This document shows, one piece after another, positions 1 through 64,000 of a stretch of DNA of 64,000 nt. Both the position numbers and the translations under genes were made by a program. Source of the DNA: Caulobacter sp. BK020 (GTDB lineage: Bacteria > Pseudomonadota > Alphaproteobacteria > Caulobacterales > Caulobacteraceae); contig NZ_SLZL01000002.1 of NCBI RefSeq assembly GCF_004342605.1, positions 248,001 through 312,000 of the forward strand. Direction: 5' to 3'. The notes under the pieces were generated by a model. It worked only from the letters and a program-made list of their open reading frames with translations, was not told where the DNA came from and searched no databases. The number at the start of each line of letters is the position of its first letter. Within the stretch, counting starts at the first letter, position 1.

Positions 1-1
1 C

Positions 2-475
2 TGGGGCGGCTCGTTCGGCGCCTCGTCGGTGGCCCGGCTGTTCCGCAAGGGCGTCAAGCGCTGGAAGAGCGAGCGGGTCCATCCGGGCACCACCTTCGCC
101 GGCGTCTATGGCGGCCGGCTGACCAACGCCATCCTGCACAAGGTCGACGACGACATCGCCGACATGGTCCAGCGCCTCAACCGCTACACCGCGCTGCGCG
201 GTCAGGACCTGGCCGACAGCGGCAAGATCAAGAGCCTGTGGGACGACCTGTTCCGGGGCGTGCGCCGGTTCTGCAAGTGCTATGTCTCGCGCAAGGGCTA
301 CAGGGAGGGCGACATGGGTTTCCTGATCGCCCTCATGGCCGGCCTCTATCCGGTGCTTTCCAACCTCAAGGCCCGCGAGATCCGGATGCTGGCCGGCCAG
401 AGCGTCCAGGCCGCGCGCCCCGGCGCGGTGATCGGCCTGGACCTCGACGACGCCAGGCTGGGTCATTCGGCCTAG
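2..475 (+). CDS. Glycosyltransferase family 2, C-terminal part (5' truncated)
   Basis: The reading frame is open from the window edge, so the gene begins upstream; an internal GTG at 29 is not taken as the start. The visible 157 residues contain the pattern of WaaE/KdtX-like glycosyltransferases: an LxHKVDDDIADM stretch, an NRYT motif, and a C-terminal RFxKCYVSRKGYREGDMGF block followed by a hydrophobic segment. These enzymes transfer sugars from nucleotide-sugar donors during lipopolysaccharide or capsule assembly at the inner face of the cytoplasmic membrane. The next gene starts 8 bases after the stop and encodes a polysaccharide-deacetylase-like protein, which fits a surface-polysaccharide locus. 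The catalytic GT-A core lies outside the window, so the sugar specificity cannot be judged. Confidence 0.8.
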   Translation, partial: WGGSFGASSVARLFRKGVKRWKSERVHPGTTFAGVYGGRLTNAILHKVDDDIADMVQRLNRYTALRGQDLADSGKIKSLWDDLFRGVRRFCKCYVSRKGYREGDMGFLIALMAGLYPVLSNLKAREIRMLAGQSVQAARPGAVIGLDLDDARLGHSA

Positions 476-483
476 GCCAGGTC

Positions 484-1263
484 ATGTCGCTGCATCGCCT
501 TCTGATCGCCGGGGTGATCGGGCCGGAACTGGCGCGCTGGAAAGCCGCCGGTCAGGCTCCGGTCTTCTGGTGGCGCGATGACGACGCGCGGCGGCCAAGC
601 CCGGCCCTGGACCGCCTGCTGGCCCTTTCGATCCGCTTAGACGCGCCGATCACCATCGCCGCCGTGCCGGACGGCGACATCGCCGCCTTGGCCAAGGCCT
701 GCGCCGCGGTTCCCGGCGCGGAGCTGGCGATCCACGGCTTCCGCCACGAGAACCGCGCCCCGGCGGGGCGGCCGTCCGGCGAGGTCAACGACCAGGACCG
801 CCTGGCCGACGTGATGTCGGAGCTGGGCGCGGCCATGGAGGTGTTCCGCCGGGCCGGCGTGACGCCGCGCCTGTTCGTGCCGCCCTGGAACAGCGCCCAT
901 CCCACCCTGAAGCAGGCGCTGGGTCGGCAGGGCCTGGCGCTGTCCTGCTACGGCCAGATGCGGTGTGCGGAGGCGCCTGGGCGCCTGGACGCCCACCTGG
1001 ACGTCATGCGCTGGAAGCCCAGGCCGCGCTTCCGGGGCGCGGTCCGGTTCCTGCTGCGCGCCCGCCGTCTGCTGGCCGAGCGCCGGCTGATGGGGGCCTG
1101 GGACCAACCGCTGGGCCTGCTGACCCATCATCTGGACCACGACGAGTCCGCTTGGCGCTTCCTCGAGGCGTTCCTGCCCGTCGCCAGGCCCGTGGCGCGC
1201 ATGAGCCTCGACGAGCCGACGCTCCAGGCGTCGAGCGCCCGGATGACCTTGAGAGCCGGATAG
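484..1263 (+). CDS. Polysaccharide deacetylase-like protein
   Basis: 259 residues from ATG 484, 8 bases after the upstream glycosyltransferase stop. The frame is open further upstream, but that part overlaps the glycosyltransferase gene and reads as its shadow. Near residue 28 is a WWRDDDA motif, like the metal-binding Asp-Asp of NodB-type carbohydrate esterases. An IHGFRHENRAP segment around residue 85 supplies the histidine-containing second motif, and FVPPWN around residue 140 fits the third. Such proteins remove N- or O-acetyl groups from glycans. No signal peptide is obvious, so a cytoplasmic or lipid-linked intermediate is the likely substrate. Coupling to the preceding transferase suggests a shared surface-polysaccharide pathway. 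The family call is fairly secure; the substrate is unknown. Confidence 0.75.
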   Translation: MSLHRLLIAGVIGPELARWKAAGQAPVFWWRDDDARRPSPALDRLLALSIRLDAPITIAAVPDGDIAALAKACAAVPGAELAIHGFRHENRAPAGRPSGEVNDQDRLADVMSELGAAMEVFRRAGVTPRLFVPPWNSAHPTLKQALGRQGLALSCYGQMRCAEAPGRLDAHLDVMRWKPRPRFRGAVRFLLRARRLLAERRLMGAWDQPLGLLTHHLDHDESAWRFLEAFLPVARPVARMSLDEPTLQASSARMTLRAG

Positions 1264-1287
1264 GCGCGCCGCTGGCCTGGCGAACGC

Positions 1288-1896
1288 CTAGGCGGCGTGC
1301 GCCACCGTTCGATGTCCCTGCATCAGCAGTTCGCAGCTCAGCGCTAGCTTGGCGGCCGGGCCGACGGCGCCCAGGCTGTGCCAACTGGCGCCAACTCCTT
1401 CGATCAGCAGCAGCAGGCCGTCGGCCAGCGAGGCGGGCGCGCCAAAGCCGGCCTGGCGGGCGGTCTCGACGAGGTGGTCGCGCAGGCGGGTCTTATAGAG
1501 CCTGGCGACCCGGCGGATCGGATGGTCCTGGTCGCTGATCTCGGCCTCGAGATTGGACAGCAGCCATCCGCGGTAGCCGGGCTGGGTCACCTTGACCGCC
1601 GCGGACGAAACGATGGCGCGGATCTGGGCCACAGGGTCGTCGGGATGCTGCTGGGCGATGGCCATCAGCTGGTCCAGGTCCTCGAGCGCCAGCCGGGTCA
1701 GGCACGCGGCGGCCAGATCGTCCTTGGACTCGAAGTATCGGTACAGGGTCGTCTTGGTAACGCCGCTTCGGGCGGCGATCTCGTCGACGCCGATCGCCCG
1801 ATAGCCGTGCTGGTAGAAGAGCTCCGTCGCCGCGTCGACCAGGCGGTCGGAGGCGGGGCGGTGGCCCGGGTTGGGCGTCTGGGGCTTGGCTTTCAC
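1288..1896 (-). CDS. TetR/AcrR family transcriptional regulator
   Basis: 202 residues. The N-terminal helix-turn-helix spans about residues 15-62 and contains GVDEIAARSGVTKTTLYRYFESKDDL, a classic TetR DNA-binding signature (quoted in parts: VTKTTLYRYF is the recognition region). The remaining helical domain would bind a small ligand. It lies 43 bases downstream of the DHA2 pump gene on the same strand, so it is probably the last gene of the efflux operon and may control it or a nearby target. A second TetR gene at 6253 sits at the other end of the same operon, so two repressors bracket one efflux system. Which of them binds the operators at 6159-6223 cannot be told from sequence. Confidence 0.85.
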   Translation of the reverse strand: MKAKPQTPNPGHRPASDRLVDAATELFYQHGYRAIGVDEIAARSGVTKTTLYRYFESKDDLAAACLTRLALEDLDQLMAIAQQHPDDPVAQIRAIVSSAAVKVTQPGYRGWLLSNLEAEISDQDHPIRRVARLYKTRLRDHLVETARQAGFGAPASLADGLLLLIEGVGASWHSLGAVGPAAKLALSCELLMQGHRTVAHAA

Positions 1897-1939
1897 AATC
1901 GAGCTCCTTGTGGAAACGCTTGGAGGAGCGGCCGGGCGC

Positions 1940-3487
1940 CTAGTGGACCGCCGAGGTGTCCGCCACCCGGGTGGGGCGAGGGGCCAGCCAGATGATGAAG
2001 GCCGCGGCGACGAACAGCGCCGCCATCGCCAGGAACACCTGGTTGGTGGCCAGCATCACGCCCTGGCCCTGCACCAGCTGCTCAAGGTTGCCGCGCGCCT
2101 GGTCGGGCGACAGCCCGCTGGCGGTCATCTGGTCCATGGTGTCCTGCGCGCCGTTCAGCAGGCCGGATAGTTCGCTGCGGTTGCGGCTGCCGCTGTCGGC
2201 CCAGACGGTGGTGACCATCGAGGTGGCGACGGCGCCCGACAGCGTGCGGCAGAAGTTCATCAGGCCAGCGGCGCTGGCGGTCTCCGGTTCGGTGACGCTG
2301 GCCAGGGCCAGGGCGGTCACCGGCACGAAGAAGAAGGGCATGCCGAAGCCCTGCAGCAGCAGCCAGTGGGCGATGTCGAAATAGCCCATGTCGGACGTGG
2401 CCTGGCTGCGCATGAAGGTGATCGCCCCCAGCCAGATCACGCCCAGGAACACCAGCCGGCGCGGATCGACCTTGGCCGATAATCCCGCTGCGAGGGGCGC
2501 CACCAGCACGGCGGTCACCCCCAGCAGCGCCGAGACGTAGCCCGCCCAGGTGGCCGTGTAGCCCATGTTCTGCTGGAGCCAGAGCGGAGTCAGGACATTG
2601 ATCCCGAAGAAGGCCCCGAACGCGGCGCTGAGGGTGATGACGCTGGCGGTGAAGCCCCGGTGGCGGAAGACGCGCAGGTCGACGATCGGATTGGCGTCGG
2701 TCAGCTCCCAGATCAGGAACGCGACGAAGCCGATCGCCGCGACGACCGCCAGGCCCACGATCAGCGGCGAGGCGAACCAGTCGTGCTCCTTGCCCAGGTC
2801 CAGCATGATCTGCAGGGCGCCGACCCAGACGACCAGCAGGCCCAGGCCCACCAGGTCGACCCGGGCCCTGGCCAGCGGGGTCTCGTGATTGCGTAGCAGC
2901 CGCCAGGCGAACCAGCTGCAGACGGCCGCGACCGGCACGTTGATCCAGAAGATGAAGGCCCAGCCGACATTGTCGCAGAGGGTCCCGCCCAGGATCGGTC
3001 CGAGGATCGGCGCGATCAGGGTGGTCATGGCCCACAAACCCGTGGCGGCCGCGGCGTATTTCTTGGGGAAGACCCGCAGCAGCAAGGTCTGGGATAGCGG
3101 CATCAGCGGACCGCCGCAGGCGCCTTGCAGCACCCGGAACAGCACCAGCAGGCTCAGGGAGGGGGCCAGGCCGCAGAGGAAGGAGAACAGGCCGAACCCG
3201 ACCATGCCGAGCACGAAGACCTTCACCGCGCCGAAGCGTGCCGACAGCCAGCCAGTCAGCGGCACGACCACGGCCTCGGCCACGGCGTAGGACGTGATCA
3301 CCCAGGTGCCCTGGCTGGGCGAGACGGCCAGGGCGCCGGAGATGTTCGACACCGAGACGTTGGCGATGGTGGTGTCGAGCACCACCAGGAAGTTGGCGGC
3401 CGCCAGGACCAGGCCGGCGAAGATCATCGCCGCTCCGGTCAGGGGTGCAGGGGATGTCGCGGAAGCGACGGCGGGGGCCTTGGCCAT
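1940..3487 (-). CDS. DHA2-family MFS drug exporter, EmrB type
   Basis: 515 residues, as expected for the 14-helix DHA2 family of proton-driven multidrug exporters. Near the N terminus is VVLDTTIANVSVSNI, the LDxTIVNVALP-type motif of this family. It is followed by GTWVITSYAVAEA and a GWLSARFG loop, and helices continue to the end. In the inner membrane it would work with the HlyD/EmrA-like adaptor encoded 42 bases upstream and the outer-membrane factor gene before that, giving a complete tripartite pump. Adaptor and pump are adjacent in the order usual for emrAB-type operons. The substrate is not predictable; hydrophobic drugs, dyes or plant phenolics are typical for the family. Confidence 0.9.
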   Translation of the reverse strand: MAKAPAVASATSPAPLTGAAMIFAGLVLAAANFLVVLDTTIANVSVSNISGALAVSPSQGTWVITSYAVAEAVVVPLTGWLSARFGAVKVFVLGMVGFGLFSFLCGLAPSLSLLVLFRVLQGACGGPLMPLSQTLLLRVFPKKYAAAATGLWAMTTLIAPILGPILGGTLCDNVGWAFIFWINVPVAAVCSWFAWRLLRNHETPLARARVDLVGLGLLVVWVGALQIMLDLGKEHDWFASPLIVGLAVVAAIGFVAFLIWELTDANPIVDLRVFRHRGFTASVITLSAAFGAFFGINVLTPLWLQQNMGYTATWAGYVSALLGVTAVLVAPLAAGLSAKVDPRRLVFLGVIWLGAITFMRSQATSDMGYFDIAHWLLLQGFGMPFFFVPVTALALASVTEPETASAAGLMNFCRTLSGAVATSMVTTVWADSGSRNRSELSGLLNGAQDTMDQMTASGLSPDQARGNLEQLVQGQGVMLATNQVFLAMAALFVAAAFIIWLAPRPTRVADTSAVH

Positions 3488-3529
3488 GACGGCTGTCCTT
3501 GGCTGCGGTTGGGGGACGGAGGCGGACGG

Positions 3530-4681
3530 TCAGGCGGCGGTGTCGATGGTCGCCTTCATCGACAGGCCCACACGCAGCGGGTGGGCCTTGAGGTCGGCCG
3601 GGTCGATGGCGACGCGCACGGGCAGGCGCTGGACGACCTTGATCCAGTTGCCGGTGGCGTTCTGGGCCGGGATCAGGGCGAAGGCCGAGCCGGTGCCGCC
3701 CGACAGGCCGGCGACCGTGCCGTGATACTTGACCGAGCCGCCGTAGAGATCGGCCTCCAGCTCGACCGGCTGGCCGATCCGCACCTTGCGCAGCTGGCCT
3801 TCCTTGAAGTTGGCGTCGACATAGGCCTGCTGGACGGGAACCACCTGCATCAGCACCGCGCCGGCGGCGACCCTCTGGCCGGCCTGGACGTTGCGACGGG
3901 TCACCACCCCGTCGATCGGGGCGCGGATCACCGTCCGCGCCAGGTCCACCGCGGCCTGATCGACCCGGGCCCGCGCGGCGGCGACCTCCGGATTGGTGTC
4001 GATGCTGGTTCCGTCGGTCAGCACCGCGTTCGCGGCCAGGGAGCCGACGGCGGCGGCGCGGTTGGCGGCGGTCTGGACCTGGGCGGCCTTGGCCGAATCG
4101 TAGGCGGCCTGGGCGTTGGCGAAAGCGTTCTGGGCGCGGGTCAGCTCGTCGCCTGACACCGCGCCGGTGGCGGCCAGGGCCTTGCGGCGATCCAGGTCGA
4201 CCCGGGTGCGGTCCAGGTCCGACTTGGCCGAGGCCAGGGTTGCGGCGGCGCGAGCCTGATCGGCGCCGCGGGCGGCGATCTGGGCCGACAGGCTCTGGTC
4301 GGTGGCCAGGTAGCCGCGCACCTTGCGCTGGGCGCTGGCCAGGTCGGCCTGGGCCGAGGCCAGGGCGATGCGGGCGTCGGTGTCGTCGAGCACGACCAGC
4401 ACCTGGCCCTGCTTGACAGCCTGGGTGTCGTTCACCGCAACGCTGCGCACGGGGCCGCCGACCAGCGGCGTGACCTGGGCGACATAGGCGCCGACATAGG
4501 CGTTGTCGGTCTCGACGCGGTGCGAGCCGACCAGGGCGTAGTAGGCGCCATAGCCGCCCGCGGCGAAAAGGACGGCGGCGGCGAGGCCGGCGAACAGGAT
4601 CCTGCGCTTGCCCGTGGCGTCGGTGTTCGGGGCGGGCGCGGTGGTGGCCTCGATCTCGGGCGTGTCTTGAGAGTCGAACAT
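3530..4681 (-). CDS. HlyD/EmrA-type membrane fusion protein of an efflux pump
   Basis: 383 residues. It has a cytoplasmic N-terminal tail, one membrane anchor (about residues 28-50, rich in Ala/Gly/Leu), a beta-barrel/lipoyl region beginning VETDNAYVGAYVAQVTPLV, a long alpha-helical hairpin rich in Ala/Gln/Arg (about 110-210), and a second lipoyl half starting IRAPIDGVVTRRNVQAGQ. This is the EmrA layout. It would bridge the DHA2 pump in the inner membrane to the NodT/OprM-like channel. The gene sits between those two genes with gaps of 42 and 30 bases, consistent with one transcript read from 6139 downward. Confidence 0.9.
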   Translation of the reverse strand: MFDSQDTPEIEATTAPAPNTDATGKRRILFAGLAAAVLFAAGGYGAYYALVGSHRVETDNAYVGAYVAQVTPLVGGPVRSVAVNDTQAVKQGQVLVVLDDTDARIALASAQADLASAQRKVRGYLATDQSLSAQIAARGADQARAAATLASAKSDLDRTRVDLDRRKALAATGAVSGDELTRAQNAFANAQAAYDSAKAAQVQTAANRAAAVGSLAANAVLTDGTSIDTNPEVAAARARVDQAAVDLARTVIRAPIDGVVTRRNVQAGQRVAAGAVLMQVVPVQQAYVDANFKEGQLRKVRIGQPVELEADLYGGSVKYHGTVAGLSGGTGSAFALIPAQNATGNWIKVVQRLPVRVAIDPADLKAHPLRVGLSMKATIDTAA

Positions 4682-4711
4682 GGGAGGGCTCCGGAGGAAG
4701 GGGGATGGGGA

Positions 4712-6139
4712 TCAGGCGGCGTGGAAGCCGCCGCCGAGGGCGCGCACCAGCGCCACGTCGAGGGTGAAGGCGCGGGCTTCCAGGTCGGCGACCGTCCGCT
4801 GGTTGGTGATCATCGCGTCCTCGGCGGTCAGCACGTCGAGATAGGTCGACAGGCCGCCGCGATAGCGCTGCAGGGCGATGTCGTGGGCGTTGCGCGAGGC
4901 CTGGTAGGCGTTGCGGCTTTCCGCGAGGCGGGCGTCCAGGGCGCGGGTGCTGACCGCGGCGTCGGCGATATCCTGCAGCGCCTGGGTCAGGGTTCCGTTG
5001 TAGCTGGCCACCGCGGCGTCGTAGTCGGCCGCCGCCCCGCGGTAGTTGGCGCGCAGGGCGCCACCCTGGAAGATCGGCAGGCTGACGGCCGGGCCGATCG
5101 AGCCGATGCGCGAGCCGGCCTTGGTCAGCAGGTCCAGGCCCAGCGCCTGCTGGCCGAAATAGGCCGACAGGTCGATGTCCGGATAGAACTGGGCCTTGGC
5201 CTGGCGGATGCGCTGGGCGCCGGCCTGGGCCCGCAGGCGGGCGGCGATGACGTCGGGGCGACGGCCGATCAGGTCGGCCTTGAGGTCGGCGGGCAGGCCG
5301 AAGGCCTTGAGGGCCCCGATCTTCGGACGCTCGATCGCCAGGCCGCGGTCGGGGCCCGCGCCGAGCAGCGCCGCCAGGCGGTTGCGGGTCAGGCCCAGCG
5401 CCTCGTCGGCGGCCGCCAGGCTGGCGCGGGCCGCGGCCAGGTTGGCCTTGGCCTGTTCGGACGCGCCCTGGTTCTCCAGGCCGTTGTCGCGGCGATCGGC
5501 GGTCAGTTGGGCGGTCTGTTCGCGGGTGCGGACCGCGTCCTGGGCCGCGTCGCGGTCGGCGAACTGCTGGGCCAGGTCCGCATAGGCGGTGGCGACATTG
5601 GTCGACAGGGTCAGGCGCGCCTGGGCCGCCTCGGCCTGGGAAGCCTGGGCGTCCGAGGTCGCCGCCGCCAGGGTCGCGCGGTTCTTGCCGAAGAAGTCGA
5701 ACTCGTAGGCGAAGTCGAGGCTGACCCGGCCGCTGTCGTTGTAGCCCTGCGGCACGAAGGCGGGCGGGACGCCGTTGTTGTAGCTCTGCTTGACCGAGGC
5801 GTAGGAGCCGTTGGCCGTCACGCTGGGCAGGGTGGCGGCCCTGGCCTGGCCGGCCAGCGCCTGAGCCTTGGCGACACGGGCCTGGGCGGCGGCCAGGTCG
5901 GGCGAGCCGCTCAGCGCCTCGTCGATCAGGGCGTCCAGCTGCGGATCGCCATAGGCCGTCCACCAGCGATCCGAGGGCCAGTCGGCGGTGGGCGCGGCCA
6001 GGCTGGCCTCGGCGGCATAGGCCGCAGGCGCCTTGATGGCCTGGGCAGGCGGCAGTTTCGGAACCGCCGCGCAGGCGCAAAGGCAGCTGGCTGACAGGAG
6101 GCACGCCATCAGGGCGCGCTTGGAAGCGGGGGAGGACAT
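4712..6139 (-). CDS. Outer-membrane efflux factor lipoprotein, NodT/OprM type
   Basis: 475 residues from ATG 6139, which follows a GAAAGAG ribosome site; an upstream in-frame ATG at 6175 overlaps operator DNA and is less likely. The N terminus is a lipoprotein signal with Cys residues in an ASCLCAC segment. Two outer-membrane efflux repeats follow, with conserved elements SDRWWTAYGDPQLDALIDEA and FPDxxxRRPDVIAA-like (here IGRRPDVIAARLRAQAG). The protein would form the trimeric outer-membrane exit channel for the EmrAB-like pump encoded downstream. It is the first gene of the operon and faces the TetR gene at 6253 across 113 bases of operator-rich DNA. Confidence 0.9.
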   Translation of the reverse strand: MSSPASKRALMACLLSASCLCACAAVPKLPPAQAIKAPAAYAAEASLAAPTADWPSDRWWTAYGDPQLDALIDEALSGSPDLAAAQARVAKAQALAGQARAATLPSVTANGSYASVKQSYNNGVPPAFVPQGYNDSGRVSLDFAYEFDFFGKNRATLAAATSDAQASQAEAAQARLTLSTNVATAYADLAQQFADRDAAQDAVRTREQTAQLTADRRDNGLENQGASEQAKANLAAARASLAAADEALGLTRNRLAALLGAGPDRGLAIERPKIGALKAFGLPADLKADLIGRRPDVIAARLRAQAGAQRIRQAKAQFYPDIDLSAYFGQQALGLDLLTKAGSRIGSIGPAVSLPIFQGGALRANYRGAAADYDAAVASYNGTLTQALQDIADAAVSTRALDARLAESRNAYQASRNAHDIALQRYRGGLSTYLDVLTAEDAMITNQRTVADLEARAFTLDVALVRALGGGFHAA

Positions 6140-6158
6140 GCGAGGCTCTTTCTCAAAC

Positions 6159-6223
6159 CGTACCGTATGGTCCATTTATATTTTCGCATGACGCCGTCAA
6201 GCGAAAATCGTACAGTGCGGTCC
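6159..6223. promoter_or_regulatory. Pair of 15-bp direct repeats flanking the palindrome
   Basis: CGTACCGTATGGTCC at 6159-6173 and CGTACAGTGCGGTCC at 6209-6223 agree at 12 of 15 positions and lie 50 bases apart. Each is itself a loose inverted repeat (ACCGTA/TGGT type), a form often bound by AcrR-like TetR proteins. With two TetR genes in the locus, one could bind the palindrome and the other these repeats. Confidence 0.45.
6180..6208. promoter_or_regulatory. 29-bp near-perfect palindrome, probable TetR operator
   Basis: Arms TTTTCGC (6181-6187) and GCGAAAA (6201-6207) pair exactly. Inside them TGACG (6189-6193) pairs with CGTCA (6195-6199), and an outer A/T pair closes the element. Only three central or spacer positions break the symmetry. 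It lies between the divergent efflux operon (start 6139) and tetR (start 6253), the usual place for a repressor that controls both. The binding protein is inferred. Confidence 0.6.
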
Positions 6224-6252
6224 AGAAAAGATTTGGGAGCCCAGAAAGCCGT

Positions 6253-6876
6253 ATGCGCGTCAAGACCGAAGAGAAACGACTGGCCATCCTGGAGGCCGCC
6301 AAGGGCGTGTTCCTGGAGCGTGGCTACATGGCCGCCAGCATGTCGGAGGTCGCGGCCCGGGTCGGGGGGTCAAAGCAGACGCTCTACAGCTACTTCGCCT
6401 CCAAGGACGAGCTGTTCGTCGCGATGATGCTGGAGAAGGGCGCGACGATGATCGATCCGCTGTTCGACCGCTTCCACGACAATCGCGATCTTCCGGCTGG
6501 CCTGAACGAGTTCGCGATCCAGTTCCTGCGCTTCGTCAACGATCCGGAGATCATCGCCTTCCGCCGGATCATCTATGCCGAGGGCGCAAAGTCCAACCTG
6601 GGCAAACTCTTCTTCGAGAACGGTCCCAAGCGCGGCTGGACGCGCATGGCGGCCGATTTCAGCCGCGCCATGGACGAGGGGCGCATGCGCCGGGCCGACC
6701 CCTGGCGGGCGGTGGGGCACTTCTTCGCCCTGTGCGAGGCTGGTCCGGTCCAGCGGCTCATCGAAGGGGCGGCGGATTCCATCGACGAGGCGGAGCTGGT
6801 CGCGTCGGCCGAGGCGGCGGCCGACGTGTTCTGTCGCGCCTACGCGTTGGAGGACGAGTCCTCGCCGGATCGGTGA
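6253..6876 (+). CDS. TetR/AcrR family regulator, divergent from the efflux operon
   Basis: 207 residues. The helix-turn-helix covers about residues 8-55, with the recognition segment GGSKQTLYSYFASKDELF typical of AcrR-like repressors of efflux pumps. The C-terminal domain (about 75-200) resembles the TetR_C regions common in alphaproteobacterial AcrR homologues. The gene is transcribed away from the outer-membrane factor gene, with 113 bases of shared control DNA holding the 6180-6208 palindrome and flanking repeats. The most economical reading is that it represses both itself and the pump until a ligand binds. A perfect inverted repeat follows the gene at 6901-6929. Confidence 0.88.
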   Translation: MRVKTEEKRLAILEAAKGVFLERGYMAASMSEVAARVGGSKQTLYSYFASKDELFVAMMLEKGATMIDPLFDRFHDNRDLPAGLNEFAIQFLRFVNDPEIIAFRRIIYAEGAKSNLGKLFFENGPKRGWTRMAADFSRAMDEGRMRRADPWRAVGHFFALCEAGPVQRLIEGAADSIDEAELVASAEAAADVFCRAYALEDESSPDR

Positions 6877-6900
6877 CCGGCTGGTCTCAAACGGGGAAAA

Positions 6901-6929
6901 CGGCGTCGGCCGGAGGGAGGCCGACGCCG
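6901..6929. terminator. Perfect 11-bp hairpin between convergent genes
   Basis: CGGCGTCGGCC (6901-6911) pairs exactly with GGCCGACGCCG (6919-6929) around a 7-base loop. Read on the minus strand it is followed by GTTTTCCCC, so it best fits an intrinsic terminator for the TonB receptor gene ending at 6963. It can also stop transcription from the TetR gene. Confidence 0.7.
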
Positions 6930-6962
6930 TGACCAAGGCGCTGTCGGGAGGAAGGGCGCGCC

Positions 6963-9788
6963 TTAGAAGTTGTAGCGGAGGCCGACGAAGAAGGTCCGAC
7001 CGCTGTGGGTGTAGACGTTCAGCCGGTTGCTATCGCCGACATACTGGTCGTTGAACTCGTCGGTCAGGTTCACGCCCTCGATGCTCAGCTTGAGGTTCGG
7101 GCGGACGTTGAAGCTGGCCTGGGCGTCGACGTTCAGGGTCGAGTTGGTGCCGTGATAGGCGTTGCCGTCGTTGCCCGGCACCTGGGTCAGGTAGCCGCCG
7201 CGATAGGCCACCGAGCCGCGGACGCTCCAGCGGTCGGTCTCGTAGTAGAGCGTGGCGTTGGCGGCGTTCTTCGACAGGCCCACCAGCGGGGCGTTGACCG
7301 TGGGTGCGCCCGGCGTGGTCGAGGTCAGGTAGGTGATGTCCGAGCTGACGTGGGTGAAGTTGACGATGTAGCCCAGGTGACGCCAGGCGCCAGGCAGGAA
7401 GGTCAGCGGCTGCTGCCAGTTGATCTCGATGCCCTTCAGGTCGCCGCCGTTGGAATTGACCGGCTGGGTGACGTCGAAGATGTCGGTCGGCGTGGCGCTG
7501 GTGCCGGCGATCAGCGAGTCCGGCAGGCCCAGGGTGTTGTAGGGGACCTGGGTGCGCAGCGTGGCCACGAAGGTGTCGATCTTCTTGTAGAAGACGCCGA
7601 CCGCCAGGATCGCCCCCTGGGTCGGATACCATTCCAGCGACAGGTCCAGGTTCTTGGATTGGGTCGGGTCCAGGTCCGGATTACCGGTCGAGAAGGTGCG
7701 GTTGGCGCCCTGGACGCTGACGTCGCCGCCAGGCGTCAGCGAGCCGATGCCGGGCCGCGAGATGGTCTTGGCGGCGCTGATCCGGGCGACGACCGTGTCG
7801 GTCAGGTCCGCGGCCAGGTTGAACGACGGCAGGGTCATGTTGTAGTCGCGCCGCGCGTTGACCAACCGCACCGCGCCGTTGACCACCGCATAGCCGCCGG
7901 ACTCCTGCTGGGTGTTGACCTGCCGCACCCCGGCGTCGCCGCGGAACGGCAGGCCGAAGGCGTCGAAGCGGAACTCGGCCTCGGCATAGACCCCGGCGTC
8001 CTTCTCCTCGACCGTGCCGTACTGGCCCCGCGCGGAGCTGTTGTTGGTGTTGGTCAGGGCGTAGATGCCGCTGTTGCTGTAGATGCCGTAGGCCTGGGCG
8101 TAGGCGTCGATGTCGGGAACCAGCCAGGCCGTGGCGTTGCCGCCCGGCAGGCCAAGGTTGCGGCCGAAGCCGGAATAGACCTTGGACACCGCGGCCAGCT
8201 GGGCCGAGGTCAGGGTCTGGACCACGGTCTCGCTGGTCCGGTACTGGCCGTAACTGTCGTACTCGAACTTGCGGAAGTCGATCCCGCCCTTCAGCGTCAG
8301 GTGGTCGTTGAATTCGTAGGCGCCAAACAGCTTGCCGTTGGTGAACTGGTTCTCGACGAACTGGGGCCGCAGGCGCACCTCGGACGTGCCGTTCACCGCG
8401 CTCCAGTTGGCCGGATTGGTCGGGTCGAAGCCCAGCCCGATGGTCGGCAGGCGGTGGTCGCGGAAGTCGTAGGAATAGCCCTGGCTGTTGGCCCGGTCGA
8501 AGGTGATGATCGTCGACACCGGCTGGGTGAAGGTCGAGTCCGCGTAGCCGGCCAGGGCGCCGACCTTGAACTTGTCGGTGAACCGGTGCTCGGCCGACAG
8601 GGTGAACTGCTTGAACTCGGTGTTCAGCTCGTCATAGGCCGACTGGGTGCGCAAGTCGACATTGTCGAGCCTGGCGTAGACCAGGTTGTGGTTCGCGTCG
8701 ACCACGCCGTCGCGGATGATGGTCTGGGGCTTGCCCGCCCCCGAGCGCGACAGGCCGATCGCCTGCAGCTGGGCCTCCTTGCGGGTTCCGGCCAGGTAGG
8801 AATAGAGGGCGTCCAGCGAGACGGTGGTGTCAGCCGTCGGCTTCCACTGCAGCGAACCGCTGGCCCCGAAGCGTTCGGACTCGATGTCGTAGCTCACATA
8901 GGCCGGGATCCGCGGATGGTAGATCGCCGTCGCCGGGTTGGTGTCGTTGATCTGGGCCAGGGTGTAGCCGGGCAGGGTGGAGGCGGCGTTGAACCCGCCA
9001 TTGCTGCCGCCATAGGTCCAGCGGGTGATGTTGGCGCCTTCCTCGAGCAGACGGCGATCCTCGTAGGCCACCGAAACCAGGGCGCCGATCGTGCCGTCGC
9101 GCCAGGTGCGGCTGGCCAGGGCCGACAGGCGGGGGCCGGCCTTGCGGGCCAGGTCGTTGTAGCTGGCCTGGGCCGACAGCACGAGCTGGGGCTTGCCGGA
9201 GTCGAAGGGGCGGGCGGTGTTCAGGTCGACCGTCGCGCCCAGCGAGCCTTCCTCGACATCGGCCGAAGCGGTCTTGCGCACGGCGATGCTGTTGAACAGG
9301 TCCGAGGCGAAGATGTTGAAGTCGAAGCCCCGGCCGCGGTTGGTCCCGCCGCTGTTGGCGGTGCCGCCGGTGGTGCTGATCGCCTCCATGCCGTTGATGC
9401 GCACGCGGGTGTATTCCGAGCCCAGGCCGCGCACGGAGATCTGCCGGCCCTCGCCGTTGATCCGCGAGATCGCCACGCCGGGGATGCGCTGCAGCGACTC
9501 GGCCAGGTTCAGGTCGGGGAACTGGGCGATGTCCTCGGCCTTGATGGCGTCGACCACGCCCGAGGCGTTGCGCTTGACGTTGATGGCGCTGGCCAGGCTG
9601 GCGCGGAAGCCGGTGACGACCACCTCCTCGACGGCGTTGTCCGGCTCGACCGCCTGGCCGGGAGGCGGAGGGACCGAGGCGGCGTCCTGGGCGTGGGCGG
9701 CGCCGGCCGCGACGGCCAGGCTCACGGCCAGGCTCGAGGCGCCGCAGCGCAGGATGGTGCGAAGATTCGACGTGTCGCGAGACGTCAT
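6963..9788 (-). CDS. TonB-dependent receptor (sugar-acid locus)
   Basis: 941 residues from ATG 9788, preceded by GGGAGG; the longer frame upstream has no signal peptide. The signal peptide is about residues 1-34, ending AAHAQ. A TonB-box-like EEVVVTGFRASLASA follows, then the plug domain with FPDLNLAESLQRIPGVAISR and ISVRGLGSEYTRVRINGM, then a large barrel ending in an aromatic residue (FFVGLRYNF). This is the large sugar-type TonB receptor common in Caulobacter and xanthomonads, which imports oligosaccharides or other large solutes. It sits back-to-back with the ACS transporter operon. Its upstream DNA carries a weaker copy of the promoter block found before that operon and before the dehydratase gene, so a shared substrate is likely. 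Confidence 0.9.
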   Translation of the reverse strand: MTSRDTSNLRTILRCGASSLAVSLAVAAGAAHAQDAASVPPPPGQAVEPDNAVEEVVVTGFRASLASAINVKRNASGVVDAIKAEDIAQFPDLNLAESLQRIPGVAISRINGEGRQISVRGLGSEYTRVRINGMEAISTTGGTANSGGTNRGRGFDFNIFASDLFNSIAVRKTASADVEEGSLGATVDLNTARPFDSGKPQLVLSAQASYNDLARKAGPRLSALASRTWRDGTIGALVSVAYEDRRLLEEGANITRWTYGGSNGGFNAASTLPGYTLAQINDTNPATAIYHPRIPAYVSYDIESERFGASGSLQWKPTADTTVSLDALYSYLAGTRKEAQLQAIGLSRSGAGKPQTIIRDGVVDANHNLVYARLDNVDLRTQSAYDELNTEFKQFTLSAEHRFTDKFKVGALAGYADSTFTQPVSTIITFDRANSQGYSYDFRDHRLPTIGLGFDPTNPANWSAVNGTSEVRLRPQFVENQFTNGKLFGAYEFNDHLTLKGGIDFRKFEYDSYGQYRTSETVVQTLTSAQLAAVSKVYSGFGRNLGLPGGNATAWLVPDIDAYAQAYGIYSNSGIYALTNTNNSSARGQYGTVEEKDAGVYAEAEFRFDAFGLPFRGDAGVRQVNTQQESGGYAVVNGAVRLVNARRDYNMTLPSFNLAADLTDTVVARISAAKTISRPGIGSLTPGGDVSVQGANRTFSTGNPDLDPTQSKNLDLSLEWYPTQGAILAVGVFYKKIDTFVATLRTQVPYNTLGLPDSLIAGTSATPTDIFDVTQPVNSNGGDLKGIEINWQQPLTFLPGAWRHLGYIVNFTHVSSDITYLTSTTPGAPTVNAPLVGLSKNAANATLYYETDRWSVRGSVAYRGGYLTQVPGNDGNAYHGTNSTLNVDAQASFNVRPNLKLSIEGVNLTDEFNDQYVGDSNRLNVYTHSGRTFFVGLRYNF

Positions 9789-9801
9789 ATTCCCTCCCAA
9801 G

Positions 9802-9815
9802 CCCGCGATGGCGGG
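9802..9815 (-). promoter_or_regulatory. Hairpin next to the ribosome site of the TonB receptor
   Basis: CCCGC (9802-9806) and GCGGG (9811-9815) form a short stem. On the minus strand it ends about 4 bases before the GGGAGG ribosome site of the receptor gene at 9788, where it could influence translation. No T-run follows it in the receptor's direction. Confidence 0.3.
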
Positions 9816-9863
9816 TCTTCTTCTTTTTTGAAACCGATCCTCGCCGGCCTCTCGTGGCGTCGA

Positions 9864-9920
9864 AAAGGATAGGGGCCGGCTCGCGGCGACGGCCAATCCC
9901 AATCGGGCATGGACCGATGC
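9864..9920 (-). promoter_or_regulatory. Weaker copy of the sugar-acid promoter block (TonB receptor)
   Basis: Read on the minus strand, GCATCGGTC (9920-9912) matches the start of the blocks at 10047 and 17781. ATTGGGATTGGCC follows in place of TTTGNCTTAGACC, and TATCCTTT (9871-9864) takes the place of TAGCCTTT at almost the same distance. The end of the block is 75 bases from the start codon, as for the dehydratase gene. A second GCATCGGT lies a little upstream. Confidence 0.4.
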
Positions 9921-10046
9921 AGGATCTGCACCGATGCGGCGGCGAAGACCATGCGATCCAGGCTTTCTGGCCGGAAACCCGGACGAAACAAGGCCTCGGG
10001 CGTCGCCAAGACCCCGCGAAGCCGTCGTCATCGATGTTGGCGTTGG

Positions 10047-10100
10047 ATCGGTCGATAGGCGATTTGACTTAGACCCCGCCGCCTCGCCCCTCTAGCCTTT
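10047..10100 (+). promoter_or_regulatory. Conserved promoter/operator block upstream of the ACS transporter
   Basis: ATCGGTCGATAG (10047-10058), four unconserved bases, TTTGACTTAGACC (10063-10075), 17 bases, then TAGCCTTT (10093-10100). The same three elements with identical spacing occur on the minus strand at 17781-17728, before the dehydratase gene. ATCG-N2-CGAT is a small palindrome suited to a dimeric regulator; the last two elements may be -35 and -10 regions. The rest of the 9789-10171 gap holds the receptor's control region and two leader hairpins. Confidence 0.6.
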
Positions 10101-10128
10101 CGATCCTGGCGGCCACGAACGGGCCCCG

Positions 10129-10147
10129 CGCGACTCGAAGAGTCGCG
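10129..10147 (+). promoter_or_regulatory. Leader hairpin upstream of the ACS transporter
   Basis: CGCGACTC (10129-10136) and GAGTCGCG (10140-10147) form a perfect 8-bp stem around a GAA loop, ending 24 bases before ATG 10172. There is no following T-run, so an RNA-stabilising or translational role is more likely than termination. Confidence 0.4.
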
Positions 10148-10171
10148 ACGATAAGAACGGGAAGGAACGCG

Positions 10172-11506
10172 ATGAGCGCGCAGAACGCCGACGGCGCCGC
10201 CAGGAGGACCCGTGTCCGCTGGCTGATCATCCTGCTGCTGTTCGTCATCACCACGATCAACTACGCCGACCGCGCCACCTTCTCGATCGCCGGCCAGTCG
10301 GCGTCCAAGGAACTGGGCCTGGACCCGGTGGCCATGGGCTACATCCTGTCGGCCTTCGCCTGGGCCTATGTACTGGGCCAGATCCCGGGCGGCGCGCTGC
10401 TGGACCGGTTCGGCTCCAAGAGGATCTATACCGCCGCCCTGGTCCTGTGGTCGGGCTTCACCCTGCTGCAGGGTTTCGCCGGCCTGTTCACCGGCCTGGC
10501 CGCGGCCGTCGCGCTGTTCGCCATGCGCTTCATGGTCGGCCTGGCGGAATCCCCGTCCTTCCCGGCCAACGCCCGCATCGTCGCCGCCTGGTTCCCCGGC
10601 CCCGAGCGCGGCACGGCCTCGGCGATCTTCAACTCGGCCCAGTACTTCTCGCTGGTGGCGTTCGCGCCACTGATGGGCTGGCTGGCCCACACGTTCGGCT
10701 GGCGCTCGGTGTTCATCGTCATGGGCGGTGTTGGCATCGTGGCCGCCGCCTTCTTCGTCCGGATGATCCATAGCCCGGTGGACCACCCGGCGATCAACAA
10801 GGCCGAGTTCGACTATATCGAGGCCGGTGGCGGCCTGGTGCGGATGGAGGACAAGAGCACGGCCAACGGCGCGGCCTTCACCTGGGCCAACGTCAGGCAG
10901 GTGCTCGGCAGCCGCATGCTGCTGGGCGTCTATCTGGGCCAGTACTGCATCAACGTTCTGACCTATTTCTTCGTCACCTGGTTTCCGATCTACCTGGTCA
11001 AGGAGCGCGGGCTATCGATCATGCAGGCCGGGTTCACCGCCGCCCTGCCGGCCCTGTGCGGCTTCGCCGGCGGCATCCTGGGCGGCATGATCTCGGACGG
11101 CCTGCTGAAGAAGACCGGCTCGCTGGACGTCGCCCGCAAGACCCCGCTGCTGCTGGGCATGGTGCTGGCCACCGGCATCATCGCCTGCAACTATGTCGAA
11201 CAGGAGTGGCTGGTCATCGTGATCATGGCCGTCGCCTTCTTCGGCAAGGGCGTGGCGTCGCTGGGCTGGGCGGTGGTGGCCGACACCTCGCCCAAGGAGA
11301 TGGCCGGGGTGACGGGCGGAATCTTCAACACTTTCGGCAACATCGCCGGCATCGTGACGCCGATCGTCATCGGCTACATCGTCAAGGGCACGGGCTCGTT
11401 CGACGGGGCGCTGGTCTTCGTCGGCGTCCACTGCCTGATCACCATCGCCGCCTATTTCCTGGTCGTCGGCAAGATCCAGCGCCTCGTGCTGAAGCCGGCC
11501 GCATGA
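10172..11506 (+). CDS. MFS transporter, anion:cation symporter (hexuronate/glucarate) type
   Basis: 444 residues, 12 predicted membrane helices. The first cytoplasmic-helix region reads ITTINYADRATFSIAGQSASKELGL, the hallmark of the ACS family (ExuT, GudP, GarP, DgoT), and GQIPGGALLDRFGSKRIY matches the loop 2-3 motif A. A good ribosome site (GGGAAGGAA) precedes ATG 10172. These carriers import hexuronates, glucarate or galactarate with protons. The downstream Tat-exported protein gene begins within a few bases of the stop, so the two are co-transcribed. The shared promoter block with 5-dehydro-4-deoxyglucarate dehydratase supports a sugar-acid substrate. The exact substrate is inferred from context only. 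Confidence 0.88.
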   Translation: MSAQNADGAARRTRVRWLIILLLFVITTINYADRATFSIAGQSASKELGLDPVAMGYILSAFAWAYVLGQIPGGALLDRFGSKRIYTAALVLWSGFTLLQGFAGLFTGLAAAVALFAMRFMVGLAESPSFPANARIVAAWFPGPERGTASAIFNSAQYFSLVAFAPLMGWLAHTFGWRSVFIVMGGVGIVAAAFFVRMIHSPVDHPAINKAEFDYIEAGGGLVRMEDKSTANGAAFTWANVRQVLGSRMLLGVYLGQYCINVLTYFFVTWFPIYLVKERGLSIMQAGFTAALPALCGFAGGILGGMISDGLLKKTGSLDVARKTPLLLGMVLATGIIACNYVEQEWLVIVIMAVAFFGKGVASLGWAVVADTSPKEMAGVTGGIFNTFGNIAGIVTPIVIGYIVKGTGSFDGALVFVGVHCLITIAAYFLVVGKIQRLVLKPAA

Positions 11507-11520
11507 GCGGGGGAGGGCCG

Positions 11521-13374
11521 ATGACCACCCGCCGCCGCTTCCTGGGCGCCGCCTCGGCCCTGCTGCTGGCGGGCGTCGCCTCGCCGGCTCTGGCAACGAC
11601 GCCGGCGACCCTGGAGATCACCACGCCAATGGCCCCGCCCGAATGGGCGCTGCTGGAGCGGGCGCTGCTGAAGGCCAACGCCGAGGCCTGCGAGGCCTTC
11701 TTCGCCCGCTATTTCGACGATCGCGGCTTCCTGCTGGCGGTCGAGCGCTGGGGCGCCAACGACGGTCCCGACGACGCCATCGAGAACGTCAACGACTGGC
11801 CGCACCTGCACGCCCTGGGCGGCGACGACCGCCTGCTGGCGCTGGCCAAGACGGCCTACGAGGGCAATGTCCGCCAGTACAGCCTGGCCCGGACCAAGGA
11901 CGTGCCGTTCGCCCGCGAAGGCATGTACTACAAGGAATTTCCGGTCATGACCGACTGGCAGCACCTGTCCGAGGGGCTGTCGGTGTTCAACCTGCTGGGG
12001 CTGTCCGACCCCTACGACGCCCGGTACCGCGATCGGGTGCGGCGATTCTCCGGCTTCTACATGAACGAGGACCCGGGGGCGCCGAACTACGACCCCAAGC
12101 ACAGGATCATCCGCAGCATGATCACCGGCAGCCGTGGCCCGATGCTGCGCAAGGCCACGCCGCTGGACTGGGCCGGCGACCCGTTCGAGGTCGGCGACTT
12201 CTTCATGGAGCACGGCGAGCGCACCTACGAAGAGACCCTGCGCCACTATGACGAATACACCGACGTCATCGGCGACGGGCCGCTGAACCTGCAGGTCACC
12301 AGCCTGGTGCTCAACGCCTACATGCTGGACCACGAGGCCAAGTACCGCGACTGGCTGCTCTCCTATGTCGACGCCTGGGTCGAGCGGGCCCGGGCCAATG
12401 GCGGGGTGCTGCCCAGCAATATCGGCCTGGACGGCAGGATCGGCGGCGCGACCGGCGGCAAGTGGTGGGGCGGGGTCTATGGCTGGGGTTTCAGCCCGAT
12501 CGTGCCCCAGACCGGCAAGCGCGAGGACCGCAACCGCGTGCCGCGGGCCGTCGTCGGATTCATGAACGCCTATCTGCTGACTGGCGACGACAAGTACCTG
12601 GACGTCTGGCGCCGGCAGGCCGACGTCATCAACGCCCAGAAGAAGGTCATCGACGGCAAGGTCCACACGCCGCGCATGTACGGCGACAAGGGCTGGTACG
12701 GCTATGCGCCCGGCGACTATCGGGTGAACGGCCTGGAGATCTGGTACCTGTCGATGAAGGCCTCGGACCGGGCGCGGGCCGCCGAGCATCCGTGGCTGAC
12801 CTTCCTGGACGGCAAGGATCAGGGGTTTCCGGTAAGGATCCTGCGCCAGGACCTGGAGCGGGTGCGGGCCCGGGCCCAGGCCCAGCGCGACGACCGCTCC
12901 ACGCCCGACACCCGCCTGGCCGACGCGGCGCTGGACATCAACCCCGCCAGCGTCAACGCCCTGATCCACCTGATGCAGGGCGGGATCCATATCGCCCGGC
13001 CGCCGTGGTCGCCCACCTCGCCGGCCCAGGGCGGGGCGCTGCTCTATGCCCGCCTGCGCTATTTCGACCCTGAACGCCGCCGGGCCGGCGTTCCTGAGGA
13101 CGTCGCGGCCCTGGTCGAGACCCTCGGCGACGACGGGGCGACGGTGGTTCTGGTCAACACCAACCCGGTCCAGGCCCGGACGGTGACCGTGCAGGGCGGC
13201 GGCTATGGCGAGCATCAGGTGCTGAGCGTGTCGGTCGACGGCGGCCCGCCCGTGGCGGTCGACGCCTCGGCCTTCACCGTGCGGCTGGCGGCCGGGGCGG
13301 GGACGCGGCTGGCGCTGCGGATGAAGCGGCACGTGAATCCGCCGACGCTGAGCTTTCCGTGGGATCGCGGTTAG
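11521..13374 (+). CDS. Tat-exported protein of unknown activity in the sugar-acid locus
   Basis: 617 residues from ATG 11521, which has a GGGGGAGGG ribosome site; an in-frame ATG at 11503 overlaps the transporter stop. The N terminus TTRRRFLGAASALLLAG is a twin-arginine signal cleaved near SPALA. The mature protein is acidic and rich in Trp and Tyr, with segments such as ENVNDWPHLHALGGDDRLL, a GATGGKWWGGVYGWGFSP block around residue 315 and SLVLNAYML. The helical spacing suggests an (alpha/alpha) toroid, as in many polysaccharide lyases and glycosidases, followed by a beta-sandwich-like C-terminal domain (about 520-617). I do not recognise the family. Co-transcription with a sugar-acid transporter makes a periplasmic lyase or hydrolase acting on a uronic-acid-containing glycan a reasonable guess. 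Confidence 0.75.
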   Translation: MTTRRRFLGAASALLLAGVASPALATTPATLEITTPMAPPEWALLERALLKANAEACEAFFARYFDDRGFLLAVERWGANDGPDDAIENVNDWPHLHALGGDDRLLALAKTAYEGNVRQYSLARTKDVPFAREGMYYKEFPVMTDWQHLSEGLSVFNLLGLSDPYDARYRDRVRRFSGFYMNEDPGAPNYDPKHRIIRSMITGSRGPMLRKATPLDWAGDPFEVGDFFMEHGERTYEETLRHYDEYTDVIGDGPLNLQVTSLVLNAYMLDHEAKYRDWLLSYVDAWVERARANGGVLPSNIGLDGRIGGATGGKWWGGVYGWGFSPIVPQTGKREDRNRVPRAVVGFMNAYLLTGDDKYLDVWRRQADVINAQKKVIDGKVHTPRMYGDKGWYGYAPGDYRVNGLEIWYLSMKASDRARAAEHPWLTFLDGKDQGFPVRILRQDLERVRARAQAQRDDRSTPDTRLADAALDINPASVNALIHLMQGGIHIARPPWSPTSPAQGGALLYARLRYFDPERRRAGVPEDVAALVETLGDDGATVVLVNTNPVQARTVTVQGGGYGEHQVLSVSVDGGPPVAVDASAFTVRLAAGAGTRLALRMKRHVNPPTLSFPWDRG

Positions 13375-13386
13375 AACCTCCCCTAA

Positions 13387-13416
13387 CCGCTGATCCCGGC
13401 CTTCCGGAATCAGCGG
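13387..13416 (+). terminator. Hairpin downstream of the Tat-exported protein gene
   Basis: CCGCTGAT (13387-13394) pairs with ATCAGCGG (13409-13416), with an inner CCGG/CCGG pair and one mismatch. It starts 12 bases after the stop codon. There is no clear T-run, so termination is probable but not certain. Confidence 0.5.
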
Positions 13417-13938
13417 AGATCTTGGGGTGTTATGCTCGGCGGATAGCGAGCAAAGATAAGGGAAATCAAGGATCTAATTTTTCTCGACCCCAATCTGTCC
13501 TCTGCCTCCAGAACCACCCCCATAATGCTTGCACCTGAAGGCACGGGGAGGGCGCACGTACGGCGACCGATGCGGCCTTCGGGGGTGGACGAGCGGGAAG
13601 GCTTGTCCGCCGCGCTTCTTCGGAAGCATCCCGGATCGGTTCGCAGCAGGTTCGCCTCAGTCGCGACGAAGCTTCGGCGCCCAGGATAGGCGGATGAGCC
13701 AGCAGGCCCGGGCTGAAATCGCCCGGGCGGTCCGGAGTGTGCCAACGCTCCGCCCGTCGGGGGCCTCCATCGGAGCGGGTTAAAAATCCGCGACCCGAAG
13801 GCTTCCGGATAACGGCTCCGCGCGAAGCGCTCAGACTTCGTCGAAACGGTACTTAAAATCAAAGCTCTTCCGGGCGAGGCCCGGGCGCTTCGCACCCTTC
13901 CCATTAAGCTCAGCGGGAGTCCGTGTGAGATCACACTC
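13417..13938. other. Non-coding stretch with several hairpins, function unknown
   Basis: About 520 bases between convergent genes. No frame on either strand shows convincing protein features, although one minus-strand frame happens to stay open. Notable structures are two copies of GCCCGGGC separated by seven bases near 13710-13732, a CGGAG/CTCCG stem just after it, and the short palindrome GTGTGA-GA-TCACAC at 13923-13936. It could be a dispersed repeat, an unrecognised structured RNA or decayed DNA. Confidence 0.35.
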
Positions 13939-14068
13939 ACTTGCCCCCACCTGACCGCTTCGCGGTCTGTCCGCCCCCAGAGGGGGCGGAGCCTTCGCAC
14001 GGAGCCTGCGGCAGCGCTCTTCCCCCTCTGGGGGAAGACGATCGCGAAGCGATCCGTAGGGGGCAAGT
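13939..14068. repeat. 130-bp compound palindromic repeat between convergent genes
   Basis: Outer arms ACTTGCCCCC (13939-13948) and GGGGGCAAGT (14059-14068) are exact inverted copies. Nested inside are the mini-hairpins GACCGCTTCGCGGTC (13953-13967) and GATCGCGAAGCGATC (14040-14054), and a third layer pairs CCCCCAGAGGGGG with CCCCCTCTGGGGG (13975-13987 and 14022-14034). The whole can fold into one long stem. It ends 9 bases before the esterase stop codon at 14078, so it may be a bidirectional terminator. The layered form resembles a REP-like family. Confidence 0.7.
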
Positions 14069-14077
14069 GGCGCTGGC

Positions 14078-15646
14078 CTACGTCCCTTCCTTCAGGAACG
14101 GCGCCATGGAAAACAGCTCCCGCTCTTCCTTGCGCGGGTCGTCGACCATCGCCGAGGTCTCGTCGAACACCAGGGTCGAGCGCCGGGGCAGGGTGTATTT
14201 CGACCAGGCCGGGATCACCGCGCAATTGGGATCGCCGGTCCGGGCGAAGGCGAGGAAGGCCTCGCTCATCTGGTGGGCGACCTTGCGGGCCGCCGGCCCC
14301 GTGCCGGTCTTGGAGCCCGGCTTGTCGAGATTGTCGAACACCAGGGCGATGTCGAAGCCGTGGAAGGCCCGCAGCTTGCCGCCGTCGATCGGCGAGCCGA
14401 AGTCCAGCTGGTACATCCAGGCCGGCGCCCCGATCCGGGCCCGCTGCTCGGCCTGGATCAGGTGGCCCGGCCAGGAGCGGCCGGCCGTGGTGGCGGCGAA
14501 GAACACCTCCGACGGCGTATAGTGCGGATAGAGCTCGCGATAGCGGGCGATCACCCGGCGGGGCGCGACGTCCAGCACCAGCTCCGGCGCCAGGCGCTGG
14601 GGCAGCTCGTCCCAGGTCAGGGTGAAGTTCCGCGGATCGCCGCCCAGGAAGGCCCGGGTCTCGTCGTGGGTGTTGCCGATGATCATCGGAATGTGGGCGC
14701 TCTCCCGGGGGGCGTCCGGATAGAACGGATGGCGCGGCAGCACGCCGCCGTCCATCACCGACCAGAAGAGGATCGAACCCTTGGACTCCAGGGGATCGGG
14801 CGTCTTCAGGGCCTCGACCAACTGCGGGGCGGGCAGGGTGCGCAGGACGTCGACCTGGTCGGGACGCAGGCCCAGCCGTTCCATGAAGGCCTTGGCCCGG
14901 ATGGTCGCGTGGATCGGTCCCATGGCGGTGACGTGCTGGCCGCTCATGGTCGCGGCCTTGTGGAACAGGCCCCGGGCGGCCGGCATGGCCATCATCGTGA
15001 CCACTTTGGCCCCGCCGCCCGACTGGCCGAAGGCGGTGACATTGCCCGGATCGCCGCCGAATGCGGCGATGTTGTCGCGCACCCATTCCAGGGCCATCAC
15101 CAGGTCGAGATTGCCGACATTGCCGCTGTCGGCCAGGTCGGGCCCGCCCAACTCGGCCAGGTAGGCGTAGCCGAAGACGTTGAGCCGATGGTTGACCGTC
15201 ACCACCACCACGTCGCCGCGCCGGGCCAGCCTTACGCCATCATAGAGCGGGTCCGAGCCCGAGCCGTTGGCGTGGGCCCCGCCATGGACATAGACCATCA
15301 CCGGCCGCTTCCTGCCGTCCAGCCCTGGGGTCCAGACATTGAGGAACAGGCAGTCCTCGCTGGTGTTTTCCTGGGTCTTGGCCTGGGGACTGGCCGGGCC
15401 GTAGGCCAGGGCGTCGACGACGTCGGGCCAGGGCTTCGGCGGCAGGGCCGGCCTGAACCGGCGCGGGGCGGTGTCGGCCCCGTAACGCACGCCCTTGAAG
15501 ACCTTGATCCCCTCGACCTCGGCGCCGCGCACCCTGCCGTAGCGGGTCGCAACAATCGGACCTTCGTCGGCGGCCCGCGCCTTGGTCGCGGCGACCAGGC
15601 TCGCGGCGGCGCCGCCCGCCAGGACGGCGCGACGATGGGTGGTCAT
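14078..15646 (-). CDS. Type-B carboxylesterase, Tat-exported
   Basis: 522 residues from ATG 15646. The N terminus MTTHRRAVLAGGAAASLVAAT is a twin-arginine signal. The body is an alpha/beta-hydrolase of the carboxylesterase B family: SEDCLFLNVWTPG motif, oxyanion HGGAHANGSG, nucleophile Ser in AFGQSGGG (about residue 216), acid Glu in GNTHDETRAFL, and His in AFHGFDIALVF. It would hydrolyse ester bonds in the periplasm, for example acetyl, methyl or aromatic esters on plant polysaccharide fragments. It is the last gene of a run with the dehydratase and LysR genes, 52 bases after LysR. The substrate is inferred only from context. Confidence 0.88.
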   Translation of the reverse strand: MTTHRRAVLAGGAAASLVAATKARAADEGPIVATRYGRVRGAEVEGIKVFKGVRYGADTAPRRFRPALPPKPWPDVVDALAYGPASPQAKTQENTSEDCLFLNVWTPGLDGRKRPVMVYVHGGAHANGSGSDPLYDGVRLARRGDVVVVTVNHRLNVFGYAYLAELGGPDLADSGNVGNLDLVMALEWVRDNIAAFGGDPGNVTAFGQSGGGAKVVTMMAMPAARGLFHKAATMSGQHVTAMGPIHATIRAKAFMERLGLRPDQVDVLRTLPAPQLVEALKTPDPLESKGSILFWSVMDGGVLPRHPFYPDAPRESAHIPMIIGNTHDETRAFLGGDPRNFTLTWDELPQRLAPELVLDVAPRRVIARYRELYPHYTPSEVFFAATTAGRSWPGHLIQAEQRARIGAPAWMYQLDFGSPIDGGKLRAFHGFDIALVFDNLDKPGSKTGTGPAARKVAHQMSEAFLAFARTGDPNCAVIPAWSKYTLPRRSTLVFDETSAMVDDPRKEERELFSMAPFLKEGT

Positions 15647-15698
15647 CGATGATCTCTCCCCAGGCGTATCTTGTTGGCCCGCTCCGACGAGGGGGCGG

Positions 15699-16607
15699 TT
15701 AGTCGACGAGGGTCTCGGCGGGCGAGGCCTCGGCCATGCAGAGGTCGATGAACGACTGCAGGATCGGGCTGTCATTGTCCTTGCGCCAGGCCATGTAGAG
15801 CTCGACCGGGCGATCCGGCGTGGTCTCCACGGGGCGGTACTGCACGTCGTCGAAATGCAGGCTCATGGCCGCCTCGGGCACCAGGGCCGCGCCCAGGCCG
15901 GCATGGACCAGGGCCAGCATCGAGTGGATCTGGGTGACGTGCTGGACGTAGTGCGGGGTCACGCCGTTGGCGTCGAACAGCGTGGTCAGCATGTTGTGGA
16001 AATAGCCCGCGCCCTCGGCCGAATACATGATCAGCGGCGCGTCGTCGAAGTCGGCCAGGGCCAGCGACGCCTTGGCCAGGCGCGGGTCGCCGGTCGGCAG
16101 GGCGGCGACCAGCGGCTCGGTCAGGACCCGGGCGGTGGCGAACTCGGCGCGCTCCATCGGCGGACGCACCAGGCCGATGTCGATGCGGCCGGTCAGCAGG
16201 GCCTCGACCTGCTCGCGGGTGACCATCTCGCGCAGGGTCAGGTCGGCATTGGGCAGCCGGGCCCGCGACAGGATCACCAGGCTGGGCAGGAAATTGTAGC
16301 CCGAGGCGGCGGTGAAGCCGATGGCGATCTGGCCGGCGTCGCCCACGGCGATGCGGCGGGTGGCCAGGGCCGCGCTTTCGGCCAGGCGCAGAATCCGGCG
16401 GGCCTCCAACAGGAAGGCCCGGCCCGCCGGGGTCAGCCGCACCGAGCGACTGGTGCGGTCCAGCAGGGTGACGCCGAGGATGCGCTCCAGCAGCTGGACC
16501 TGCCGGCTGAGGGGTGGCTGGGTCATGTTCAGCCGCTGGGCCGCCCGGCCGAAATGCAGCTCCTCGGCCGTGGCCACGAAACACCGCAGCTGACTCAGTT
16601 CGAACAT
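15699..16607 (-). CDS. LysR-type transcriptional regulator of the sugar-acid locus
   Basis: 302 residues from ATG 16607; the longer upstream frame is not LysR-like. The winged helix-turn-helix (residues 1-60) begins MFELSQLRCFVATAEELHFGRAAQRLNMTQPPLSRQVQ, split here at its usual landmarks: FGRAAQRLNMTQPPLSRQ is the canonical HTH. The effector-binding domain (about 90-295) follows, close to the CbnR/BenM branch. It lies between the dehydratase gene (stop 16729) and the esterase gene, all on the minus strand. It is the obvious candidate for the factor that recognises the repeated promoter block at 10047 and 17781, but this is inference; neither block shows a clear T-N11-A site. Confidence 0.9.
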   Translation of the reverse strand: MFELSQLRCFVATAEELHFGRAAQRLNMTQPPLSRQVQLLERILGVTLLDRTSRSVRLTPAGRAFLLEARRILRLAESAALATRRIAVGDAGQIAIGFTAASGYNFLPSLVILSRARLPNADLTLREMVTREQVEALLTGRIDIGLVRPPMERAEFATARVLTEPLVAALPTGDPRLAKASLALADFDDAPLIMYSAEGAGYFHNMLTTLFDANGVTPHYVQHVTQIHSMLALVHAGLGAALVPEAAMSLHFDDVQYRPVETTPDRPVELYMAWRKDNDSPILQSFIDLCMAEASPAETLVD

Positions 16608-16728
16608 CGGATAGCGCCCGCTGGTGATCCCGTGGACCGGCGAGGTTAGGCGCTTGGGTAGAGAAACGGTAGCCAGAGCCGCGGCTCTCGAGCCGCCGAC
16701 GGCCAGGCGGGCCACGGCGGCCACCGCC

Positions 16729-17652
16729 TCAGGCCTGGCCCAGGGCGCGCCGGATCAGAACCTGCAGCTCGGCCAGCTCGGCTTGGCTCAGGTCGGTCAG
16801 GGGCGTGCGGACGGGACCGGCGTCGCGGCCGATCACCTTCATCCCGGCCTTGACGATCGACACCGCATAGCCGCGACCGCGGTTGCGCAGGGCGATATAG
16901 GGCAGCACGAAATCGCGCAGGCCGGCCATCACCGCCGTCCGGTCCTGGGCCCGCACCGCCTTGTAGAAGCCCAGCGCCCATTCCGGCATGAAGTTGAAGA
17001 TCGCTGACGAATAGGTCGTCACGCCCATCTCCAGATAGGGCAGGGCGAAGGTCTCGGCGGTCGGCAAGCCGCCGACATAGGTCAGGCGGTCGCCCATCCG
17101 GGCGTAGACCCGCATCATGAGCTCGATGTCACCCACCCCGTCCTTGAAGCCGACAAGGTTGGGGTTGCGATCGCACAGCTTTTCGAGCGTGTCCTCGGTC
17201 AGGATGGCGTTGTCGCGATTGTAGACGATCACCCCCAGCGGCGTGGCCTTGCAGACCGCCTCGACATGGGCCGCCAGGCCCTCCTGGGTGGAGTTCATCA
17301 GATAGGGCGGCAGCAGCAGCAGGCCGTCGGCGCCGGCCGCGTGGGCCGCCTTGGCCAGGTCCACGGCGATGGCCGTGCCGTAGCCGCAGCCGGCGACGAC
17401 CGGGATCTTGCCGGCCGTTTCCTCGACCGCGGCTTGGACCACCCGGGCTACCTCGGGCGGGGTCAGGGAGAAGAACTCACCGGTGCCGCCCGCCGCGAAC
17501 AGGCCGGCCAGCTCGTGCTGAAGCATCCACGCGCAGTGCTCGCGATAGGAGGCCTCGACGAACTGGTGCTGGGCGTCGAAATGGGTGACGGGGAACGACA
17601 GCAGTCCTCCGCCGATCTGCCGGGCCATTTCGGACGGCGTCATTCTGCTCAT
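16729..17652 (-). CDS. kdgD: 5-dehydro-4-deoxyglucarate dehydratase
   Basis: 307 residues, taking ATG 17652 after a GAGGA ribosome site; a TTG just upstream at 17655 is also possible. It belongs to the DHDPS/NAL family of Schiff-base aldolases: [14 protein letters not shown] near residue 55 is the phosphate/carboxylate-binding GGTGE loop, Tyr144 lies in VIVYNRDN, and the Schiff-base Lys170 is in VGFKDGVGD. The YNRDNA and FKDG contexts fit KdgD, which turns 5-keto-4-deoxy-D-glucarate into 2,5-dioxopentanoate plus CO2 in the oxidative route for glucarate, galactarate and uronates. It has its own promoter block and leads the LysR-esterase run. No dioxopentanoate dehydrogenase or sugar-acid dehydratase gene is visible here. 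Confidence 0.88.
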
Positions 17653-17727
17653 CAAGTCCTCGCTCGTCGTCGGTCCTTCTCGCCGGGAGGGCGTCGCGCC
17701 GTCCCGGCCGTGACCGTGGGGTCCAGC

Positions 17728-17781
17728 AAAGGCTATGGGCGGCGGCCCCGGCGGTCTAAGCCAAAGGCGCTATCGACCGAT
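17728..17781 (-). promoter_or_regulatory. Conserved promoter/operator block upstream of kdgD
   Basis: On the minus strand: ATCGGTCGATAG (17781-17770), four bases, TTTGGCTTAGACC (17765-17753), 17 bases, then TAGCCTTT (17735-17728), ending 75 bases before the start codon. Compared with the block at 10047-10100 the spacing is identical and only one base differs within the three elements. It begins 40 bases after the stop of the Crp-like gene. Confidence 0.6.
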
Positions 17782-17820
17782 GCGGGTTTTGGCTTGATGA
17801 CGCTAACGGCGCTGCAGGGG

Positions 17821-18570
17821 CTACACCTCGCCGCCGATCCGCTCGATCTCGTCGGCCAGGGCGGGCAGGTCGAGAACCCGCAGGGTGCGTCCGGTCTGGG
17901 ACACGATGCCGAGCCCGGCCAGCCGGTTCAGCTCCCGCGTCACCGGCTCGCGCTGGCTCCCCACCAGCACCGCCAGCTCGGCATGGGTCGGGCAGGGATG
18001 GATGACGGCTTCGCGGCCGTCTCCTCCCGCCGACGCCGCCATGCGCAGGAGTTCGATGTCGACGCGGCAGGCCACCGAGACGGCGTTCAGCTCGAACAGC
18101 CGATCGGTGAGGGCGCGAGTCAGATTGGCCAGATCCTCCAGGATCGCCCGCATGAAACGGGGCGACCGCTCGAACAGGGTCTGGACCAGCCCCTGGGGCA
18201 GGCGAGCAACCCGCACATCCTCCAGCGCCACGATGTTTACTGAACGCGGCAGGCCGTCGATGGCCGAGATCTCGCCGAAATAGCCGCCCGCCGAAATGCG
18301 CCGATAGCCGACCTCGCGGCCAGACCGGGCGTACTGGTTGGCCAGCAGCGCGCCCTTCAGCAGCAGGTGAATGCCGCCGCTATCATCCAGGCGTTGGACG
18401 ATCAGCTCGCCCTTGCCATAGTGAAGGTGCTCGATTTGTGGGGCCAGCGCCTCGATCTCCTCGCGCACCATGTGCCGGAACAGCCGGTTGGCGCGATAGT
18501 CGCCTTCTGGTGGAGACGTGATTGGCGTATGGCTCGGGGCGAGCGGGGACGAGGGGGGAATCACGGCCAT
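17821..18570 (-). CDS. Crp/Fnr-type cyclic-nucleotide-responsive regulator
   Basis: 249 residues from ATG 18570, preceded by AGGAG. The cyclic-nucleotide-binding beta-roll (about residues 35-125) keeps the phosphate-binding cassette FGEISAIDGLPRSVNIVA, with Gly99-Glu100 and Arg109-Ser110 in the positions that contact cAMP in Crp. It lacks the Cys set of Fnr. A dimer helix follows, then the winged helix (about 165-245), whose recognition helix reads Arg207-Glu208-P-V-T-Arg212, equal to the RExVxR of E. coli Crp that reads TGTG/CACA. The gene faces the TIR-cyclase operon across only 37 bases, and a TGTGC-N6-GCACA palindrome lies after that operon. It may read the nucleotide made by the neighbouring cyclase. 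Confidence 0.88.
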   Translation of the reverse strand: MAVIPPSSPLAPSHTPITSPPEGDYRANRLFRHMVREEIEALAPQIEHLHYGKGELIVQRLDDSGGIHLLLKGALLANQYARSGREVGYRRISAGGYFGEISAIDGLPRSVNIVALEDVRVARLPQGLVQTLFERSPRFMRAILEDLANLTRALTDRLFELNAVSVACRVDIELLRMAASAGGDGREAVIHPCPTHAELAVLVGSQREPVTRELNRLAGLGIVSQTGRTLRVLDLPALADEIERIGGEV

Positions 18571-18607
18571 CGAGAACGCTCCTGCACAGTCGATCCGGGG
18601 ACGACGA

Positions 18608-20671
18608 ATGGACAGCCGACCGCGCTACCGGGCCTTTATCAGCTATAGCCACCAGGACCGCAAAGCCGCCGAATGGCTGCATCGCGCGCTGGAAACCTAC
18701 CGCGCGCCGCGCCGCCTGACCACGAGCGGCGGCGCGGCGGCCATGCGGCGCCTGACGCCGATCTTCCGGGACCGCGACGAGCTGAGCGCCTCGCCGGACC
18801 TGGGCGGGGTGATCCGCGACGCGCTGGACCGTTCCGACGCCCTGATCGTGCTCTGTTCCCCGGCCTCGGCCGGGTCGCGCTGGGTGGACCAGGAGGCGGC
18901 CTACTTCCTGCGCGATCACGGTCTTGGCCAGATCATCTGCGTGATCGCGCCGACGACGCCGAAGGCGGCGCCCCTGGCTCAGGTGTTGCCTCCGGCCTTG
19001 CGGGCGGCCTTGCCGACGGGCGTGGAGCCTCTGGCCGTGGACCCGCGACGCGACGCCGACGGACCGCGCCTGGCGCGGCTGAAGATCGCCGCGCGGCTGC
19101 TGGACGTCAGCCTCGACCAACTGGTTCAGCGCGACGCTCGCCGCGGCGTGCGGGTGATGGCCGCCTTCACCACCGTGGCCTTGGCCGTGACCGTCGCGAT
19201 GGGCGCGATGACCGTCGCCACCCTGAAGTCCCGCCAGATCGCCCGCGACCAGCGCGACGAGACCGAGGCCCTGGTGGCCTACATGTTGGGCGATCTGCGC
19301 GAACAGCTGGAGCCGGTGGGCCGACTGGACGTCCTGGACGGCGTCGGCGCCAAGGTGCTGGCCTATTACGGCAAGGCGCGCACCGACCGCCTGGACGACC
19401 GGGCCTTGGCTCAGCGCGCGAAGGCCCAGACGCTGTTGGGCACGATCCGGGAACAGCGCGGCGACCTGGCCGGGGCTCGCGACGCGTTCGGCCAGGCCGC
19501 GGCCACGACCCACGAGCTGGCTCTCCGCGCCCCCAACAACGGCGAGCGCATCTTCGACGAGGCGCAGAACGTCTATTGGCTGGCCTATATGCAATGGCGT
19601 CAGGGCGACGAGGCCGGAGCCGAGCGCGGCTTCAAACATTACGGCGAACTGGCCCAGAAACTGGTGAGGCTTGACCCGACCCGCGCTGACTGGCGGCTGG
19701 AGGTCGCCTACGCCAAGAGCAATCTTGGCACCCTGTTACTGGAACAGGGGCGCGCGGAAGAGGCGCTGGCCACGTTCCGCGCCGCCTTGGCCGGCTTCGA
19801 GGCCGAACGGGCCCGGGCTCCCGATGATCAGGACCGCTTGGTCGACGCGGTGGACGCCCACGCCTGGGTGGCCGACTCCCTGGTCAAGCTGGGGCGTCCT
19901 CGTGAAGCCTATGCCGAGCGGGAGGGCGCGGCGGCCTTACTGGCCCGGGCCTCGGCCAAGGCGGCGTCCGACAAGCCGCTCGCGGCCCGCAGCCTCGCCG
20001 CCCAGCTGGCGCTAGCGCGGTTGGAGCTGGATCTGGGCCGGACCACGCGTGGCGCGGCGCGCTCGGCCCAGGCTCTAAGCGGGTTGCGCGAGCTGGTGGC
20101 CCTGGACCCGACCAACGCCCGCTGGCGCGAATACCTGTTGATCGGCCAGCTGGATGCGGTCGATTTCGCCGCCTGGTCGGGGCGACTGGGGCAGGCGCGC
20201 TCGGCCCAGGCCCAGGCCGCCGCCACTCTGGCCGGCCTTCGCACCGGCGACGAGGCCAAGACCTGGCGTGTCGACCTTGACGGGCGGCTGGACATGCAGG
20301 CGATCACCTTGGCGCGGCTCGACGGTGATCTGATGCGCGAACGGAGCCTGGCGCTGGCGCTGCTGGACCGATTGGACCACACGCCGGGATCGCGCGAAAC
20401 GGCGGCCGACCGCACGGCCCTCTATGGCGCAGCTCACCTGGCGGCGGGGCGGCCGGCGGCGGCGATCTCGACCCTGTCGCCGCGACGCGGGTCCCTGCCT
20501 TCGACCAGCCTCGACATCCTGGCGCGCGCCTACCAAGCCCAGGGCCAGTCAGACCAGGCCCAGGCGATTGTGACGAGCCTGCGAAAACAGGGCTATGCGC
20601 ATCCCGGTTTCCTTGCATTCTGGAGAGAGTCGCGCCCAGATGGCGCCGCTGTTCAAGGGGGTTTCACATGA
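18608..20671 (+). CDS. TIR domain - transmembrane - TPR protein
   Basis: 687 residues from ATG 18608. Residues 7-105 form a TIR domain: YRAFISYSHQDRKAAEWLH at strand A, FRDRDELSASPDL in the BB-loop region, and SRWVDQEAAYF with Glu97 at the usual catalytic glutamate of NAD-cleaving TIRs. One membrane helix spans about 183-205 (AAFTTVALAVTVAMGAM). The remaining ~480 residues are Ala/Leu-rich helical repeats of TPR type, for example LGTLLLEQGRAEEALATFRAALAGFEAE. TIR domains either consume NAD, make cyclic ADP-ribose-like signals or act as adaptors. The stop overlaps the next gene by four bases (ATGA). Similar TIR-TM-TPR proteins occur in many bacteria, mostly without assigned function. Confidence 0.85.
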   Translation: MDSRPRYRAFISYSHQDRKAAEWLHRALETYRAPRRLTTSGGAAAMRRLTPIFRDRDELSASPDLGGVIRDALDRSDALIVLCSPASAGSRWVDQEAAYFLRDHGLGQIICVIAPTTPKAAPLAQVLPPALRAALPTGVEPLAVDPRRDADGPRLARLKIAARLLDVSLDQLVQRDARRGVRVMAAFTTVALAVTVAMGAMTVATLKSRQIARDQRDETEALVAYMLGDLREQLEPVGRLDVLDGVGAKVLAYYGKARTDRLDDRALAQRAKAQTLLGTIREQRGDLAGARDAFGQAAATTHELALRAPNNGERIFDEAQNVYWLAYMQWRQGDEAGAERGFKHYGELAQKLVRLDPTRADWRLEVAYAKSNLGTLLLEQGRAEEALATFRAALAGFEAERARAPDDQDRLVDAVDAHAWVADSLVKLGRPREAYAEREGAAALLARASAKAASDKPLAARSLAAQLALARLELDLGRTTRGAARSAQALSGLRELVALDPTNARWREYLLIGQLDAVDFAAWSGRLGQARSAQAQAAATLAGLRTGDEAKTWRVDLDGRLDMQAITLARLDGDLMRERSLALALLDRLDHTPGSRETAADRTALYGAAHLAAGRPAAAISTLSPRRGSLPSTSLDILARAYQAQGQSDQAQAIVTSLRKQGYAHPGFLAFWRESRPDGAAVQGGFT

Positions 20672-21066
20672 CCGAGCCACTACCGATCGTCGAACTGGTC
20701 GTCGGCATCGCCGACAACATCAACTTCATGAACGTTCTCGATCCCCAGAATCCGATTCCGCTGTCGTTGAAACTCGACGCTCCGAGCCGATTGGTCTTCC
20801 GGTTGAGCGATGAGCTCATCCGTGTCGGCTGGACATTTCAGAAGCGTCCGATCCTCTTTACGGACGATTTCGGCATCAACTTCTCCAGCTACACCTGGAT
20901 CGAGCTGCTGTACGACGTGCCGCAAAAGCCCTTCACGTGCTTCATGATCGACTATGAAGACAATCGGGTCGGCGAATACATCTACAGCCTGTTCATGACC
21001 GACTCGCACAGGCAGAACATTATTCTGGACCCGAAGATCGAAAACGGCGGGGGCAAGGTGCCCTGA
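20668..21066 (+). CDS. Unknown 132-residue protein between TIR and cyclase genes
   Basis: 132 residues from ATG 20668, overlapping the TIR gene stop by four bases, which implies translational coupling. It has no signal peptide, membrane helix or recognisable domain. The composition differs from the flanking proteins: more Asp, Phe, Ile and Asn (segments such as LVVGIADNINFMNVL and FGINFSSYTWIELLYDV), predicting a compact beta-rich globular fold, and a C terminus ending NGGGKVP. Its fixed place inside the operon suggests a partner, sensor or inhibitor of the TIR or cyclase protein. No function is claimed. Confidence 0.75.
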   Translation: MTEPLPIVELVVGIADNINFMNVLDPQNPIPLSLKLDAPSRLVFRLSDELIRVGWTFQKRPILFTDDFGINFSSYTWIELLYDVPQKPFTCFMIDYEDNRVGEYIYSLFMTDSHRQNIILDPKIENGGGKVP

Positions 21067-22835
21067 CCCTCACGGTCTTCGACCAGAACGAGGTCGCCGG
21101 GCTGATCCAACGCGGTGAGATACTCGCCGCCTACGACCTCGCCCGCGCCGCCCTGGACGCCGGCGAGGTCTCGCGTGACGCCGCCTACGCTGTGGTGCTC
21201 TGCCTGGCGCGAACCGGAGCCGTGGATTTCGCCCGGGCCGAATATGTCCGCCTGGGACTGGACCGAGCGGGCGACGACCCCGACGCTATCGCCCTGGGCG
21301 CACGGCTCCTGAAGGATGTCGCCTTGGCCGCACGCGGTCCTCGCCGCGCAGCTTTCGCCCGGGCTTCGACGCGTCGCTATCAGTCGCTCTTCCAGCGGTT
21401 CGGCGGCCTCTACGGCGCCGTCAACGCGGCGACCATGACACTGGTCGCCGGCGACCGGCAGGGCGGCCAAGCCTTGGCGACCGCCGCCCTGGCGATTCCG
21501 CCGCCGGTGGGACTGACCGGAGAGGCCGCCTATTACGAGACGGCCAGTCGGGCCGAGGCGAGTTTCCTGCTCGGTGATCTGGACGCCGCGCGCGAGGCGA
21601 TGGACCGGGCTCAGGCCTGCGCGCCCCGGGCTTTCGCGGCCCATGCCTCGACGCTGCGCCAACTGGAAATGCTGTGCCGTGAGACGGGCGTCGATCCGGC
21701 CTGGCTGTCAGCCTTCCGGCCGCCGGCCTGCGCCCATTTCACCGGCCACATCCTGGACGCCACACGGGAGGGCGCCTTGAGCGGCGGGCTCGACAGCAAC
21801 CTGCGTCGCGAGGCGGACCGCGTGGTTCGGGAGCAGGGGATCGGTTTCGCTTACGGCGGTTTGGCCGCCGGCGCCGACATCGTCTTCGCCGAAGCCTTGC
21901 TGGAAGCCGGCGCTGAGCTTCACCTTGTCCTGCCCGTGAACCGGGAGTCCTTCGTCGCCGTGTCGGTCGCGCCCTTCGGACCCGACTGGATTCAACGGTT
22001 CGAGCATTGTTTCGCCCACGCCGCCTCGGTGCGCTACGCCTCGCAAGACCCCTATGTCGGCGACGAGCAGGTCTTCGCCTACGCCAGCCAGATCGCCATG
22101 GGCTGTGCGGTGCTGCGCGCCCAGACCTTGGCGACCGAGGCGGTCCAGGTGGGGGTCTGGGATGGCCATCCGGCCGCGGGACCGGCGGGGGTGGCGGTGG
22201 ATCTCGCCTATTGGGCGAAAGGCGGCCGTCGGCAGGAGATCATAACAGTCCGACGCCCGCCGCCGTCCCACGCGCCGCCGCCACGCGTGGGCCAGCCCGG
22301 CTCACGCGCCATGAAAGCCATGCTGTTCGCCGACGTGAAGGGCTTCGGGTCTCTACGCGACGACCAGATTCCCGCCTTCTTCGAGACGGTGATGGGACGG
22401 ATGGCCGAGGTCGTCGAAGGACTCGACGCTGGTCCCCGGCACGTCGAGACCTGGGGCGACGGCCTGTTTCTGGTCTTCGACCAGCCGATCGACGCCGCCC
22501 TCGCGGCCTTGGCGTTGCAGGAGGCTCACCGCGCCCTGGATCTTCGGGCCCTGGGCCTGCCGCGCGGCCTGGGCCTGCGGATCGGCGGTCACTACGGCCC
22601 GGTGCACCTGGGGGCCAATCCGCTGACCAGGACCCCGGCCGTGATCGGCGCCCACGTGGTGGTCGCCGCGCGCATCGAGCCCGATGTCGCGCCCGGATCG
22701 GCCTGTGTCAGCGAAGCCCTGGCTGGTGCGCTGGCCACCTTCCACGGCGACCGGGTGCGCTGCGGCTATGTCGGCCGCACCCAGGGGCGCAAGGGCTTTC
22801 CGGCGACCCCGATCTTCAACCTGGCTCGGGCCTGA
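21063..22835 (+). CDS. Helical repeat - SLOG-like - class III nucleotidyl cyclase protein
   Basis: About 590 residues if translation begins at CTG 21063, which overlaps the previous stop as CTGA and follows GGGGGCAAGG. The first standard start is GTG 21192, but clearly coding sequence (AYDLARAALDAGE) precedes it. From CTG: helical TPR-like repeats (1-210), then a Rossmann-like region (about 222-365) with GHILDATREG, GGLAAGADIVFAEALLEAGAELHLVLP, resembling SLOG/LOG nucleotide-sensor domains. Residues 417-590 form a class III cyclase domain: metal Asp424 (FADVKGFG), Asp466 (TWGDGLF) and Arg537 (AARIEP). The transition-state Asn expected in VNxAxR is Val533. The product may be cAMP, cGMP or another nucleotide, or the domain may have lost activity. 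Confidence 0.8.
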   Translation: MTLTVFDQNEVAGLIQRGEILAAYDLARAALDAGEVSRDAAYAVVLCLARTGAVDFARAEYVRLGLDRAGDDPDAIALGARLLKDVALAARGPRRAAFARASTRRYQSLFQRFGGLYGAVNAATMTLVAGDRQGGQALATAALAIPPPVGLTGEAAYYETASRAEASFLLGDLDAAREAMDRAQACAPRAFAAHASTLRQLEMLCRETGVDPAWLSAFRPPACAHFTGHILDATREGALSGGLDSNLRREADRVVREQGIGFAYGGLAAGADIVFAEALLEAGAELHLVLPVNRESFVAVSVAPFGPDWIQRFEHCFAHAASVRYASQDPYVGDEQVFAYASQIAMGCAVLRAQTLATEAVQVGVWDGHPAAGPAGVAVDLAYWAKGGRRQEIITVRRPPPSHAPPPRVGQPGSRAMKAMLFADVKGFGSLRDDQIPAFFETVMGRMAEVVEGLDAGPRHVETWGDGLFLVFDQPIDAALAALALQEAHRALDLRALGLPRGLGLRIGGHYGPVHLGANPLTRTPAVIGAHVVVAARIEPDVAPGSACVSEALAGALATFHGDRVRCGYVGRTQGRKGFPATPIFNLARA

Positions 22836-22873
22836 CCGCTTCGCGACGTGGTCGGAAGCCCTTATCGCCGACG

Positions 22874-22891
22874 ATGTGCAAATCCGCACAT
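22874..22891. promoter_or_regulatory. Crp-type palindrome ATGTGC-N6-GCACAT
   Basis: Perfect 6-bp arms separated by six bases (22874-22879 and 22886-22891), starting 39 bases after the cyclase gene stop. The layout matches the Crp consensus TGTGA-N6-TCACA except for C/G at the inner arm position. The Crp-like protein encoded at 17821-18570 has the RExVxR recognition helix that reads TGTG. The site lies 257 bases before the small gene at 23148. The rest of 22836-23147 shows no gene. Confidence 0.55.
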
Positions 22892-23147
22892 TCAAAGCGC
22901 CGAGCCCTCGGACATGGTTCGACTCGCAGGATGCGGCGACCCCAGCCGGAAGGCTGCGGAACGCCTCTGTCGATCGCCATCGCAGGAGCGCCGCCACAAC
23001 CTGCACCGTTTTCGGCCCGTCACCGCGGGTCGTCCAAGCGGCTTTTCGGGCCCGATCATCCCCATCGGTCGGGCCCATTCGCCGAACGCGTTTCCAGGTC
23101 GCGCCGATGTTCCAGTGCGGCCCCCACGTTGCATCAGGAACCTCGCC

Positions 23148-23375
23148 ATGTCTCTCGACGCAGCTGTCATCAAGGAATTTCGGGCCGCCGACGACGCGCG
23201 CCCCGGCGCGCTCGCCTCCGACCCTGCCGCAAGCATCCTCAAGCACGCCGTAAGGATCTGGGCGCGCGACCACGGCGTGGCCGAAACCGACCTGACCCGC
23301 GTGGCGGAAATGGTCATGGGTTTCGCGAAGTCGGCGGTCCGCGACTGCGAGCGCAAGATCCATGTCGTCGCCTGA
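23148..23375 (+). CDS. Small unknown protein (75 residues)
   Basis: ATG 23148 follows CAGGAA; the frame is open further upstream but without a better start. The product is 75 residues, mildly acidic at the N terminus and mainly helical (IKEFRAADDARPG, ILKHAVRIWARDHGV, VAEMVMGFAKSAV), with no signal peptide. It overlaps the next gene by 14 bases, so the two are probably translated together. It is the first coding sequence after the Crp-type palindrome. No family recognised; codon use is similar to its neighbours, supporting a real gene. Confidence 0.55.
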   Translation: MSLDAAVIKEFRAADDARPGALASDPAASILKHAVRIWARDHGVAETDLTRVAEMVMGFAKSAVRDCERKIHVVA

Positions 23376-23721
23376 CGTGCCGCTGCTCAAGATCCCGGGC
23401 GCGCTCCTGGCTCGCGCCAGAAGCCTGATTTCCGGAGACGAGGCGACCACGCCGACGGCGATGGTCGAAGTCCCGCCTTTCGCGCCCAAGTCGGAGGTCG
23501 GTGCCGAATGGGAACCGACCGCGCAGGACAAAAGCTTCTGGGCCAGCCTGGCCGCCGCCGACCGGCGCTTGGACGACCTGCGGCGCGCGATCGACCAGGC
23601 GGCGGCCGAGGCGATCGCCCGGGACGTCAACGCCAAGGCCCAGCAGATTCCCGACGCGCCCAGTCGATACGAGGCCGCCAAGCGGATGATCGCCGACGCG
23701 CTGGACGCGGAAAAATCATGA
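23362..23721 (+). CDS. Small unknown protein (119 residues)
   Basis: 119 residues, starting inside the end of the preceding small gene. A short basic/hydrophobic N-terminal part (LLKIPGALLARARSLI) is followed by a Pro-rich linker and a long amphipathic helix (about residues 60-115: SFWASLAAADRRLDDLRRAIDQAAAEAIARD, cited here by its ends SFWASLAAADRR and AIDQAAAEAIARD) that could form a coiled coil. No signal peptide or known domain. Gene pairs of this kind, where a small helical protein overlaps a coiled-coil partner, can be two-component complexes, but nothing here proves that. It ends before a cluster of hairpins at 23784-23854. Confidence 0.55.
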   Translation: MSSPDVPLLKIPGALLARARSLISGDEATTPTAMVEVPPFAPKSEVGAEWEPTAQDKSFWASLAAADRRLDDLRRAIDQAAAEAIARDVNAKAQQIPDAPSRYEAAKRMIADALDAEKS

Positions 23722-23783
23722 TCCTCGCCGCGATCGGGAAGGTTCAGGCCAGGGCGGCTCGATAGCCATCGATCGCCACGCCT

Positions 23784-23854
23784 CGCCCTTGGGGGAGGGC
23801 GGTCGGATGAGCGCGGCTCTTCGCCATGCCGGCGAACGACCGTGCTCATCCGAC
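23784..23854. terminator. Two hairpins between convergent genes
   Basis: CGCCCT/AGGGCG (23784-23801) is followed directly by a 53-base hairpin whose outer arms GTCGGATGAGC (23802-23812) and GCTCATCCGAC (23844-23854) are exact. An inner stem TTCGCC/GGCGAA (23820-23836) sits within it. The position between convergent genes fits a bidirectional terminator. No T-run is seen, so the mechanism is uncertain. Confidence 0.55.
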
Positions 23855-23941
23855 TCAGATCGCTCTTCTTGGCGCAGTCGGACTTGCCGCTGCGCCGTGA
23901 GGTGCGCGAAGGGGCCATGTCCATCGACCTGGCCGTCGGAC

Positions 23942-24358
23942 TCAAGCCAGGGTGATCGCGATGTCGATATTGCCCGCCAACGCCTTGGAGTAGGGGCAGG
24001 TCCGGTGAGCGGCCTCGATGAGCGCCTGGGCCATGTCTCGTGGCAGGCCGGGCAGGGCGACGTTCAGCCTGGCGGCAAGGGCGTAGCCGTCGTCGTCGAG
24101 ATTGAGATCGATCTCGGCGTCGATCGACGGCGCTTCGGGCAGGGTGAGCTTCATCTGCTTGGCGGCGATGGCGATCGCGCCTTCGAAGCAGGCCGACCAG
24201 CCGGCGGCCAGCAGTTGCTCGGGGTTGGCGCCCGTTCCGGGACCGCCGGGCGTTGACAGCTTGATGTCCAGGCGGCCATCGGCGCTGCGGGCTGCGCCTT
24301 CGCGACCGCCGGCGACATGGACCTTGCCTGTATAGAGGGTGCGGAGAGCGGTGCTCAT
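23942..24358 (-). CDS. ohr: Organic hydroperoxide resistance protein, Ohr subfamily
   Basis: 138 residues, the usual Ohr length. The two redox cysteines are present: Cys57 in AAGWSACFEGAI and Cys121 in HRTCPYSKA, contexts that separate Ohr from OsmC. The N-terminal TLYTGKVHVAGGREG and the GGPGTGANPEQLLAAG loop are also standard. Ohr is a cytoplasmic dimeric thiol peroxidase that reduces organic and lipid hydroperoxides, usually with lipoyl-protein electrons. It is often controlled by OhrR, but no OhrR gene is nearby. Here it is the last gene of a run with epoxide hydrolase and other hydrolase genes (26-base gap), suggesting protection against oxidised products of the same pathway. Confidence 0.93.
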   Translation of the reverse strand: MSTALRTLYTGKVHVAGGREGAARSADGRLDIKLSTPGGPGTGANPEQLLAAGWSACFEGAIAIAAKQMKLTLPEAPSIDAEIDLNLDDDGYALAARLNVALPGLPRDMAQALIEAAHRTCPYSKALAGNIDIAITLA

Positions 24359-24384
24359 GGTGTCGGTTCCTTGTGGAGCTGGGA

Positions 24385-25653
24385 TCAGCGCAGCGAACGG
24401 AAGGCGGCGCGCACTTCTTCGGCGAACAGCGCGGGCTGCTCCCAGGCCGCGAAGTGGCCGCCGTTCGAGGCTTCATGGAAGTAGATCAGGTCACGGTAGC
24501 AGCGCTCGGCCCAGGTCCTGGGCGCGCGGAAGATCTCGCCGGGAAAGACACTGACGGCGACCGGCAGGTCGATGATCCCGCGGGCGTTGAAGTTGTTGGT
24601 GTGATCTTCCCAATAGATCCGGGCGGCCGAGGCGCCGGTTGCGGTCAGCCAGTACAGCGACAGGTCGTCAAGGATCTCGTCACGGGTCAGGACCTTCAGG
24701 GGATCGCCGCCGCTATAGGTCCACTGCGCGATCTTCTCGTACATCCAGGCCGCCATGCCGACGGGCGAGTCGACCAGTGAATAGCCGATGGTCTGGGGAC
24801 GGGTGTTCATCATCTCGGCATAGGCGGCGTTGTCGCGATAGAACGCCTCCAGCTGGTCGAAGGCGGCGCGCTCCTTGGCCGAAAGGCTGGCGGGGGCGGG
24901 ATCGCCGGCGGCCAGGGTCCGGGCGATGTCGGCGGGAACCACGGCGGGCATGTTGAGGTGAATGCCGACCAGACCCTGCACCTTCTGCAACGCCATGCGC
25001 TGGGAGATCACCGAGCCGCAGTCGCCGCCCTGCGAGACATAGCGATCATAGCCCAGGCGCAGCATCAGGGCCGACCAGGCCCGGCCGATGTGGTCCGAGC
25101 CCCAGCCTGCGACCTTAGGCTTGGCCGAGAAGCCGAAGCCCGGGATCGATGGGATCACCAGATGGAAGGCGTCCTCGACCTTGCCGCCGTGGGCGGTCGG
25201 GTTGGTGAGGGGGGCGATGGCCTTCAGGAACTCCAGGATCGAGCCCGGCCAGCCGTGGGTCATGATCATCGGCATCGCGCCGTCGTGACGCGAGCGAAGA
25301 TGGATGAACTGGATGTCCAGGCCGTCGATCTGCGTCACGAACATCGGCAGGGCGTTCAGCCGCGCCTCGATCTTGCGCCAGTCGTGGCCGCTCGCCCAGT
25401 AGCGCATCAGCGGCTCCAGGGTCTGGCGGCGCACGCCTTGGCTGTCGTCGCCCGCCGGTTCGGCGTCGGCCCAGCGCGTGGCGGCGATGCGGCGCTTCAT
25501 GGCCAGGACGTCGGTCTCGGGGATCGCCACCTTGAAGGGGCGTATCGCCGGCGAAGCGGCCTTGGTCAGGCTGGGGGCGAGAGCGGCGGCGCCGGCCGCG
25601 GCGAGGCCGCCGACCACTGTACGCCGGTTGGCCGGAAGGAGGGGGGACGTCAC
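24385..25653 (-). CDS. Epoxide hydrolase, microsomal-EH type, exported
   Basis: 422 residues from GTG 25653, chosen because a GGAG site precedes it and a Tat-like signal follows (NRRTVVGGLAAAGAAALAP). The EHN domain covers about residues 40-150, then the alpha/beta-hydrolase core: HGWPGS oxyanion motif, nucleophile Asp in GGDCGS (usually GGDWGS), and catalytic His in GGHFAAWEQP near the C terminus. The enzyme opens epoxides to diols; other family members act on terpenoid or juvenile-hormone epoxides. The Trp-to-Cys change next to the nucleophile is unusual. It lies 26 bases before ohr and 52 bases after the cytochrome P460 gene. Export would place it in the periplasm. Confidence 0.88.
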   Translation of the reverse strand: MTSPLLPANRRTVVGGLAAAGAAALAPSLTKAASPAIRPFKVAIPETDVLAMKRRIAATRWADAEPAGDDSQGVRRQTLEPLMRYWASGHDWRKIEARLNALPMFVTQIDGLDIQFIHLRSRHDGAMPMIMTHGWPGSILEFLKAIAPLTNPTAHGGKVEDAFHLVIPSIPGFGFSAKPKVAGWGSDHIGRAWSALMLRLGYDRYVSQGGDCGSVISQRMALQKVQGLVGIHLNMPAVVPADIARTLAAGDPAPASLSAKERAAFDQLEAFYRDNAAYAEMMNTRPQTIGYSLVDSPVGMAAWMYEKIAQWTYSGGDPLKVLTRDEILDDLSLYWLTATGASAARIYWEDHTNNFNARGIIDLPVAVSVFPGEIFRAPRTWAERCYRDLIYFHEASNGGHFAAWEQPALFAEEVRAAFRSLR

Positions 25654-25705
25654 TGGGAACTCCGTGGAGCTTGACAGAGAAAAAGGGGAAGAGGTCAGCC
25701 GCGCG

Positions 25706-26212
25706 TCAGGGCGCGTATCGTGTGAAGACGTAGTCACGGTCCTTCACGCGGGCGGCGTGGCAGGCGAAGCAGGTCTCGTGCTGGGCCTTGTCGACGGGCT
25801 GGCCGTTCACGAACCGCCCAAAGCCCCAGCCGCCGGTCGCGGCGTAGCGCCTGGAGTCCTTGACCATGACTTGGATCGTCGTCGCGGCGCCCGGGATCGA
25901 GGCCGGCGGAAAGTCCGGCGAGGACGTATGTTTCCACGCCAGCTTCACCAGCACCGTCCCGTCGGGGAACGACCGAGCCGCGGCGCGGTAGGCCTTCAGC
26001 GCCTTTCGGTTGCCGACGACCGCCCGCAGCTCGTCCAGGGGCGCGGCTTCCTGGGCCGGGGCGACCAGGGTCCAGTCGCGATAGCCGTCTGGAACGGTCA
26101 CGCCATAGATCGGGGAGGCCGCGGATGGAGCCTTGGTCGGCGCGCAGGCCCAGCACAGGCCGACGGCCATGGCGGCGACGCCGCCGACCGCCAGTGTCGA
26201 GGAGGAGAACAT
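25706..26212 (-). CDS. Cytochrome P460-like c-type haem protein
   Basis: 168 residues with an N-terminal signal or lipoprotein-like segment (Cys20, Cys23). A single haem c motif, CFACH (residues 148-152), lies near the C terminus, followed by VKDRDYVFTRYAP, the typical ending of cytochrome P460 proteins. The upstream FVNGQPVDKAQHETC stretch also fits. P460 proteins use a haem cross-linked to a lysine to oxidise hydroxylamine or similar nitrogen compounds, while cytochrome c'-beta relatives bind NO. Its place between hydrolase genes (14 bases after the next, 52 before the epoxide hydrolase gene) is odd for nitrogen metabolism, so another redox job is possible. Confidence 0.85.
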   Translation of the reverse strand: MFSSSTLAVGGVAAMAVGLCWACAPTKAPSAASPIYGVTVPDGYRDWTLVAPAQEAAPLDELRAVVGNRKALKAYRAAARSFPDGTVLVKLAWKHTSSPDFPPASIPGAATTIQVMVKDSRRYAATGGWGFGRFVNGQPVDKAQHETCFACHAARVKDRDYVFTRYAP

Positions 26213-26226
26213 GAGGGCGCTCCCGC

Positions 26227-27258
26227 CTAGAAGCGATCGACGTCGATCACGGCCTGGGCGAAGGCGGCCGGGGCCTCCTGCGGCAGGTTGTGACCGACGC
26301 CGCCGGCGATCAGGCGATGGGCGTACTTGCCGGTGAACTTCTTGGCGTAGCTGGCCGGCTCGGGGTGCGGAGCCCCGTTGGCGTCGCCTTCCATCGTGAT
26401 GGTCGGCACGCTGATCGCGGGCCCGGCGGCCAGTCGGCGCTCAAGATCGTCGTACTGACGCTCGCCGTCGGCCAGACCCAGCCGCCAGCGGTAGTTATGG
26501 ATGGTGATGTCGACATGGTCGGGATTGTCGAGCGAGGCGGCGCTGCGCTCGAAGGTCGGATCGTCGAACTTCCACTGCGGCGAGGCCAGCTGCCAGATCA
26601 GCTTGGCGAAGGCGTGGGTGTTGGCGGCATAACCCTCGCGTCCACGCTCGGTGGCGAAGTAGAACTGATACCACCAGGCCAGTTCGGCCTTGGGCGGCAG
26701 CGGCGCCTTGTTGGCCTGCTGGCTGCCGATCAGGTAGCCGCTGACGCTGACCAGGGCCTTGCAGCGTTCCGGCCAGAGGGCGGCCATGATGTCGGCGGTC
26801 CGCGCGCCCCAGTCGAAACCGGCGACGATCGCCTGCCGCAGCGCCAGGGCGTCCATCAGGGCCAGGCCGTCGGCGGCTAGCGCCATCTGCTGGCCGTTGC
26901 GCGGGGTGGCGGCCGACCGGAATCGCGTCGAGCCGTAGCCCCGCAGGTGCGGGATGATCACACGGTAGCCGGCCTCCGCCAGCCGAGGACCGACCTCGGC
27001 GAAGGCATGGATGTCGTAGGGCCAGCCGTGCAGCAGCAGCACCGGGGCCCCTGTGGCCGGCCCCAGCTCGGCGTAGCCGACGCTGAGCACGCCGGCGTCG
27101 ATCTGCTTGAGGCCGCCGAATGGCAGGGCCTTGGCGGCCGTTGCGGCCAGGACGCGATCGGCTTGCGTCAATACAGCGGTCGCGGCAGTCAGGGCCATCG
27201 CACCGATCAGGCGTCGCCGGCGTGCGTCGATGGCGAGGGCGGGAAAGTCATGGGTCAT
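26227..27258 (-). CDS. Alpha/beta hydrolase, epoxide hydrolase/dehalogenase-like, Tat-exported
   Basis: 343 residues from ATG 27258. The N terminus has ARRRRLIGAMALTAATAV, a twin-arginine signal. The alpha/beta-hydrolase core shows LLLHGWPYDIHAF (oxyanion), an Asp nucleophile in VAGFDWGARTADI, and the catalytic His in GGVGHNLPQEAP. An Asp nucleophile points to epoxide hydrolase or haloalkane dehalogenase chemistry rather than an esterase. It is immediately upstream of the P460 gene (14 bases) and follows a palindrome at 27339-27352. Two Asp-type hydrolases in one run suggest stepwise opening of a bis-epoxide or related compound, but the substrate is unknown. Confidence 0.85.
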   Translation of the reverse strand: MTHDFPALAIDARRRRLIGAMALTAATAVLTQADRVLAATAAKALPFGGLKQIDAGVLSVGYAELGPATGAPVLLLHGWPYDIHAFAEVGPRLAEAGYRVIIPHLRGYGSTRFRSAATPRNGQQMALAADGLALMDALALRQAIVAGFDWGARTADIMAALWPERCKALVSVSGYLIGSQQANKAPLPPKAELAWWYQFYFATERGREGYAANTHAFAKLIWQLASPQWKFDDPTFERSAASLDNPDHVDITIHNYRWRLGLADGERQYDDLERRLAAGPAISVPTITMEGDANGAPHPEPASYAKKFTGKYAHRLIAGGVGHNLPQEAPAAFAQAVIDVDRF

Positions 27259-27338
27259 GGCGTGTCGCCTTCGTGTTGAAGCCGTAAGGAAACTGGGCCC
27301 GGGGCCGCTTGGTCTTGTCGCCTGGGTTCGTGAAGGGA

Positions 27339-27352
27339 CGTGAGGTCTCACG
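27339..27352. promoter_or_regulatory. CGTGAG-GT-CTCACG palindrome
   Basis: Perfect 6-bp arms around two bases, extended by GGG and CCC one base further out. It lies 80 bases before the hydrolase start at 27258 and 50 bases after the stop at 27403, so it could be an operator for the first or a terminator of the second. A related sequence is at 28303-28316. Confidence 0.4.
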
Positions 27353-27402
27353 CCCTCCGAAGAGCGAAGGTCCGGCGGCGGGCAGATCGCCGCCGGCGCC
27401 GC

Positions 27403-28185
27403 CTACGGCTGCGAAGTCGCCGCGGCCTCGATCAGTTCGGCGACGGCCTTGGGATGCGAGACCATGACGACGTGCGAGGCGCCGTCGATCACCACCGTCT
27501 TCTTGGAATCCGCGCGCTTGGCCATGAAACCGAGGGCGGCGGGCGGGATGTTCCTGTCGCCGGTCCCGTACACGAACCAGGAGGGCAGGCGCCGCCAGGC
27601 GGGCGGGCCCGAGGCCTCGGTCAAGGCTGCGTCGCGCACCGGGCGCTGGGTGGCGGCCATCAGCGCCGATTCCTGCGGCGCGACATCGGCGGCGAACTGG
27701 CCGCCGAACTTGTCCTGGTCGATGTAGAGGTCCTTGCTTCCGTCGGGCAGCATGATGGGCGGGGCCAGGGCTTGGCCCAGAGTGCCGCCCGGGAAGCGGC
27801 CGGTCAGTTCCAGCGCGTTCTCTCCGGCGTCAGGGGCGAAGGCGGCCACGAAGACCAGCGCCTTGACGTTTGGCGGCGTCGCGCCGGCGTCGCTGATCAC
27901 CGCGCCGCCATAGGAATGGCCGACGAGCACCACCGGCCCCTGCACCGCGGCGGCGACCCGGCCGACCGAAGCGGCGTCGTCCTTGACGCCGCGCAGAGGA
28001 TTGGCGGCCGCGATCACGTGGTAGCCGTCGGCCTTCAACTGAGCGGCGACCCGGTTCCAGCTGGCGGATTCGGCGAAGGCGCCGTGGACGAGGACGATTG
28101 TGACGGGCTGGCGTGGCGGTGCGGCGAGCGCCGCGGAGCCGCTGAGGGCCAGGACGACGGCGAGCGCGCTGAGCAACTTGGGCAT
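27403..28185 (-). CDS. Exported alpha/beta hydrolase (serine esterase type)
   Basis: 260 residues. A Sec signal peptide (MPKLLSALAVVLALSGSAALA) precedes an alpha/beta-hydrolase with VTIVLVHGAFAESASWNRV (oxyanion region), nucleophile Ser in VVLVGHSYGGAV, and the catalytic His in DGASHVVMVSHP. This pattern matches small bacterial esterases related to plant salicylate-binding protein 2 and hydroxynitrile lyases. It would act on a small ester in the periplasm. It sits between the MFS transporter gene and the Asp-type hydrolase gene, on the same strand, each separated by about 140 bases containing related palindromes. The physiological ester is unknown. Confidence 0.85.
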   Translation of the reverse strand: MPKLLSALAVVLALSGSAALAAPPRQPVTIVLVHGAFAESASWNRVAAQLKADGYHVIAAANPLRGVKDDAASVGRVAAAVQGPVVLVGHSYGGAVISDAGATPPNVKALVFVAAFAPDAGENALELTGRFPGGTLGQALAPPIMLPDGSKDLYIDQDKFGGQFAADVAPQESALMAATQRPVRDAALTEASGPPAWRRLPSWFVYGTGDRNIPPAALGFMAKRADSKKTVVIDGASHVVMVSHPKAVAELIEAAATSQP

Positions 28186-28287
28186 GAATGAATTCCCGGG
28201 GGCCTGGGATGAAAACCTGCGCGGGGACGCGCAGCGGCCATCGACCGCGAACCCACTCTTGCTCGAGCCGGATGATTTGGCGTGTTA

Positions 28288-28316
28288 GGCGTCGTGAGAC
28301 GCCGTGAGTTCTCGCG
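28288..28316. promoter_or_regulatory. Hairpin GGCGTC/GACGCC plus CGTGAG-type element
   Basis: GGCGTC (28288-28293) and GACGCC (28298-28303) form a 6-bp stem around GTGA. CGTGAG-TT-CTCGCG (28303-28316) follows, matching the palindrome at 27339-27352 in 12 of 14 positions. It lies just downstream of the MFS gene stop and about 100 bases before the esterase start at 28185. Confidence 0.35.
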
Positions 28317-28321
28317 GAGAC

Positions 28322-29548
28322 CTAGGAGTCTTCGTCGGCCAGGGAGCGGCCTCGGGTTTCGTGCAGGAGGAGGGCCGCCAGGGCGACCAGGCCGTAGGCG
28401 CCGGTCACGAAGACGGTCAGCATGGGCGCGAGACCGATCTTGACGACGCCCGCGCCGATGAAGCCGGTCGCCACCCCGCCCACGCCGCGGCCTAGGTTGT
28501 AGCAGAAGCCTTGGCCCGAGCCGCGAAGCGCGGTCGGGTAGAGTTCGGCCAGCACGGGTCCGCTGGCGCTGAACATGCCCGTGGCCAGGAAGCCAAGCGG
28601 GAAGCTCAGAATGACGGCCAGGACCTTTGCGTGGGGCAGGGCGAAATAGATCGGGACGAACAGGGCCGCCGTCACGGCGAGGGCCAACAAGGCCATGCGC
28701 CGACCGAGGTGGTCGCTGAGCCAGGAACCGCCGAAATAGCCCAGAAACGAGCCGCCGATCAGCACGGCCAGCTGGCGGCCCGCCTCGGCGCGGTCGGTCG
28801 CAGGTCCAAAACGCAGCAGTGTGGGCAGCCAGATGGCGAGCGCCCAGTATCCGCCGTGCAATCCGATGGCCAGAAGGGCGCCGCGGAACGTGGCGTAGGC
28901 GTAAGGGCGGGCGAAGAGGCCGCGCCAGACCGCTGGCGATCCGTCGCGCTTGGCAGCGGGCGGGGTGGGAAGGCGATGGCGCAGAAGCAGTACGCCCAGA
29001 GCCAGAATGGCGGCCAAGCCGAACGTCGCCCGCCATCCGGATACGGGATCATGGAGCGAGACCGCGGCGAACACGCCGCCCGCCGCCAGAGCCCAGCCGA
29101 CGGCCCAGGCGCTTTGCGCGGCGCCGACCATGCGGCCACGCGTCGCCGGGGCGGCGGCCTCGGCGACAAGCACGATGCCGACAGCCCATTCTCCGCCGAA
29201 CGCCGCCCCCTGGAGCGCCCGGGCGATCGTCAGTTGGACCGCGTCGCGAGAGACTGCGCACATCAGCGTCGCCGCCGCGAACAGCAGGATTGTCGCCTGC
29301 AGAACCCGCACGCGCCCCCAACGATCCGACAGCGCGCCAGCGATCCAGCCGCCCGCCGTCGAGGCGACCAGGGTGGCGCTGGCGATCACGCCGGCCTGAA
29401 GGGCGTCGAGTCTCCAGGCGGCGGCGATGGTCGGCAGCAGCAACGGATAGAGTTGTATGGCCAAGGCGTTCAGGACGAAGCCGGTGAACGCCGTCCAGAA
29501 CGTTCGACGTCCTTGGAGGTCGAGCGTTCGATACCATTGTGGACTCAT
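28322..29548 (-). CDS. MFS transporter of the aromatic-acid/sugar symporter type
   Basis: 408 residues from ATG 29548, with GAGGAA before it; an in-frame ATG at 29581 is weaker. Twelve predicted helices. The loop 2-3 motif GALSDRWGRVRVLQ is clear, the 8-9 loop carries LSDHLGRRMALL, and GAAFGGEWAVGIVLVAEAAAP matches the motif in helix 5 of the metabolite:H+ symporter and aromatic acid:H+ symporter families. It probably imports the compound processed by the hydrolases encoded downstream. It faces the large STAND-type regulator gene across 139 bases, a common arrangement for a regulator and its target transporter. Confidence 0.85.
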   Translation of the reverse strand: MSPQWYRTLDLQGRRTFWTAFTGFVLNALAIQLYPLLLPTIAAAWRLDALQAGVIASATLVASTAGGWIAGALSDRWGRVRVLQATILLFAAATLMCAVSRDAVQLTIARALQGAAFGGEWAVGIVLVAEAAAPATRGRMVGAAQSAWAVGWALAAGGVFAAVSLHDPVSGWRATFGLAAILALGVLLLRHRLPTPPAAKRDGSPAVWRGLFARPYAYATFRGALLAIGLHGGYWALAIWLPTLLRFGPATDRAEAGRQLAVLIGGSFLGYFGGSWLSDHLGRRMALLALAVTAALFVPIYFALPHAKVLAVILSFPLGFLATGMFSASGPVLAELYPTALRGSGQGFCYNLGRGVGGVATGFIGAGVVKIGLAPMLTVFVTGAYGLVALAALLLHETRGRSLADEDS

Positions 29549-29665
29549 CCGTTCCTCGATCTTCACCCGCAACCGACGCACATGGAATCGGCCGGGGCCT
29601 AGCCGGCCCTGAGGGAGAGAATGACCGCTGCGATGTCTGGCCGATTGATCGATCCGGACGAATTC

Positions 29666-29677
29666 CCCTAGTTAGGG
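29666..29677. promoter_or_regulatory. CCCTA-GT-TAGGG palindrome in the divergent promoter region
   Basis: Perfect 5-bp arms, ten bases before the TTG 29688 start of the regulator gene and 118 bases from the MFS start on the other strand. Its place suggests an operator shared by both genes. It may also overlap the ribosome site (AGGG) of the regulator gene, which would give autoregulation. Confidence 0.35.
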
Positions 29678-29687
29678 CGAACTCGGC

Positions 29688-32642
29688 TTGAAGGCGGACA
29701 CGCGCCTGAACACGATGAAGGGGCCCCTCTTGGAGCGTGCATTTTCCGACGTTGAGGTCGGTCGGCTCGCCTTCGGACCCTTCGAGCTGGCGCCCCACAA
29801 ACGGCTGCTGATGCGAAACGGAGCGCCCGTCGAGATCGGCGGCCGGGCGCTGGACCTGCTGATCGCGCTGGTCGAGCAGCCCGGACGCGTGATGTCCAAG
29901 CGGGAACTCTTCGACCGCGTCTGGCCAGGCCGGACCGTCGAGGACACGAGTCTGCGCTTCCACATGACCAGCTTGCGTAAGCTCTTGGGCGACGGGGAGG
30001 GCGACGAGCGCTATATCGCCACCCAGGTCGGTGTCGGCTACGCGTTCGTCGGAACGGTCAGGGATGTCGCAGACGTCGTTTCGGCGCCGCCCAGAAACGC
30101 CGTTGCGGAGCTGTCGCTAAGGGCGGCGGGCGCGCTGCCGGTTCGCACGCGGTTGATCGGCCGGGAGTCGGATGTCGAGCGCATTCTGGACGGCTTCGCT
30201 CAGCCGCGCCTATTCACGGTCGTTGGCCCCGGCGGTATGGGCAAGACCACTCTGGCGGTCGAGGTCGGCTACCGGCTGGCCAGTGAGCATGGCCGCCACG
30301 TGCGCTTCGTCGACCTGGCGGCCCTGGCCGATGGCGCGCTGATCCCGTCGGCCCTGGCGGGTGCGCTCGGCATACCGGTGCAGACCGAAGACCCGATGAC
30401 GGTCGTGCTGGGTCACGTTCGGACCCAGGACATCGTGCTGATCCTCGACAACTGCGAGCACCTGATCGACGCCGTTTGCGCCGTCGTCGAACGCATCCGG
30501 GAAACGGCTCCGAAGATCAGCGTGCTGGCTACGAGCCGGGAACCGCTGCGCGCGCGCGACGAACACGTGCACTGGCTGGGCGCCCTGCCATTTCCGAGCG
30601 ATACGATGGGTCTCTCGTTGCGGGAACTGCTGGCCTTCCCGGCGGTCGAGCTCTTCGTGGAACGAGCGTCCGCCGCCAACAGCGCCCTGGCGGTGGACGT
30701 CGAGGACGCGCGAGCGATCGCCCAGATGTGCCAGCGGCTCGATGGCATGGCGCTGGCCATCGAGCTGGCCGCGGTGCGCGTGGCCGCCCACGGGCTCGCG
30801 ACGACCAGCGCCATGCTGGGCGAGCGGTTCGCGCTGAACTGGGCGGGACGACGCACCGCCCAGCCCAGGCAGCAGACCCTTCAGGCCACGCTGGATTGGA
30901 GCTACGAGCTCTTGAACCAATCTGAACGGCGCACCCTGGAAAGGCTGTCGGTTTTTCGGGGCCCGTTCTCGCTCCAGGCGGCCTTGACCGTTGTCTCTGA
31001 CGACGAGTTGGATCAGGCGCAAGTCGTCGCCGCGTTCGAGGAGCTTACATCCAAGTGCCTGGTCACGCCGGACCGGACCCACTGTCCCGAGGCCTATCGC
31101 CTGCTTGAGACTACACGGGCCTATGCCAAGGCCAAGCTGAATGAACGCGGCGAGGTCGAACTGGACACGGTTCGCCAGCGTCATGCGCGTTTCTTCCGCG
31201 ACAGGATGGCCGGATTGGGCGAGACGCCTGAGGATATCTTCGCTGGCGCGGCCATGATGTCCGGCCAGATGGGCAATATCCGCGACGCCCTCGACTGGAG
31301 CTTCGGGACCCGCGGCGATCTAGCGTTGGCCACCTCTCTGGTGGCCGCCAGCGTTCCGCTCTTCGCCTATCTCTCGCTGTTCGTGGAAGGCCGCGCCTGG
31401 TGCGAGCGGGCGGTCCAGAGCCTGGACGACGAGTTTCGCGATACGGCGGTGGAGATGGAGCTGCAGGCCGCCCTCGGCCTGACCCTCATGTTCACGCGGG
31501 GCAACGCTCCCGAAGCCGGTGTCGCGTTGCGCCGGGCGTTCGACATCGCGATCAGGCTGGGGGATCGCTGGAATCAGCTGCGGCTGCTGGGCCGGCTTCA
31601 CATCTTCCATGAGCGAATAGGCGAGTTCGAGCAGGCCCTGACCTGGGCCGAGCAGGCGTTGGACATCGCCGAAAGCGTCGGCCACCCCGAAGCGATCGGC
31701 CTGGCCGCCTCGCTGGCCGGCGTGTCGCATCATCTTTTCGGGGATCAGGTCAGGGCCCGACGGGAGTTGGAGACCTCGCTCCAGAAGAGCGCGCCGTCCG
31801 AGCGCAGCCGCACGCTCTATTACGGCTTCGATCATCGCAACCGATCGGGCATCGCGCTCTCGCGGGTTCTGTGGTTGCAGGGCCTGCCCGACCAGGCGCG
31901 GCGGCTGGCGTTGCAAACCGAGATCGAGGCCATCGCCCTCGACCATCCGGTCACGCGCTGCATCGCCTTGATCTGGAGCCATTCGATCTATGTCTGGACG
32001 GGCGACGAGGCTCAGGCTGGGGCGAGTTTGGACGCCTTCGCCCAGATCGCGGAGGTCAACGGCTTCGTGCCCTATATCGCCGTCGCCCTGGGGCAGAGGG
32101 GCGTGCGGGCGATCGAAACCGGGCTGGCCAGAGACGGCCTGGCCTGGATCCAGGAGAGTCTGACGCGTCTGCACGCCGCCCGCTACGAGCTGCTGACCAC
32201 TGCCTTCGAACAGTCCCTGGCGCACGGTCTCTTGCTCAGCGGCCAGCCTGACAAAGCCCTCCGCACGCTCGACGCCACGCTGGCGCGGTGCCGCAGGAAC
32301 GGCGAAGCCTTCGCCTTGCCGGAGCTGCTTCGTCTTCGCGCCCGTATCGTTCGGTCGCAAGACCCCGATGGACTGGAAGAGGCCGAACGGTTGCTGGGCG
32401 AGGCGTTGCGCATCAGCCGAGACCAGGGCGCGCGGGGCTGGGAGCTGCGGGTCGCGCACGATTTGGCGGAGCTCTGGCTCGTGCAAGGGAAGACGATGCA
32501 AGCGCTGAGGCTCTTGCAACCGCTTCGGGACGTCTTCATCGAAGGGTGGGACACGGCGGATCTTCGCGCGTTTGAACGCCTTTGGACCCAGGCCCAGGAA
32601 AAAGGGTCAGATCGCGTCCGATCTTCGCTCACTGGATCGTGA
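29688..32642 (+). CDS. Winged-helix / STAND ATPase / TPR transcriptional regulator
   Basis: 984 residues from TTG 29688 (AGGG site upstream); ATG 29715 is the alternative. Residues ~25-125 are an OmpR/PhoB-type winged helix: FGPFELAPHKRLLMRNG, ALDLLIALVEQPGRVMSK, RTVEDTSLRFHMTSLRKLL, YIATQVGVGYAF. A P-loop ATPase follows (about 150-430): Walker A VGPGGMGKTT, Walker B IVLILDNCEHL, then ATSREPL and GMALAIELAAVR. The rest is TPR-like helical repeats. This is the AfsR/MalT-like STAND design, where ligand and ATP binding open an oligomer that activates transcription. No receiver domain is present, so the signal is presumably a metabolite sensed by the repeats. It is divergent from the MFS gene; its stop overlaps the convergent OmpH-like gene by 14 bases. 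Confidence 0.88.
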   Translation: MKADTRLNTMKGPLLERAFSDVEVGRLAFGPFELAPHKRLLMRNGAPVEIGGRALDLLIALVEQPGRVMSKRELFDRVWPGRTVEDTSLRFHMTSLRKLLGDGEGDERYIATQVGVGYAFVGTVRDVADVVSAPPRNAVAELSLRAAGALPVRTRLIGRESDVERILDGFAQPRLFTVVGPGGMGKTTLAVEVGYRLASEHGRHVRFVDLAALADGALIPSALAGALGIPVQTEDPMTVVLGHVRTQDIVLILDNCEHLIDAVCAVVERIRETAPKISVLATSREPLRARDEHVHWLGALPFPSDTMGLSLRELLAFPAVELFVERASAANSALAVDVEDARAIAQMCQRLDGMALAIELAAVRVAAHGLATTSAMLGERFALNWAGRRTAQPRQQTLQATLDWSYELLNQSERRTLERLSVFRGPFSLQAALTVVSDDELDQAQVVAAFEELTSKCLVTPDRTHCPEAYRLLETTRAYAKAKLNERGEVELDTVRQRHARFFRDRMAGLGETPEDIFAGAAMMSGQMGNIRDALDWSFGTRGDLALATSLVAASVPLFAYLSLFVEGRAWCERAVQSLDDEFRDTAVEMELQAALGLTLMFTRGNAPEAGVALRRAFDIAIRLGDRWNQLRLLGRLHIFHERIGEFEQALTWAEQALDIAESVGHPEAIGLAASLAGVSHHLFGDQVRARRELETSLQKSAPSERSRTLYYGFDHRNRSGIALSRVLWLQGLPDQARRLALQTEIEAIALDHPVTRCIALIWSHSIYVWTGDEAQAGASLDAFAQIAEVNGFVPYIAVALGQRGVRAIETGLARDGLAWIQESLTRLHAARYELLTTAFEQSLAHGLLLSGQPDKALRTLDATLARCRRNGEAFALPELLRLRARIVRSQDPDGLEEAERLLGEALRISRDQGARGWELRVAHDLAELWLVQGKTMQALRLLQPLRDVFIEGWDTADLRAFERLWTQAQEKGSDRVRSSLTGS

Positions 32643-33159
32643 CGGCCTGTAGAACGCCATCCATTTCACGGGCGGTCGCCGGCGTGATGTCCATCGCATT
32701 GTTCCAGCCGTAGGCGTTGTCACGTTCCATCACCACGCTGCAGGCGCTGCGGGTGATGACGCGGGTGAGCGCGTCGTTGAGGGCGCGGTCGACCTGCTGC
32801 TGGGCGCGGGTCTGGGCGGCGATGAACCGCGCGTTCTGCTGCTGCTCCAGCGCCTGGGCCTGCTGGTTGAGGCCCGCCAGCTGCCTCTGGAACTCGATCG
32901 GCGCGATCGCCGCTTGCCGCCCCTCAAGCGCCCGGCGCTGCACGTCGAGCGACGCCCGCCGCTGCGCCAGCTCGCTGTTCAGCGAGGCCTGCAGCTGGCG
33001 CAGCTGCACCTGCATCGACTGGCCGGCGCGCGAGGCGCCGATCGCCCCGACGCGCGACAGAAGGCACATGCCGGTGATGGGCGGCCCGAAGGTCTGGGCG
33101 GATGCTGGAGCACCGACCACCATTGCCAGGCCAATGACCAGTCCCCCGATCAAACGCAT
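32629..33159 (-). CDS. OmpH/Skp-like periplasmic chaperone, adhesin operon
   Basis: 176 residues with a Sec signal (VIGLAMVVGAPASAQ). The mature part has the OmpH/Skp layout: a short beta segment containing MCLLSRVGAIGASRAGQS, a long Gln/Ala/Arg-rich coiled coil (about residues 48-125), and a C-terminal return strand SACSVVMERDNAYGWNNAMDIT. Skp trimers hold unfolded outer-membrane proteins in the periplasm. This copy is not beside bamA or lpxD as the housekeeping gene is. It is the last gene of the trimeric autotransporter run, 15 bases after the preceding gene, suggesting a chaperone dedicated to the adhesin. Confidence 0.82.
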   Translation of the reverse strand: MRLIGGLVIGLAMVVGAPASAQTFGPPITGMCLLSRVGAIGASRAGQSMQVQLRQLQASLNSELAQRRASLDVQRRALEGRQAAIAPIEFQRQLAGLNQQAQALEQQQNARFIAAQTRAQQQVDRALNDALTRVITRSACSVVMERDNAYGWNNAMDITPATAREMDGVLQAVTIQ

Positions 33160-33174
33160 GTCGTCCTCGCCCGA

Positions 33175-33612
33175 TCAGCCCGCGGCCGCGACCCGGTCCG
33201 CGCAGGATTTCTCCTGCCAGACCACCTCGGACACGGTGACATTGTAGTGCCCAGGCGGGCGGGTGAAGCGAATCTCCATCCTGCAGCGTACGCGTTCCAC
33301 GCTGCCGGGCGCGACGGGAAAGAACAGGACGTAGTTCCACCGCCGCCGGACGCTCTCCGCGAAGTGCGGCGGGCCCAGCAGGGGATAGATGCTGAACTTG
33401 TCGACCCCGGGCGTGATCAGCCGCACGGACGTCGGGCTGACCGTCACGCCCAGCTTGTCACGCTCGCCCGGAACCTCGTGGAAGGCGGCGGGATCGACCG
33501 ACGCCACATAGGTCGTCGCGGATGGGGAAGGGGTGTCGCGAGCGACCGCCGCGACCGGGCTCGCGAGGCTGAGTCCTGAAAGGATCGCAAGGGCGAGGCG
33601 CTTGGCTTTCAT
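33175..33612 (-). CDS. Exported protein of unknown function, adhesin operon
   Basis: 145 residues from ATG 33612; the longer frame upstream is the shadow of the adhesin gene. A Sec signal (LALAILSGLSLASPVAAVA) precedes a beta-rich mature domain with FHEVPGERDKLGVTVSP, a FSIYPLLGPPHFAESVRRRWNYVLFF stretch and two cysteines (RCRMEIRF, EKSCADR) that could form a disulfide. No family recognised. It lies 37 bases after the adhesin gene and 15 before the OmpH-like gene. Given the company, a periplasmic or surface accessory factor for adhesin assembly is plausible. Confidence 0.75.
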   Translation of the reverse strand: MKAKRLALAILSGLSLASPVAAVARDTPSPSATTYVASVDPAAFHEVPGERDKLGVTVSPTSVRLITPGVDKFSIYPLLGPPHFAESVRRRWNYVLFFPVAPGSVERVRCRMEIRFTRPPGHYNVTVSEVVWQEKSCADRVAAAG

Positions 33613-33649
33613 GGTGTCCTCCTTTGGAACGGGGCAAATGATGGCGGGA

Positions 33650-36600
33650 TCAGAACTGGAAGCCGATGCCGAGATTGGCGCCGGTGCGTTCCTGGGTGTC
33701 GTAGGTCGCGCCAGCCTTGAGGATGGTGCGGCCGTCGTCCATGATCCGCGACAGGCCCATGGCGAAGGCGGATTGCCCGCCATAGGTGCCCGCGCCCAGG
33801 GAAAGCATGCTGCGGCCCGGTTCATAGGCCTGGGGCAGGCCCGCCGCCGCCAGCGCGCCCGCGTTGCCGGCGAAGGCCTCGCGCCGCGCCTTTGACATGT
33901 CGACCACGAAGCCCTGCATCCGAGCATCGGTGTAGGCGTTGGCGGTCGAGATCGCGTTCGACAGCCCGTCGTTGAGCTGCTGGACGTTGACCGCGTCGGT
34001 CGGCGCCACGCCAGCGGCGACATTGTGCAGCGTCGTCGCCTGACCGCCCGGATTGAACGTCACCGCATTGCCGCCGGCGTCGTACTGTACCGAATTGCTG
34101 GCCAGTTGCTGGACCTGGTGAAGTTGCGAGCCGTTCACCGCGTCGGTCGAGGTGGCGGTCACCGCGCCCGCCCCGACGTTGCGGACCACATTGCCGCCCA
34201 TGTCCACGCTGGTGTTCTGGCCCACGGTCAGGCCGCCGTTGGCGTTGATCACCCCGTTGAAGGTCGGGTTGTCGGCCATGGCGATCTGCAGCTGAGCGCC
34301 GTTGAGGGTGACCACGGTGTTTGTCCCCGCGGTCACGTTGAGGGTGCCGTTGGACGGGACGTTGGTGGCCGGGCCGCCGTTGGCCTGGATGTTCCAGCCT
34401 GCGCCCGCCGTCTGGTTCAGGGCCTGCAGCGCGTCGTTGACGCTGCTGTAGTTGGCGCCGCCGACGTTGAGACTGGTGGTCACCGCGCCGGTCGTGGCGT
34501 TGTAGCTCGAATTGCCGCCCAGGCCGGCCGCCACGCTGTCGCCGAGATTGGTGACGTTGGAGCCGAGATTGGTGACGGTGTTCTCGACCGTGGTCACCCG
34601 GCCGTCCAGGTTGGTGACCGCCGTCGTCTGGGCGCCCAGGGCGTCCCCGACACTGGTGTAAGTGTTCCCGCCCACTGTGTAGGTGGGCGCGGTATAGGCT
34701 CCGGTCGTCGGGTCGTAAGAGGCTCCGCCGCCCAGCGCGCTGGCGGTGTTCTGGGCGACCTGGTTGAGCTGGCTGACGTTCACCGCGTCGGTCGGGGCCG
34801 ACCCGGCCGCGACATTGGTGATTTGCCGCTCGGCGCCGGCGCTGCCCACCGAGACCTCGCCCGCCGAGTTCAGCGGCGCGGCCAGGCCGTAACCCGCATA
34901 ACCGGTCCGCGAACCGATCGCGGTCGTCGCGCCCGCGCCCAGGGCGACGCTGCCCGAGAAGCTGGCGTTGGCGCCGGGGCCAATGGCGATCGACTGGATG
35001 CCGTTGGCGATCGAGTTGGTGCCCAGGGCGATGCCGTCGGCCTGCGAAACCTGGGCGTTCTGGCCGATGGCGGTTCCGCCCGGAGCGGTCATCTGCACGA
35101 CCGCGCCATTGCCGATGCCGATGCCGTTGTCGCCGTTGACGACCGTGGTCGGGCCGACCGCCACCGAGTCCTGCCCGACCGCCAGCGAGTCGACCGCCGT
35201 CGAGTTGGCGTGGAAGTACCGCACCGGCGTCACCGAGACCGAGCCGATGGCGCCCTGCAGCTGGCGCAGGGTCACCGCATCCTGTGCGCTGGTGCCGTCG
35301 GCGACATTGGTGATCTGGCGATACTGGCTGGTCGTGGCGTTGCCGACCGAGACAGCGCCCAGCAGCGTCGCATCCGTGGTGTTGTAGGGCACGAAACCGA
35401 TGCCGGCCGCGATCGTGCCCGAGACCGGCGCGATCGCCCGATCAGCGACCGAGCCGGAGCCCAGCGCCAGGGCGCCGTCGATGCTGGCGACCGCGTTGTT
35501 GCCCAGGGCGACGCTATCGGTGTTGTTGGCCACCGCCTGCGGGCCGACCGCCACGCTGTCGGTCCCAACCGCCTGGCTGTCGGCGAGGATCGAGCTGGCG
35601 CGGAAATACTTGATGCCGCCGCCGTTGTTGATGGTGGTGAGCTGGTTGGTGAGGCTGGTCAGGCCGCCATCGACCGCCGTGAGGCTGTCGAACAGCGTCG
35701 TATAGTTGCCGCCCAGGATGGTGTAGGTCGGTCCGGTGACGGTTCCGTCCGGATTGACCGTCGAGCCGCCGCCCAGATTGTCCGCGATGCTCTGGCTGAC
35801 GCCGTAGAGCTGCGAGCCGTTGACCGCGTCAGTGCTGGTCGACGACACGGCGCCCGCCGCCACATTGGTCAGGTTCTGGGCCGCGCCCGGCGCGGCGCCG
35901 GTTCCCCCCGGCGCCACCAGGGCCAGCTGGTTGGCCGTTCCGGTCTGCTGCACCGGACCCGCCGTCCCATTGTTGACGCTGTTGGTCAGGTTGGTGATCG
36001 CGGTGGTGTTGCCGGCGATATCGGCGGTGTTGGTCGTCACCTGCTGGTTGGTGGCGAACAACTGGGAACCATTCACCGCGTCGGTCGAGCCGCCATTGAG
36101 CTGGCCCGCCGCCACATTGGTGATCGTCCGCTCGGCGCCGGCCGCACCGACGCTGACCGTGCTGAGCGGGGTGGTTCCAGCGAAGCTGTAGACGTTGCCG
36201 CCGATCGTCGCCCCGGCCGTGCCGACCGCCGCGCTGGTCGTGCTGCCCGAGCCCAGCGCGATGTCGCCGGCGTTGTTGGCCACCGCGTTCGGGCCGATGG
36301 CGACGCTGTCGGTTCCCAGGGCCTGGCTGTCGGCGAGGATCGAACTGGCATGGAAATATTTGATGCCCGCGCCGCTGTTGATGTTGGTGACTGTGCTGTT
36401 GAGATTGGCGATGTCCGTGGTGTTGGTCGTCACCTGCTGGTTGGTGGCGTAGAGCTGCGAGCCGTTGACCGCGTCGGTGCTGGTCGCCGACAGCGCGCCG
36501 GCCGCCAGGTTGGTCAGGTTCTGGGCCGCACCGGGCGCGGCGCCCGTGGCGCCAGGCGCCACCAGCGCCAGCTGATTGGCCGCGCCGGTTTGTTGCACCG

Positions 36601-39600
36601 GACCGGCCGTCCCATTGGTGACGCTGTTGGTCAGGTTGGTGATCGCGGCGGTGTTGGTCGCGATATTGGTCGTGTTGATCGTCACCTGCTGGTTGGTGGC
36701 GAACAGCTGCGAGCCGTTGACCGCGTCGGTTGAACCGCCATTGAGCCGGCCCGCCGCCACGTTGGTGATCGTCCGCTCGGCGCCGAGAGCGCCGATGCTG
36801 ACCGTGCTGAGCGGGGTGGTTCCGGCGAAGCTGTAGGCGTTGCCGCCGATTGTCGCCGCGGCCGTGCCGACCGCCGCGCTGGTCGTGCTGCCCGAGCCCA
36901 GCGCGATGTCGCCGGCGCTGGCGATCGCCGTCGCGCCATTGCCGAGCGCGACATTGCCCGCGAGGCCGGCCGCGCCGGCGGTCGAGCCGTTGCCGAGCGC
37001 GATGCTGCCCTGGCCGATCGCGCGGTTGTTGTTGCCGATCGCGACGGCGCCGTTGGCCTGGTTGGCGACGGTCGCTGTGGCGGTCCCGTCGCTGTTGGCG
37101 ATGTTGTTGGCGCCGCCGGTGAAGGCGCCCGCGCCGCTGGCGTAGCTGGGATCGCCGATCGCCACCGCGCCGTCGCCGAAGGCGGTGTTGGAGCGCCCGA
37201 TCGCCACCGCGCCGCCGCTGGCCGTACCGGCGTTGGCGGTGCTCGCATTGCCGATGGCCACGTTCACGCCGGTCGCGCCGGTGCTGGCGAGGTCGCCCAC
37301 CGCGACCGAAGATGCGCTGCCGACCGTGGCCCTGTAGCCCAAGGCGAGCGACTGGCTGAAGTTGGCCGTCGTGTTCTGGCCAATGGCGATAGCGCGAATG
37401 CCGGAGGCGGACGCTGGAGTCCCGAGGACGCCGCTCGCAGGGTTCCCGCCACCGATGGCAATGGCCCCGATTCCCGTCGCACTTGCCCCGGTCGGCTGGT
37501 CTGAGGAGGTCGCTCCTATCGCAATGGCGAAGGTGCCGCTTCCGATCGCCGCGTTCCCAAGCGCGACGCCGCCGGTGCCGGCTGTGGCTCTTCCCCCGAT
37601 AGCCGTTGCGACGCCCGCAGTGGTCCGCGCCGAATCGCCGAGCGCAACCGAGCCAGTGGTCTGGCTGGGTATGCCCACGGCCTGATTGACAGCGCCGTTG
37701 CCGATGGCGACGCTGTTCCATGCGGCCGAAACCGCGCCCGATCCCATGGCGATCGAATTTGATCCGGTCGCGCCGTTGTTGCTGTAGTTGCCGCCCGTCA
37801 CGCCGCCGTCATTGACGCTGAGATAGTGGATGGCGGTGGCCGTCACCGTATTGCTCAGCGTGGTCACCGCCTGGTTGGTGGCGAACAGCTGCGAGCCGTT
37901 GACCGCGTCGGTCGAGCCGCCGTTGAGCTGGCCTGCCGCGACGTTGGTGATCGTCCGCTCGGCGCCGAGCGCGCCGATGCTCAGCGTGCTGGTCGGGCCC
38001 GTGCCGGCGAAGTTGTAGGTGACCCCGCCGATTACCGCGCTGGTCGTGCCGACCGCCGTGGCGGTGACCGACCCCGAGCCCAGCGCGATGTCGCGGGCGT
38101 TGTTGGCCACCGCCGTGTCGCCGAAGGCCAGGGCGCCGGCCGCCAGCGCGCTGCTGGTGTTGCCGATGGCGACGCTGCCCTGGCCGACGACGGTGTTCTG
38201 GTAGCCGATGCCGACCGCGCCCTGCGCCGCCGTACCGGCGGTGCTGACCGCCTGGCCGCCGCCGCCGACCATGTTGGTGTTGCCCATCGCCACCGAGCCG
38301 TCGCCGGTGGCGGTGTTGTCCTTGCCGCTGGCCACCGCGCCGTTGCCGGTCGCGGTGTTGGGATCGCCGATCGCCACCGCGCCGTCGCCGCTGGCGACGT
38401 TGCCCGCCCCGACCGCAACCGCCTTGCCGCCCGTGGCGGTGGAGCTGCTGCCGATGGCGACGGCGTCGGCGGAGTCGGCGAGGGTGTTGGTCCCCATCGC
38501 AATGGCGTTAGATCCGCCCGCGAAGGAATTGTTCCCCAGCGCGGTCGCGCCTCCCACCCCGCCGGCCTGTCCGCCGTCTGATACGGCGTTAAAGCCCAGA
38601 GCGACGTCGTTGGTGGCCGTGGCGAAGGAATACGAGCCGATGGCGGTGCCGCTCGCGCCGGTGGCGATGGCGAGGTGGCCGATCGCCGTGGTGTCGGCCT
38701 GGGATGCGCCCACATCCGTGCCGATGGCGACGGCGTTCGCGGCGCCGGCGCTCGCCGTCCCCCCGGTCGGGCGCGTGCCGATATAGATGGAGTTCGCCCC
38801 GGACGCGACCGAGCCCAGGCCGAGCGCGATGGCGTTGGTGGCTGACGCGGCGGCGTTGTTGCCGACCGCCACGGACGAGGCCCCCGCGCTCTGGGCTCCC
38901 GAGCCCGCCGCGACAGAACCGACTCCGCCTGACACCGCCAAATTGCCCAGGGCGAGGGCGAAGTCGCCGGAAGCATTGGCGTTCGGGCCAAACGCCGCCG
39001 CGTGTTGCGCCGTCGCATTGGCGGCAGGACCAATCGCGGCGCTGTTAAGCGCCGATGCCACGCTTTGGCGTCCTATCGCAATGGCGTTGGTCTGAGACGC
39101 CGTCACGTCGGTGCCGATGGCGACGGCGCTTTCCGCGATGGCGCCCGTGCCCGAAATGGTGCGCGCGCCGAAATAGACCGAGTTCAGCCCGGTCGCGGCG
39201 GCCCCGCTTCCGATGGCCGCGCCATTGGTCCCTGTCGCCAGCGCGTTCTTGCCGATCGACGTCGTGGCGTTGCTGGCGACGCCGATACCGGCGTTGGTGC
39301 CGATCGCGATATTGTCGTTGCCCGTGACGAGGTTGCCCGCCGAGGCCTGCAGTGTCCCGTCATAGGTGACGGCGCCGTCGCCGGTTCCCAAGGCGAGGTT
39401 GCGTGTTCCAGAGACCCCCGAGCCGGCGCCCCTCATGACGCTGGGAACGCCGCCGCCAATGGCGGTGTTCTGGGCGCCGCTCACGAGCGTGCCGGCCGCG
39501 ACGCCCATCGCGACCGAACTTGAATTGGCCACGGTTGAACCGGCGCCGGCGCCCTGACCGACCGCAACCGTGCTGCTGCCGATCGCCAGAGCCTGTGCAC

Positions 39601-40324
39601 CCAGCGCGAGCGAACTGTTTCCCGTAGCCCGGGCGCCGTTTCCGACGGCGGTGGCGGCGCTATTCGTCGCTTGGCTGAAGCTGCCGATCGCGACAGCATT
39701 GGAGGAGGTCGCCTGGCTCGATACGCCAACGGCCGTCGCGGCGGCGCCGGCGGTGGCCGTTGAGCCGATGGCGGTTCCGCTGGCGGCGCTGACAGTGGAG
39801 TTGACCCCAAAGGCTGATGCTCCGTCCGCGAGGGCGCGGGCGTTGCCGCCGATGGCGAGGGCGTTGACGCCAGTCGCGTTCGCGAAGACACCCATGCCTA
39901 TGGCGTTAAGGCCATTGACGCTCATCGAATAGCCGATGGCGATCGAAGCGTTGCCCGTTGCGCTGTTGGAGGTGCCCAACGCCACGCTTTCCACGCCATT
40001 GGCTTGGGTGCTGTTACCGATGGCGATGGCGTTTGCGGCTGACGCCGTGCCGCCGCCGGCCTGGTACTGCGCCTGGGCCGGGGCGGCGAGGCCGAGCGCG
40101 ATGATCGCGGCCAGGCCGCCGATCGCGCTGGCCGGACGCAGCCCGCCGCCGGCGCCCAATGCGCCCAGGCCCAACCGGTCGCGCTTCAATCCAAGCACCC
40201 GATGGGCGTTGCGGAGCGCGGCCATCAGCCGGCGGCGTTGCGACCAGCGCGGCCCGTTTGCCCCGCCCGTCCAGTTGCGGACGAAACCAGCGAGACGACG
40301 ATCCTTCGACACGTAGGTATTCAT
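33650..40324 (-). CDS. Trimeric autotransporter adhesin (YadA/Hia type)
   Basis: 2,224 residues from ATG 40324 (GAGGGG site). The N-terminal ~110 residues are unusually long before signal cleavage at APAQAQ: a basic stretch (RWSQRRRLMAALRNAHR) precedes the hydrophobic core, like an extended signal peptide but without the classic ESPR consensus. The passenger is almost entirely YadA-head repeats of the form AIAIGxxAxAxG, broken by Trp-ring/neck modules with TDAVNGSQLxxxNQQV and coiled-coil stalks. The last ~80 residues form the membrane anchor (AGTYGGQSAFAMGLSRIMDDGRTILKAG), ending in Phe. It should form a homotrimeric surface fibre for adhesion or biofilm. Codon and base content match the genome, unlike the AT-rich DNA upstream of the operon. 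Confidence 0.93.
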   Translation of the reverse strand: MNTYVSKDRRLAGFVRNWTGGANGPRWSQRRRLMAALRNAHRVLGLKRDRLGLGALGAGGGLRPASAIGGLAAIIALGLAAPAQAQYQAGGGTASAANAIAIGNSTQANGVESVALGTSNSATGNASIAIGYSMSVNGLNAIGMGVFANATGVNALAIGGNARALADGASAFGVNSTVSAASGTAIGSTATAGAAATAVGVSSQATSSNAVAIGSFSQATNSAATAVGNGARATGNSSLALGAQALAIGSSTVAVGQGAGAGSTVANSSSVAMGVAAGTLVSGAQNTAIGGGVPSVMRGAGSGVSGTRNLALGTGDGAVTYDGTLQASAGNLVTGNDNIAIGTNAGIGVASNATTSIGKNALATGTNGAAIGSGAAATGLNSVYFGARTISGTGAIAESAVAIGTDVTASQTNAIAIGRQSVASALNSAAIGPAANATAQHAAAFGPNANASGDFALALGNLAVSGGVGSVAAGSGAQSAGASSVAVGNNAAASATNAIALGLGSVASGANSIYIGTRPTGGTASAGAANAVAIGTDVGASQADTTAIGHLAIATGASGTAIGSYSFATATNDVALGFNAVSDGGQAGGVGGATALGNNSFAGGSNAIAMGTNTLADSADAVAIGSSSTATGGKAVAVGAGNVASGDGAVAIGDPNTATGNGAVASGKDNTATGDGSVAMGNTNMVGGGGQAVSTAGTAAQGAVGIGYQNTVVGQGSVAIGNTSSALAAGALAFGDTAVANNARDIALGSGSVTATAVGTTSAVIGGVTYNFAGTGPTSTLSIGALGAERTITNVAAGQLNGGSTDAVNGSQLFATNQAVTTLSNTVTATAIHYLSVNDGGVTGGNYSNNGATGSNSIAMGSGAVSAAWNSVAIGNGAVNQAVGIPSQTTGSVALGDSARTTAGVATAIGGRATAGTGGVALGNAAIGSGTFAIAIGATSSDQPTGASATGIGAIAIGGGNPASGVLGTPASASGIRAIAIGQNTTANFSQSLALGYRATVGSASSVAVGDLASTGATGVNVAIGNASTANAGTASGGAVAIGRSNTAFGDGAVAIGDPSYASGAGAFTGGANNIANSDGTATATVANQANGAVAIGNNNRAIGQGSIALGNGSTAGAAGLAGNVALGNGATAIASAGDIALGSGSTTSAAVGTAAATIGGNAYSFAGTTPLSTVSIGALGAERTITNVAAGRLNGGSTDAVNGSQLFATNQQVTINTTNIATNTAAITNLTNSVTNGTAGPVQQTGAANQLALVAPGATGAAPGAAQNLTNLAAGALSATSTDAVNGSQLYATNQQVTTNTTDIANLNSTVTNINSGAGIKYFHASSILADSQALGTDSVAIGPNAVANNAGDIALGSGSTTSAAVGTAGATIGGNVYSFAGTTPLSTVSVGAAGAERTITNVAAGQLNGGSTDAVNGSQLFATNQQVTTNTADIAGNTTAITNLTNSVNNGTAGPVQQTGTANQLALVAPGGTGAAPGAAQNLTNVAAGAVSSTSTDAVNGSQLYGVSQSIADNLGGGSTVNPDGTVTGPTYTILGGNYTTLFDSLTAVDGGLTSLTNQLTTINNGGGIKYFRASSILADSQAVGTDSVAVGPQAVANNTDSVALGNNAVASIDGALALGSGSVADRAIAPVSGTIAAGIGFVPYNTTDATLLGAVSVGNATTSQYRQITNVADGTSAQDAVTLRQLQGAIGSVSVTPVRYFHANSTAVDSLAVGQDSVAVGPTTVVNGDNGIGIGNGAVVQMTAPGGTAIGQNAQVSQADGIALGTNSIANGIQSIAIGPGANASFSGSVALGAGATTAIGSRTGYAGYGLAAPLNSAGEVSVGSAGAERQITNVAAGSAPTDAVNVSQLNQVAQNTASALGGGASYDPTTGAYTAPTYTVGGNTYTSVGDALGAQTTAVTNLDGRVTTVENTVTNLGSNVTNLGDSVAAGLGGNSSYNATTGAVTTSLNVGGANYSSVNDALQALNQTAGAGWNIQANGGPATNVPSNGTLNVTAGTNTVVTLNGAQLQIAMADNPTFNGVINANGGLTVGQNTSVDMGGNVVRNVGAGAVTATSTDAVNGSQLHQVQQLASNSVQYDAGGNAVTFNPGGQATTLHNVAAGVAPTDAVNVQQLNDGLSNAISTANAYTDARMQGFVVDMSKARREAFAGNAGALAAAGLPQAYEPGRSMLSLGAGTYGGQSAFAMGLSRIMDDGRTILKAGATYDTQERTGANLGIGFQF
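35860..36905 (-). repeat. Internal 645-bp-period duplication in the adhesin gene
   Basis: Segments near 35860-36260 and 36505-36905 are close to identical with a constant offset of 645 bases (for example GCGCTGGTCG at 36231 and 36876, and GTCCCATT at 35964 and 36609). They encode the module from DIALGSGSTTSAAVG through NGTAGPVQQTG to GAAQNLTN twice. A shorter related unit is near 37900-38100. Confidence 0.75.
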
Positions 40325-40466
40325 GGCTACGCTACCCCTCAATGCCGGCCCGCCAGCCCCTTGGACGTTGGCGAGAGCCGCGATCTGGGCCCGCTTCACT
40401 GCTCCCGTGCGGCGGGCGCCTGTCCGCACGATCGATCCTGCGAGCTTCGCCGACAGGCGGCGCGGT

Positions 40467-41048
40467 TCACTTGCGCTGGGTCATTCCGGACAGGGTGACC
40501 ACCACGCAGTTGGAGCCGCTGGGGATCATCAGCGCCTGGCCCTGGGTTCCACCCAGTCGGTACTGCCAGACGCCCAAGAGGGCCTCGCCCGCCGTGCTTC
40601 CAGCCGGAAGGAGGCTGACGACCTCGGCGCACGGCTTCTGGAAGGGAGCCACGCGCACCAGATAGCCTTCGCATCCGTCAGCGCCGGGCGCGGCGAGGGC
40701 GATCCCGCCGGCGACCCCCTTGAGATCGGGCAGGTCGTAGCTCATGCCCATCACCCCTTGGACGATATGGGCGTCGGGGGCGCTTTTATCCGCTTCGGTC
40801 TTGACCGAGAACGCCGCCCCACGGGTAAGGCCCTGGCCGAGCGCCTCGTAAAGGTTCGCGCAGCTCTGCGCGCCGACCTTGTTGGCCTGGTCGCGGAAGA
40901 CAGCGGCGTTCCCCTGGGCGGCGGTCGTCGCCGCAGCCGCGATGGGCGCTAGGAGACCAATGTCGACAACCAGCGCGAGCCCCACAACAGCCGCGAAAAC
41001 GCGACGCCGGCGATTTCCGCCCGCCAATACTTCAGTCATCTTCGCCAT
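40467..41048 (-). CDS. Exported protein of unknown function, first gene of the adhesin run
   Basis: 193 residues from ATG 41048 (GAGAGGG site, three bases spacing); the longer frame to 41129 lacks such a site. A basic N terminus and hydrophobic segment (RRRRVFAAVVGLALVVDIGLLAPIAAAA) form a signal peptide or anchor. The mature part has four cysteines (QSCANLYE, DGCEGYL, KPCAEVV, SNCVVV), suited to two disulfides, and a compact alpha/beta pattern. No family recognised. The gene is 142 bases before the adhesin gene on the same strand, so it may be co-transcribed with it. Its upstream side borders the AT-rich region, which probably holds the operon promoter. Confidence 0.72.
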   Translation of the reverse strand: MAKMTEVLAGGNRRRRVFAAVVGLALVVDIGLLAPIAAAATTAAQGNAAVFRDQANKVGAQSCANLYEALGQGLTRGAAFSVKTEADKSAPDAHIVQGVMGMSYDLPDLKGVAGGIALAAPGADGCEGYLVRVAPFQKPCAEVVSLLPAGSTAGEALLGVWQYRLGGTQGQALMIPSGSNCVVVTLSGMTQRK

Positions 41049-41159
41049 TAGCCCTCTCTTTATGCCGATTAACGCCATTCTGGATGCCTTCGCTCCGGAA
41101 ATGGCGTCACCTTCTCGCTTAGGTGGCATGCATTGCGGAGCGAACGGCCCAAAGCATTA

Positions 41160-41940
41160 ACGAATGGTTAACAGGATGCTGCTGGTCCAGTTGAATTTAT
41201 CGATATCAATTGCTAAAACGCCGTGGGAAATAGTATATCTATATTATAAATTGCGTATATATGGCGAGTTTCGACCGTCCTTTCCGCAAAATTACTTAAG
41301 ATGAATTCAAAAATGGAGTTTAATTTCGATATTTCGGCGTATTTTGGTGACATGTGATGTATTTATAAGTATATATGGAAAAAAACGAAACGATCATTTC
41401 TCAAAACAGTGATGCTGAAGTTGTTGTGGGTGACGGGCTGTTTCTACAGGATTTGCCCCAGCGAGTTGGTAGTATAAATCGTATGATGGAATGGCGACGA
41501 GATATATGTGTTGCTGCGATATAGTTGACGGGGTGGTCGGGATTGCTGTCGGATGTGAATTGAAAATGGTTCTCGGGTAACGCTTGGCGCTTGTTCTATA
41601 CTTATCTCTTATAGGTGCTTCGTATTGCAAACCGTCTAAGGGAATGTGTGCGTGGTGGCGCGTTCGTGGTTAAAGTAGACGAAATTCGGAGTAAATTTTT
41701 GCAAATCTGTCAAGAATGGAAGTATCTATTACCTTGGCGGTGATGCAAATGCCAGATGGTGGAGCAGTTTTGCATGTATAGATGAAGAAATGGAACGTAA
41801 AATAATGTTACATCATAAAATCTACCGAAATATATAGCGATTTTCCGAAATTATATAAGGATATAGAAGCGTAAATCAGGCTTTTATAAGTAAAGCTGAA
41901 TCTATACGATTTCCGATTTGGCGTCGCTTTTTAAACGACA
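41160..41940. other. AT-rich intergenic island upstream of the adhesin run
   Basis: About 780 bases with GC content near 30-40% (three lines counted by hand gave 38, 32 and 30%) in a genome near 65-70%. It has many TATA-like runs (41230-41265, 41820-41870) and no convincing gene. The change back to GC-rich sequence is abrupt at both ends. Such DNA often binds nucleoid silencers and carries promoters of surface genes, or marks foreign DNA. The remaining ~145 bases to 42085 are GC-rich and also hold no gene. Confidence 0.7.
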
Positions 41941-42085
41941 GTTTCGTCTCGATGATCGTCATCGTGGGCCGAACCGCCTCAAGCGAAGCTGTACCGTAGG
42001 GAGCGGGACGTTCTGGATTTGCTTTGCTTCCGTCCTCCGCCACCGGAATCGGCGTGACGGGAAACTCCGATTCCTGGGCCGCCGG

Positions 42086-43825
42086 TCATCGGGAGGGCGA
42101 TCCAAGGGCCGCGTCCAGCTCCGCGCGGGCCATGTCCATGTCCCGACGGAAGATCGGCGAGGCGTGTTCCGCCGCATAGATCACCGCGCCGGCCTGGAGG
42201 CCGGCTTCCGTCGCGCTGAAGGTGTGCGAGCCGCAGACATAGCGGCTTTCGGCATAGTCGCGGCCCCGCGCGTAGAGGACGGCGGCGCGGGAGGGGGCCA
42301 GCTCGGCCAGGATCATCGCCACCTGCTCGCCATGGACGGAGTGCCCGGACGGATAGTCCGGATTGCCGGCCAGGTGGTCGCTCCTGGGCTCGCAGATCGG
42401 AGCGGCCTCCTTGCCGATATAGGGGCGTTTCGTCCCCCAGTAGGTCTTGGCCAGGCCGACCACCGAGCGATCCTCGCCGGCTCGTTCCAGCAGGGCGGTC
42501 AGCACCGGCGCGGCCTGGGGCGTCAGCCTTACGCCCAGGGCCTGGGCGAAGTGCTCGTACATGGAGCCGTCGACGTCGGCGGCGGCCTGGGCCCAGCGAG
42601 GCGTATCCTTCAGGGCGCGGGTCTGGTCGAAGATCGCCGCGTCGGCGACGGCGCGGGGCGAGTCTGGGGAGGGCGGCGGGGCCAGGATCCTGGTCAGGTC
42701 CGGCCGGGCCTGGGGTGTGAGATAGCCGCGCGCCGGGACGCCAGGTAAGGATTCCAGCGCCACGCCATCGCAACGATCGGCCGCCCGCACGGGGTTGCAG
42801 ACGGCGACATCGCCTCCCGTCAGGCGCACGGTATAGCCGCTGGCGAAGCGCGGATCGGGCCAGAGGTAGTCGGTCGAGACATATTGCGCGCCGCTGGTCA
42901 GGGCGGCGCTGCGCTGCTTCACATCATTGTTTCGTGCGGCCCAGGTGTCGACGTCGGCGCGCGTGCGGACGATGAACCCCGCCTTCACGGCGGCGGCGAT
43001 GCGGTCCTTCTGGGCGATCGGATCGTTGAGGGTCAGATAGGCCGCGTCCGGCGAGGCCTCGTCGGTGTTGACGAACATCGCGCGGCCCTCCAGCGATCGT
43101 CGCGTGCCCCGATAGGCCGCCACCTTGGCTGGGCTCTCATCCAGCGCGAAGAAGACCTTGCCGCGCGAGGCGGCCAGACTGGGCCAGCCGTCGGCCAGGA
43201 CCGCCTCGCGCAGGGTGGCGCGCCGGCCGCGCACCAGGTCGGGGGTGATCAACTGACCGTTGTCGAACACCGAGCGGATCTCGGTGTCGAGGGCGTCGAA
43301 CGTCTTTTCGTCGAAGGGCAGGGGGACCACCCCGCCGGGAAGGCTGGCCTGACCGTCCTTGGCGTTGAGCAGGATCAGGATCGGCACGTGGTCCGGATGG
43401 GCCTTGGACCAGGCCTTCACCTCGGTCAGGCACGCGACGAAGGTCGGGCATGAACTGCGGAAGTCGACGTCCGGCATGTGCAGGACCTTGAAGCCCGGCC
43501 TCGCCAGTGCGGCGGCGATGTTGGGCGACAGGACAGTTCCGTGCCCCAGGGCTGTCAGCGGTTTGGCGTAGAGGCCGCCGCGCGGGTCGGCGACGACGTC
43601 GATCTCCAGCTGTCTGGCCCCGGCGTCCAGCTGCTCGACCAATGGCCGGTGGGCATAGTCCACGCCCAGGGCGGCTTGTCCGCGTGCGGCGACCATGGCG
43701 GCCATTTCCTCGGGCGGGATCGCCAGCTTGTAGCTGTTATGCGTGCCAACGGTGGTGAGGTCGTTCATGTGCGGGGTGGCGGCGGCAGCGGCGCCCAGCA
43801 TCAGCGCGGCAACGAGACTCAGCAT
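42086..43825 (-). CDS. Fusion of PI-PLC-like phospholipase C and PAP2 acid phosphatase
   Basis: 579 residues with a short signal peptide (MLSLVAALMLGAAAAA). Residues ~20-330 match Ca2+-dependent PI-PLC1-like proteins: GTHNSYK with His29, Glu74/Asp76 in RQLEIDVVADP, and His116 in KVLHMPDVDF. Residues ~395-560 are a PAP2/class A acid phosphatase domain: K-x6-RP (Lys460, Arg467-Pro468), PSGH (492-495), and SR-x5-H (Ser527-Arg528...His534). The Asp that normally follows four residues after that His is Ala538. The protein could release a phosphorylated head group and then dephosphorylate it in the periplasm. It faces the TonB receptor gene at 44024 across 198 bases. No convincing Pho box was seen there. 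Confidence 0.85.
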   Translation of the reverse strand: MLSLVAALMLGAAAAATPHMNDLTTVGTHNSYKLAIPPEEMAAMVAARGQAALGVDYAHRPLVEQLDAGARQLEIDVVADPRGGLYAKPLTALGHGTVLSPNIAAALARPGFKVLHMPDVDFRSSCPTFVACLTEVKAWSKAHPDHVPILILLNAKDGQASLPGGVVPLPFDEKTFDALDTEIRSVFDNGQLITPDLVRGRRATLREAVLADGWPSLAASRGKVFFALDESPAKVAAYRGTRRSLEGRAMFVNTDEASPDAAYLTLNDPIAQKDRIAAAVKAGFIVRTRADVDTWAARNNDVKQRSAALTSGAQYVSTDYLWPDPRFASGYTVRLTGGDVAVCNPVRAADRCDGVALESLPGVPARGYLTPQARPDLTRILAPPPSPDSPRAVADAAIFDQTRALKDTPRWAQAAADVDGSMYEHFAQALGVRLTPQAAPVLTALLERAGEDRSVVGLAKTYWGTKRPYIGKEAAPICEPRSDHLAGNPDYPSGHSVHGEQVAMILAELAPSRAAVLYARGRDYAESRYVCGSHTFSATEAGLQAGAVIYAAEHASPIFRRDMDMARAELDAALGSPSR

Positions 43826-43956
43826 GGGGCTCTCCGAAGGTCGCGGTCCGACTAGCGGCGCTCGATGACGGTTTCGCGTCCGTGGCGACGCCCCGCCGCT
43901 CCGACGTCACAAACCCTTATTCGAAACGAGAACGGGGAGTCACGGAACACCCCTAA

Positions 43957-43977
43957 CGCCCGGCCTCTCGCCGGGCG
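43957..43977 (+). promoter_or_regulatory. Leader hairpin of the TonB receptor gene at 44024
   Basis: CGCCCGGC (43957-43964) and GCCGGGCG (43970-43977) make a perfect 8-bp stem around CTCTC, ending 46 bases before ATG 44024. With no T-run behind it, an mRNA-stability or protein-binding role is as likely as attenuation. Confidence 0.35.
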
Positions 43978-44023
43978 CTCAACTTGAGCCTGTCTCCCTC
44001 CGGCGCCAGTACAGGGGCTTTTC

Positions 44024-46756
44024 ATGTCACCAATCAAGAAGGCGCTGGTCATGAGCGCCGCGGCCGGCGTGCTCGTCACCGTTCTGCTCACCGGTTCGGC
44101 TCAGGCCGCCGAGGTCGCACCGACTTCCGCGCCGGCCGATCCGGGCGCAAACGCGGTCGACGAGGTGGTGGTGCAGGGCTTTCGCAAGTCGCTCGGCGCG
44201 GCGCGGGCGGCCAAGAAGGACAGCGCCATCGTCGCCGACGTGATCGTGGCCGAGGACATGGCCAAGTTCCCCGATCTCAACCTGGCCGAGTCGCTGCAAC
44301 GCCTGCCCGGCGTGGCCATCAACCGCGAAGGCGGCGAGGGACGTCGGGTCAGCCTGCGCGGCCTGGGTCCCGACTTCACCCGCGTGCAGCTGAACGGCAT
44401 GGAGGTGCTGGGCAACGTCGATTCGCCCATGGACAGCCGCGGCCAGACCTCGCGTGACCGGGCCTTCGACTTCAACATCTTCGCCTCCGAGCTGTTTTCG
44501 AAGGTCGATGTGCGCAAGTCGTTCTCGGCCGAGCAGGACGAAGGCGGCATGGCCGGCACGGTCGGCCTCTACACAGCCAAGCCGTTCGACTATGCGGGGA
44601 CCAAGGCCGCCTTGTCTCTGCAGGGCGGCACCAATTCGGCGACCAAGGACTTTCAGCCGCGCGGCGCGGCGATGGTCAGCAAGAACTGGGACGACAGGTT
44701 CGGCGTCCTGGTCTCGGTGGCCTATTCCAAGCGTCAGACGCAAGAACAGGGCTACAACACCTACGCCGCCCCGACGACCAAGGCCCTGGCGGCCAATGTC
44801 GTCAATCTCAGCGCCGCCGACCAGGCCAAGGCCATGAACGGCGAACTGATCTTCCAGCGCGGCAATCGCCTGACCGTCTGGGGCTCGGACCAGGAGCGCC
44901 TGGGCGTGACGGCCGCGCTGCAATGGCGTCCGGTCGAGAACCTTACCCTGACCCTCGACGCCTTACACGGCAAGTTCACCAACGAGCGCGACGAGAACAG
45001 CCTGGCCACCCGCGCCACCCTGAACTCGACCATCCTGGGCGCGGCCACGCCCCATTCGGGCAATCTGGTCAGCCCGCCGCCAGTGCTGAACGCCATCCAG
45101 TACGACCGGTATAACACGGTCGTCTACGCCGATGTCGATAACACCGTCTTCGCCACCGAAACCCGCCGCCAGCAGACGAAAAACACCTTCGACCAGCTGG
45201 TGCTGACCGGCGAGTGGAAGGTCACCGACCGGCTGACGGTCGACGGCCATATCGGTCGGGAGACGTCGGACTATGACATTCCGATCTCGGACAAGTTCTA
45301 TACCGAGGCGTTCGGGGGACTGATCACCGACTATCGCGGCGACACGGGCCACAACACCTACAAATGGAACACCACCGATCCGAACAACTACCGGGCCCAC
45401 GAGATCGATTTTTCGGCCACCTACCAGAGCACCGAGTTGAAGAATGGTGAGCTGAACGCGGCTTGGGAATTGAACGACGCCCTGACCTTGAAGGCGGGGG
45501 GCTCGTATCGCGGCTTCGAGAACTCGGGCTTCACCCAGACCAATGACGACGTGAACAAGACGGCGTGGGAAAAGGGCGCGCTGGATGACCACGTCACCAG
45601 CTACTACACGATTTTCGACAAGCACCACGACCAGTCCTGGGTGAACGTCGACTTCGACAAGGCCCTGGCCTTCTACGGTGTCACCCGCACCCTGGGCGCG
45701 CCCAAGGCGATCTATCAGGTCGAGGAGGACACCAAGGCCGGATACGTCCAGCTGGACTGGAAGGCCGCCCTGTTCGGCAAGCCGGTGCGGGGCAATGTCG
45801 GCCTGCGCGCCTACGACACCGAACTGACCTCGTCGGGCGTCATGGCGGTCAAGGGCGTCAATACGCCGACCGAGGCCAAGAAGAGCTATTCCGGCGTGCT
45901 GCCGGCCTTCAACGTCGTGCTGGAAGTGTCAGACCAGTTCCAGGTCCGCGCCGCCGCGGCCCAGAACATCAACCGCCCGTCGCTGGCCGCCTATGCGATG
46001 AACGGCACGATCAGCGTCGATGGGACGAACGTGACGGTGTCGACCGGCAATCCCAACCTGAACCCCTACACCTCCGATGAGTTCGACCTGTCGGCCGAAT
46101 GGTACTTTGGCGGCATCGGCATGCTGACCGCCGGCGTCTTCCACAAGAAGATCGACGGTCTAGTCAGCAGCCAGACCGTCAACAATGTCGCCTACGCCAG
46201 CACCGGCCTGGCCGAAGAGCTGTATCCGGGCGTCACGGGCTCGACGATCGTGACCTCCTACACGCGGTCGGTGAACCTCAACGAGGCGACCCTGACCGGC
46301 CTGGAGCTCAGCGCCCAGAGCGACTTCTTCTTCCTGCCGGGGCCGTTCAAGAACATGGGCGTCGTCGCCAACGTCACCTTCATCGACTCGGAGACGACCA
46401 ACCTCGTCAACGGCAAGCCCCAGAAGGGCGCGATTTACGGAATGTCCGACCTGAATCACAACGTCACGCTCTATTACGAGACGGCCAGGTGGGGCGCGCG
46501 GGTTTCGTCGAACTACCGCTCGGACTACACGATCGATAGCGGCGGCTTCAAGGCCACGACCTATGTCGATGCCGCGGCCTTCTACCAGCTGACGCCGAGG
46601 CTGCGCCTGACGCTCGACGCCGTGAATCTCTCCAACGAGCGCGAGTCCCAGTACAACAGCTACAACAACGGGTTCGGCGCGATCGGCGCCCGCCGGCTGT
46701 GGAACGACACCACCAGCGGCCGCACGGTGTTCGTGGGCGCCAACATGCAGTTCTAG
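44024..46756 (+). CDS. TonB-dependent receptor facing the phospholipase/phosphatase gene
   Basis: 910 residues. The signal peptide ends near GSAQAAEV. A TonB-box-like DEVVVQGFRKSLGAARAAKK precedes a plug with FPDLNLAESLQRLPGVAINR and VSLRGLGPDFTRVQLNGMEVLG, then a barrel ending FVGANMQF. It is the same Caulobacter/xanthomonad family as the receptor at 6963, with a closely similar plug. The divergent phospholipase C/phosphatase fusion suggests that the imported compound could be a phospholipid head group or inositol phosphate. The GntR gene of the N-glycan locus follows convergently, and a terminator separates them, so a glycan role is also possible. Confidence 0.9.
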   Translation: MSPIKKALVMSAAAGVLVTVLLTGSAQAAEVAPTSAPADPGANAVDEVVVQGFRKSLGAARAAKKDSAIVADVIVAEDMAKFPDLNLAESLQRLPGVAINREGGEGRRVSLRGLGPDFTRVQLNGMEVLGNVDSPMDSRGQTSRDRAFDFNIFASELFSKVDVRKSFSAEQDEGGMAGTVGLYTAKPFDYAGTKAALSLQGGTNSATKDFQPRGAAMVSKNWDDRFGVLVSVAYSKRQTQEQGYNTYAAPTTKALAANVVNLSAADQAKAMNGELIFQRGNRLTVWGSDQERLGVTAALQWRPVENLTLTLDALHGKFTNERDENSLATRATLNSTILGAATPHSGNLVSPPPVLNAIQYDRYNTVVYADVDNTVFATETRRQQTKNTFDQLVLTGEWKVTDRLTVDGHIGRETSDYDIPISDKFYTEAFGGLITDYRGDTGHNTYKWNTTDPNNYRAHEIDFSATYQSTELKNGELNAAWELNDALTLKAGGSYRGFENSGFTQTNDDVNKTAWEKGALDDHVTSYYTIFDKHHDQSWVNVDFDKALAFYGVTRTLGAPKAIYQVEEDTKAGYVQLDWKAALFGKPVRGNVGLRAYDTELTSSGVMAVKGVNTPTEAKKSYSGVLPAFNVVLEVSDQFQVRAAAAQNINRPSLAAYAMNGTISVDGTNVTVSTGNPNLNPYTSDEFDLSAEWYFGGIGMLTAGVFHKKIDGLVSSQTVNNVAYASTGLAEELYPGVTGSTIVTSYTRSVNLNEATLTGLELSAQSDFFFLPGPFKNMGVVANVTFIDSETTNLVNGKPQKGAIYGMSDLNHNVTLYYETARWGARVSSNYRSDYTIDSGGFKATTYVDAAAFYQLTPRLRLTLDAVNLSNERESQYNSYNNGFGAIGARRLWNDTTSGRTVFVGANMQF

Positions 46757-46779
46757 CTTCCGCAGAGACAGCCTCGCGG

Positions 46780-46810
46780 GGCCGCTCGAAGAACGCTTCG
46801 GGCGGCCTTT
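46780..46810. terminator. Bidirectional hairpin terminator
   Basis: GGCCGC (46780-46785) pairs with GCGGCC (46802-46807) and CGAAG (46787-46791) with CTTCG (46796-46800) around a four-base loop, followed by TTT. It lies between the convergent TonB receptor (stop 46756) and GntR (stop 46828) genes. Confidence 0.7.
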
Positions 46811-46827
46811 GCGATTCCGAAATCGCC

Positions 46828-47589
46828 CTACAGATTGTTGTTGAGCTCGGCGACGACGTCATAGGCGTCGCCGCGATAGTAGGATTGGGTGAACTCCGCC
46901 GCGCGGCCGTCCGGCAGGAAGCCGCGTCGTTCGATCAGCAGTCCGGCGTCGCCCGGACGAACGCCCAGCGTTTCGGCCTGCTCCCTGGTGAAGGTGACGG
47001 CGCGGAGGCGCTGCAAGGCCCTCACGGGCCGATAGCCGGCCTTGTGCAGCGCGTCGTACAGGGAGTCCTCCACCGCATCGAGCGAGGGCAGGCAGTAGGC
47101 CGGGATGGTCGAATATTCCAGGGCCATGGGCGAGTCGTCGGCGTAGCGGATCCGATGGAACCGGTAGACTGGCGCACCGGGAGACAAGACCAGCGAGAGC
47201 GATTCCTCGGGCGTCACGGCGCCGAGCGAACGATTGATCCAGGCGCTGTGGGGGCGGCGTCCTCGCGACAGCATGTCCTCCGAGAACGAGGACAGCTTGG
47301 AGAAGCTCTTTTCGACCCGGCCCGTGACGAAGGTGCCGGCGCCGCGGCGGCGGCTGAGGAGGCCTTCGTCGACCAGACCGCCGAGGGCCTTGCGCACGGT
47401 GATGCGGGAAACGGCGTATTCCTCGGCCAGGTCCCGCTCGGGCGGGATGGCGACATCCGGTGTCAGGACGCGGCGCTTGATCGCGTTTCGCACGACCCGC
47501 TGCAGTTGCAGGTACAGCGGCGTCGTGTCGTCAGCCTCGAGTCGACCCACGGTGTCGGAGAAGGACATGGGCTTGCCTAGGTCTTTCAT
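46828..47589 (-). CDS. GntR-family regulator, HutC/NagR subfamily
   Basis: 253 residues from ATG 47589; an internal Met at 47568 is an alternative. The winged helix covers about residues 22-92: LYLQLQRVVRNAIKRRVL, PPERDLAEEYAVSRITVRKAL and GLLSRRRGAGTFV. The UTRA effector domain (about 110-245) has the HutC/NagR pattern, ending in FTQSYYRGDAYDVVAEL. NagR-type proteins sense amino-sugar phosphates such as GlcNAc-6-P. It faces the N-glycan TonB receptor and GH operon, where released GlcNAc would be a natural inducer. Three spaced ACCA elements lie in the gap. Confidence 0.9.
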   Translation of the reverse strand: MKDLGKPMSFSDTVGRLEADDTTPLYLQLQRVVRNAIKRRVLTPDVAIPPERDLAEEYAVSRITVRKALGGLVDEGLLSRRRGAGTFVTGRVEKSFSKLSSFSEDMLSRGRRPHSAWINRSLGAVTPEESLSLVLSPGAPVYRFHRIRYADDSPMALEYSTIPAYCLPSLDAVEDSLYDALHKAGYRPVRALQRLRAVTFTREQAETLGVRPGDAGLLIERRGFLPDGRAAEFTQSYYRGDAYDVVAELNNNL

Positions 47590-48090
47590 GGGAAGCGAAG
47601 TCTCGGGCGGCTGGAAGGGATTAAAACGACCTGCCCCTTCCAGGGAGGCGGGCGGAGGGAAGGCTCACGTGGACCGTCCTGGAGTGACTAACCAGGCGCA
47701 TACCACCTATGAGACCATTTTCAGCCCAATGAGCAACTAACATCAATTTGCTTTAATTACCACGTTCTGGCAGGGGCAAAACCGGCCAAGTGCGGTCTAA
47801 AGCCGCAAATTAACTCGCGCCATCGTCGCGAAAAAATATCATATATTACAATAGCTTATTTTCATTGTGGCCGAGATCCATCGCCAAAAACCGCCGGTCG
47901 TTTCAGAATTATATATGAAATTTAATTTACTAATTGACGAAAGTGGGAGCCCAAACGTAGGCTCAGGCTCGCATCAGGTATTCCAATGGTCCTGGATTGG
48001 TCTCTAGGGGTCTCGGAGCGCTTGAGCGGCTGTCGTGGCGACGGTCTGGCGAGGGTGGGTGCTGCGGCGCCCAAGGGGAGGGGACTCGAA
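47590..48090. promoter_or_regulatory. Divergent control region of GntR and the N-glycan TonB receptor
   Basis: 500 bases without a gene. ACCA occurs at 47691, 47702 and 47714, about one helical turn apart, near the GntR start. An AT-rich stretch (47830-47935, with TATATA-like runs) follows, then TTGACG at 47934-47939, which matches the Caulobacter -35 consensus; the -10 is not clear. The leader ends with AGGGGAGGGG before ATG 48091. Confidence 0.45.
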
Positions 48091-50760
48091 ATGAGCCTCA
48101 AAGCACATATTCTGCTGACGACCGCTCTGGCGGGGATGTTCGTGGCCGGCGCGGCGTCGGCCCAGACGGCCAGCGGCGCGACGACGGTCGACGAAGTCGT
48201 CGTCACCGGTCTGCGTGAGAGCCTGAAGAAGTCGATCCAGGTCAAGCGCGAGGCCAACGCGGTGGTCGACGTCATCACCGCCGACGGCGTGGGCAAGTTC
48301 CCTGATCGCAACGTCGCCGAAGCCCTGGCCCACGTGCCGGGTGTCAGCGTCGACCACCAGTTCGGCGAAGGCGAGCGGGTCGCGATCCACGGCACCGATC
48401 CGGCCCTGAACCGTATCCTGGTCGACGGCCACAGCATCGCCTCGGCCGATTGGGGCGGCAACCCGTCCGACCGATCGAGCCGCAGCTTCAACTATTCGCT
48501 GCTGGCGCCCGAGATCGTGGCGCGCGCCGAAGTGTTCAAGTCGCCGGAAGCCCGGATCGACGAAGGCAGCCTGGGCGGCACGGTCATCGTCCACACGCGC
48601 AAGCCACTGGACCTGGACGCCAATACGTTCTCGGGCTCGCTCGGCTACGCCTACAACGACCGTTCCGAGAAGGGCAATGCGCGCGCCTCCGGCCTCTACA
48701 GCTGGAAGGACAGCACCGGCAGCCTCGGCGTCCTGCTGGGCGCCACGTACGACAAGCAGCACCTGACCCGGGCCGGCGTCGAATACTTCGGCTACAGCGG
48801 CGGCGACAGCTTCAATAGCGCCTTCACCTACGACGCGGCCGGCAACGTGACCGGCGGCCCGACCATCAACGGCGCGGCGCCGACCAACGCCAGCCTGGCC
48901 ACCCTGCGCGCCTCCCGCCTGCCGTGCTGCATCAACTTCGCCTATTTCGACCAGACGCGCGAACGGGTGGGCCTCTCGGGCGCCGTGCAGTACAAGCCGA
49001 CCGACGACCTGGAGTTCCTGCTCACCGGCCTGCATATCGACGGCAAGTACAACAACTACAGCCAGTCGGAATATTCGGTCGCGGTCTGGACGCCGACCAC
49101 CCTGCAGGCCGCCACGGTCAACAACGGCCTGATGACCCAGGGCGTGTTCGGTCCCAAGTCGAACGGCGACACCGCGCAGCTCGACACCAACTACCGCAAG
49201 ACCACGATCAAGAACGACAGCATCAACTTGGCCGCCAACTGGCGTAAGGGCGACTGGGACATCCACGCCGATGGCGGCTACACCAAGGCCACGGGCGGCA
49301 AGGATCCTGAGTACCTGTTCTCGGCGATGACCAGCGCCGGGTTCACCTATGCCTTCGACGGCAAGAACACGACGGTAAACTATACGTCGGACCCGAGCGT
49401 CCCCGGCACCTTCGCCAGCCGCAAGAATGGCACGGTCACCCGCAACGGCCAGACGTTCACGGGTTTCCAACTCGGAGGCGTCTATACCGGCGTGACCTCG
49501 GACGAAGAAACCTACGGTCAGGTCGACTTCAAGCGCGACGTGGAATGGGGGCCTTTCAACAAGATCCTGTTCGGCCTGAAATATTCAGACCACAGCAATC
49601 AGGAATCCTCGGCCGGCACGTCCGACTATTCGGACACGCCGTTCAGCTTGGCGGACATCAAGACGATCACCACGCCCGATGACCTGTTCAGCGGCCTGGG
49701 CGCCAGCGGCAACGCCACCCAGTTCACGACCATTCCGAAGGAAGAGGTAATCCGTCTGCTGAAGGCGAGAAAATACTCCTTCTACAGCATCGACTACGGT
49801 TCGAGCTTCAAGGTCGATGAGAAGATCGCCGCCGCCTACGTTCAGGCCAACTTCGACCAGAACGGCTGGCGCGGCAACATCGGTGGCCGCTTCGTCAACA
49901 CCAAAGACGACTCCACCTATTGGCTGAGCAGCGACAACGGTAACACCTATACCCAGACCACGGTTTCCAAGAGCTACGACAAGTTCCTGCCGGCTTTCAA
50001 CGTCGCCTATTCGGTGACGCCGGACATCGTGGTGCGGGGCGCCGCGGCCCAGGTCATCGCCCGTCCGCGCTACGGCCAACTGGCCGGCGCGTTCAGCCGG
50101 GACGACAACCAGCACACCGCGGGCGGCGGCAATCCCAACCTGAAGCCCTATGAAGCCCTGAACCTCGAATTGTCGGCCGAGTGGTACTTCGCACCGGGCG
50201 CCATGCTGGCGGCGGAAGTCTTCCACCGCGACATCAGCTCCTACGTTGTGTCCAAGACCACCGACATGCAGCTGTTCAATCCGAACACGCAGCGCACCGA
50301 AACCTATAGCGTCACTTCGCCGATCAACGCGCAGGACGCCAAGGTCAACGGCCTGCTGGTGTCTTTCCAGAGCGATCTGCCCTGGGGCTTCGGCATTCAG
50401 ACCAATGTTTCCTACTCGGAAGCGGAGGTCCAGGACTACAACATGCCGTTCCTGTCGAAGTACACGGTCAACGTCATTCCTTATTACGAGAAGGGACCGT
50501 TCCAGGCGCGCCTTAGCTACAACTATCGCTCGTCGTACTTCACCGGTATCGGCCGTCTGAACTCCAAGGACAGCACCGACGGCTACAACCAGCTCGACTT
50601 CTCGGCCTCGTACAAGTTCACCGATCGTATGTCGCTGAACCTGAACGCCCAGAACCTGCTGGACGAAACCTACTATTCGTATAGCGGCACCAAGGACGCC
50701 CCGACCGCCTTCTACAAGAACGGTCGCGTGCTGGCCCTGAGCTTCGCGTACAAGATGTAG
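48091..50760 (+). CDS. TonB-dependent receptor of the N-glycan locus
   Basis: 889 residues from ATG 48091, preceded by AGGGGAGGGG; the longer frame upstream lacks a signal peptide. Signal cleavage is near GAASAQ. A TonB-box-like DEVVVTGLRESLKKSIQVKR precedes the plug (FPDRNVAEALAHVPGVSVD, VAIHGTDPALNRILVDGHSI), then the barrel, ending LALSFAYKM. It differs in the plug from the other two receptors here. It should import oligosaccharides released from glycoproteins. An intrinsic terminator just after it (50782-50823) separates it from the glycoside hydrolase operon, which could let the receptor be made in excess. Confidence 0.9.
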   Translation: MSLKAHILLTTALAGMFVAGAASAQTASGATTVDEVVVTGLRESLKKSIQVKREANAVVDVITADGVGKFPDRNVAEALAHVPGVSVDHQFGEGERVAIHGTDPALNRILVDGHSIASADWGGNPSDRSSRSFNYSLLAPEIVARAEVFKSPEARIDEGSLGGTVIVHTRKPLDLDANTFSGSLGYAYNDRSEKGNARASGLYSWKDSTGSLGVLLGATYDKQHLTRAGVEYFGYSGGDSFNSAFTYDAAGNVTGGPTINGAAPTNASLATLRASRLPCCINFAYFDQTRERVGLSGAVQYKPTDDLEFLLTGLHIDGKYNNYSQSEYSVAVWTPTTLQAATVNNGLMTQGVFGPKSNGDTAQLDTNYRKTTIKNDSINLAANWRKGDWDIHADGGYTKATGGKDPEYLFSAMTSAGFTYAFDGKNTTVNYTSDPSVPGTFASRKNGTVTRNGQTFTGFQLGGVYTGVTSDEETYGQVDFKRDVEWGPFNKILFGLKYSDHSNQESSAGTSDYSDTPFSLADIKTITTPDDLFSGLGASGNATQFTTIPKEEVIRLLKARKYSFYSIDYGSSFKVDEKIAAAYVQANFDQNGWRGNIGGRFVNTKDDSTYWLSSDNGNTYTQTTVSKSYDKFLPAFNVAYSVTPDIVVRGAAAQVIARPRYGQLAGAFSRDDNQHTAGGGNPNLKPYEALNLELSAEWYFAPGAMLAAEVFHRDISSYVVSKTTDMQLFNPNTQRTETYSVTSPINAQDAKVNGLLVSFQSDLPWGFGIQTNVSYSEAEVQDYNMPFLSKYTVNVIPYYEKGPFQARLSYNYRSSYFTGIGRLNSKDSTDGYNQLDFSASYKFTDRMSLNLNAQNLLDETYYSYSGTKDAPTAFYKNGRVLALSFAYKM

Positions 50761-50781
50761 CGTTTACCTTTCTCCCCGACT

Positions 50782-50823
50782 GGGCTGTCGCCGTGACTGC
50801 AAGGCGGCGGCAGCCCGTTTTTT
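50782..50823 (+). terminator. Intrinsic terminator after the N-glycan TonB receptor
   Basis: GGGCTGTCGCC (50782-50792) pairs with GGCGGCAGCCC (50806-50816) through 11 positions with one G-U pair, followed by GTTTTTT (50817-50823). A textbook Rho-independent terminator between the receptor gene and the GH genes. Confidence 0.85.
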
Positions 50824-50941
50824 GGGGGGAACAAGATCCGGCGTTCCGGTGCCGGGGCTTAAGACGATTTCGGGCGTACGGACCGGGCCAAGGCCCGGTT
50901 CTTCGACTATCGGCCTTCAAGGCCGAAGGGCGGGAGCGGGG

Positions 50942-53098
50942 ATGAGGAAGATCGGCAATATCCTGCGCCTGCTTTTCCTTGTCCTGACCCTGGGCGGCCA
51001 CGCCGCCCAGGCCGCCACGCGGCTTGACCTCGACGGCGATTGGCGCTTTCGCACCGACCCGAACGGAGAGGGGGTGGCCTCCGGCTGGACCGCCGGGCCG
51101 CCCGTAGGCGCCAGGGTCGTCTCCGTACCCCACACCTGGAACCTGGGCCAGGACCAGGCCTTCGACGGCGTCGGCTGGTATTTCAAGACCTTCGTCCTAC
51201 CCGAAAGCTTGGTCGGCCGGCACGTCGAGCTTAATTTCGGCGGCACGTTCTACAAGAGCCGGGTGTTCGTGAACGGCGTCGAGGCCGGCGGCCACGAGGG
51301 CGGCTTCACGGCCTATCACCTGGACGTCAGCAAGCTGGTGCGTCCCGGCGGGAACCGGATCGCGGTAGCCATCGACAACCGGCCGGGCCTGGCCACCATC
51401 CCCGGCTACGCCATGCGGCTGCAGGCCGCGGACAATGTCTGGTACGACTGGTGGCGCAACGGCGGTGTCCTGCGGGATGTCTGGCTGAACGTCGCCGACA
51501 AGGGCTTGATCCGCCAGCAGACGATCACCCAGAACTTGTCCGCCGACCACGCGACCGCCACCGCCCGGGTGCGGGTCGAGAACGTCGATGCGACGCCCCG
51601 CGTCTACCGCCTGGCGGCCGCCATCGAGGACCCCGAAGGCCGCGTCGTGGCCCACGCCGAACAGGCCGTGCGCGTCGCGGCCGGCGTCGCGGCCGAGCCG
51701 TCGCTCAGCCTGAGGGTCGAGCAGCCCCAATTGTGGAACGTCGGAGCCGCCAAGCTCTATCGCCTGTCGACGCAGCTGCGCGACGAGGACGGGCGGCTGC
51801 TCGACGAACGCGCCGATACGGTCGGCTTCCGCAGGATCGAGATCCGGGACCGCCGTCTCTATGTGAACGGCCAGGCCGTGCGCCTGACCGGCATGACCCG
51901 GCACCAGGACTCCCCGTGGGAGGGCCAGGCCGAGAGCGCGGGCACGATCCGTCAGGACTGGAACGACCTGGCGGCGCTGCACGTCACCCTGACCCGGCCG
52001 GTGCACTATCCGCAGCCGCAGGCGGTGCTGGACGAGGCCGACCGTCAGGGTGTGCTGCTGATCCCGGAGATCCCGATCTGGCAGATGACCGAGGCCCAGC
52101 TGGCTGATCCGCGCCTGCTGCCGCTGGCCAAGCGCCAGATGGACGAGATGATCGCCGAGGCCGCCAACCATCCCAGCGTGCTGGCCTGGAGCGTGATGAA
52201 CGAGAGCGACGCCTCCAAGCCTGGCGGTCTGGCGTTCTTCCGGGCCATGAAGGCGCACATCAATGCGCTCGACCCTGGTCGCTTCGTGACCTTCGCGGAC
52301 TCGGACGTGTCGATCGCGCCGTGGAAGCCCGCCCAGGCCCTGCGCGAGGCCGACTTCATCATGGCCAACGCCTATTTCGGCACCTGGAGCGGCGGCGCCG
52401 AGTCCGTGGAGCCGTGGCTGGACTTCTTCGACAAGGCCTATCCCGACAAGATGCTGGTCATCTCGGAGTTCGGCTGGCCCGGCCCGTTCTCGGCCGATCC
52501 CAAGGCCGCCGACGCGGCGCGGGTCGAGAACCTGCAGGGCCAGATGGCGGCGTTCGAGAAGCGGCCGTTCGTGGGCGGCGCGATCTTCTGGACCTACCAG
52601 GACTACCACTCCAACCGGAACCTCTACGCCGGCTCGGTTGATGGTTATGTGGATCACGGGGTGGTCGACCAATATCGCCAGCGCAAGCCGTCGTACGCGG
52701 CCTGGGAGCAGCGCAACCGGGCGCTCGACGTTTCGGTTTCCTGGACCGTGGGCGACGGCGGCCTCAGGGGATTCACCGCCAAGGTCGCGCCGCGTGCGAC
52801 CGGGACCTTGCCGTCCTATCCGCTGATCGGCCAGAAGGTCCGCTGGAAGGCGCTGGACCAGAATGGCGTGGTCGTCGGCGAAAGTGCGCCCACGGATCTG
52901 GACCTCGCGGCCCCGGCGGCCGTCACCGGCGCCTGGGACAAGCCCGTGGACGGCATCGTTCGCCTGACCCTTGATATTCTGACCTCGACCGGAGTCCGCT
53001 CGGGCGGCGAGATAGCAGAATATCGACCCTTCAAGTTGGGCTCGGCGCCGTTCCAGCCCGATCCCGCGCAGCTTTCCAACAACCCGGTGACGCCCTGA
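50942..53098 (+). CDS. Glycoside hydrolase family 2, beta-galactosidase-like
   Basis: 718 residues from ATG 50942 with a Sec signal (ILRLLFLVLTLGGHAAQA). The sugar-binding N-terminal domain (about 28-185) contains VSVPHTWNLGQDQAFDGVGWYFKTF. An Ig-like domain follows (190-295), then the TIM barrel with acid/base Glu421 in SVMNESDAS and nucleophile Glu509 in LVISEFGWPG. The order matches GH2 beta-galactosidases and glucuronidases. In this cluster it would remove terminal beta-galactose. The stop TGA overlaps the next ATG by one base, so translation is coupled to the fucosidase gene. Confidence 0.85.
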   Translation: MRKIGNILRLLFLVLTLGGHAAQAATRLDLDGDWRFRTDPNGEGVASGWTAGPPVGARVVSVPHTWNLGQDQAFDGVGWYFKTFVLPESLVGRHVELNFGGTFYKSRVFVNGVEAGGHEGGFTAYHLDVSKLVRPGGNRIAVAIDNRPGLATIPGYAMRLQAADNVWYDWWRNGGVLRDVWLNVADKGLIRQQTITQNLSADHATATARVRVENVDATPRVYRLAAAIEDPEGRVVAHAEQAVRVAAGVAAEPSLSLRVEQPQLWNVGAAKLYRLSTQLRDEDGRLLDERADTVGFRRIEIRDRRLYVNGQAVRLTGMTRHQDSPWEGQAESAGTIRQDWNDLAALHVTLTRPVHYPQPQAVLDEADRQGVLLIPEIPIWQMTEAQLADPRLLPLAKRQMDEMIAEAANHPSVLAWSVMNESDASKPGGLAFFRAMKAHINALDPGRFVTFADSDVSIAPWKPAQALREADFIMANAYFGTWSGGAESVEPWLDFFDKAYPDKMLVISEFGWPGPFSADPKAADAARVENLQGQMAAFEKRPFVGGAIFWTYQDYHSNRNLYAGSVDGYVDHGVVDQYRQRKPSYAAWEQRNRALDVSVSWTVGDGGLRGFTAKVAPRATGTLPSYPLIGQKVRWKALDQNGVVVGESAPTDLDLAAPAAVTGAWDKPVDGIVRLTLDILTSTGVRSGGEIAEYRPFKLGSAPFQPDPAQLSNNPVTP

Positions 53099-54747
53099 TG
53101 TCCAAGACCGATCCGACCAGCCTCGACCGTCGCGCTTTTCTGGCGGTCGCCGCAGCCGGCGCGACGACCGCTGCCGCCGCGCCGAGCCTGGCGGCCGAAC
53201 CGGCGGTCTCACCGACCGCGCCGACGGCTAAAACGTTGAGCCCGGAAAAGATCGACCAGGCCTGGCGCCGGGCGGCTGCCAAGTTCGATGCGCCGCGCGC
53301 CACTGTGCTCAAGCGGGCCCGTACGATGACGGAGCATGGCCCGTTCCGCGCCGACTGGCCGTCGCTGAAGGCCTATGAGCCGCCGCTCTGGTACCAGGAC
53401 GCCAAATTCGGGATCTTCATCCACTGGGGCGTCTATTCGGTGCCGGCGTTCGGCGGCGAGTGGTACTCGCGGCTGATGTACCAGGAAGGCTCGAAGGAGT
53501 ACGAGCACCACCGGGCCACCTACGGACCGCAGGACCGCTTCGGCTACAAAGACTTCATCCCCCAGTTCACCGCCAAGGCCTACGACCCGGCCGGCTGGGC
53601 GAAGCTGTTCAAGCAGGCGGGCGCCCGCTATGTGGTGCCGGTGGCCGAGCACCACGACGGCTATGCGATGTACGACACGCGCCTGTCGGACTGGACCGCC
53701 GTCAAGACCGGTCCCAAGCGCGACCTGATCGGCGCCTTCGCCAAGGTCGCCCGGGCCGAGGGTCTGCATTTCGGCCTCTCCAGCCACCGCGCCGAACACG
53801 ACTGGTTCTTCGACGAGGGCCGCAAGATCCCGTCCGACGTCAACGACCCGCGTTACCTGGAGCTCTACGGCCCGGCCCAGTTGCGGATGTCCGGCAAGGA
53901 CGACGCCGACCTCTACGGCGACTTCACCGCAGTTTCCCAGGCCTGGGTCGACGACTGGCTAGCGCGCACGGCCGAGCTGGTCGAACTCTACGATCCCGAA
54001 CTGATCTATTTCGACTGGTGGATCGGCAAGGCCGAGTTCCGCGCCGCCCTGCCGGCCATGCTGGCCCAGTACTACAACACCAAGGCCGCCCAGGGCCGCC
54101 AGGGCGTCGTCAATTACAAGCTGGGTTCGATGCCGGCTGGCGCCGGGGTGCTGGACATCGAGCGCGGTCAGGCGCCGGGCATCCAGTCGACGGTCTGGCA
54201 GACCTGCACCTCGATCAGCGACAAGGCCTGGGGCTTCATCGAGAACGACACCTACAAGAGCGCCGGCCAGCTGATCCATCTGCTGATCGACGTGGTCTCC
54301 AAGAACGGCAACCTGCTGCTCAATGTCGGCCCGCACGCCGATGGCAGCATCCCCGCGGCGGCGCGCGACACCTTGCTGGCCATGGGCCAGTGGCTGGGCG
54401 TGAACGGCGAGGCGATCTACGGCTCGCGGCCCTGGCGGGTGTTCGGCGAGGGGCCGACCGAGATCGCCGACGGCTCGTTCCAGGAGACCAAGACCAAGCC
54501 CTATACGGCCAAGGACTTCCGGTTCACCACGCGAGAAGGGCGGCTCTACGTGCTGCAACTGAGCGCGCCTGAGGGCGACCGGGCCCTGATCACCACGATC
54601 AAGCCGAGCGACCGCGTCCAGTCGGTGACCGCGCTCAGCACTGGCCGGCCAGTGACTTTCAGCCAGACGGCCGAGGGCCTGCAACTGGCGGTCGGCGACC
54701 AGCCGGCCGGCCAAGCCGCCTACGTCTATCGTATCGAACTCGCCTAA
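53098..54747 (+). CDS. Alpha-L-fucosidase, GH29, Tat-exported
   Basis: 549 residues. The N terminus LDRRAFLAVAAAGATTAAAA is a twin-arginine signal. The catalytic domain begins WYQDAKFGIFIHWGVYSVPAFGGEWY, the GH29 landmark, with HHDGYAMYDTRLSDWTAVKT downstream and the nucleophile Asp306 in LIYFDWWIG. A C-terminal beta-sandwich follows (about 430-549). GH29 enzymes remove alpha-L-fucose. On plant and insect N-glycans this could be the core alpha-1,3 or antennal fucose. It sits between the GH2 and GH18 genes, with overlap or short spacing on each side. Confidence 0.92.
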   Translation: MSKTDPTSLDRRAFLAVAAAGATTAAAAPSLAAEPAVSPTAPTAKTLSPEKIDQAWRRAAAKFDAPRATVLKRARTMTEHGPFRADWPSLKAYEPPLWYQDAKFGIFIHWGVYSVPAFGGEWYSRLMYQEGSKEYEHHRATYGPQDRFGYKDFIPQFTAKAYDPAGWAKLFKQAGARYVVPVAEHHDGYAMYDTRLSDWTAVKTGPKRDLIGAFAKVARAEGLHFGLSSHRAEHDWFFDEGRKIPSDVNDPRYLELYGPAQLRMSGKDDADLYGDFTAVSQAWVDDWLARTAELVELYDPELIYFDWWIGKAEFRAALPAMLAQYYNTKAAQGRQGVVNYKLGSMPAGAGVLDIERGQAPGIQSTVWQTCTSISDKAWGFIENDTYKSAGQLIHLLIDVVSKNGNLLLNVGPHADGSIPAAARDTLLAMGQWLGVNGEAIYGSRPWRVFGEGPTEIADGSFQETKTKPYTAKDFRFTTREGRLYVLQLSAPEGDRALITTIKPSDRVQSVTALSTGRPVTFSQTAEGLQLAVGDQPAGQAAYVYRIELA

Positions 54748-54762
54748 GTGAAAAGGGCCGCC

Positions 54763-55836
54763 ATGCGCCGCATCCTGACCCGCATACTTCTCGCCACCGC
54801 CCTGGGTTTCGCCGGGACCGCCGGCGCTCTGGCCCAGGGCAGGGCGACCCAGCCGGTGGCGCTGTTCTACCTGATGGAAACGCCCAAATCGACGCGCTCC
54901 TTCGAGCAGCACATCGACAAGATCGGCCTGCTGGTGCCCACCTGGTACGGGGTGTCCAAGGACGGCCTGGTCACCGGCGCGCCCAACCCGGGGATCCTGG
55001 CCAAGGCCAAGGCCGCGCGCCTGCCGGTGATGCCGATCATTTCGCTGACCGACCGCGCCGGCCTGCATCAGCTGATGGGCAACGAGGCGGCCAAGAAGAG
55101 CATGATCGAGGCGCTGGTCCGGGAGGCCAAGGCCAACGGTTATGTCGGCTTCCACTTCGATTTCGAGAACATCAGCTATCTGGACCGCGACGCCTTCACC
55201 CTGATGGCCAAGCAGACCGCCGACGCCCTGCACGCCAACGGCTTCACCATGGGCGTCGCCGTCGTGCCCAACGCTCCCGGCCATCCGGGCAAGGGCGCCT
55301 ATTCCAAGTGGATGTGGGAATACTGGCGCGGCGCCTATGACATTGAAGCCCTCGGCAAGATCGCCGACGAGGTCAGCCTGATGACCTACGACCAGCATAC
55401 GCGCTGGACGCCGCCAGGCCCCGTCGGCGGCATGCCCTGGGTGATGGAAAACCTCGACTACGCCCTGAAGGTGGTTCCGCGCGAGAAGATCTCGCTGGGC
55501 ATTCCGCTCTACGGCTATCGCTGGTTCGCCGACAATCCGGTGCGTCCCGACGGGACCGAGGCGGTCAACATCAACGGGGTCTATTTCGACGGTGACGAGT
55601 CCATTCCGATGGCCCGCGAGTATGGCGTCAAGGTGCAGTGGGACGATGTCCAGAAGGAGAGCTGGTACGTGCTCTATCGCGACCAGATGAACGAGTGGGT
55701 GTCGATGCCCGACGCCCGCAGCTTCAAGGCCCGCTACGATGTGGTGAAGCAGCAGGGCCTGGCCGGGTTCAGCGCCTGGGTGCTGGGATCCGAGGACCCT
55801 GCGATCTGGGACGTCCTGCCCGTGGTCAAGCGCTGA
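54763..55836 (+). CDS. GH18-family glycosidase (chitinase/endo-GlcNAcase-like)
   Basis: 357 residues from ATG 54763, which has AAAGGG at good spacing; GTG 54748 directly after the previous stop is an alternative. A signal peptide (ILLATALGFAGTAGALA) precedes a GH18 barrel: LVPTWYGVSKDGLV near residue 57, the catalytic GFHFDFENIS with Glu135 as acid, and MTYDQH near residue 207. The family includes chitinases and endo-beta-N-acetylglucosaminidases, and the D-x-E spacing with a substrate-assisted mechanism fits both. Within a cluster for N-glycan breakdown, cutting the chitobiose core is the likely job. Confidence 0.88.
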   Translation: MRRILTRILLATALGFAGTAGALAQGRATQPVALFYLMETPKSTRSFEQHIDKIGLLVPTWYGVSKDGLVTGAPNPGILAKAKAARLPVMPIISLTDRAGLHQLMGNEAAKKSMIEALVREAKANGYVGFHFDFENISYLDRDAFTLMAKQTADALHANGFTMGVAVVPNAPGHPGKGAYSKWMWEYWRGAYDIEALGKIADEVSLMTYDQHTRWTPPGPVGGMPWVMENLDYALKVVPREKISLGIPLYGYRWFADNPVRPDGTEAVNINGVYFDGDESIPMAREYGVKVQWDDVQKESWYVLYRDQMNEWVSMPDARSFKARYDVVKQQGLAGFSAWVLGSEDPAIWDVLPVVKR

Positions 55837-55846
55837 GGATTGCCGG

Positions 55847-58162
55847 ATGCGACCCGCTCACCGTTTCGCGACCGCCAGCCTGGCGGCTTTTTCCCTGACC
55901 CTGGCTGCGGGTACCGCCCTGGCCGCGACCAAGGCGCCGCCGATCATTCCGGCTCCAGCCGAGCTGACCCCCGGTCGCGGCGCGCTAGTCGTCCGCTCGG
56001 GCGCCGTGGTTTCGGTTCCGGCCGGCGACGCCGCCGCCCTGTCAGCCGCTCGGCTGCTGGCCGGCCAGGTCAGGCAGACGCGCGGCCTGGACCTTGTCGC
56101 GCAAGAGGGCAGGGCGGGCTCCATCGTGCTGGTTCGCGATCCGTCGGTGAGCGCGGCGGAGGGTTACACGCTGACCGTGACGCCAAAGGGCGCGCGCATC
56201 GCCGCCAAGGACGACGCGGGCCTGCTGTACGGCGCCATGACCCTGGCCCAGCTGCTCAGCCCCGACGCGGCGTTCGGCCGGCTGGTCAAGATCCCGGCCC
56301 TGACCGTCCGCGACCAGCCGCGCTTCGCCTGGCGCGGGATCATGGTCGACGTCGCCCGCCACTTCCAGCCGGCCGAGTCGCTAAAACCGCTGATCGACGC
56401 CATGGCCGCGCACAAGATGAACGTGCTGCACCTGCACCTGTCCGACGACCAGGGCTGGCGGGTCGAGATCAAGCGCTATCCCAAGCTGACGCAGATCGGC
56501 GCCTGGCGCACCCCGCCGACGGCGGGCGAGGCGCCGTCGACCCAGCCCTATGGCGGCTTCTACACCCAGGACCAGATCCGCGAGCTGGTGGCCTATGCGC
56601 GCGAGCGGTCGGTGACCATCGTGCCGGAGATCGACCTGCCGGGCCACGCCCAGGCCGCCGTCGCCGCCTATCCGGAGATCGGCGTCTTTGGCGACCGGCC
56701 GCCGGTCGCGGTGGACTGGGGCGTCAATCCGTACCTGTTCGACGTCGATCAGCCCAGCCTGACCTTCATCGAGGGCGTGCTGGACGAACTGATGGACCTA
56801 TTCCCCTCGACCTACATCCACGTGGGCGGCGACGAGGCGATCAAGGACCAGTGGCAAAGCTCGCCCGCCGTCCAGGCCCGCATGCGCGAACTAGGCCTGA
56901 AGAACGAGCACGAGATGCAGAGCTGGTTCATCGAGCACCTGGGCCAGTATCTGGCGTCGCACGGCCGGCGGCTGATCGGCTGGGACGAGATCCTGGAGGG
57001 CGGCCTGCCGGCCTCGGCCTCGGTGATGTCGTGGCGGGGCGAGCAGGGGGCCATCGACGCCGCCAATGCGGGTCACGACGTGGTGCTGTCGCCGGCGCCG
57101 ACGCTGTACCTGGACAGCCTGCAGAGCAACCGCGCCGACGAGCCGCCCGGCCGTCTGTCGATCGTGACCCTGAAGGACGTCTACGCCTACGAACCCATGC
57201 CCAAGGGCATCGCGCCCGACAAGGCTGGCCACGTGCTGGGCGCCCAGGCCAACGCCTGGACCGAGTACCTGGTGACGCCGTCGCAGGTGCGCCACGCCAT
57301 CTTCCCGCGCCTGGACGCCGTCTCCGAAATCACCTGGTCGCCGAAGGACCGGCGCGACTGGACGGGCTTCCTGGATCGCCTCGACATCCAGCGCTTGCGC
57401 TACGCCCGCCAGGGGATCAACGCCGCGGACGGCGCCTTCGCCGTCAACTTCGCCCTGGACGGCGGTCGCGGCGCGACGCTGCGATCGGGACAGGCGAGCT
57501 TGGCCCTGTCGACCCAGTCCGGCTTCGGCCAGATCCGCTACACGCTGGACGGCAAGACCCCGACGGCGCGCTCGCCATTGTATGGGAAGCCGCTCAAGGT
57601 TCCGGTGGGGACCACGGTCCGAGCGGCCGCCTTTACCGCCGACGGCCGCCCAACTGCCGAGCCCCGCGCCTTCGACACCGGCCGGATGGCGCTGCTGACC
57701 CGGAGCAACACCGAGCTGACGGCCTGTCCGAAGGGGGCGCTGGGCCTTCGCGTGCCGCTGACCTCGGAAGCCCAGGCCGACGCGCCGGCCTTCAACGTCA
57801 ACCTGTTCGACACCTGCGCGATGTACCCCGCCGCGCCGCTGGACCTGGCTGGCGGGTTCGACGTCAAGGTCGCGCGCGTGCCGCGCCACTACGGCCTGGC
57901 CGGCGACACCGACAAGGTCCGCTGGCACTACAACGCCACGCGGTTCGGCGAGCTGGTCGTCCGTGCGGGCGGCTGCGAGGGGCCGGTGGTCGCGACCTTC
58001 CCGTTGCCCGATCCGGCCATCGCCGACAACCGGCTGAAGTTCCAGGGGGCCCTGCCGTCGGGCACGGGCGATTCCGACCTTTGCCTGTTGTTCACCGCGC
58101 CCCTGTCCGGCCCGTTCTACGCGGTCGAGGCCCTGACCCTGACGCCCCGCTCTTCCCACTGA
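55847..58162 (+). CDS. Beta-N-acetylhexosaminidase, GH20
   Basis: 771 residues with a Sec signal (ATASLAAFSLTLAAGTALA). The GH20 N-terminal domain (about 30-155) is followed by the barrel: FAWRGIMVDVARHF near residue 160, LHLHLSDDQGWRVEIK, and the catalytic pair Asp329-Glu330 in HVGGDEAI. A chitobiase-type C-terminal region (about 500-600) and a further beta-rich domain follow. It removes terminal beta-linked GlcNAc or GalNAc. The gene starts 10 bases after the GH18 stop. Released GlcNAc may feed the effector of the GntR regulator. Confidence 0.93.
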   Translation: MRPAHRFATASLAAFSLTLAAGTALAATKAPPIIPAPAELTPGRGALVVRSGAVVSVPAGDAAALSAARLLAGQVRQTRGLDLVAQEGRAGSIVLVRDPSVSAAEGYTLTVTPKGARIAAKDDAGLLYGAMTLAQLLSPDAAFGRLVKIPALTVRDQPRFAWRGIMVDVARHFQPAESLKPLIDAMAAHKMNVLHLHLSDDQGWRVEIKRYPKLTQIGAWRTPPTAGEAPSTQPYGGFYTQDQIRELVAYARERSVTIVPEIDLPGHAQAAVAAYPEIGVFGDRPPVAVDWGVNPYLFDVDQPSLTFIEGVLDELMDLFPSTYIHVGGDEAIKDQWQSSPAVQARMRELGLKNEHEMQSWFIEHLGQYLASHGRRLIGWDEILEGGLPASASVMSWRGEQGAIDAANAGHDVVLSPAPTLYLDSLQSNRADEPPGRLSIVTLKDVYAYEPMPKGIAPDKAGHVLGAQANAWTEYLVTPSQVRHAIFPRLDAVSEITWSPKDRRDWTGFLDRLDIQRLRYARQGINAADGAFAVNFALDGGRGATLRSGQASLALSTQSGFGQIRYTLDGKTPTARSPLYGKPLKVPVGTTVRAAAFTADGRPTAEPRAFDTGRMALLTRSNTELTACPKGALGLRVPLTSEAQADAPAFNVNLFDTCAMYPAAPLDLAGGFDVKVARVPRHYGLAGDTDKVRWHYNATRFGELVVRAGGCEGPVVATFPLPDPAIADNRLKFQGALPSGTGDSDLCLLFTAPLSGPFYAVEALTLTPRSSH

Positions 58163-58188
58163 TCAAGTCCTCAAGGCGAGACCAGACC

Positions 58189-60828
58189 ATGCTTCGATCC
58201 GCGCTGCTTTCCGCCTTCGCCCTGGCGGCCATGGGATCCACCGCCCTGGCCGGGCCGGTCGAAACCCGCAGCCTCGACCAGGGCTGGAGCTTCCGGCTCG
58301 ATCCCGACGACGCCGCCGCCAAGACCCACGCCGCCGAGGCGGCGCAATGGCGTCCGGCGACCGTACCGGGCACGGTGCAGACCGACCTGCTGGCCGCAGG
58401 CCGGATCCCCGACCCCTTCGTAGGGACGAACGAAGCGCAGCTGCAGTGGATCGGTCTGGCCGATTGGCAGTACCAGCGCACGCTGGACGTAGACCCGGCC
58501 TTGCTGGCTCGCGATCACGTCGATCTGGTCTTCGACGGCCTGGACACCTTCGCCGAGGTGTTCGTCAACGGCGTCAAGCTGCTGTCGGCCGACAACCAGC
58601 ACCGCCGCTGGCGCGTGCCGGTCAAGGCGGTGCTGAAGCCCGGCGCCAACCTGATCACCATCGCCTTCAAGTCGCCGATCAAGAAGCTGCAGCCGGACCT
58701 GCTCAAGCAGCCCTATGTGCTGCCGGGAGCCTACGACTCCGCGTTCGGCGACGAGCCGCCGGCCAAGCACACGTCTACCTACGTTCGCAAATCGCCCTAC
58801 CACTACGGTTGGGACTGGGGGCCGCGCTACGTCACCGAGGGCATCTGGCGCGAGGTGCGGCTGGAGGCCTGGGATGAGGCCCGCATCGACGGTTTCCGCA
58901 TCCGCCAGGACCAGGTGACGGCCGACCACGCCCGTCTGTCGGCCGAGTTTGAGATCGAGTCCGACGGGACGCGCACCGTCGAACTGGCCGTGGCGCCAAC
59001 GGCTCCCGACGGCTCGGCGCTGCCGGTCGTGCGCCAGACCGTCACCCTGGCGGCTGGCCTCAACCGCGTCTCCGTGCCCGTGCCGATCGCCGCGCCCAAG
59101 CTGTGGTGGCCGGCGGGCTATGGTCGCCAGGATCTCTACCGCTTCAGCGCGTCCGTCGCCCTGGACGGCGCGGTCGTGGCCAAGGCCGAGCGCCGTTCGG
59201 GCCTGCGCACGGTCGAGCTGCGGCGCGAGGCCGACGCCTGGGGCAGGAGCATGGGCTTCGTGATCAACGGCGTGCCGGTGTTCGCCAAGGGCGCCAACCT
59301 GATCCCGTTCGACAGCTTCTCGCCGCGGGTCAGCGACGAAAAGATGCGGGAAATCCTGACCTCGGCCCGCGACGCCAACATGAACATGCTGCGCATGTGG
59401 GGCGGCGGCCACTATCAGAGCGACGCCTTCTACGCGATGGCCGATGAACTGGGCCTGATGATCTGGCAGGACTTCATGTTCGGGGGCGCCATCCCGCCCT
59501 ACGATGTGGCGTTCCGCGAGAACACCCGCGTCGAGGCGGTCGAGCAGGTCAAGCGCCTGGGCGACCATCCCAGCATCGTGCTGTGGAGCGGCAACAACGA
59601 GGTACAGACCGGCTGGGAAAACTGGGGCGACCGGGTCAAGTTCAAGACCTCGATCCCGCCCGAGGAGCGCGAGAAGATCGTCGTCGGCATGACCACTCTG
59701 TTCGGCCAGGTGCTGCGCGGCGCGGTCGCCGAGAACGACCCCGACACGCCCTATTGGGCTGGCTCTCCCACCACCGACTACGACGGCGCCGCCGACCAGC
59801 TGACCGACGGCGACCGCCACTACTGGGACGTCTGGGGCGGCTCGAAGCCGGTCGAGGAGTACCTGCGCGTCAGCCCGCGCTTCATGTCGGAGTACGGCCT
59901 GCAGTCGCAGCCCGAGATGCGGACGCTGAAGACCATCGCCAAGCCGCAGGACATGTCGGTCAATTCCACCGTCATGCGCGCCCATCAGAAGTACGCCAAG
60001 GGCGAGGGCAACGAGCGGATCCTGTTCTACATCCGCCGCAACTACGGCGAGCCGAGAACCTTCGAGGACTTCGTCTATCTAAGCCAGGTGATGCAGGCCG
60101 AGGGCATCGAGCTGGCGGCGCTGCACCACCGATCCTCCCGCCCCCAGACCATGGGTTCGCTGTACTGGCAGCTCAACGACGTCTGGCCGGGCGCCTCGTG
60201 GTCCAGCGTCGACTATTACGGCCGCTGGAAGGCGCTGCAGTATCACGCCCGCCGCTTCTACGCCCCGGTCGCCCTGGCGGCCGTGCACGACCAGGGCGCC
60301 ACGACGATCACCCTGCTGTCCGACCGCACGGCCGCCGCGCCGGTCCGGTGGCGGGTGCGGGTGATGGATGTCGACGGCAAAGTCCTGTCGGACACGACCT
60401 CCGACGCCGAACTCAAGCCGCTGGCGGCCACCCAGGTGGCCAACCTGCCGGACGCGACGCTGTTCAAAGACGCAGACCCGGCCCGCACCTTCGCGGTCGT
60501 GGAGCTGATCGAGGCCGGGACGACGATCTCGCGCGCGGTGGTCACCCAGGTTCCAGCCAGGGCCATGGCCTTGCCTGATCCGCACCTCCAGGCCAGCTGG
60601 TCGAAGACCCCGGACGGCTATGCGGTGACCGTCAAGGCCGCCAAGCTGGGCCGGGCGGTCTGGCTCGGCTTCGGCGACCTCGACGCCACCCTGTCGGACA
60701 ACGCCTTCGACCTGCCGCCCGGCGAGGCGGTCACGATCAAGGTGAGTTCAAAGGCCTCGCTGAGCCAGCTGAAACGGGCGCTGACCCTGCGCAGCCTCTA
60801 CGGCGCCACCAAGCCCGTGACGCCCTAG
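58189..60828 (+). CDS. Beta-mannosidase, GH2
   Basis: 879 residues from ATG 58189; the frame also stays open through the previous gene as a shadow. A Sec signal ends near GSTALAG. The N-terminal domain carries WRPATVPGTVQTDLLAAG and a HYGWDWGPRY motif (about 205-214), typical of GH2 beta-mannosidases. The barrel has acid/base Glu471 in WSGNNEVQ and nucleophile Glu568 in FMSEYGLQS. It cleaves beta-mannose from the non-reducing end, here probably the core Man-beta-1,4-GlcNAc of N-glycans after outer sugars are gone. The length is normal for the family. Confidence 0.93.
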   Translation: MLRSALLSAFALAAMGSTALAGPVETRSLDQGWSFRLDPDDAAAKTHAAEAAQWRPATVPGTVQTDLLAAGRIPDPFVGTNEAQLQWIGLADWQYQRTLDVDPALLARDHVDLVFDGLDTFAEVFVNGVKLLSADNQHRRWRVPVKAVLKPGANLITIAFKSPIKKLQPDLLKQPYVLPGAYDSAFGDEPPAKHTSTYVRKSPYHYGWDWGPRYVTEGIWREVRLEAWDEARIDGFRIRQDQVTADHARLSAEFEIESDGTRTVELAVAPTAPDGSALPVVRQTVTLAAGLNRVSVPVPIAAPKLWWPAGYGRQDLYRFSASVALDGAVVAKAERRSGLRTVELRREADAWGRSMGFVINGVPVFAKGANLIPFDSFSPRVSDEKMREILTSARDANMNMLRMWGGGHYQSDAFYAMADELGLMIWQDFMFGGAIPPYDVAFRENTRVEAVEQVKRLGDHPSIVLWSGNNEVQTGWENWGDRVKFKTSIPPEEREKIVVGMTTLFGQVLRGAVAENDPDTPYWAGSPTTDYDGAADQLTDGDRHYWDVWGGSKPVEEYLRVSPRFMSEYGLQSQPEMRTLKTIAKPQDMSVNSTVMRAHQKYAKGEGNERILFYIRRNYGEPRTFEDFVYLSQVMQAEGIELAALHHRSSRPQTMGSLYWQLNDVWPGASWSSVDYYGRWKALQYHARRFYAPVALAAVHDQGATTITLLSDRTAAAPVRWRVRVMDVDGKVLSDTTSDAELKPLAATQVANLPDATLFKDADPARTFAVVELIEAGTTISRAVVTQVPARAMALPDPHLQASWSKTPDGYAVTVKAAKLGRAVWLGFGDLDATLSDNAFDLPPGEAVTIKVSSKASLSQLKRALTLRSLYGATKPVTP

Positions 60829-60840
60829 GAGCTGACGATC

Positions 60841-63468
60841 ATGGTCCGATCCCAAGCCCTGGCGGCGTCGCTGCTGCTGTTCGCCACCACGGTCCAGGCC
60901 GCCGAGACGAAGACCGTCGAGACGCCGGCGGCCCTGGTCGGGCGTTTGTCCCTTGAGGAGAAGGCCGCCCAGCTGCAAAGCGCCGCGCCGCCGATCCCGC
61001 GGCTGGGAATCCGCGGTTACGAATGGTGGAATGAGGGCCTGCACGGCCTGGCTCGCAACGGTCCGGCCACGGTGTTCCCCCAGGCCATCGGTCTTGCCGC
61101 GACCTGGGATGAGGACCTGATGGGCCGGGTCGGGGAGGCGGTGTCGACCGAAGCTCGGGCCAAGTTCAACGCCGTCGGCGACCGCGATCCGGGCCGCTAC
61201 GAGGGCCTGACCATCTGGTCGCCCAACATCAACATCTATCGCGACCCGCGCTGGGGACGGGGGCAGGAAACCTATGGCGAGGACCCGCACCTGACGGGAA
61301 CCCTGGCCACGGCCTTCGTGCGCGGCATCCAGGGACCCGACCCCCAGCACCCCCGCGCCATCGCCACGCCCAAGCACTTTGCGGTCCATTCGGGCCCCGA
61401 GGCCGGCCGCCACGGCTTCGACGTCGATGTCTCGCCCCAGGACCTGGAAGCCACCTATCTGCCGGCCTTCCGCCAGGCGGTGGTCGAGGGCGGGGCGCGA
61501 TCGGTGATGTGCGCCTACAACGCCATCCACGGCTTCCCGGCCTGCGCCTCGCCGCTGCTGCTGGACGAGACCCTGCGCCGGGATTGGGGGTTCAAGGGCT
61601 TCGTCGTCTCCGACTGCGACGCGGTCGACGACATGACCCAGTTCCACTATTTCCGCCTCGACAACGCCGCCTCATCGGCGGCGGCCCTGGCGGCCGGCGA
61701 CGACCTGAACTGCGGCAACGCCTACGCTCAGCTGCCGGCGGCTGTGCGCCGGGGCGACCTCGACGAGGCCGTGCTCGACCGCGCCGTGGTCCGGCTGTTC
61801 GAGGCCCGCGCGGCGCTCGGCGCGCTGTTCGCGCCCGATCCGACCAATCCCTACGCCAAGCTGGGCGCTGATGCGGTGAATTCGCCGGCCCATCGAGCCC
61901 TGGCGCTGGAGGCGGCGCGCAAGTCGATCGTCCTGCTGAAGAACGACAAGAACCGCCTGCCGCTGGCGCCGACAGCCAGGATCGCCGTGATCGGGCCCGA
62001 CGCCGACGCCCTGGAGGTGCTGGAGGCCAACTATCACGGCACGGCGGTCGACCCCGTGACGCCGCTGCAGGGCCTGCGGGCCCAGTGGGGCAAGGCCAAT
62101 ATCCGCTACGCCCAGGGCTCGACCGTGGCCGAGGGCGTGCCCGTCGCCGTGCCGGAGACCGCGCTGCGCACCGGCGTCGGCGCCGACGCGGTCCAAGGCC
62201 TGACCGGCGCCTATTTCGACGATCCGGCCCTGAGCGGCGCGCCGCGCGTGACCCGCACCGACCGGGTCGTCAATTTCGACTGGGACCGCGCCGCGCCGGC
62301 GCCGGGCCTGGATCCGGCCCGCTATGGCGTGCGCTGGACCGGCGCCCTGGTCCCGCCGGGACCGGGCCAGTACACCCTGGTCGTCGGCGTCGCCCGCTGC
62401 TTCGACTGCAAGGGCCACGATCCTGTCCGACTGTGGATCGACGACAGGTTGGTGGTCGACGACGACGGATCCGGCAAGGCGGTCGAGGCCGCGTTGACTT
62501 TCGCCGACACCCGTCCGCGCCGCATCCGCCTGGAGCTGTCGCATACCGGCGAGGACCAGGGCGTGCGCCTGCAATGGCGCGCCCCGGCCGCGCCGCAACT
62601 AGCCGAGGCCGTCAAGGCCGCCGGCCAGGCCGACGTGGTCGTGGCCGTGGTCGGGCTATCGCCCGACGTCGAGGGCGAGGCGTTGCAGGTCACGGTGCCG
62701 GGCTTCGACGGCGGCGACCGCACCGATATCGCGCTGCCCGCGCCGCAACGGCGCCTGCTGGAGACGCTGGCCGCCACCGGCAAGCCGCTGATCGTCGTCC
62801 TGACCTCGGGCGGGGCGGTCGAGCTGGACTGGGCCAAGACCCACGCCGACGCCATTCTGGCGGCGTGGTATCCGGGCCAGTCGGGCGGCGTCGCCCTGGC
62901 CGAGACCCTGGCGGGCCTGAACAATCCGTCCGGCCGCCTGCCGGTGACCTTCTACAAGTCGGCGCGCGACCTGCCGCCGCTGGTCGAGTACGCGATGAAG
63001 GGGCGGACCTATCGCTATTTCGAGGGCGAGCCGACCTATCCGTTCGGTTACGGCCTCAGCTACACGCGCTTCGACTACGGCGCGCCGACCCTCTCGACGT
63101 CGACCTTGAAGGCGGGCGACGAACTGATCGTCGAGGCCGAGGTGACCAATGTCGGCGCCCGGGCCGGCGACGAGGTGGCCCAGGCCTATCTGATCCCGCC
63201 CAAGCCCGCGGACTATCGGGGACGGCAGGCCGATCGGCTGCTGCTGCGCACCCTGGTCGGCTTCGACCGGGTCACCCTGAAGCCTGGCGAGCGGCGCAAG
63301 GTCCGCTTCACGCTGTCGCCCCGCGATCTTTCACAGGTCGCCCGCAACGGCGCGCGGGCGGTGGTTCCGGGCCAGTACACCCTGTTCGTCGGCGGGGGGC
63401 AGCCGGGTCAGGCTCCGGGTCACGAGGTGCGCTTCACGATTGAAGGTCAGCAGGAGCTTCCGCGATGA
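60841..63468 (+). CDS. GH3 beta-xylosidase/glucosidase with inserted PA14 domain
   Basis: 875 residues with a signal peptide ending VQAAE. The GH3 barrel has LSLEEKAAQLQ, WWNEGLHGLARNG, GRGQETYGEDP and nucleophile Asp258 in GFVVSDCDAV. In the second domain VGLSPDVEGE and PGQSGGVALAETL follow the acid/base region. A PA14 domain (roughly residues 455-590, from TGAYFDDPAL to LQWRAP) interrupts it, with a CFDCKGHD pair of cysteines inside. A fibronectin-III-like domain closes the protein. WWNEGLHG and SDCDAV are typical of xylosidases. In an N-glycan cluster the substrate may be the beta-1,2-xylose of plant N-glycans. Confidence 0.9.
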   Translation: MVRSQALAASLLLFATTVQAAETKTVETPAALVGRLSLEEKAAQLQSAAPPIPRLGIRGYEWWNEGLHGLARNGPATVFPQAIGLAATWDEDLMGRVGEAVSTEARAKFNAVGDRDPGRYEGLTIWSPNINIYRDPRWGRGQETYGEDPHLTGTLATAFVRGIQGPDPQHPRAIATPKHFAVHSGPEAGRHGFDVDVSPQDLEATYLPAFRQAVVEGGARSVMCAYNAIHGFPACASPLLLDETLRRDWGFKGFVVSDCDAVDDMTQFHYFRLDNAASSAAALAAGDDLNCGNAYAQLPAAVRRGDLDEAVLDRAVVRLFEARAALGALFAPDPTNPYAKLGADAVNSPAHRALALEAARKSIVLLKNDKNRLPLAPTARIAVIGPDADALEVLEANYHGTAVDPVTPLQGLRAQWGKANIRYAQGSTVAEGVPVAVPETALRTGVGADAVQGLTGAYFDDPALSGAPRVTRTDRVVNFDWDRAAPAPGLDPARYGVRWTGALVPPGPGQYTLVVGVARCFDCKGHDPVRLWIDDRLVVDDDGSGKAVEAALTFADTRPRRIRLELSHTGEDQGVRLQWRAPAAPQLAEAVKAAGQADVVVAVVGLSPDVEGEALQVTVPGFDGGDRTDIALPAPQRRLLETLAATGKPLIVVLTSGGAVELDWAKTHADAILAAWYPGQSGGVALAETLAGLNNPSGRLPVTFYKSARDLPPLVEYAMKGRTYRYFEGEPTYPFGYGLSYTRFDYGAPTLSTSTLKAGDELIVEAEVTNVGARAGDEVAQAYLIPPKPADYRGRQADRLLLRTLVGFDRVTLKPGERRKVRFTLSPRDLSQVARNGARAVVPGQYTLFVGGGQPGQAPGHEVRFTIEGQQELPR

Positions 63469-64000
63469 ACCCTGGACTCTCCCGTCGCCAGGCGCTGCTG
63501 GCCGGTGCGGCCGCCGCCCTGGCCGCAACACCGGTGATGGCTGCGCCGTTCGTCTCGAACCGCCCGCCGCCCGAGGCTCGACGCTTCGTCAGTCCAGCGG
63601 TCGAGGCCCTGATCAAGCGCGTGAAGGCCAAGGTCGCTGACCCCGAGCTGGCCTGGCTGTTCGAGAACTGCTTTCCCAACACGCTGGACACCACCGTCTT
63701 CCTCGGCGAGGCGGGCGGCAAGCCCGACGCCTTCGTGATCACCGGCGACATCGACTGCATGTGGCTGCGGGATTCCTCGGCCCAGGTCTGGCCCTATCTG
63801 CCGCTGGCCGCCAAGGCCCCCGAACTGCGGACCCTGTTCCGCGGCGTGATCGGCAGGCAGGCCCGCTGCATCCTGATCGACCCCTACGCCAACGCCTACA
63901 TGCACGACCCCGAGGCGCGCACGAATCTCAAGTGGTCGCAGCAGGATGTCACCGAGATGCGGCCGGGCGTCGCCGAGCGGAAGTGGGAGGTCGACAGCCT
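63465..64000 (+). CDS. GH125 exo-alpha-1,6-mannosidase (3' truncated by window)
   Basis: The first 178 residues are visible. ATG 63465 overlaps the GH3 stop by four bases and follows CAGGAG. A twin-arginine-like signal (LSRRQALLAGAAAALAATP) precedes the GH125 N-terminal part: LFENCFPNTLDTTV, FVITGDIDCMWLRDSSAQVWPYL and NLKWSQQDVTEMRPGVAERKWEVDSL (landmarks ITGDIDCMWLRDS and KWEVDS). GH125 enzymes are metal-independent inverting alpha-mannosidases acting on alpha-1,6-linked mannose. The gene continues past the window end. Confidence 0.88.
   Translation, partial: MNPGLSRRQALLAGAAAALAATPVMAAPFVSNRPPPEARRFVSPAVEALIKRVKAKVADPELAWLFENCFPNTLDTTVFLGEAGGKPDAFVITGDIDCMWLRDSSAQVWPYLPLAAKAPELRTLFRGVIGRQARCILIDPYANAYMHDPEARTNLKWSQQDVTEMRPGVAERKWEVDS

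Follow-up and report, generated by a model that had tools for sequence, protein, structure and literature searches.

A four-gene TIR, TPR-S/SLOG-like cyclase and Crp-like locus of Caulobacter as a candidate two-part signalling module

In this work, we analysed a four-gene locus of Caulobacter sp. BK020, located in a stretch of 64,000 nucleotides (hereafter the window). It encodes a Crp-like regulator, a TIR-TM-TPR protein, a 132-aa middle protein and a protein made of TPR-S, SLOG-like and class III cyclase parts. These four genes form an inherited unit that occurs in two gene orders, and the two halves of this unit can separate. The reading that we favour, with a probability of about 0.5, is that of a self-contained signalling module composed of two half-modules, i.e. 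a TIR input half acting on a cyclase/Crp output half. We further gained insight into the fold predicted for the middle protein and into a paired decay of cyclase and Crp; both come from this analysis, and the clade devoid of cyclase motif and Crp cassette provides a natural experiment on the wiring of the circuit.

Table 1. Position in the window of the four genes, their domains and associated features.
Feature	Positions	Strand	Remark
Crp/Fnr-like regulator, CNB domain with intact cassette and HTH_Crp_2	17821..18570	-	
37-base gap between divergent Crp and TIR genes	18571..18607	.	
TIR-TM-TPR protein, 687 aa	18608..20671	+	
TIR domain, residues 10-116	18635..18955	+	conserved S90-x-W92-V93-x-x-E96
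Hydrophobic, probable transmembrane segment, about residues 183-206	19154..19225	+	read from sequence
132-aa fast-evolving middle protein	20668..21066	+	predicted PixA/MakD/SO1698-type beta sandwich
C-terminal Asp121-Pro122 codons of the middle protein	21028..21033	+	invariant in alignment A7
TPR-S/SLOG-like/class III cyclase protein	21063..22835	+	590 aa if CTG 21063 is the start
CTGA overlap	21063..21066	+	proposed non-ATG start sharing bases with middle-gene stop
TPR-S sensor domain, residues 23-125	21129..21437	+	
SLOG-like domain, about residues 219-400	21717..22262	+	alternating strand/helix
Class III cyclase domain, residues 412-590	22296..22832	+	
Downstream 75-aa ORF	23148..23375	+	module membership uncertain

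All four genes were confirmed where they had first been placed, and the 37 bases announced as separating the Crp gene from the divergent TIR gene were recovered (TIR ATG at 18608). The original prediction of a three-gene operon with overlaps held for the ATGA shared by the TIR and 132-aa genes, and reading frames do overlap in the window; the start of the third gene was revised. No ATG, GTG or TTG is found there before codon 44, counting from 21063, and because homologues and the predicted fold place the start about 43 codons earlier, it is probably a CTG that overlaps the stop codon of the 132-aa gene. Relatives of the downstream 75-aa ORF were called in 15 of the 24 class A loci described below. 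Additionally, a GTCG...CGAC repeat was noticed, by eye only, in the Crp-TIR gap of several class A loci, where it overlaps the TIR ribosome site.

The distribution of the module was assessed in a list of 39 genomes of the same genus, of which 24 possess all four class A genes, six the second type only and nine none. Since the class A order is identical in 24/24 loci, this layout is not due to chance. The nine genomes without cyclase match also gave no match for a full-length TIR, the Crp orthologue or the 132-aa gene, and no class A Crp or 132-aa gene was found without its partners in the 39 genomes. Co-occurrence, proposed earlier as a check on the module, is hence all-or-none for the class A set in this sample, and the module is present in strain DSM 9893 (L088) of Caulobacter vibrioides, a species used in the laboratory. 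The second gene order (TIR, middle gene, cyclase, convergent Crp) was found also in Kordiimonas, Maricaulis, Woodsholea and Sphingomonadales. A single origin for the Crp genes of both gene orders was neither supported nor rejected (p-AU 0.253). The halves are physically apart in genome G150 (TIR and middle gene at L183, cyclase and Crp elsewhere at L046), and G047 harbours an extra TIR with an adjoining pNTSase1 match (L184). Among the 107 cyclase relatives in the tree, 55 were labelled as lacking an adjacent Crp, some of them for want of contig.

Outer left neighbours were compared with PADLOC at 1e-5, covering nine of the 13 nearest-left clusters and one second neighbour (L052), i.e. the left-hand side only. 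None of the ten matched, and a defence island was rejected on this basis; for ten outer neighbours, Pfam indicated ordinary genes of transport, envelope, regulation or metabolism. Mobile carriage was likewise rejected, as the four plasmid records with a partial match all cover less than 80 % of the cyclase protein. A single tRNA was detected in the 25 loci scanned, inside the TIR gene of L065.

The TIR protein was recognised by Pfam as TIR_2 (1.6e-12) and ThsB_TIR (3.1e-10) with weak TPR matches, and a single hydrophobic segment was read from its sequence. The PADLOC ThsB match is weak (0.0058), the PADLOC SAVED_TIR model touches the TIR part only (5.5e-06) and Pfam revealed no cyclic-nucleotide domain in this protein. 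It belongs to a genome with one TIR_2 protein over the cut-off.

The Crp-like protein was described beforehand as carrying an intact cyclic-nucleotide cassette, in agreement with its cNMP_binding match (7.3e-15) and with the residues G99-E100...P108-R109-S110; its CNB domain is fused to HTH_Crp_2 (5.2e-11). PADLOC matches to PycTIR (5.3e-07) and to a TIR effector model (1.5e-07) are restricted to the CNB region. At the positions of E. coli T127-S128, placed by alignment, it has Leu-Thr, residues that did not point to a particular base. The window's genome holds six HTH_Crp_2 matches over the cut-off, and the two nearest other Crp relatives found at E 1e-10 (36 % and 40 % identity) both have other class III cyclases nearby. 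Glu and Arg of the cassette are present in all class A Crps read (a set outside which L056 falls) and retained in 10/10 second-order loci with an intact cyclase; at L037, an intact cyclase adjoins a Crp-like gene with a D/R cassette.

Regarding the third protein, the class III cyclase and SLOG-like parts of the original prediction were retained, and its 'helical repeats' were corrected to a TPR-S family match. This match (PF20308) scores 27.6 bits in the window, equal to the cut-off, 33.1 and 35.9 bits in two relatives and 24.8 bits, under the cut-off, in L098. The SLOG-like part, labelled so from the strand-helix pattern of the structure model and from known motifs, contains conserved G265, G270, D272, E277, P291, S301, W309, G347 and Q362; among the structural matches listed (Foldseek, VIA), all came from the cyclase part and none from the SLOG-like part itself. 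The cyclase part matches Guanylate_cyc with 22.7 bits (cut-off 21.9) and has both metal residues, Asp424 and Asp466, in a class III cyclase fold. At the base positions, Glu replaces the base-specifying Lys and Ala the Asp, and such a Glu-Ala pair is of the guanylyl cyclase type (excerpt of PMC4215837). At the transition state, the Arg is kept and Val occupies the Asn position, which does not rule out activity since Ma1120 is an active cyclase with Ala there (same excerpt). The best PDB profile match is a guanylyl cyclase, as is Cya2, the best Foldseek match. PADLOC gave no match for this cyclase. A PF00211 search of the window's genome at E 1e-3 retrieved no cyclase and, because it missed the window's own, it cannot prove the latter to be the sole one. 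Judged from their residues, both pockets, that of the cyclase and that of the Crp, are intact in the window.

The 132-aa protein gave no match in Pfam, NCBIfam, PADLOC or PHROG. Structure prediction, suggested together with the original prediction, yielded a beta sandwich whose nearest folds are SO1698 (DUF1888) and MakD/PixA, with 10-13 % identity to SO1698. An Asp-Pro near its C-terminus is invariant (Table 1). A 2012 JBC study of SO1698 reportedly found self-cleavage between Asp116 and Pro117; what the two proteins have in common is the fold and the Asp-Pro itself. The middle gene evolves very fast, with a median identity of 16.8-22.5 % where the cyclase protein has 39.7-45.3 %. PF20301 (pNTSase1) matched neither the window's 132-aa protein (E up to 1) nor any protein across the window's genome, and the second-order middle gene L041 matches it at 1.7e-44. 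When the two middle-protein profiles were compared, hhalign aligned 104 columns, among them the C-terminal DP stretch, with an E value of 8e-5 but a probability of 61 %. The fold predicted for the class A middle protein does not support the Pfam label of PF20301, 'predicted novel nucleotide synthetase', which needs re-examination.

The wiring of the module is best approached through one clade of 12 loci (support 100), in which the cyclase WGD motif is lost in 12/12 and the Crp cassette has lost its Glu as well as its Arg in 12/12. On the tree, this paired loss represents a single event and not twelve separate ones. In these loci, the last domain was recognised by hhalign as a decayed cyclase (99.4 %, E 4.8e-22); its median identity to the window's cyclase domain is 25 % (0.86 aligned), as compared with 45 % for the intact second-order group. 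An Asp is aligned at the first metal column in 9/12 loci and at the second in 2/12 (L040 having both), the transition-state Arg is found in 4/12, and these remaining residues stand without the FxDxxGF and WGD contexts. Elsewhere in the same loci, the TIR SxWxxxE is kept in 11/11 TIRs examined, the nine SLOG-like residues in 12/12 and H287 in 11/12. As the WGD motif and the cassette residues were lost together, in a single event, we pair the cyclase with the Crp; as the TIR glutamate and the SLOG-like residues outlast this decay, we place TIR and SLOG upstream of, or apart from, the cyclase. The order formerly proposed, i.e. nucleotide synthesis and then TIR activation, was not supported: the TIR glutamate persists beyond the cyclase motif, and the TIR protein has no cyclic-nucleotide domain match.

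Under the favoured two-half reading, the membrane-bound TIR-TPR protein would sense the trigger together with its partner, the fast-evolving beta sandwich, and the TIR domain would convert NAD+ to a nucleotide signal. The TPR-S/SLOG-like part may bind this signal and activate its own class III cyclase, whose product, for which cGMP is predicted in the lineage of the window, would be read by the dedicated Crp-like regulator. The latter could control the divergent operon at least, and possibly further genes. What we infer in this scheme is the direction from TIR to SLOG, which nucleotides are involved, and the purpose; this last is possibly immunity or stress, and a role in conflict is suggested only by the kinds of domain present and by the very fast evolution of the middle gene. 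The most explicit version, in which a self-processing beta sandwich triggers a relay of two messengers (from a TIR-made, NAD+-derived signal through TPR-S/SLOG and a guanylyl-type cyclase to cGMP-Crp), is tentative and unlikely to hold in every step.

The best surviving alternative, although somewhat doubtful, is a non-immune stress or developmental circuit similar to the cGMP-CgrA cyst trigger of Rhodospirillum centenum. In that species, according to an excerpt of PMC4681086, a cGMP-reading Crp is clustered with gcyB-gcyC under feed-forward control, and a guanylyl-type cyclase with a linked Crp, ordinary neighbours without PADLOC matches (0/10) and the absence of 80 % of the cyclase protein from any plasmid record would fit such a circuit. 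A patchy, all-or-none presence within one genus and the speed of the middle gene fit it poorly. TPR-S, moreover, has its context in NAD+ conflict systems. So, typically, do TIR and SLOG (excerpt of PMC9503650).

A second alternative makes the TIR protein the effector: SLOG/TPR-S would sense a cue, the cyclase product would act through the Crp to turn the TIR operon on, and NAD+ depletion would stop growth. The divergent Crp and TIR genes, just 37 bases apart in the window, the conserved TIR glutamate and the NAD+ depletion described for Pycsar TIR proteins (excerpt of PMC11224242) speak for this scheme. However, the second-order Crp is convergent at the far end, distant from the TIR start, and TIR and middle gene not only remain after loss of the cyclase motif and the Crp cassette but also exist as a separate pair. 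We consider this alternative unlikely.

The decayed clade retains both the cyclase fold and, in 12/12 loci, an adjacent convergent Crp; some function is therefore independent of cyclic nucleotides. In this clade, and perhaps ancestrally, the cyclase fold could be viewed as a protein-contact domain that governs the Crp by binding it directly, with the cyclic nucleotide as an added layer, but the drop in identity of this domain is as strong as relaxed selection would give, and we hold this view to be less probable still. Vertical linkage only, i.e. four unrelated genes left side by side because rearrangement is slow, accords with class A being one clade of the cyclase tree (L084 within it) and with a right-hand flank of only four clusters, but is very improbable and was ruled out in its pure form by left flanks that change (the called genes next beyond Crp fall into 13 clusters across 24 loci), by two gene orders and all-or-none presence, the overlapping reading frames of the window also opposing it.

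Lastly, the favoured module was compared with known systems, and no literature title on this four-gene set was found among the matches listed. The original prediction saw no fit with CBASS, Thoeris or Pycsar, and PADLOC indeed assigned the four proteins to no known system. CBASS membership was rejected, as no CD-NTase was detected in them (PADLOC, Pfam, E up to 1). Thoeris likewise sets a TIR protein (ThsB) beside a SLOG-domain protein (ThsA), and the module's TIR is of ThsB type by its Pfam match; membership was rejected because ThsA, SIR2, Macro or other ThsA effector domains gave no match in the module proteins (Pfam, PADLOC) and the SLOG-like part is fused to TPR-S and cyclase. Pycsar (PycC with PycTIR or PycTM) also unites a class III-type cyclase, a cyclic-nucleotide reader and a TIR in one locus; in the module, the TIR is a separate protein and CNB has HTH_Crp_2 as its fusion partner instead of TIR or TM, which led us to reject membership. 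PycC is pyrimidine-specific; the base-position residues of the window cyclase suggest a guanylyl type. Burroughs and Aravind (2020) reportedly predicted that the TPR scaffold reads NAD+-derived signals, are said to have covered systems based on 3'-5' cyclic mononucleotides, and probably list the module's components. With their TPR-S/NAD+-signal conflict systems, the window's third protein has TPR-S in common, and the second-order middle genes match their pNTSase1 (PF20301); by analogy, an NAD+-derived signal could be the ligand of the module's TPR-S. CBASS, Thoeris and Pycsar pass a single messenger to a killing effector. The CgrA-gcy circuit of R. centenum shares with the module the linkage of a Crp homologue with genes for guanylyl cyclase, in a feed-forward design, and the excerpt of PMC4681086 does not mention TIR, SLOG or the middle gene. 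Here, parts typical of NAD+ signalling (TIR, SLOG-like, TPR-S) are joined with a cyclase and a transcription factor in one module; if the relay is true, TIR signals would be convertible to a gene-expression programme and, with two messengers, TIR immunity chemistry would be coupled to classical Crp gene control.

All four predicted genes, encoding the Crp-like regulator, the TIR protein, the 132-aa protein and the cyclase, were found in the window at the positions originally claimed; the genome is 5.13 Mb in size and its named relatives are mostly Caulobacter. Their junctions are compiled in the table below.

Coordinates of features in and next to the four-gene locus in the window
Feature	Position	Remark
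TIR gene start	18608	37 bases from Crp start
ATGA overlap, TIR gene / 132-aa gene	20668-20671	
CTGA junction, 132-aa gene stop / CTG opening third frame	21063-21066	
75-aa ORF	23148-23375	no Pfam match; 15 of 24 class A loci have a called relative 3' of their cyclase gene

In the window, the frame of the third gene contains no ATG, GTG or TTG before codon 44, and homologue alignments cover 99 % of the 590 residues of its product, whose predicted structure is confident from about residue 10 onward. Several database entries of this protein start about 43 codons later (93 % coverage). Among the 24 class A loci (i.e. those with 59-100 % identity to the third protein of the window), a CTG overlaps the preceding stop in 10 (the window and L051-L059; L054-L056 also have ATG or GTG slightly farther in, by a few codons), a TTG does so in L065 (TTGA), an in-frame CTG lies immediately past the stop of the 132-aa gene in L066-L073, and a nearby ATG is present in L060-L064. 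The third frame may alternatively be entered by a frameshift from the 132-aa gene; a non-ATG start at the CTG of the CTGA overlap is likely in the window.

The third protein was searched for in 199 Caulobacteraceae genomes, 47 of which gave a match, and locus surroundings were covered for all matches except the two weakest (G092 and G038). Crp, TIR, 132-aa and cyclase genes occur in identical order in 24/24 class A loci. The original prediction had proposed a survey of co-occurrence, and in the 39 same-genus genomes listed the class A genes proved to be present together or absent together: 24 carry the class A cyclase, all with the 132-aa gene and a Crp orthologue (at least 55 % identity), full-length TIR being also present; six have the second type alone; and nine without a cyclase match lack the 132-aa gene, Crp (E 1e-10) and full-length TIR, one of them (G158) giving a single weak partial TIR match. 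The nearest called genes beyond Crp fall into 13 clusters in the 24 loci, and those on the cyclase side, the 75-aa ORF excluded, into four. The four class A genes are one unit.

Scanning the family alignment against genome contigs yielded 290 relatives, and the analysis continued with the best 80. Class A order was also found in Sphingomonas echinoides and in another Sphingomonadales genome, the middle gene of the latter being weak (1e-7). Ten of the 80 displayed a second order, with a convergent Crp 3' of the cyclase gene: Kordiimonas and kin, Maricaulis, Woodsholea, one Sphingomonadales and two genomes labelled only Proteobacteria or Alphaproteobacteria. TIR lies upstream in seven of them, and the contig starts nearby in the remaining three. 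Twelve Caulobacteraceae loci share this order (Crp 12/12, TIR upstream 11/12), and wherever an examined second-order locus has both TIR and cyclase, a small open frame separates them. Beside one such locus (L045), the TIR gene matches as three pieces (G182:C1:3614024-3615852); the same genome carries a class A module as well. Downstream of a Kordiimonas module (L107), 4580 bases past the cyclase match start, lies a second TIR domain match, perhaps belonging to another input pair. In a tree of 107 non-redundant cyclases, 55 bear the label of having no adjacent Crp, which covers L084 and L112 (contig ends), L037 (Crp-like neighbour) and L139 (upstream, a weak Crp-like match). A convergent TIR gene lies close to several of these 55, which are mostly from Phenylobacterium genomes.

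Catalytic and binding residues of cyclases and Crps were tabulated across loci. Both cyclase Asp are retained in class A (30/30) and in intact second-order loci (10/10), and every Crp read from these groups has the cassette Glu and Arg. The 12 Caulobacteraceae second-order loci lack both the cyclase WGD motif (12/12) and the cassette Glu and Arg (12/12); because they form one clade (support 100), this loss counts as one event. The loss is not entirely clean: Asp still aligns in their second metal column in 2/12 (L040, L046) and in the first in 9/12, in a poorly alignable stretch without FxDxxGF context, and the cyclase's transition-state Arg aligns in 4/12. Their last domain remains a cyclase relative (hhalign 99.4 %, E 4.8e-22), and median identities to the protein of the window are 37 % (TPR-S), 40 % (SLOG-like) and 25 % (cyclase); for the second-order loci with intact cyclase the corresponding values are 38, 40 and 45 %. 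The TIR SxWxxxE motif is retained in 11/11 TIRs of this decayed clade, and SLOG-like G265, G270, D272, E277, P291, S301, W309, G347 and Q362 in 12/12 loci. The cyclase motif and the Crp cassette are therefore lost jointly, and TIR with SLOG persists without them. L037 is an odd case, with an intact cyclase and a neighbouring Crp-like gene of cassette D/R.

pNTSase1 (PF20301) was found at nine places in 8 of the 199 genomes. Seven lie at decayed-clade loci, so the model misses 5 of these 12; the other two adjoin a TIR gene of the module's family, with no cyclase or Crp of the module families marked within the 9 kb inspected. G150 has its cyclase and Crp (L046) on their own, at a different place from TIR and pNTSase1. 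The module thus behaves like a pair of halves, TIR with the middle gene and cyclase with Crp. In class A genomes, the two other Crp relatives that come closest both lie near AAA-type class III cyclases, one divergent from and adjacent to a cyclase-AAA_16 gene (L196, 4102-7950), the other two small open frames from one (L195, 7132-11613); these constitute another cyclase-Crp pairing.

The best reading is that TIR and the middle protein would form an input half feeding an output half composed of the TPR-S/SLOG/cyclase protein and Crp. The reverse direction originally proposed, from cyclase to TIR, is a poorer fit, since TIR and SLOG persist in loci that have lost the cyclic-nucleotide parts and TIR has no nucleotide-binding domain. 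An immune role is plausible, given the kinds of domain present and how fast the middle gene evolves; no defence-island signal was seen among the outer neighbours scanned, and a stress or developmental role, by analogy with CgrA (PMC4681086), is about as likely as immunity.

The TPR part (profile of alignment A6 against PDB, positions 62-174) matches human ASK1/MAP3K5 (5ulm, E 2.6e-4), and two relatives of the third protein match MAP3K_TRAF_bd. The TPR-S and pNTSase1 Pfam families presumably come from Burroughs & Aravind 2020, and we therefore treat the general kind of system as known. That study is cited in PMC7824862 and PMC8195603. The present analysis adds the existence of two gene orders, the joint decay of cyclase motif and Crp cassette, the cyclase residues of guanylyl type and the predicted fold of the middle protein, part of which may already stand in Burroughs & Aravind 2020.
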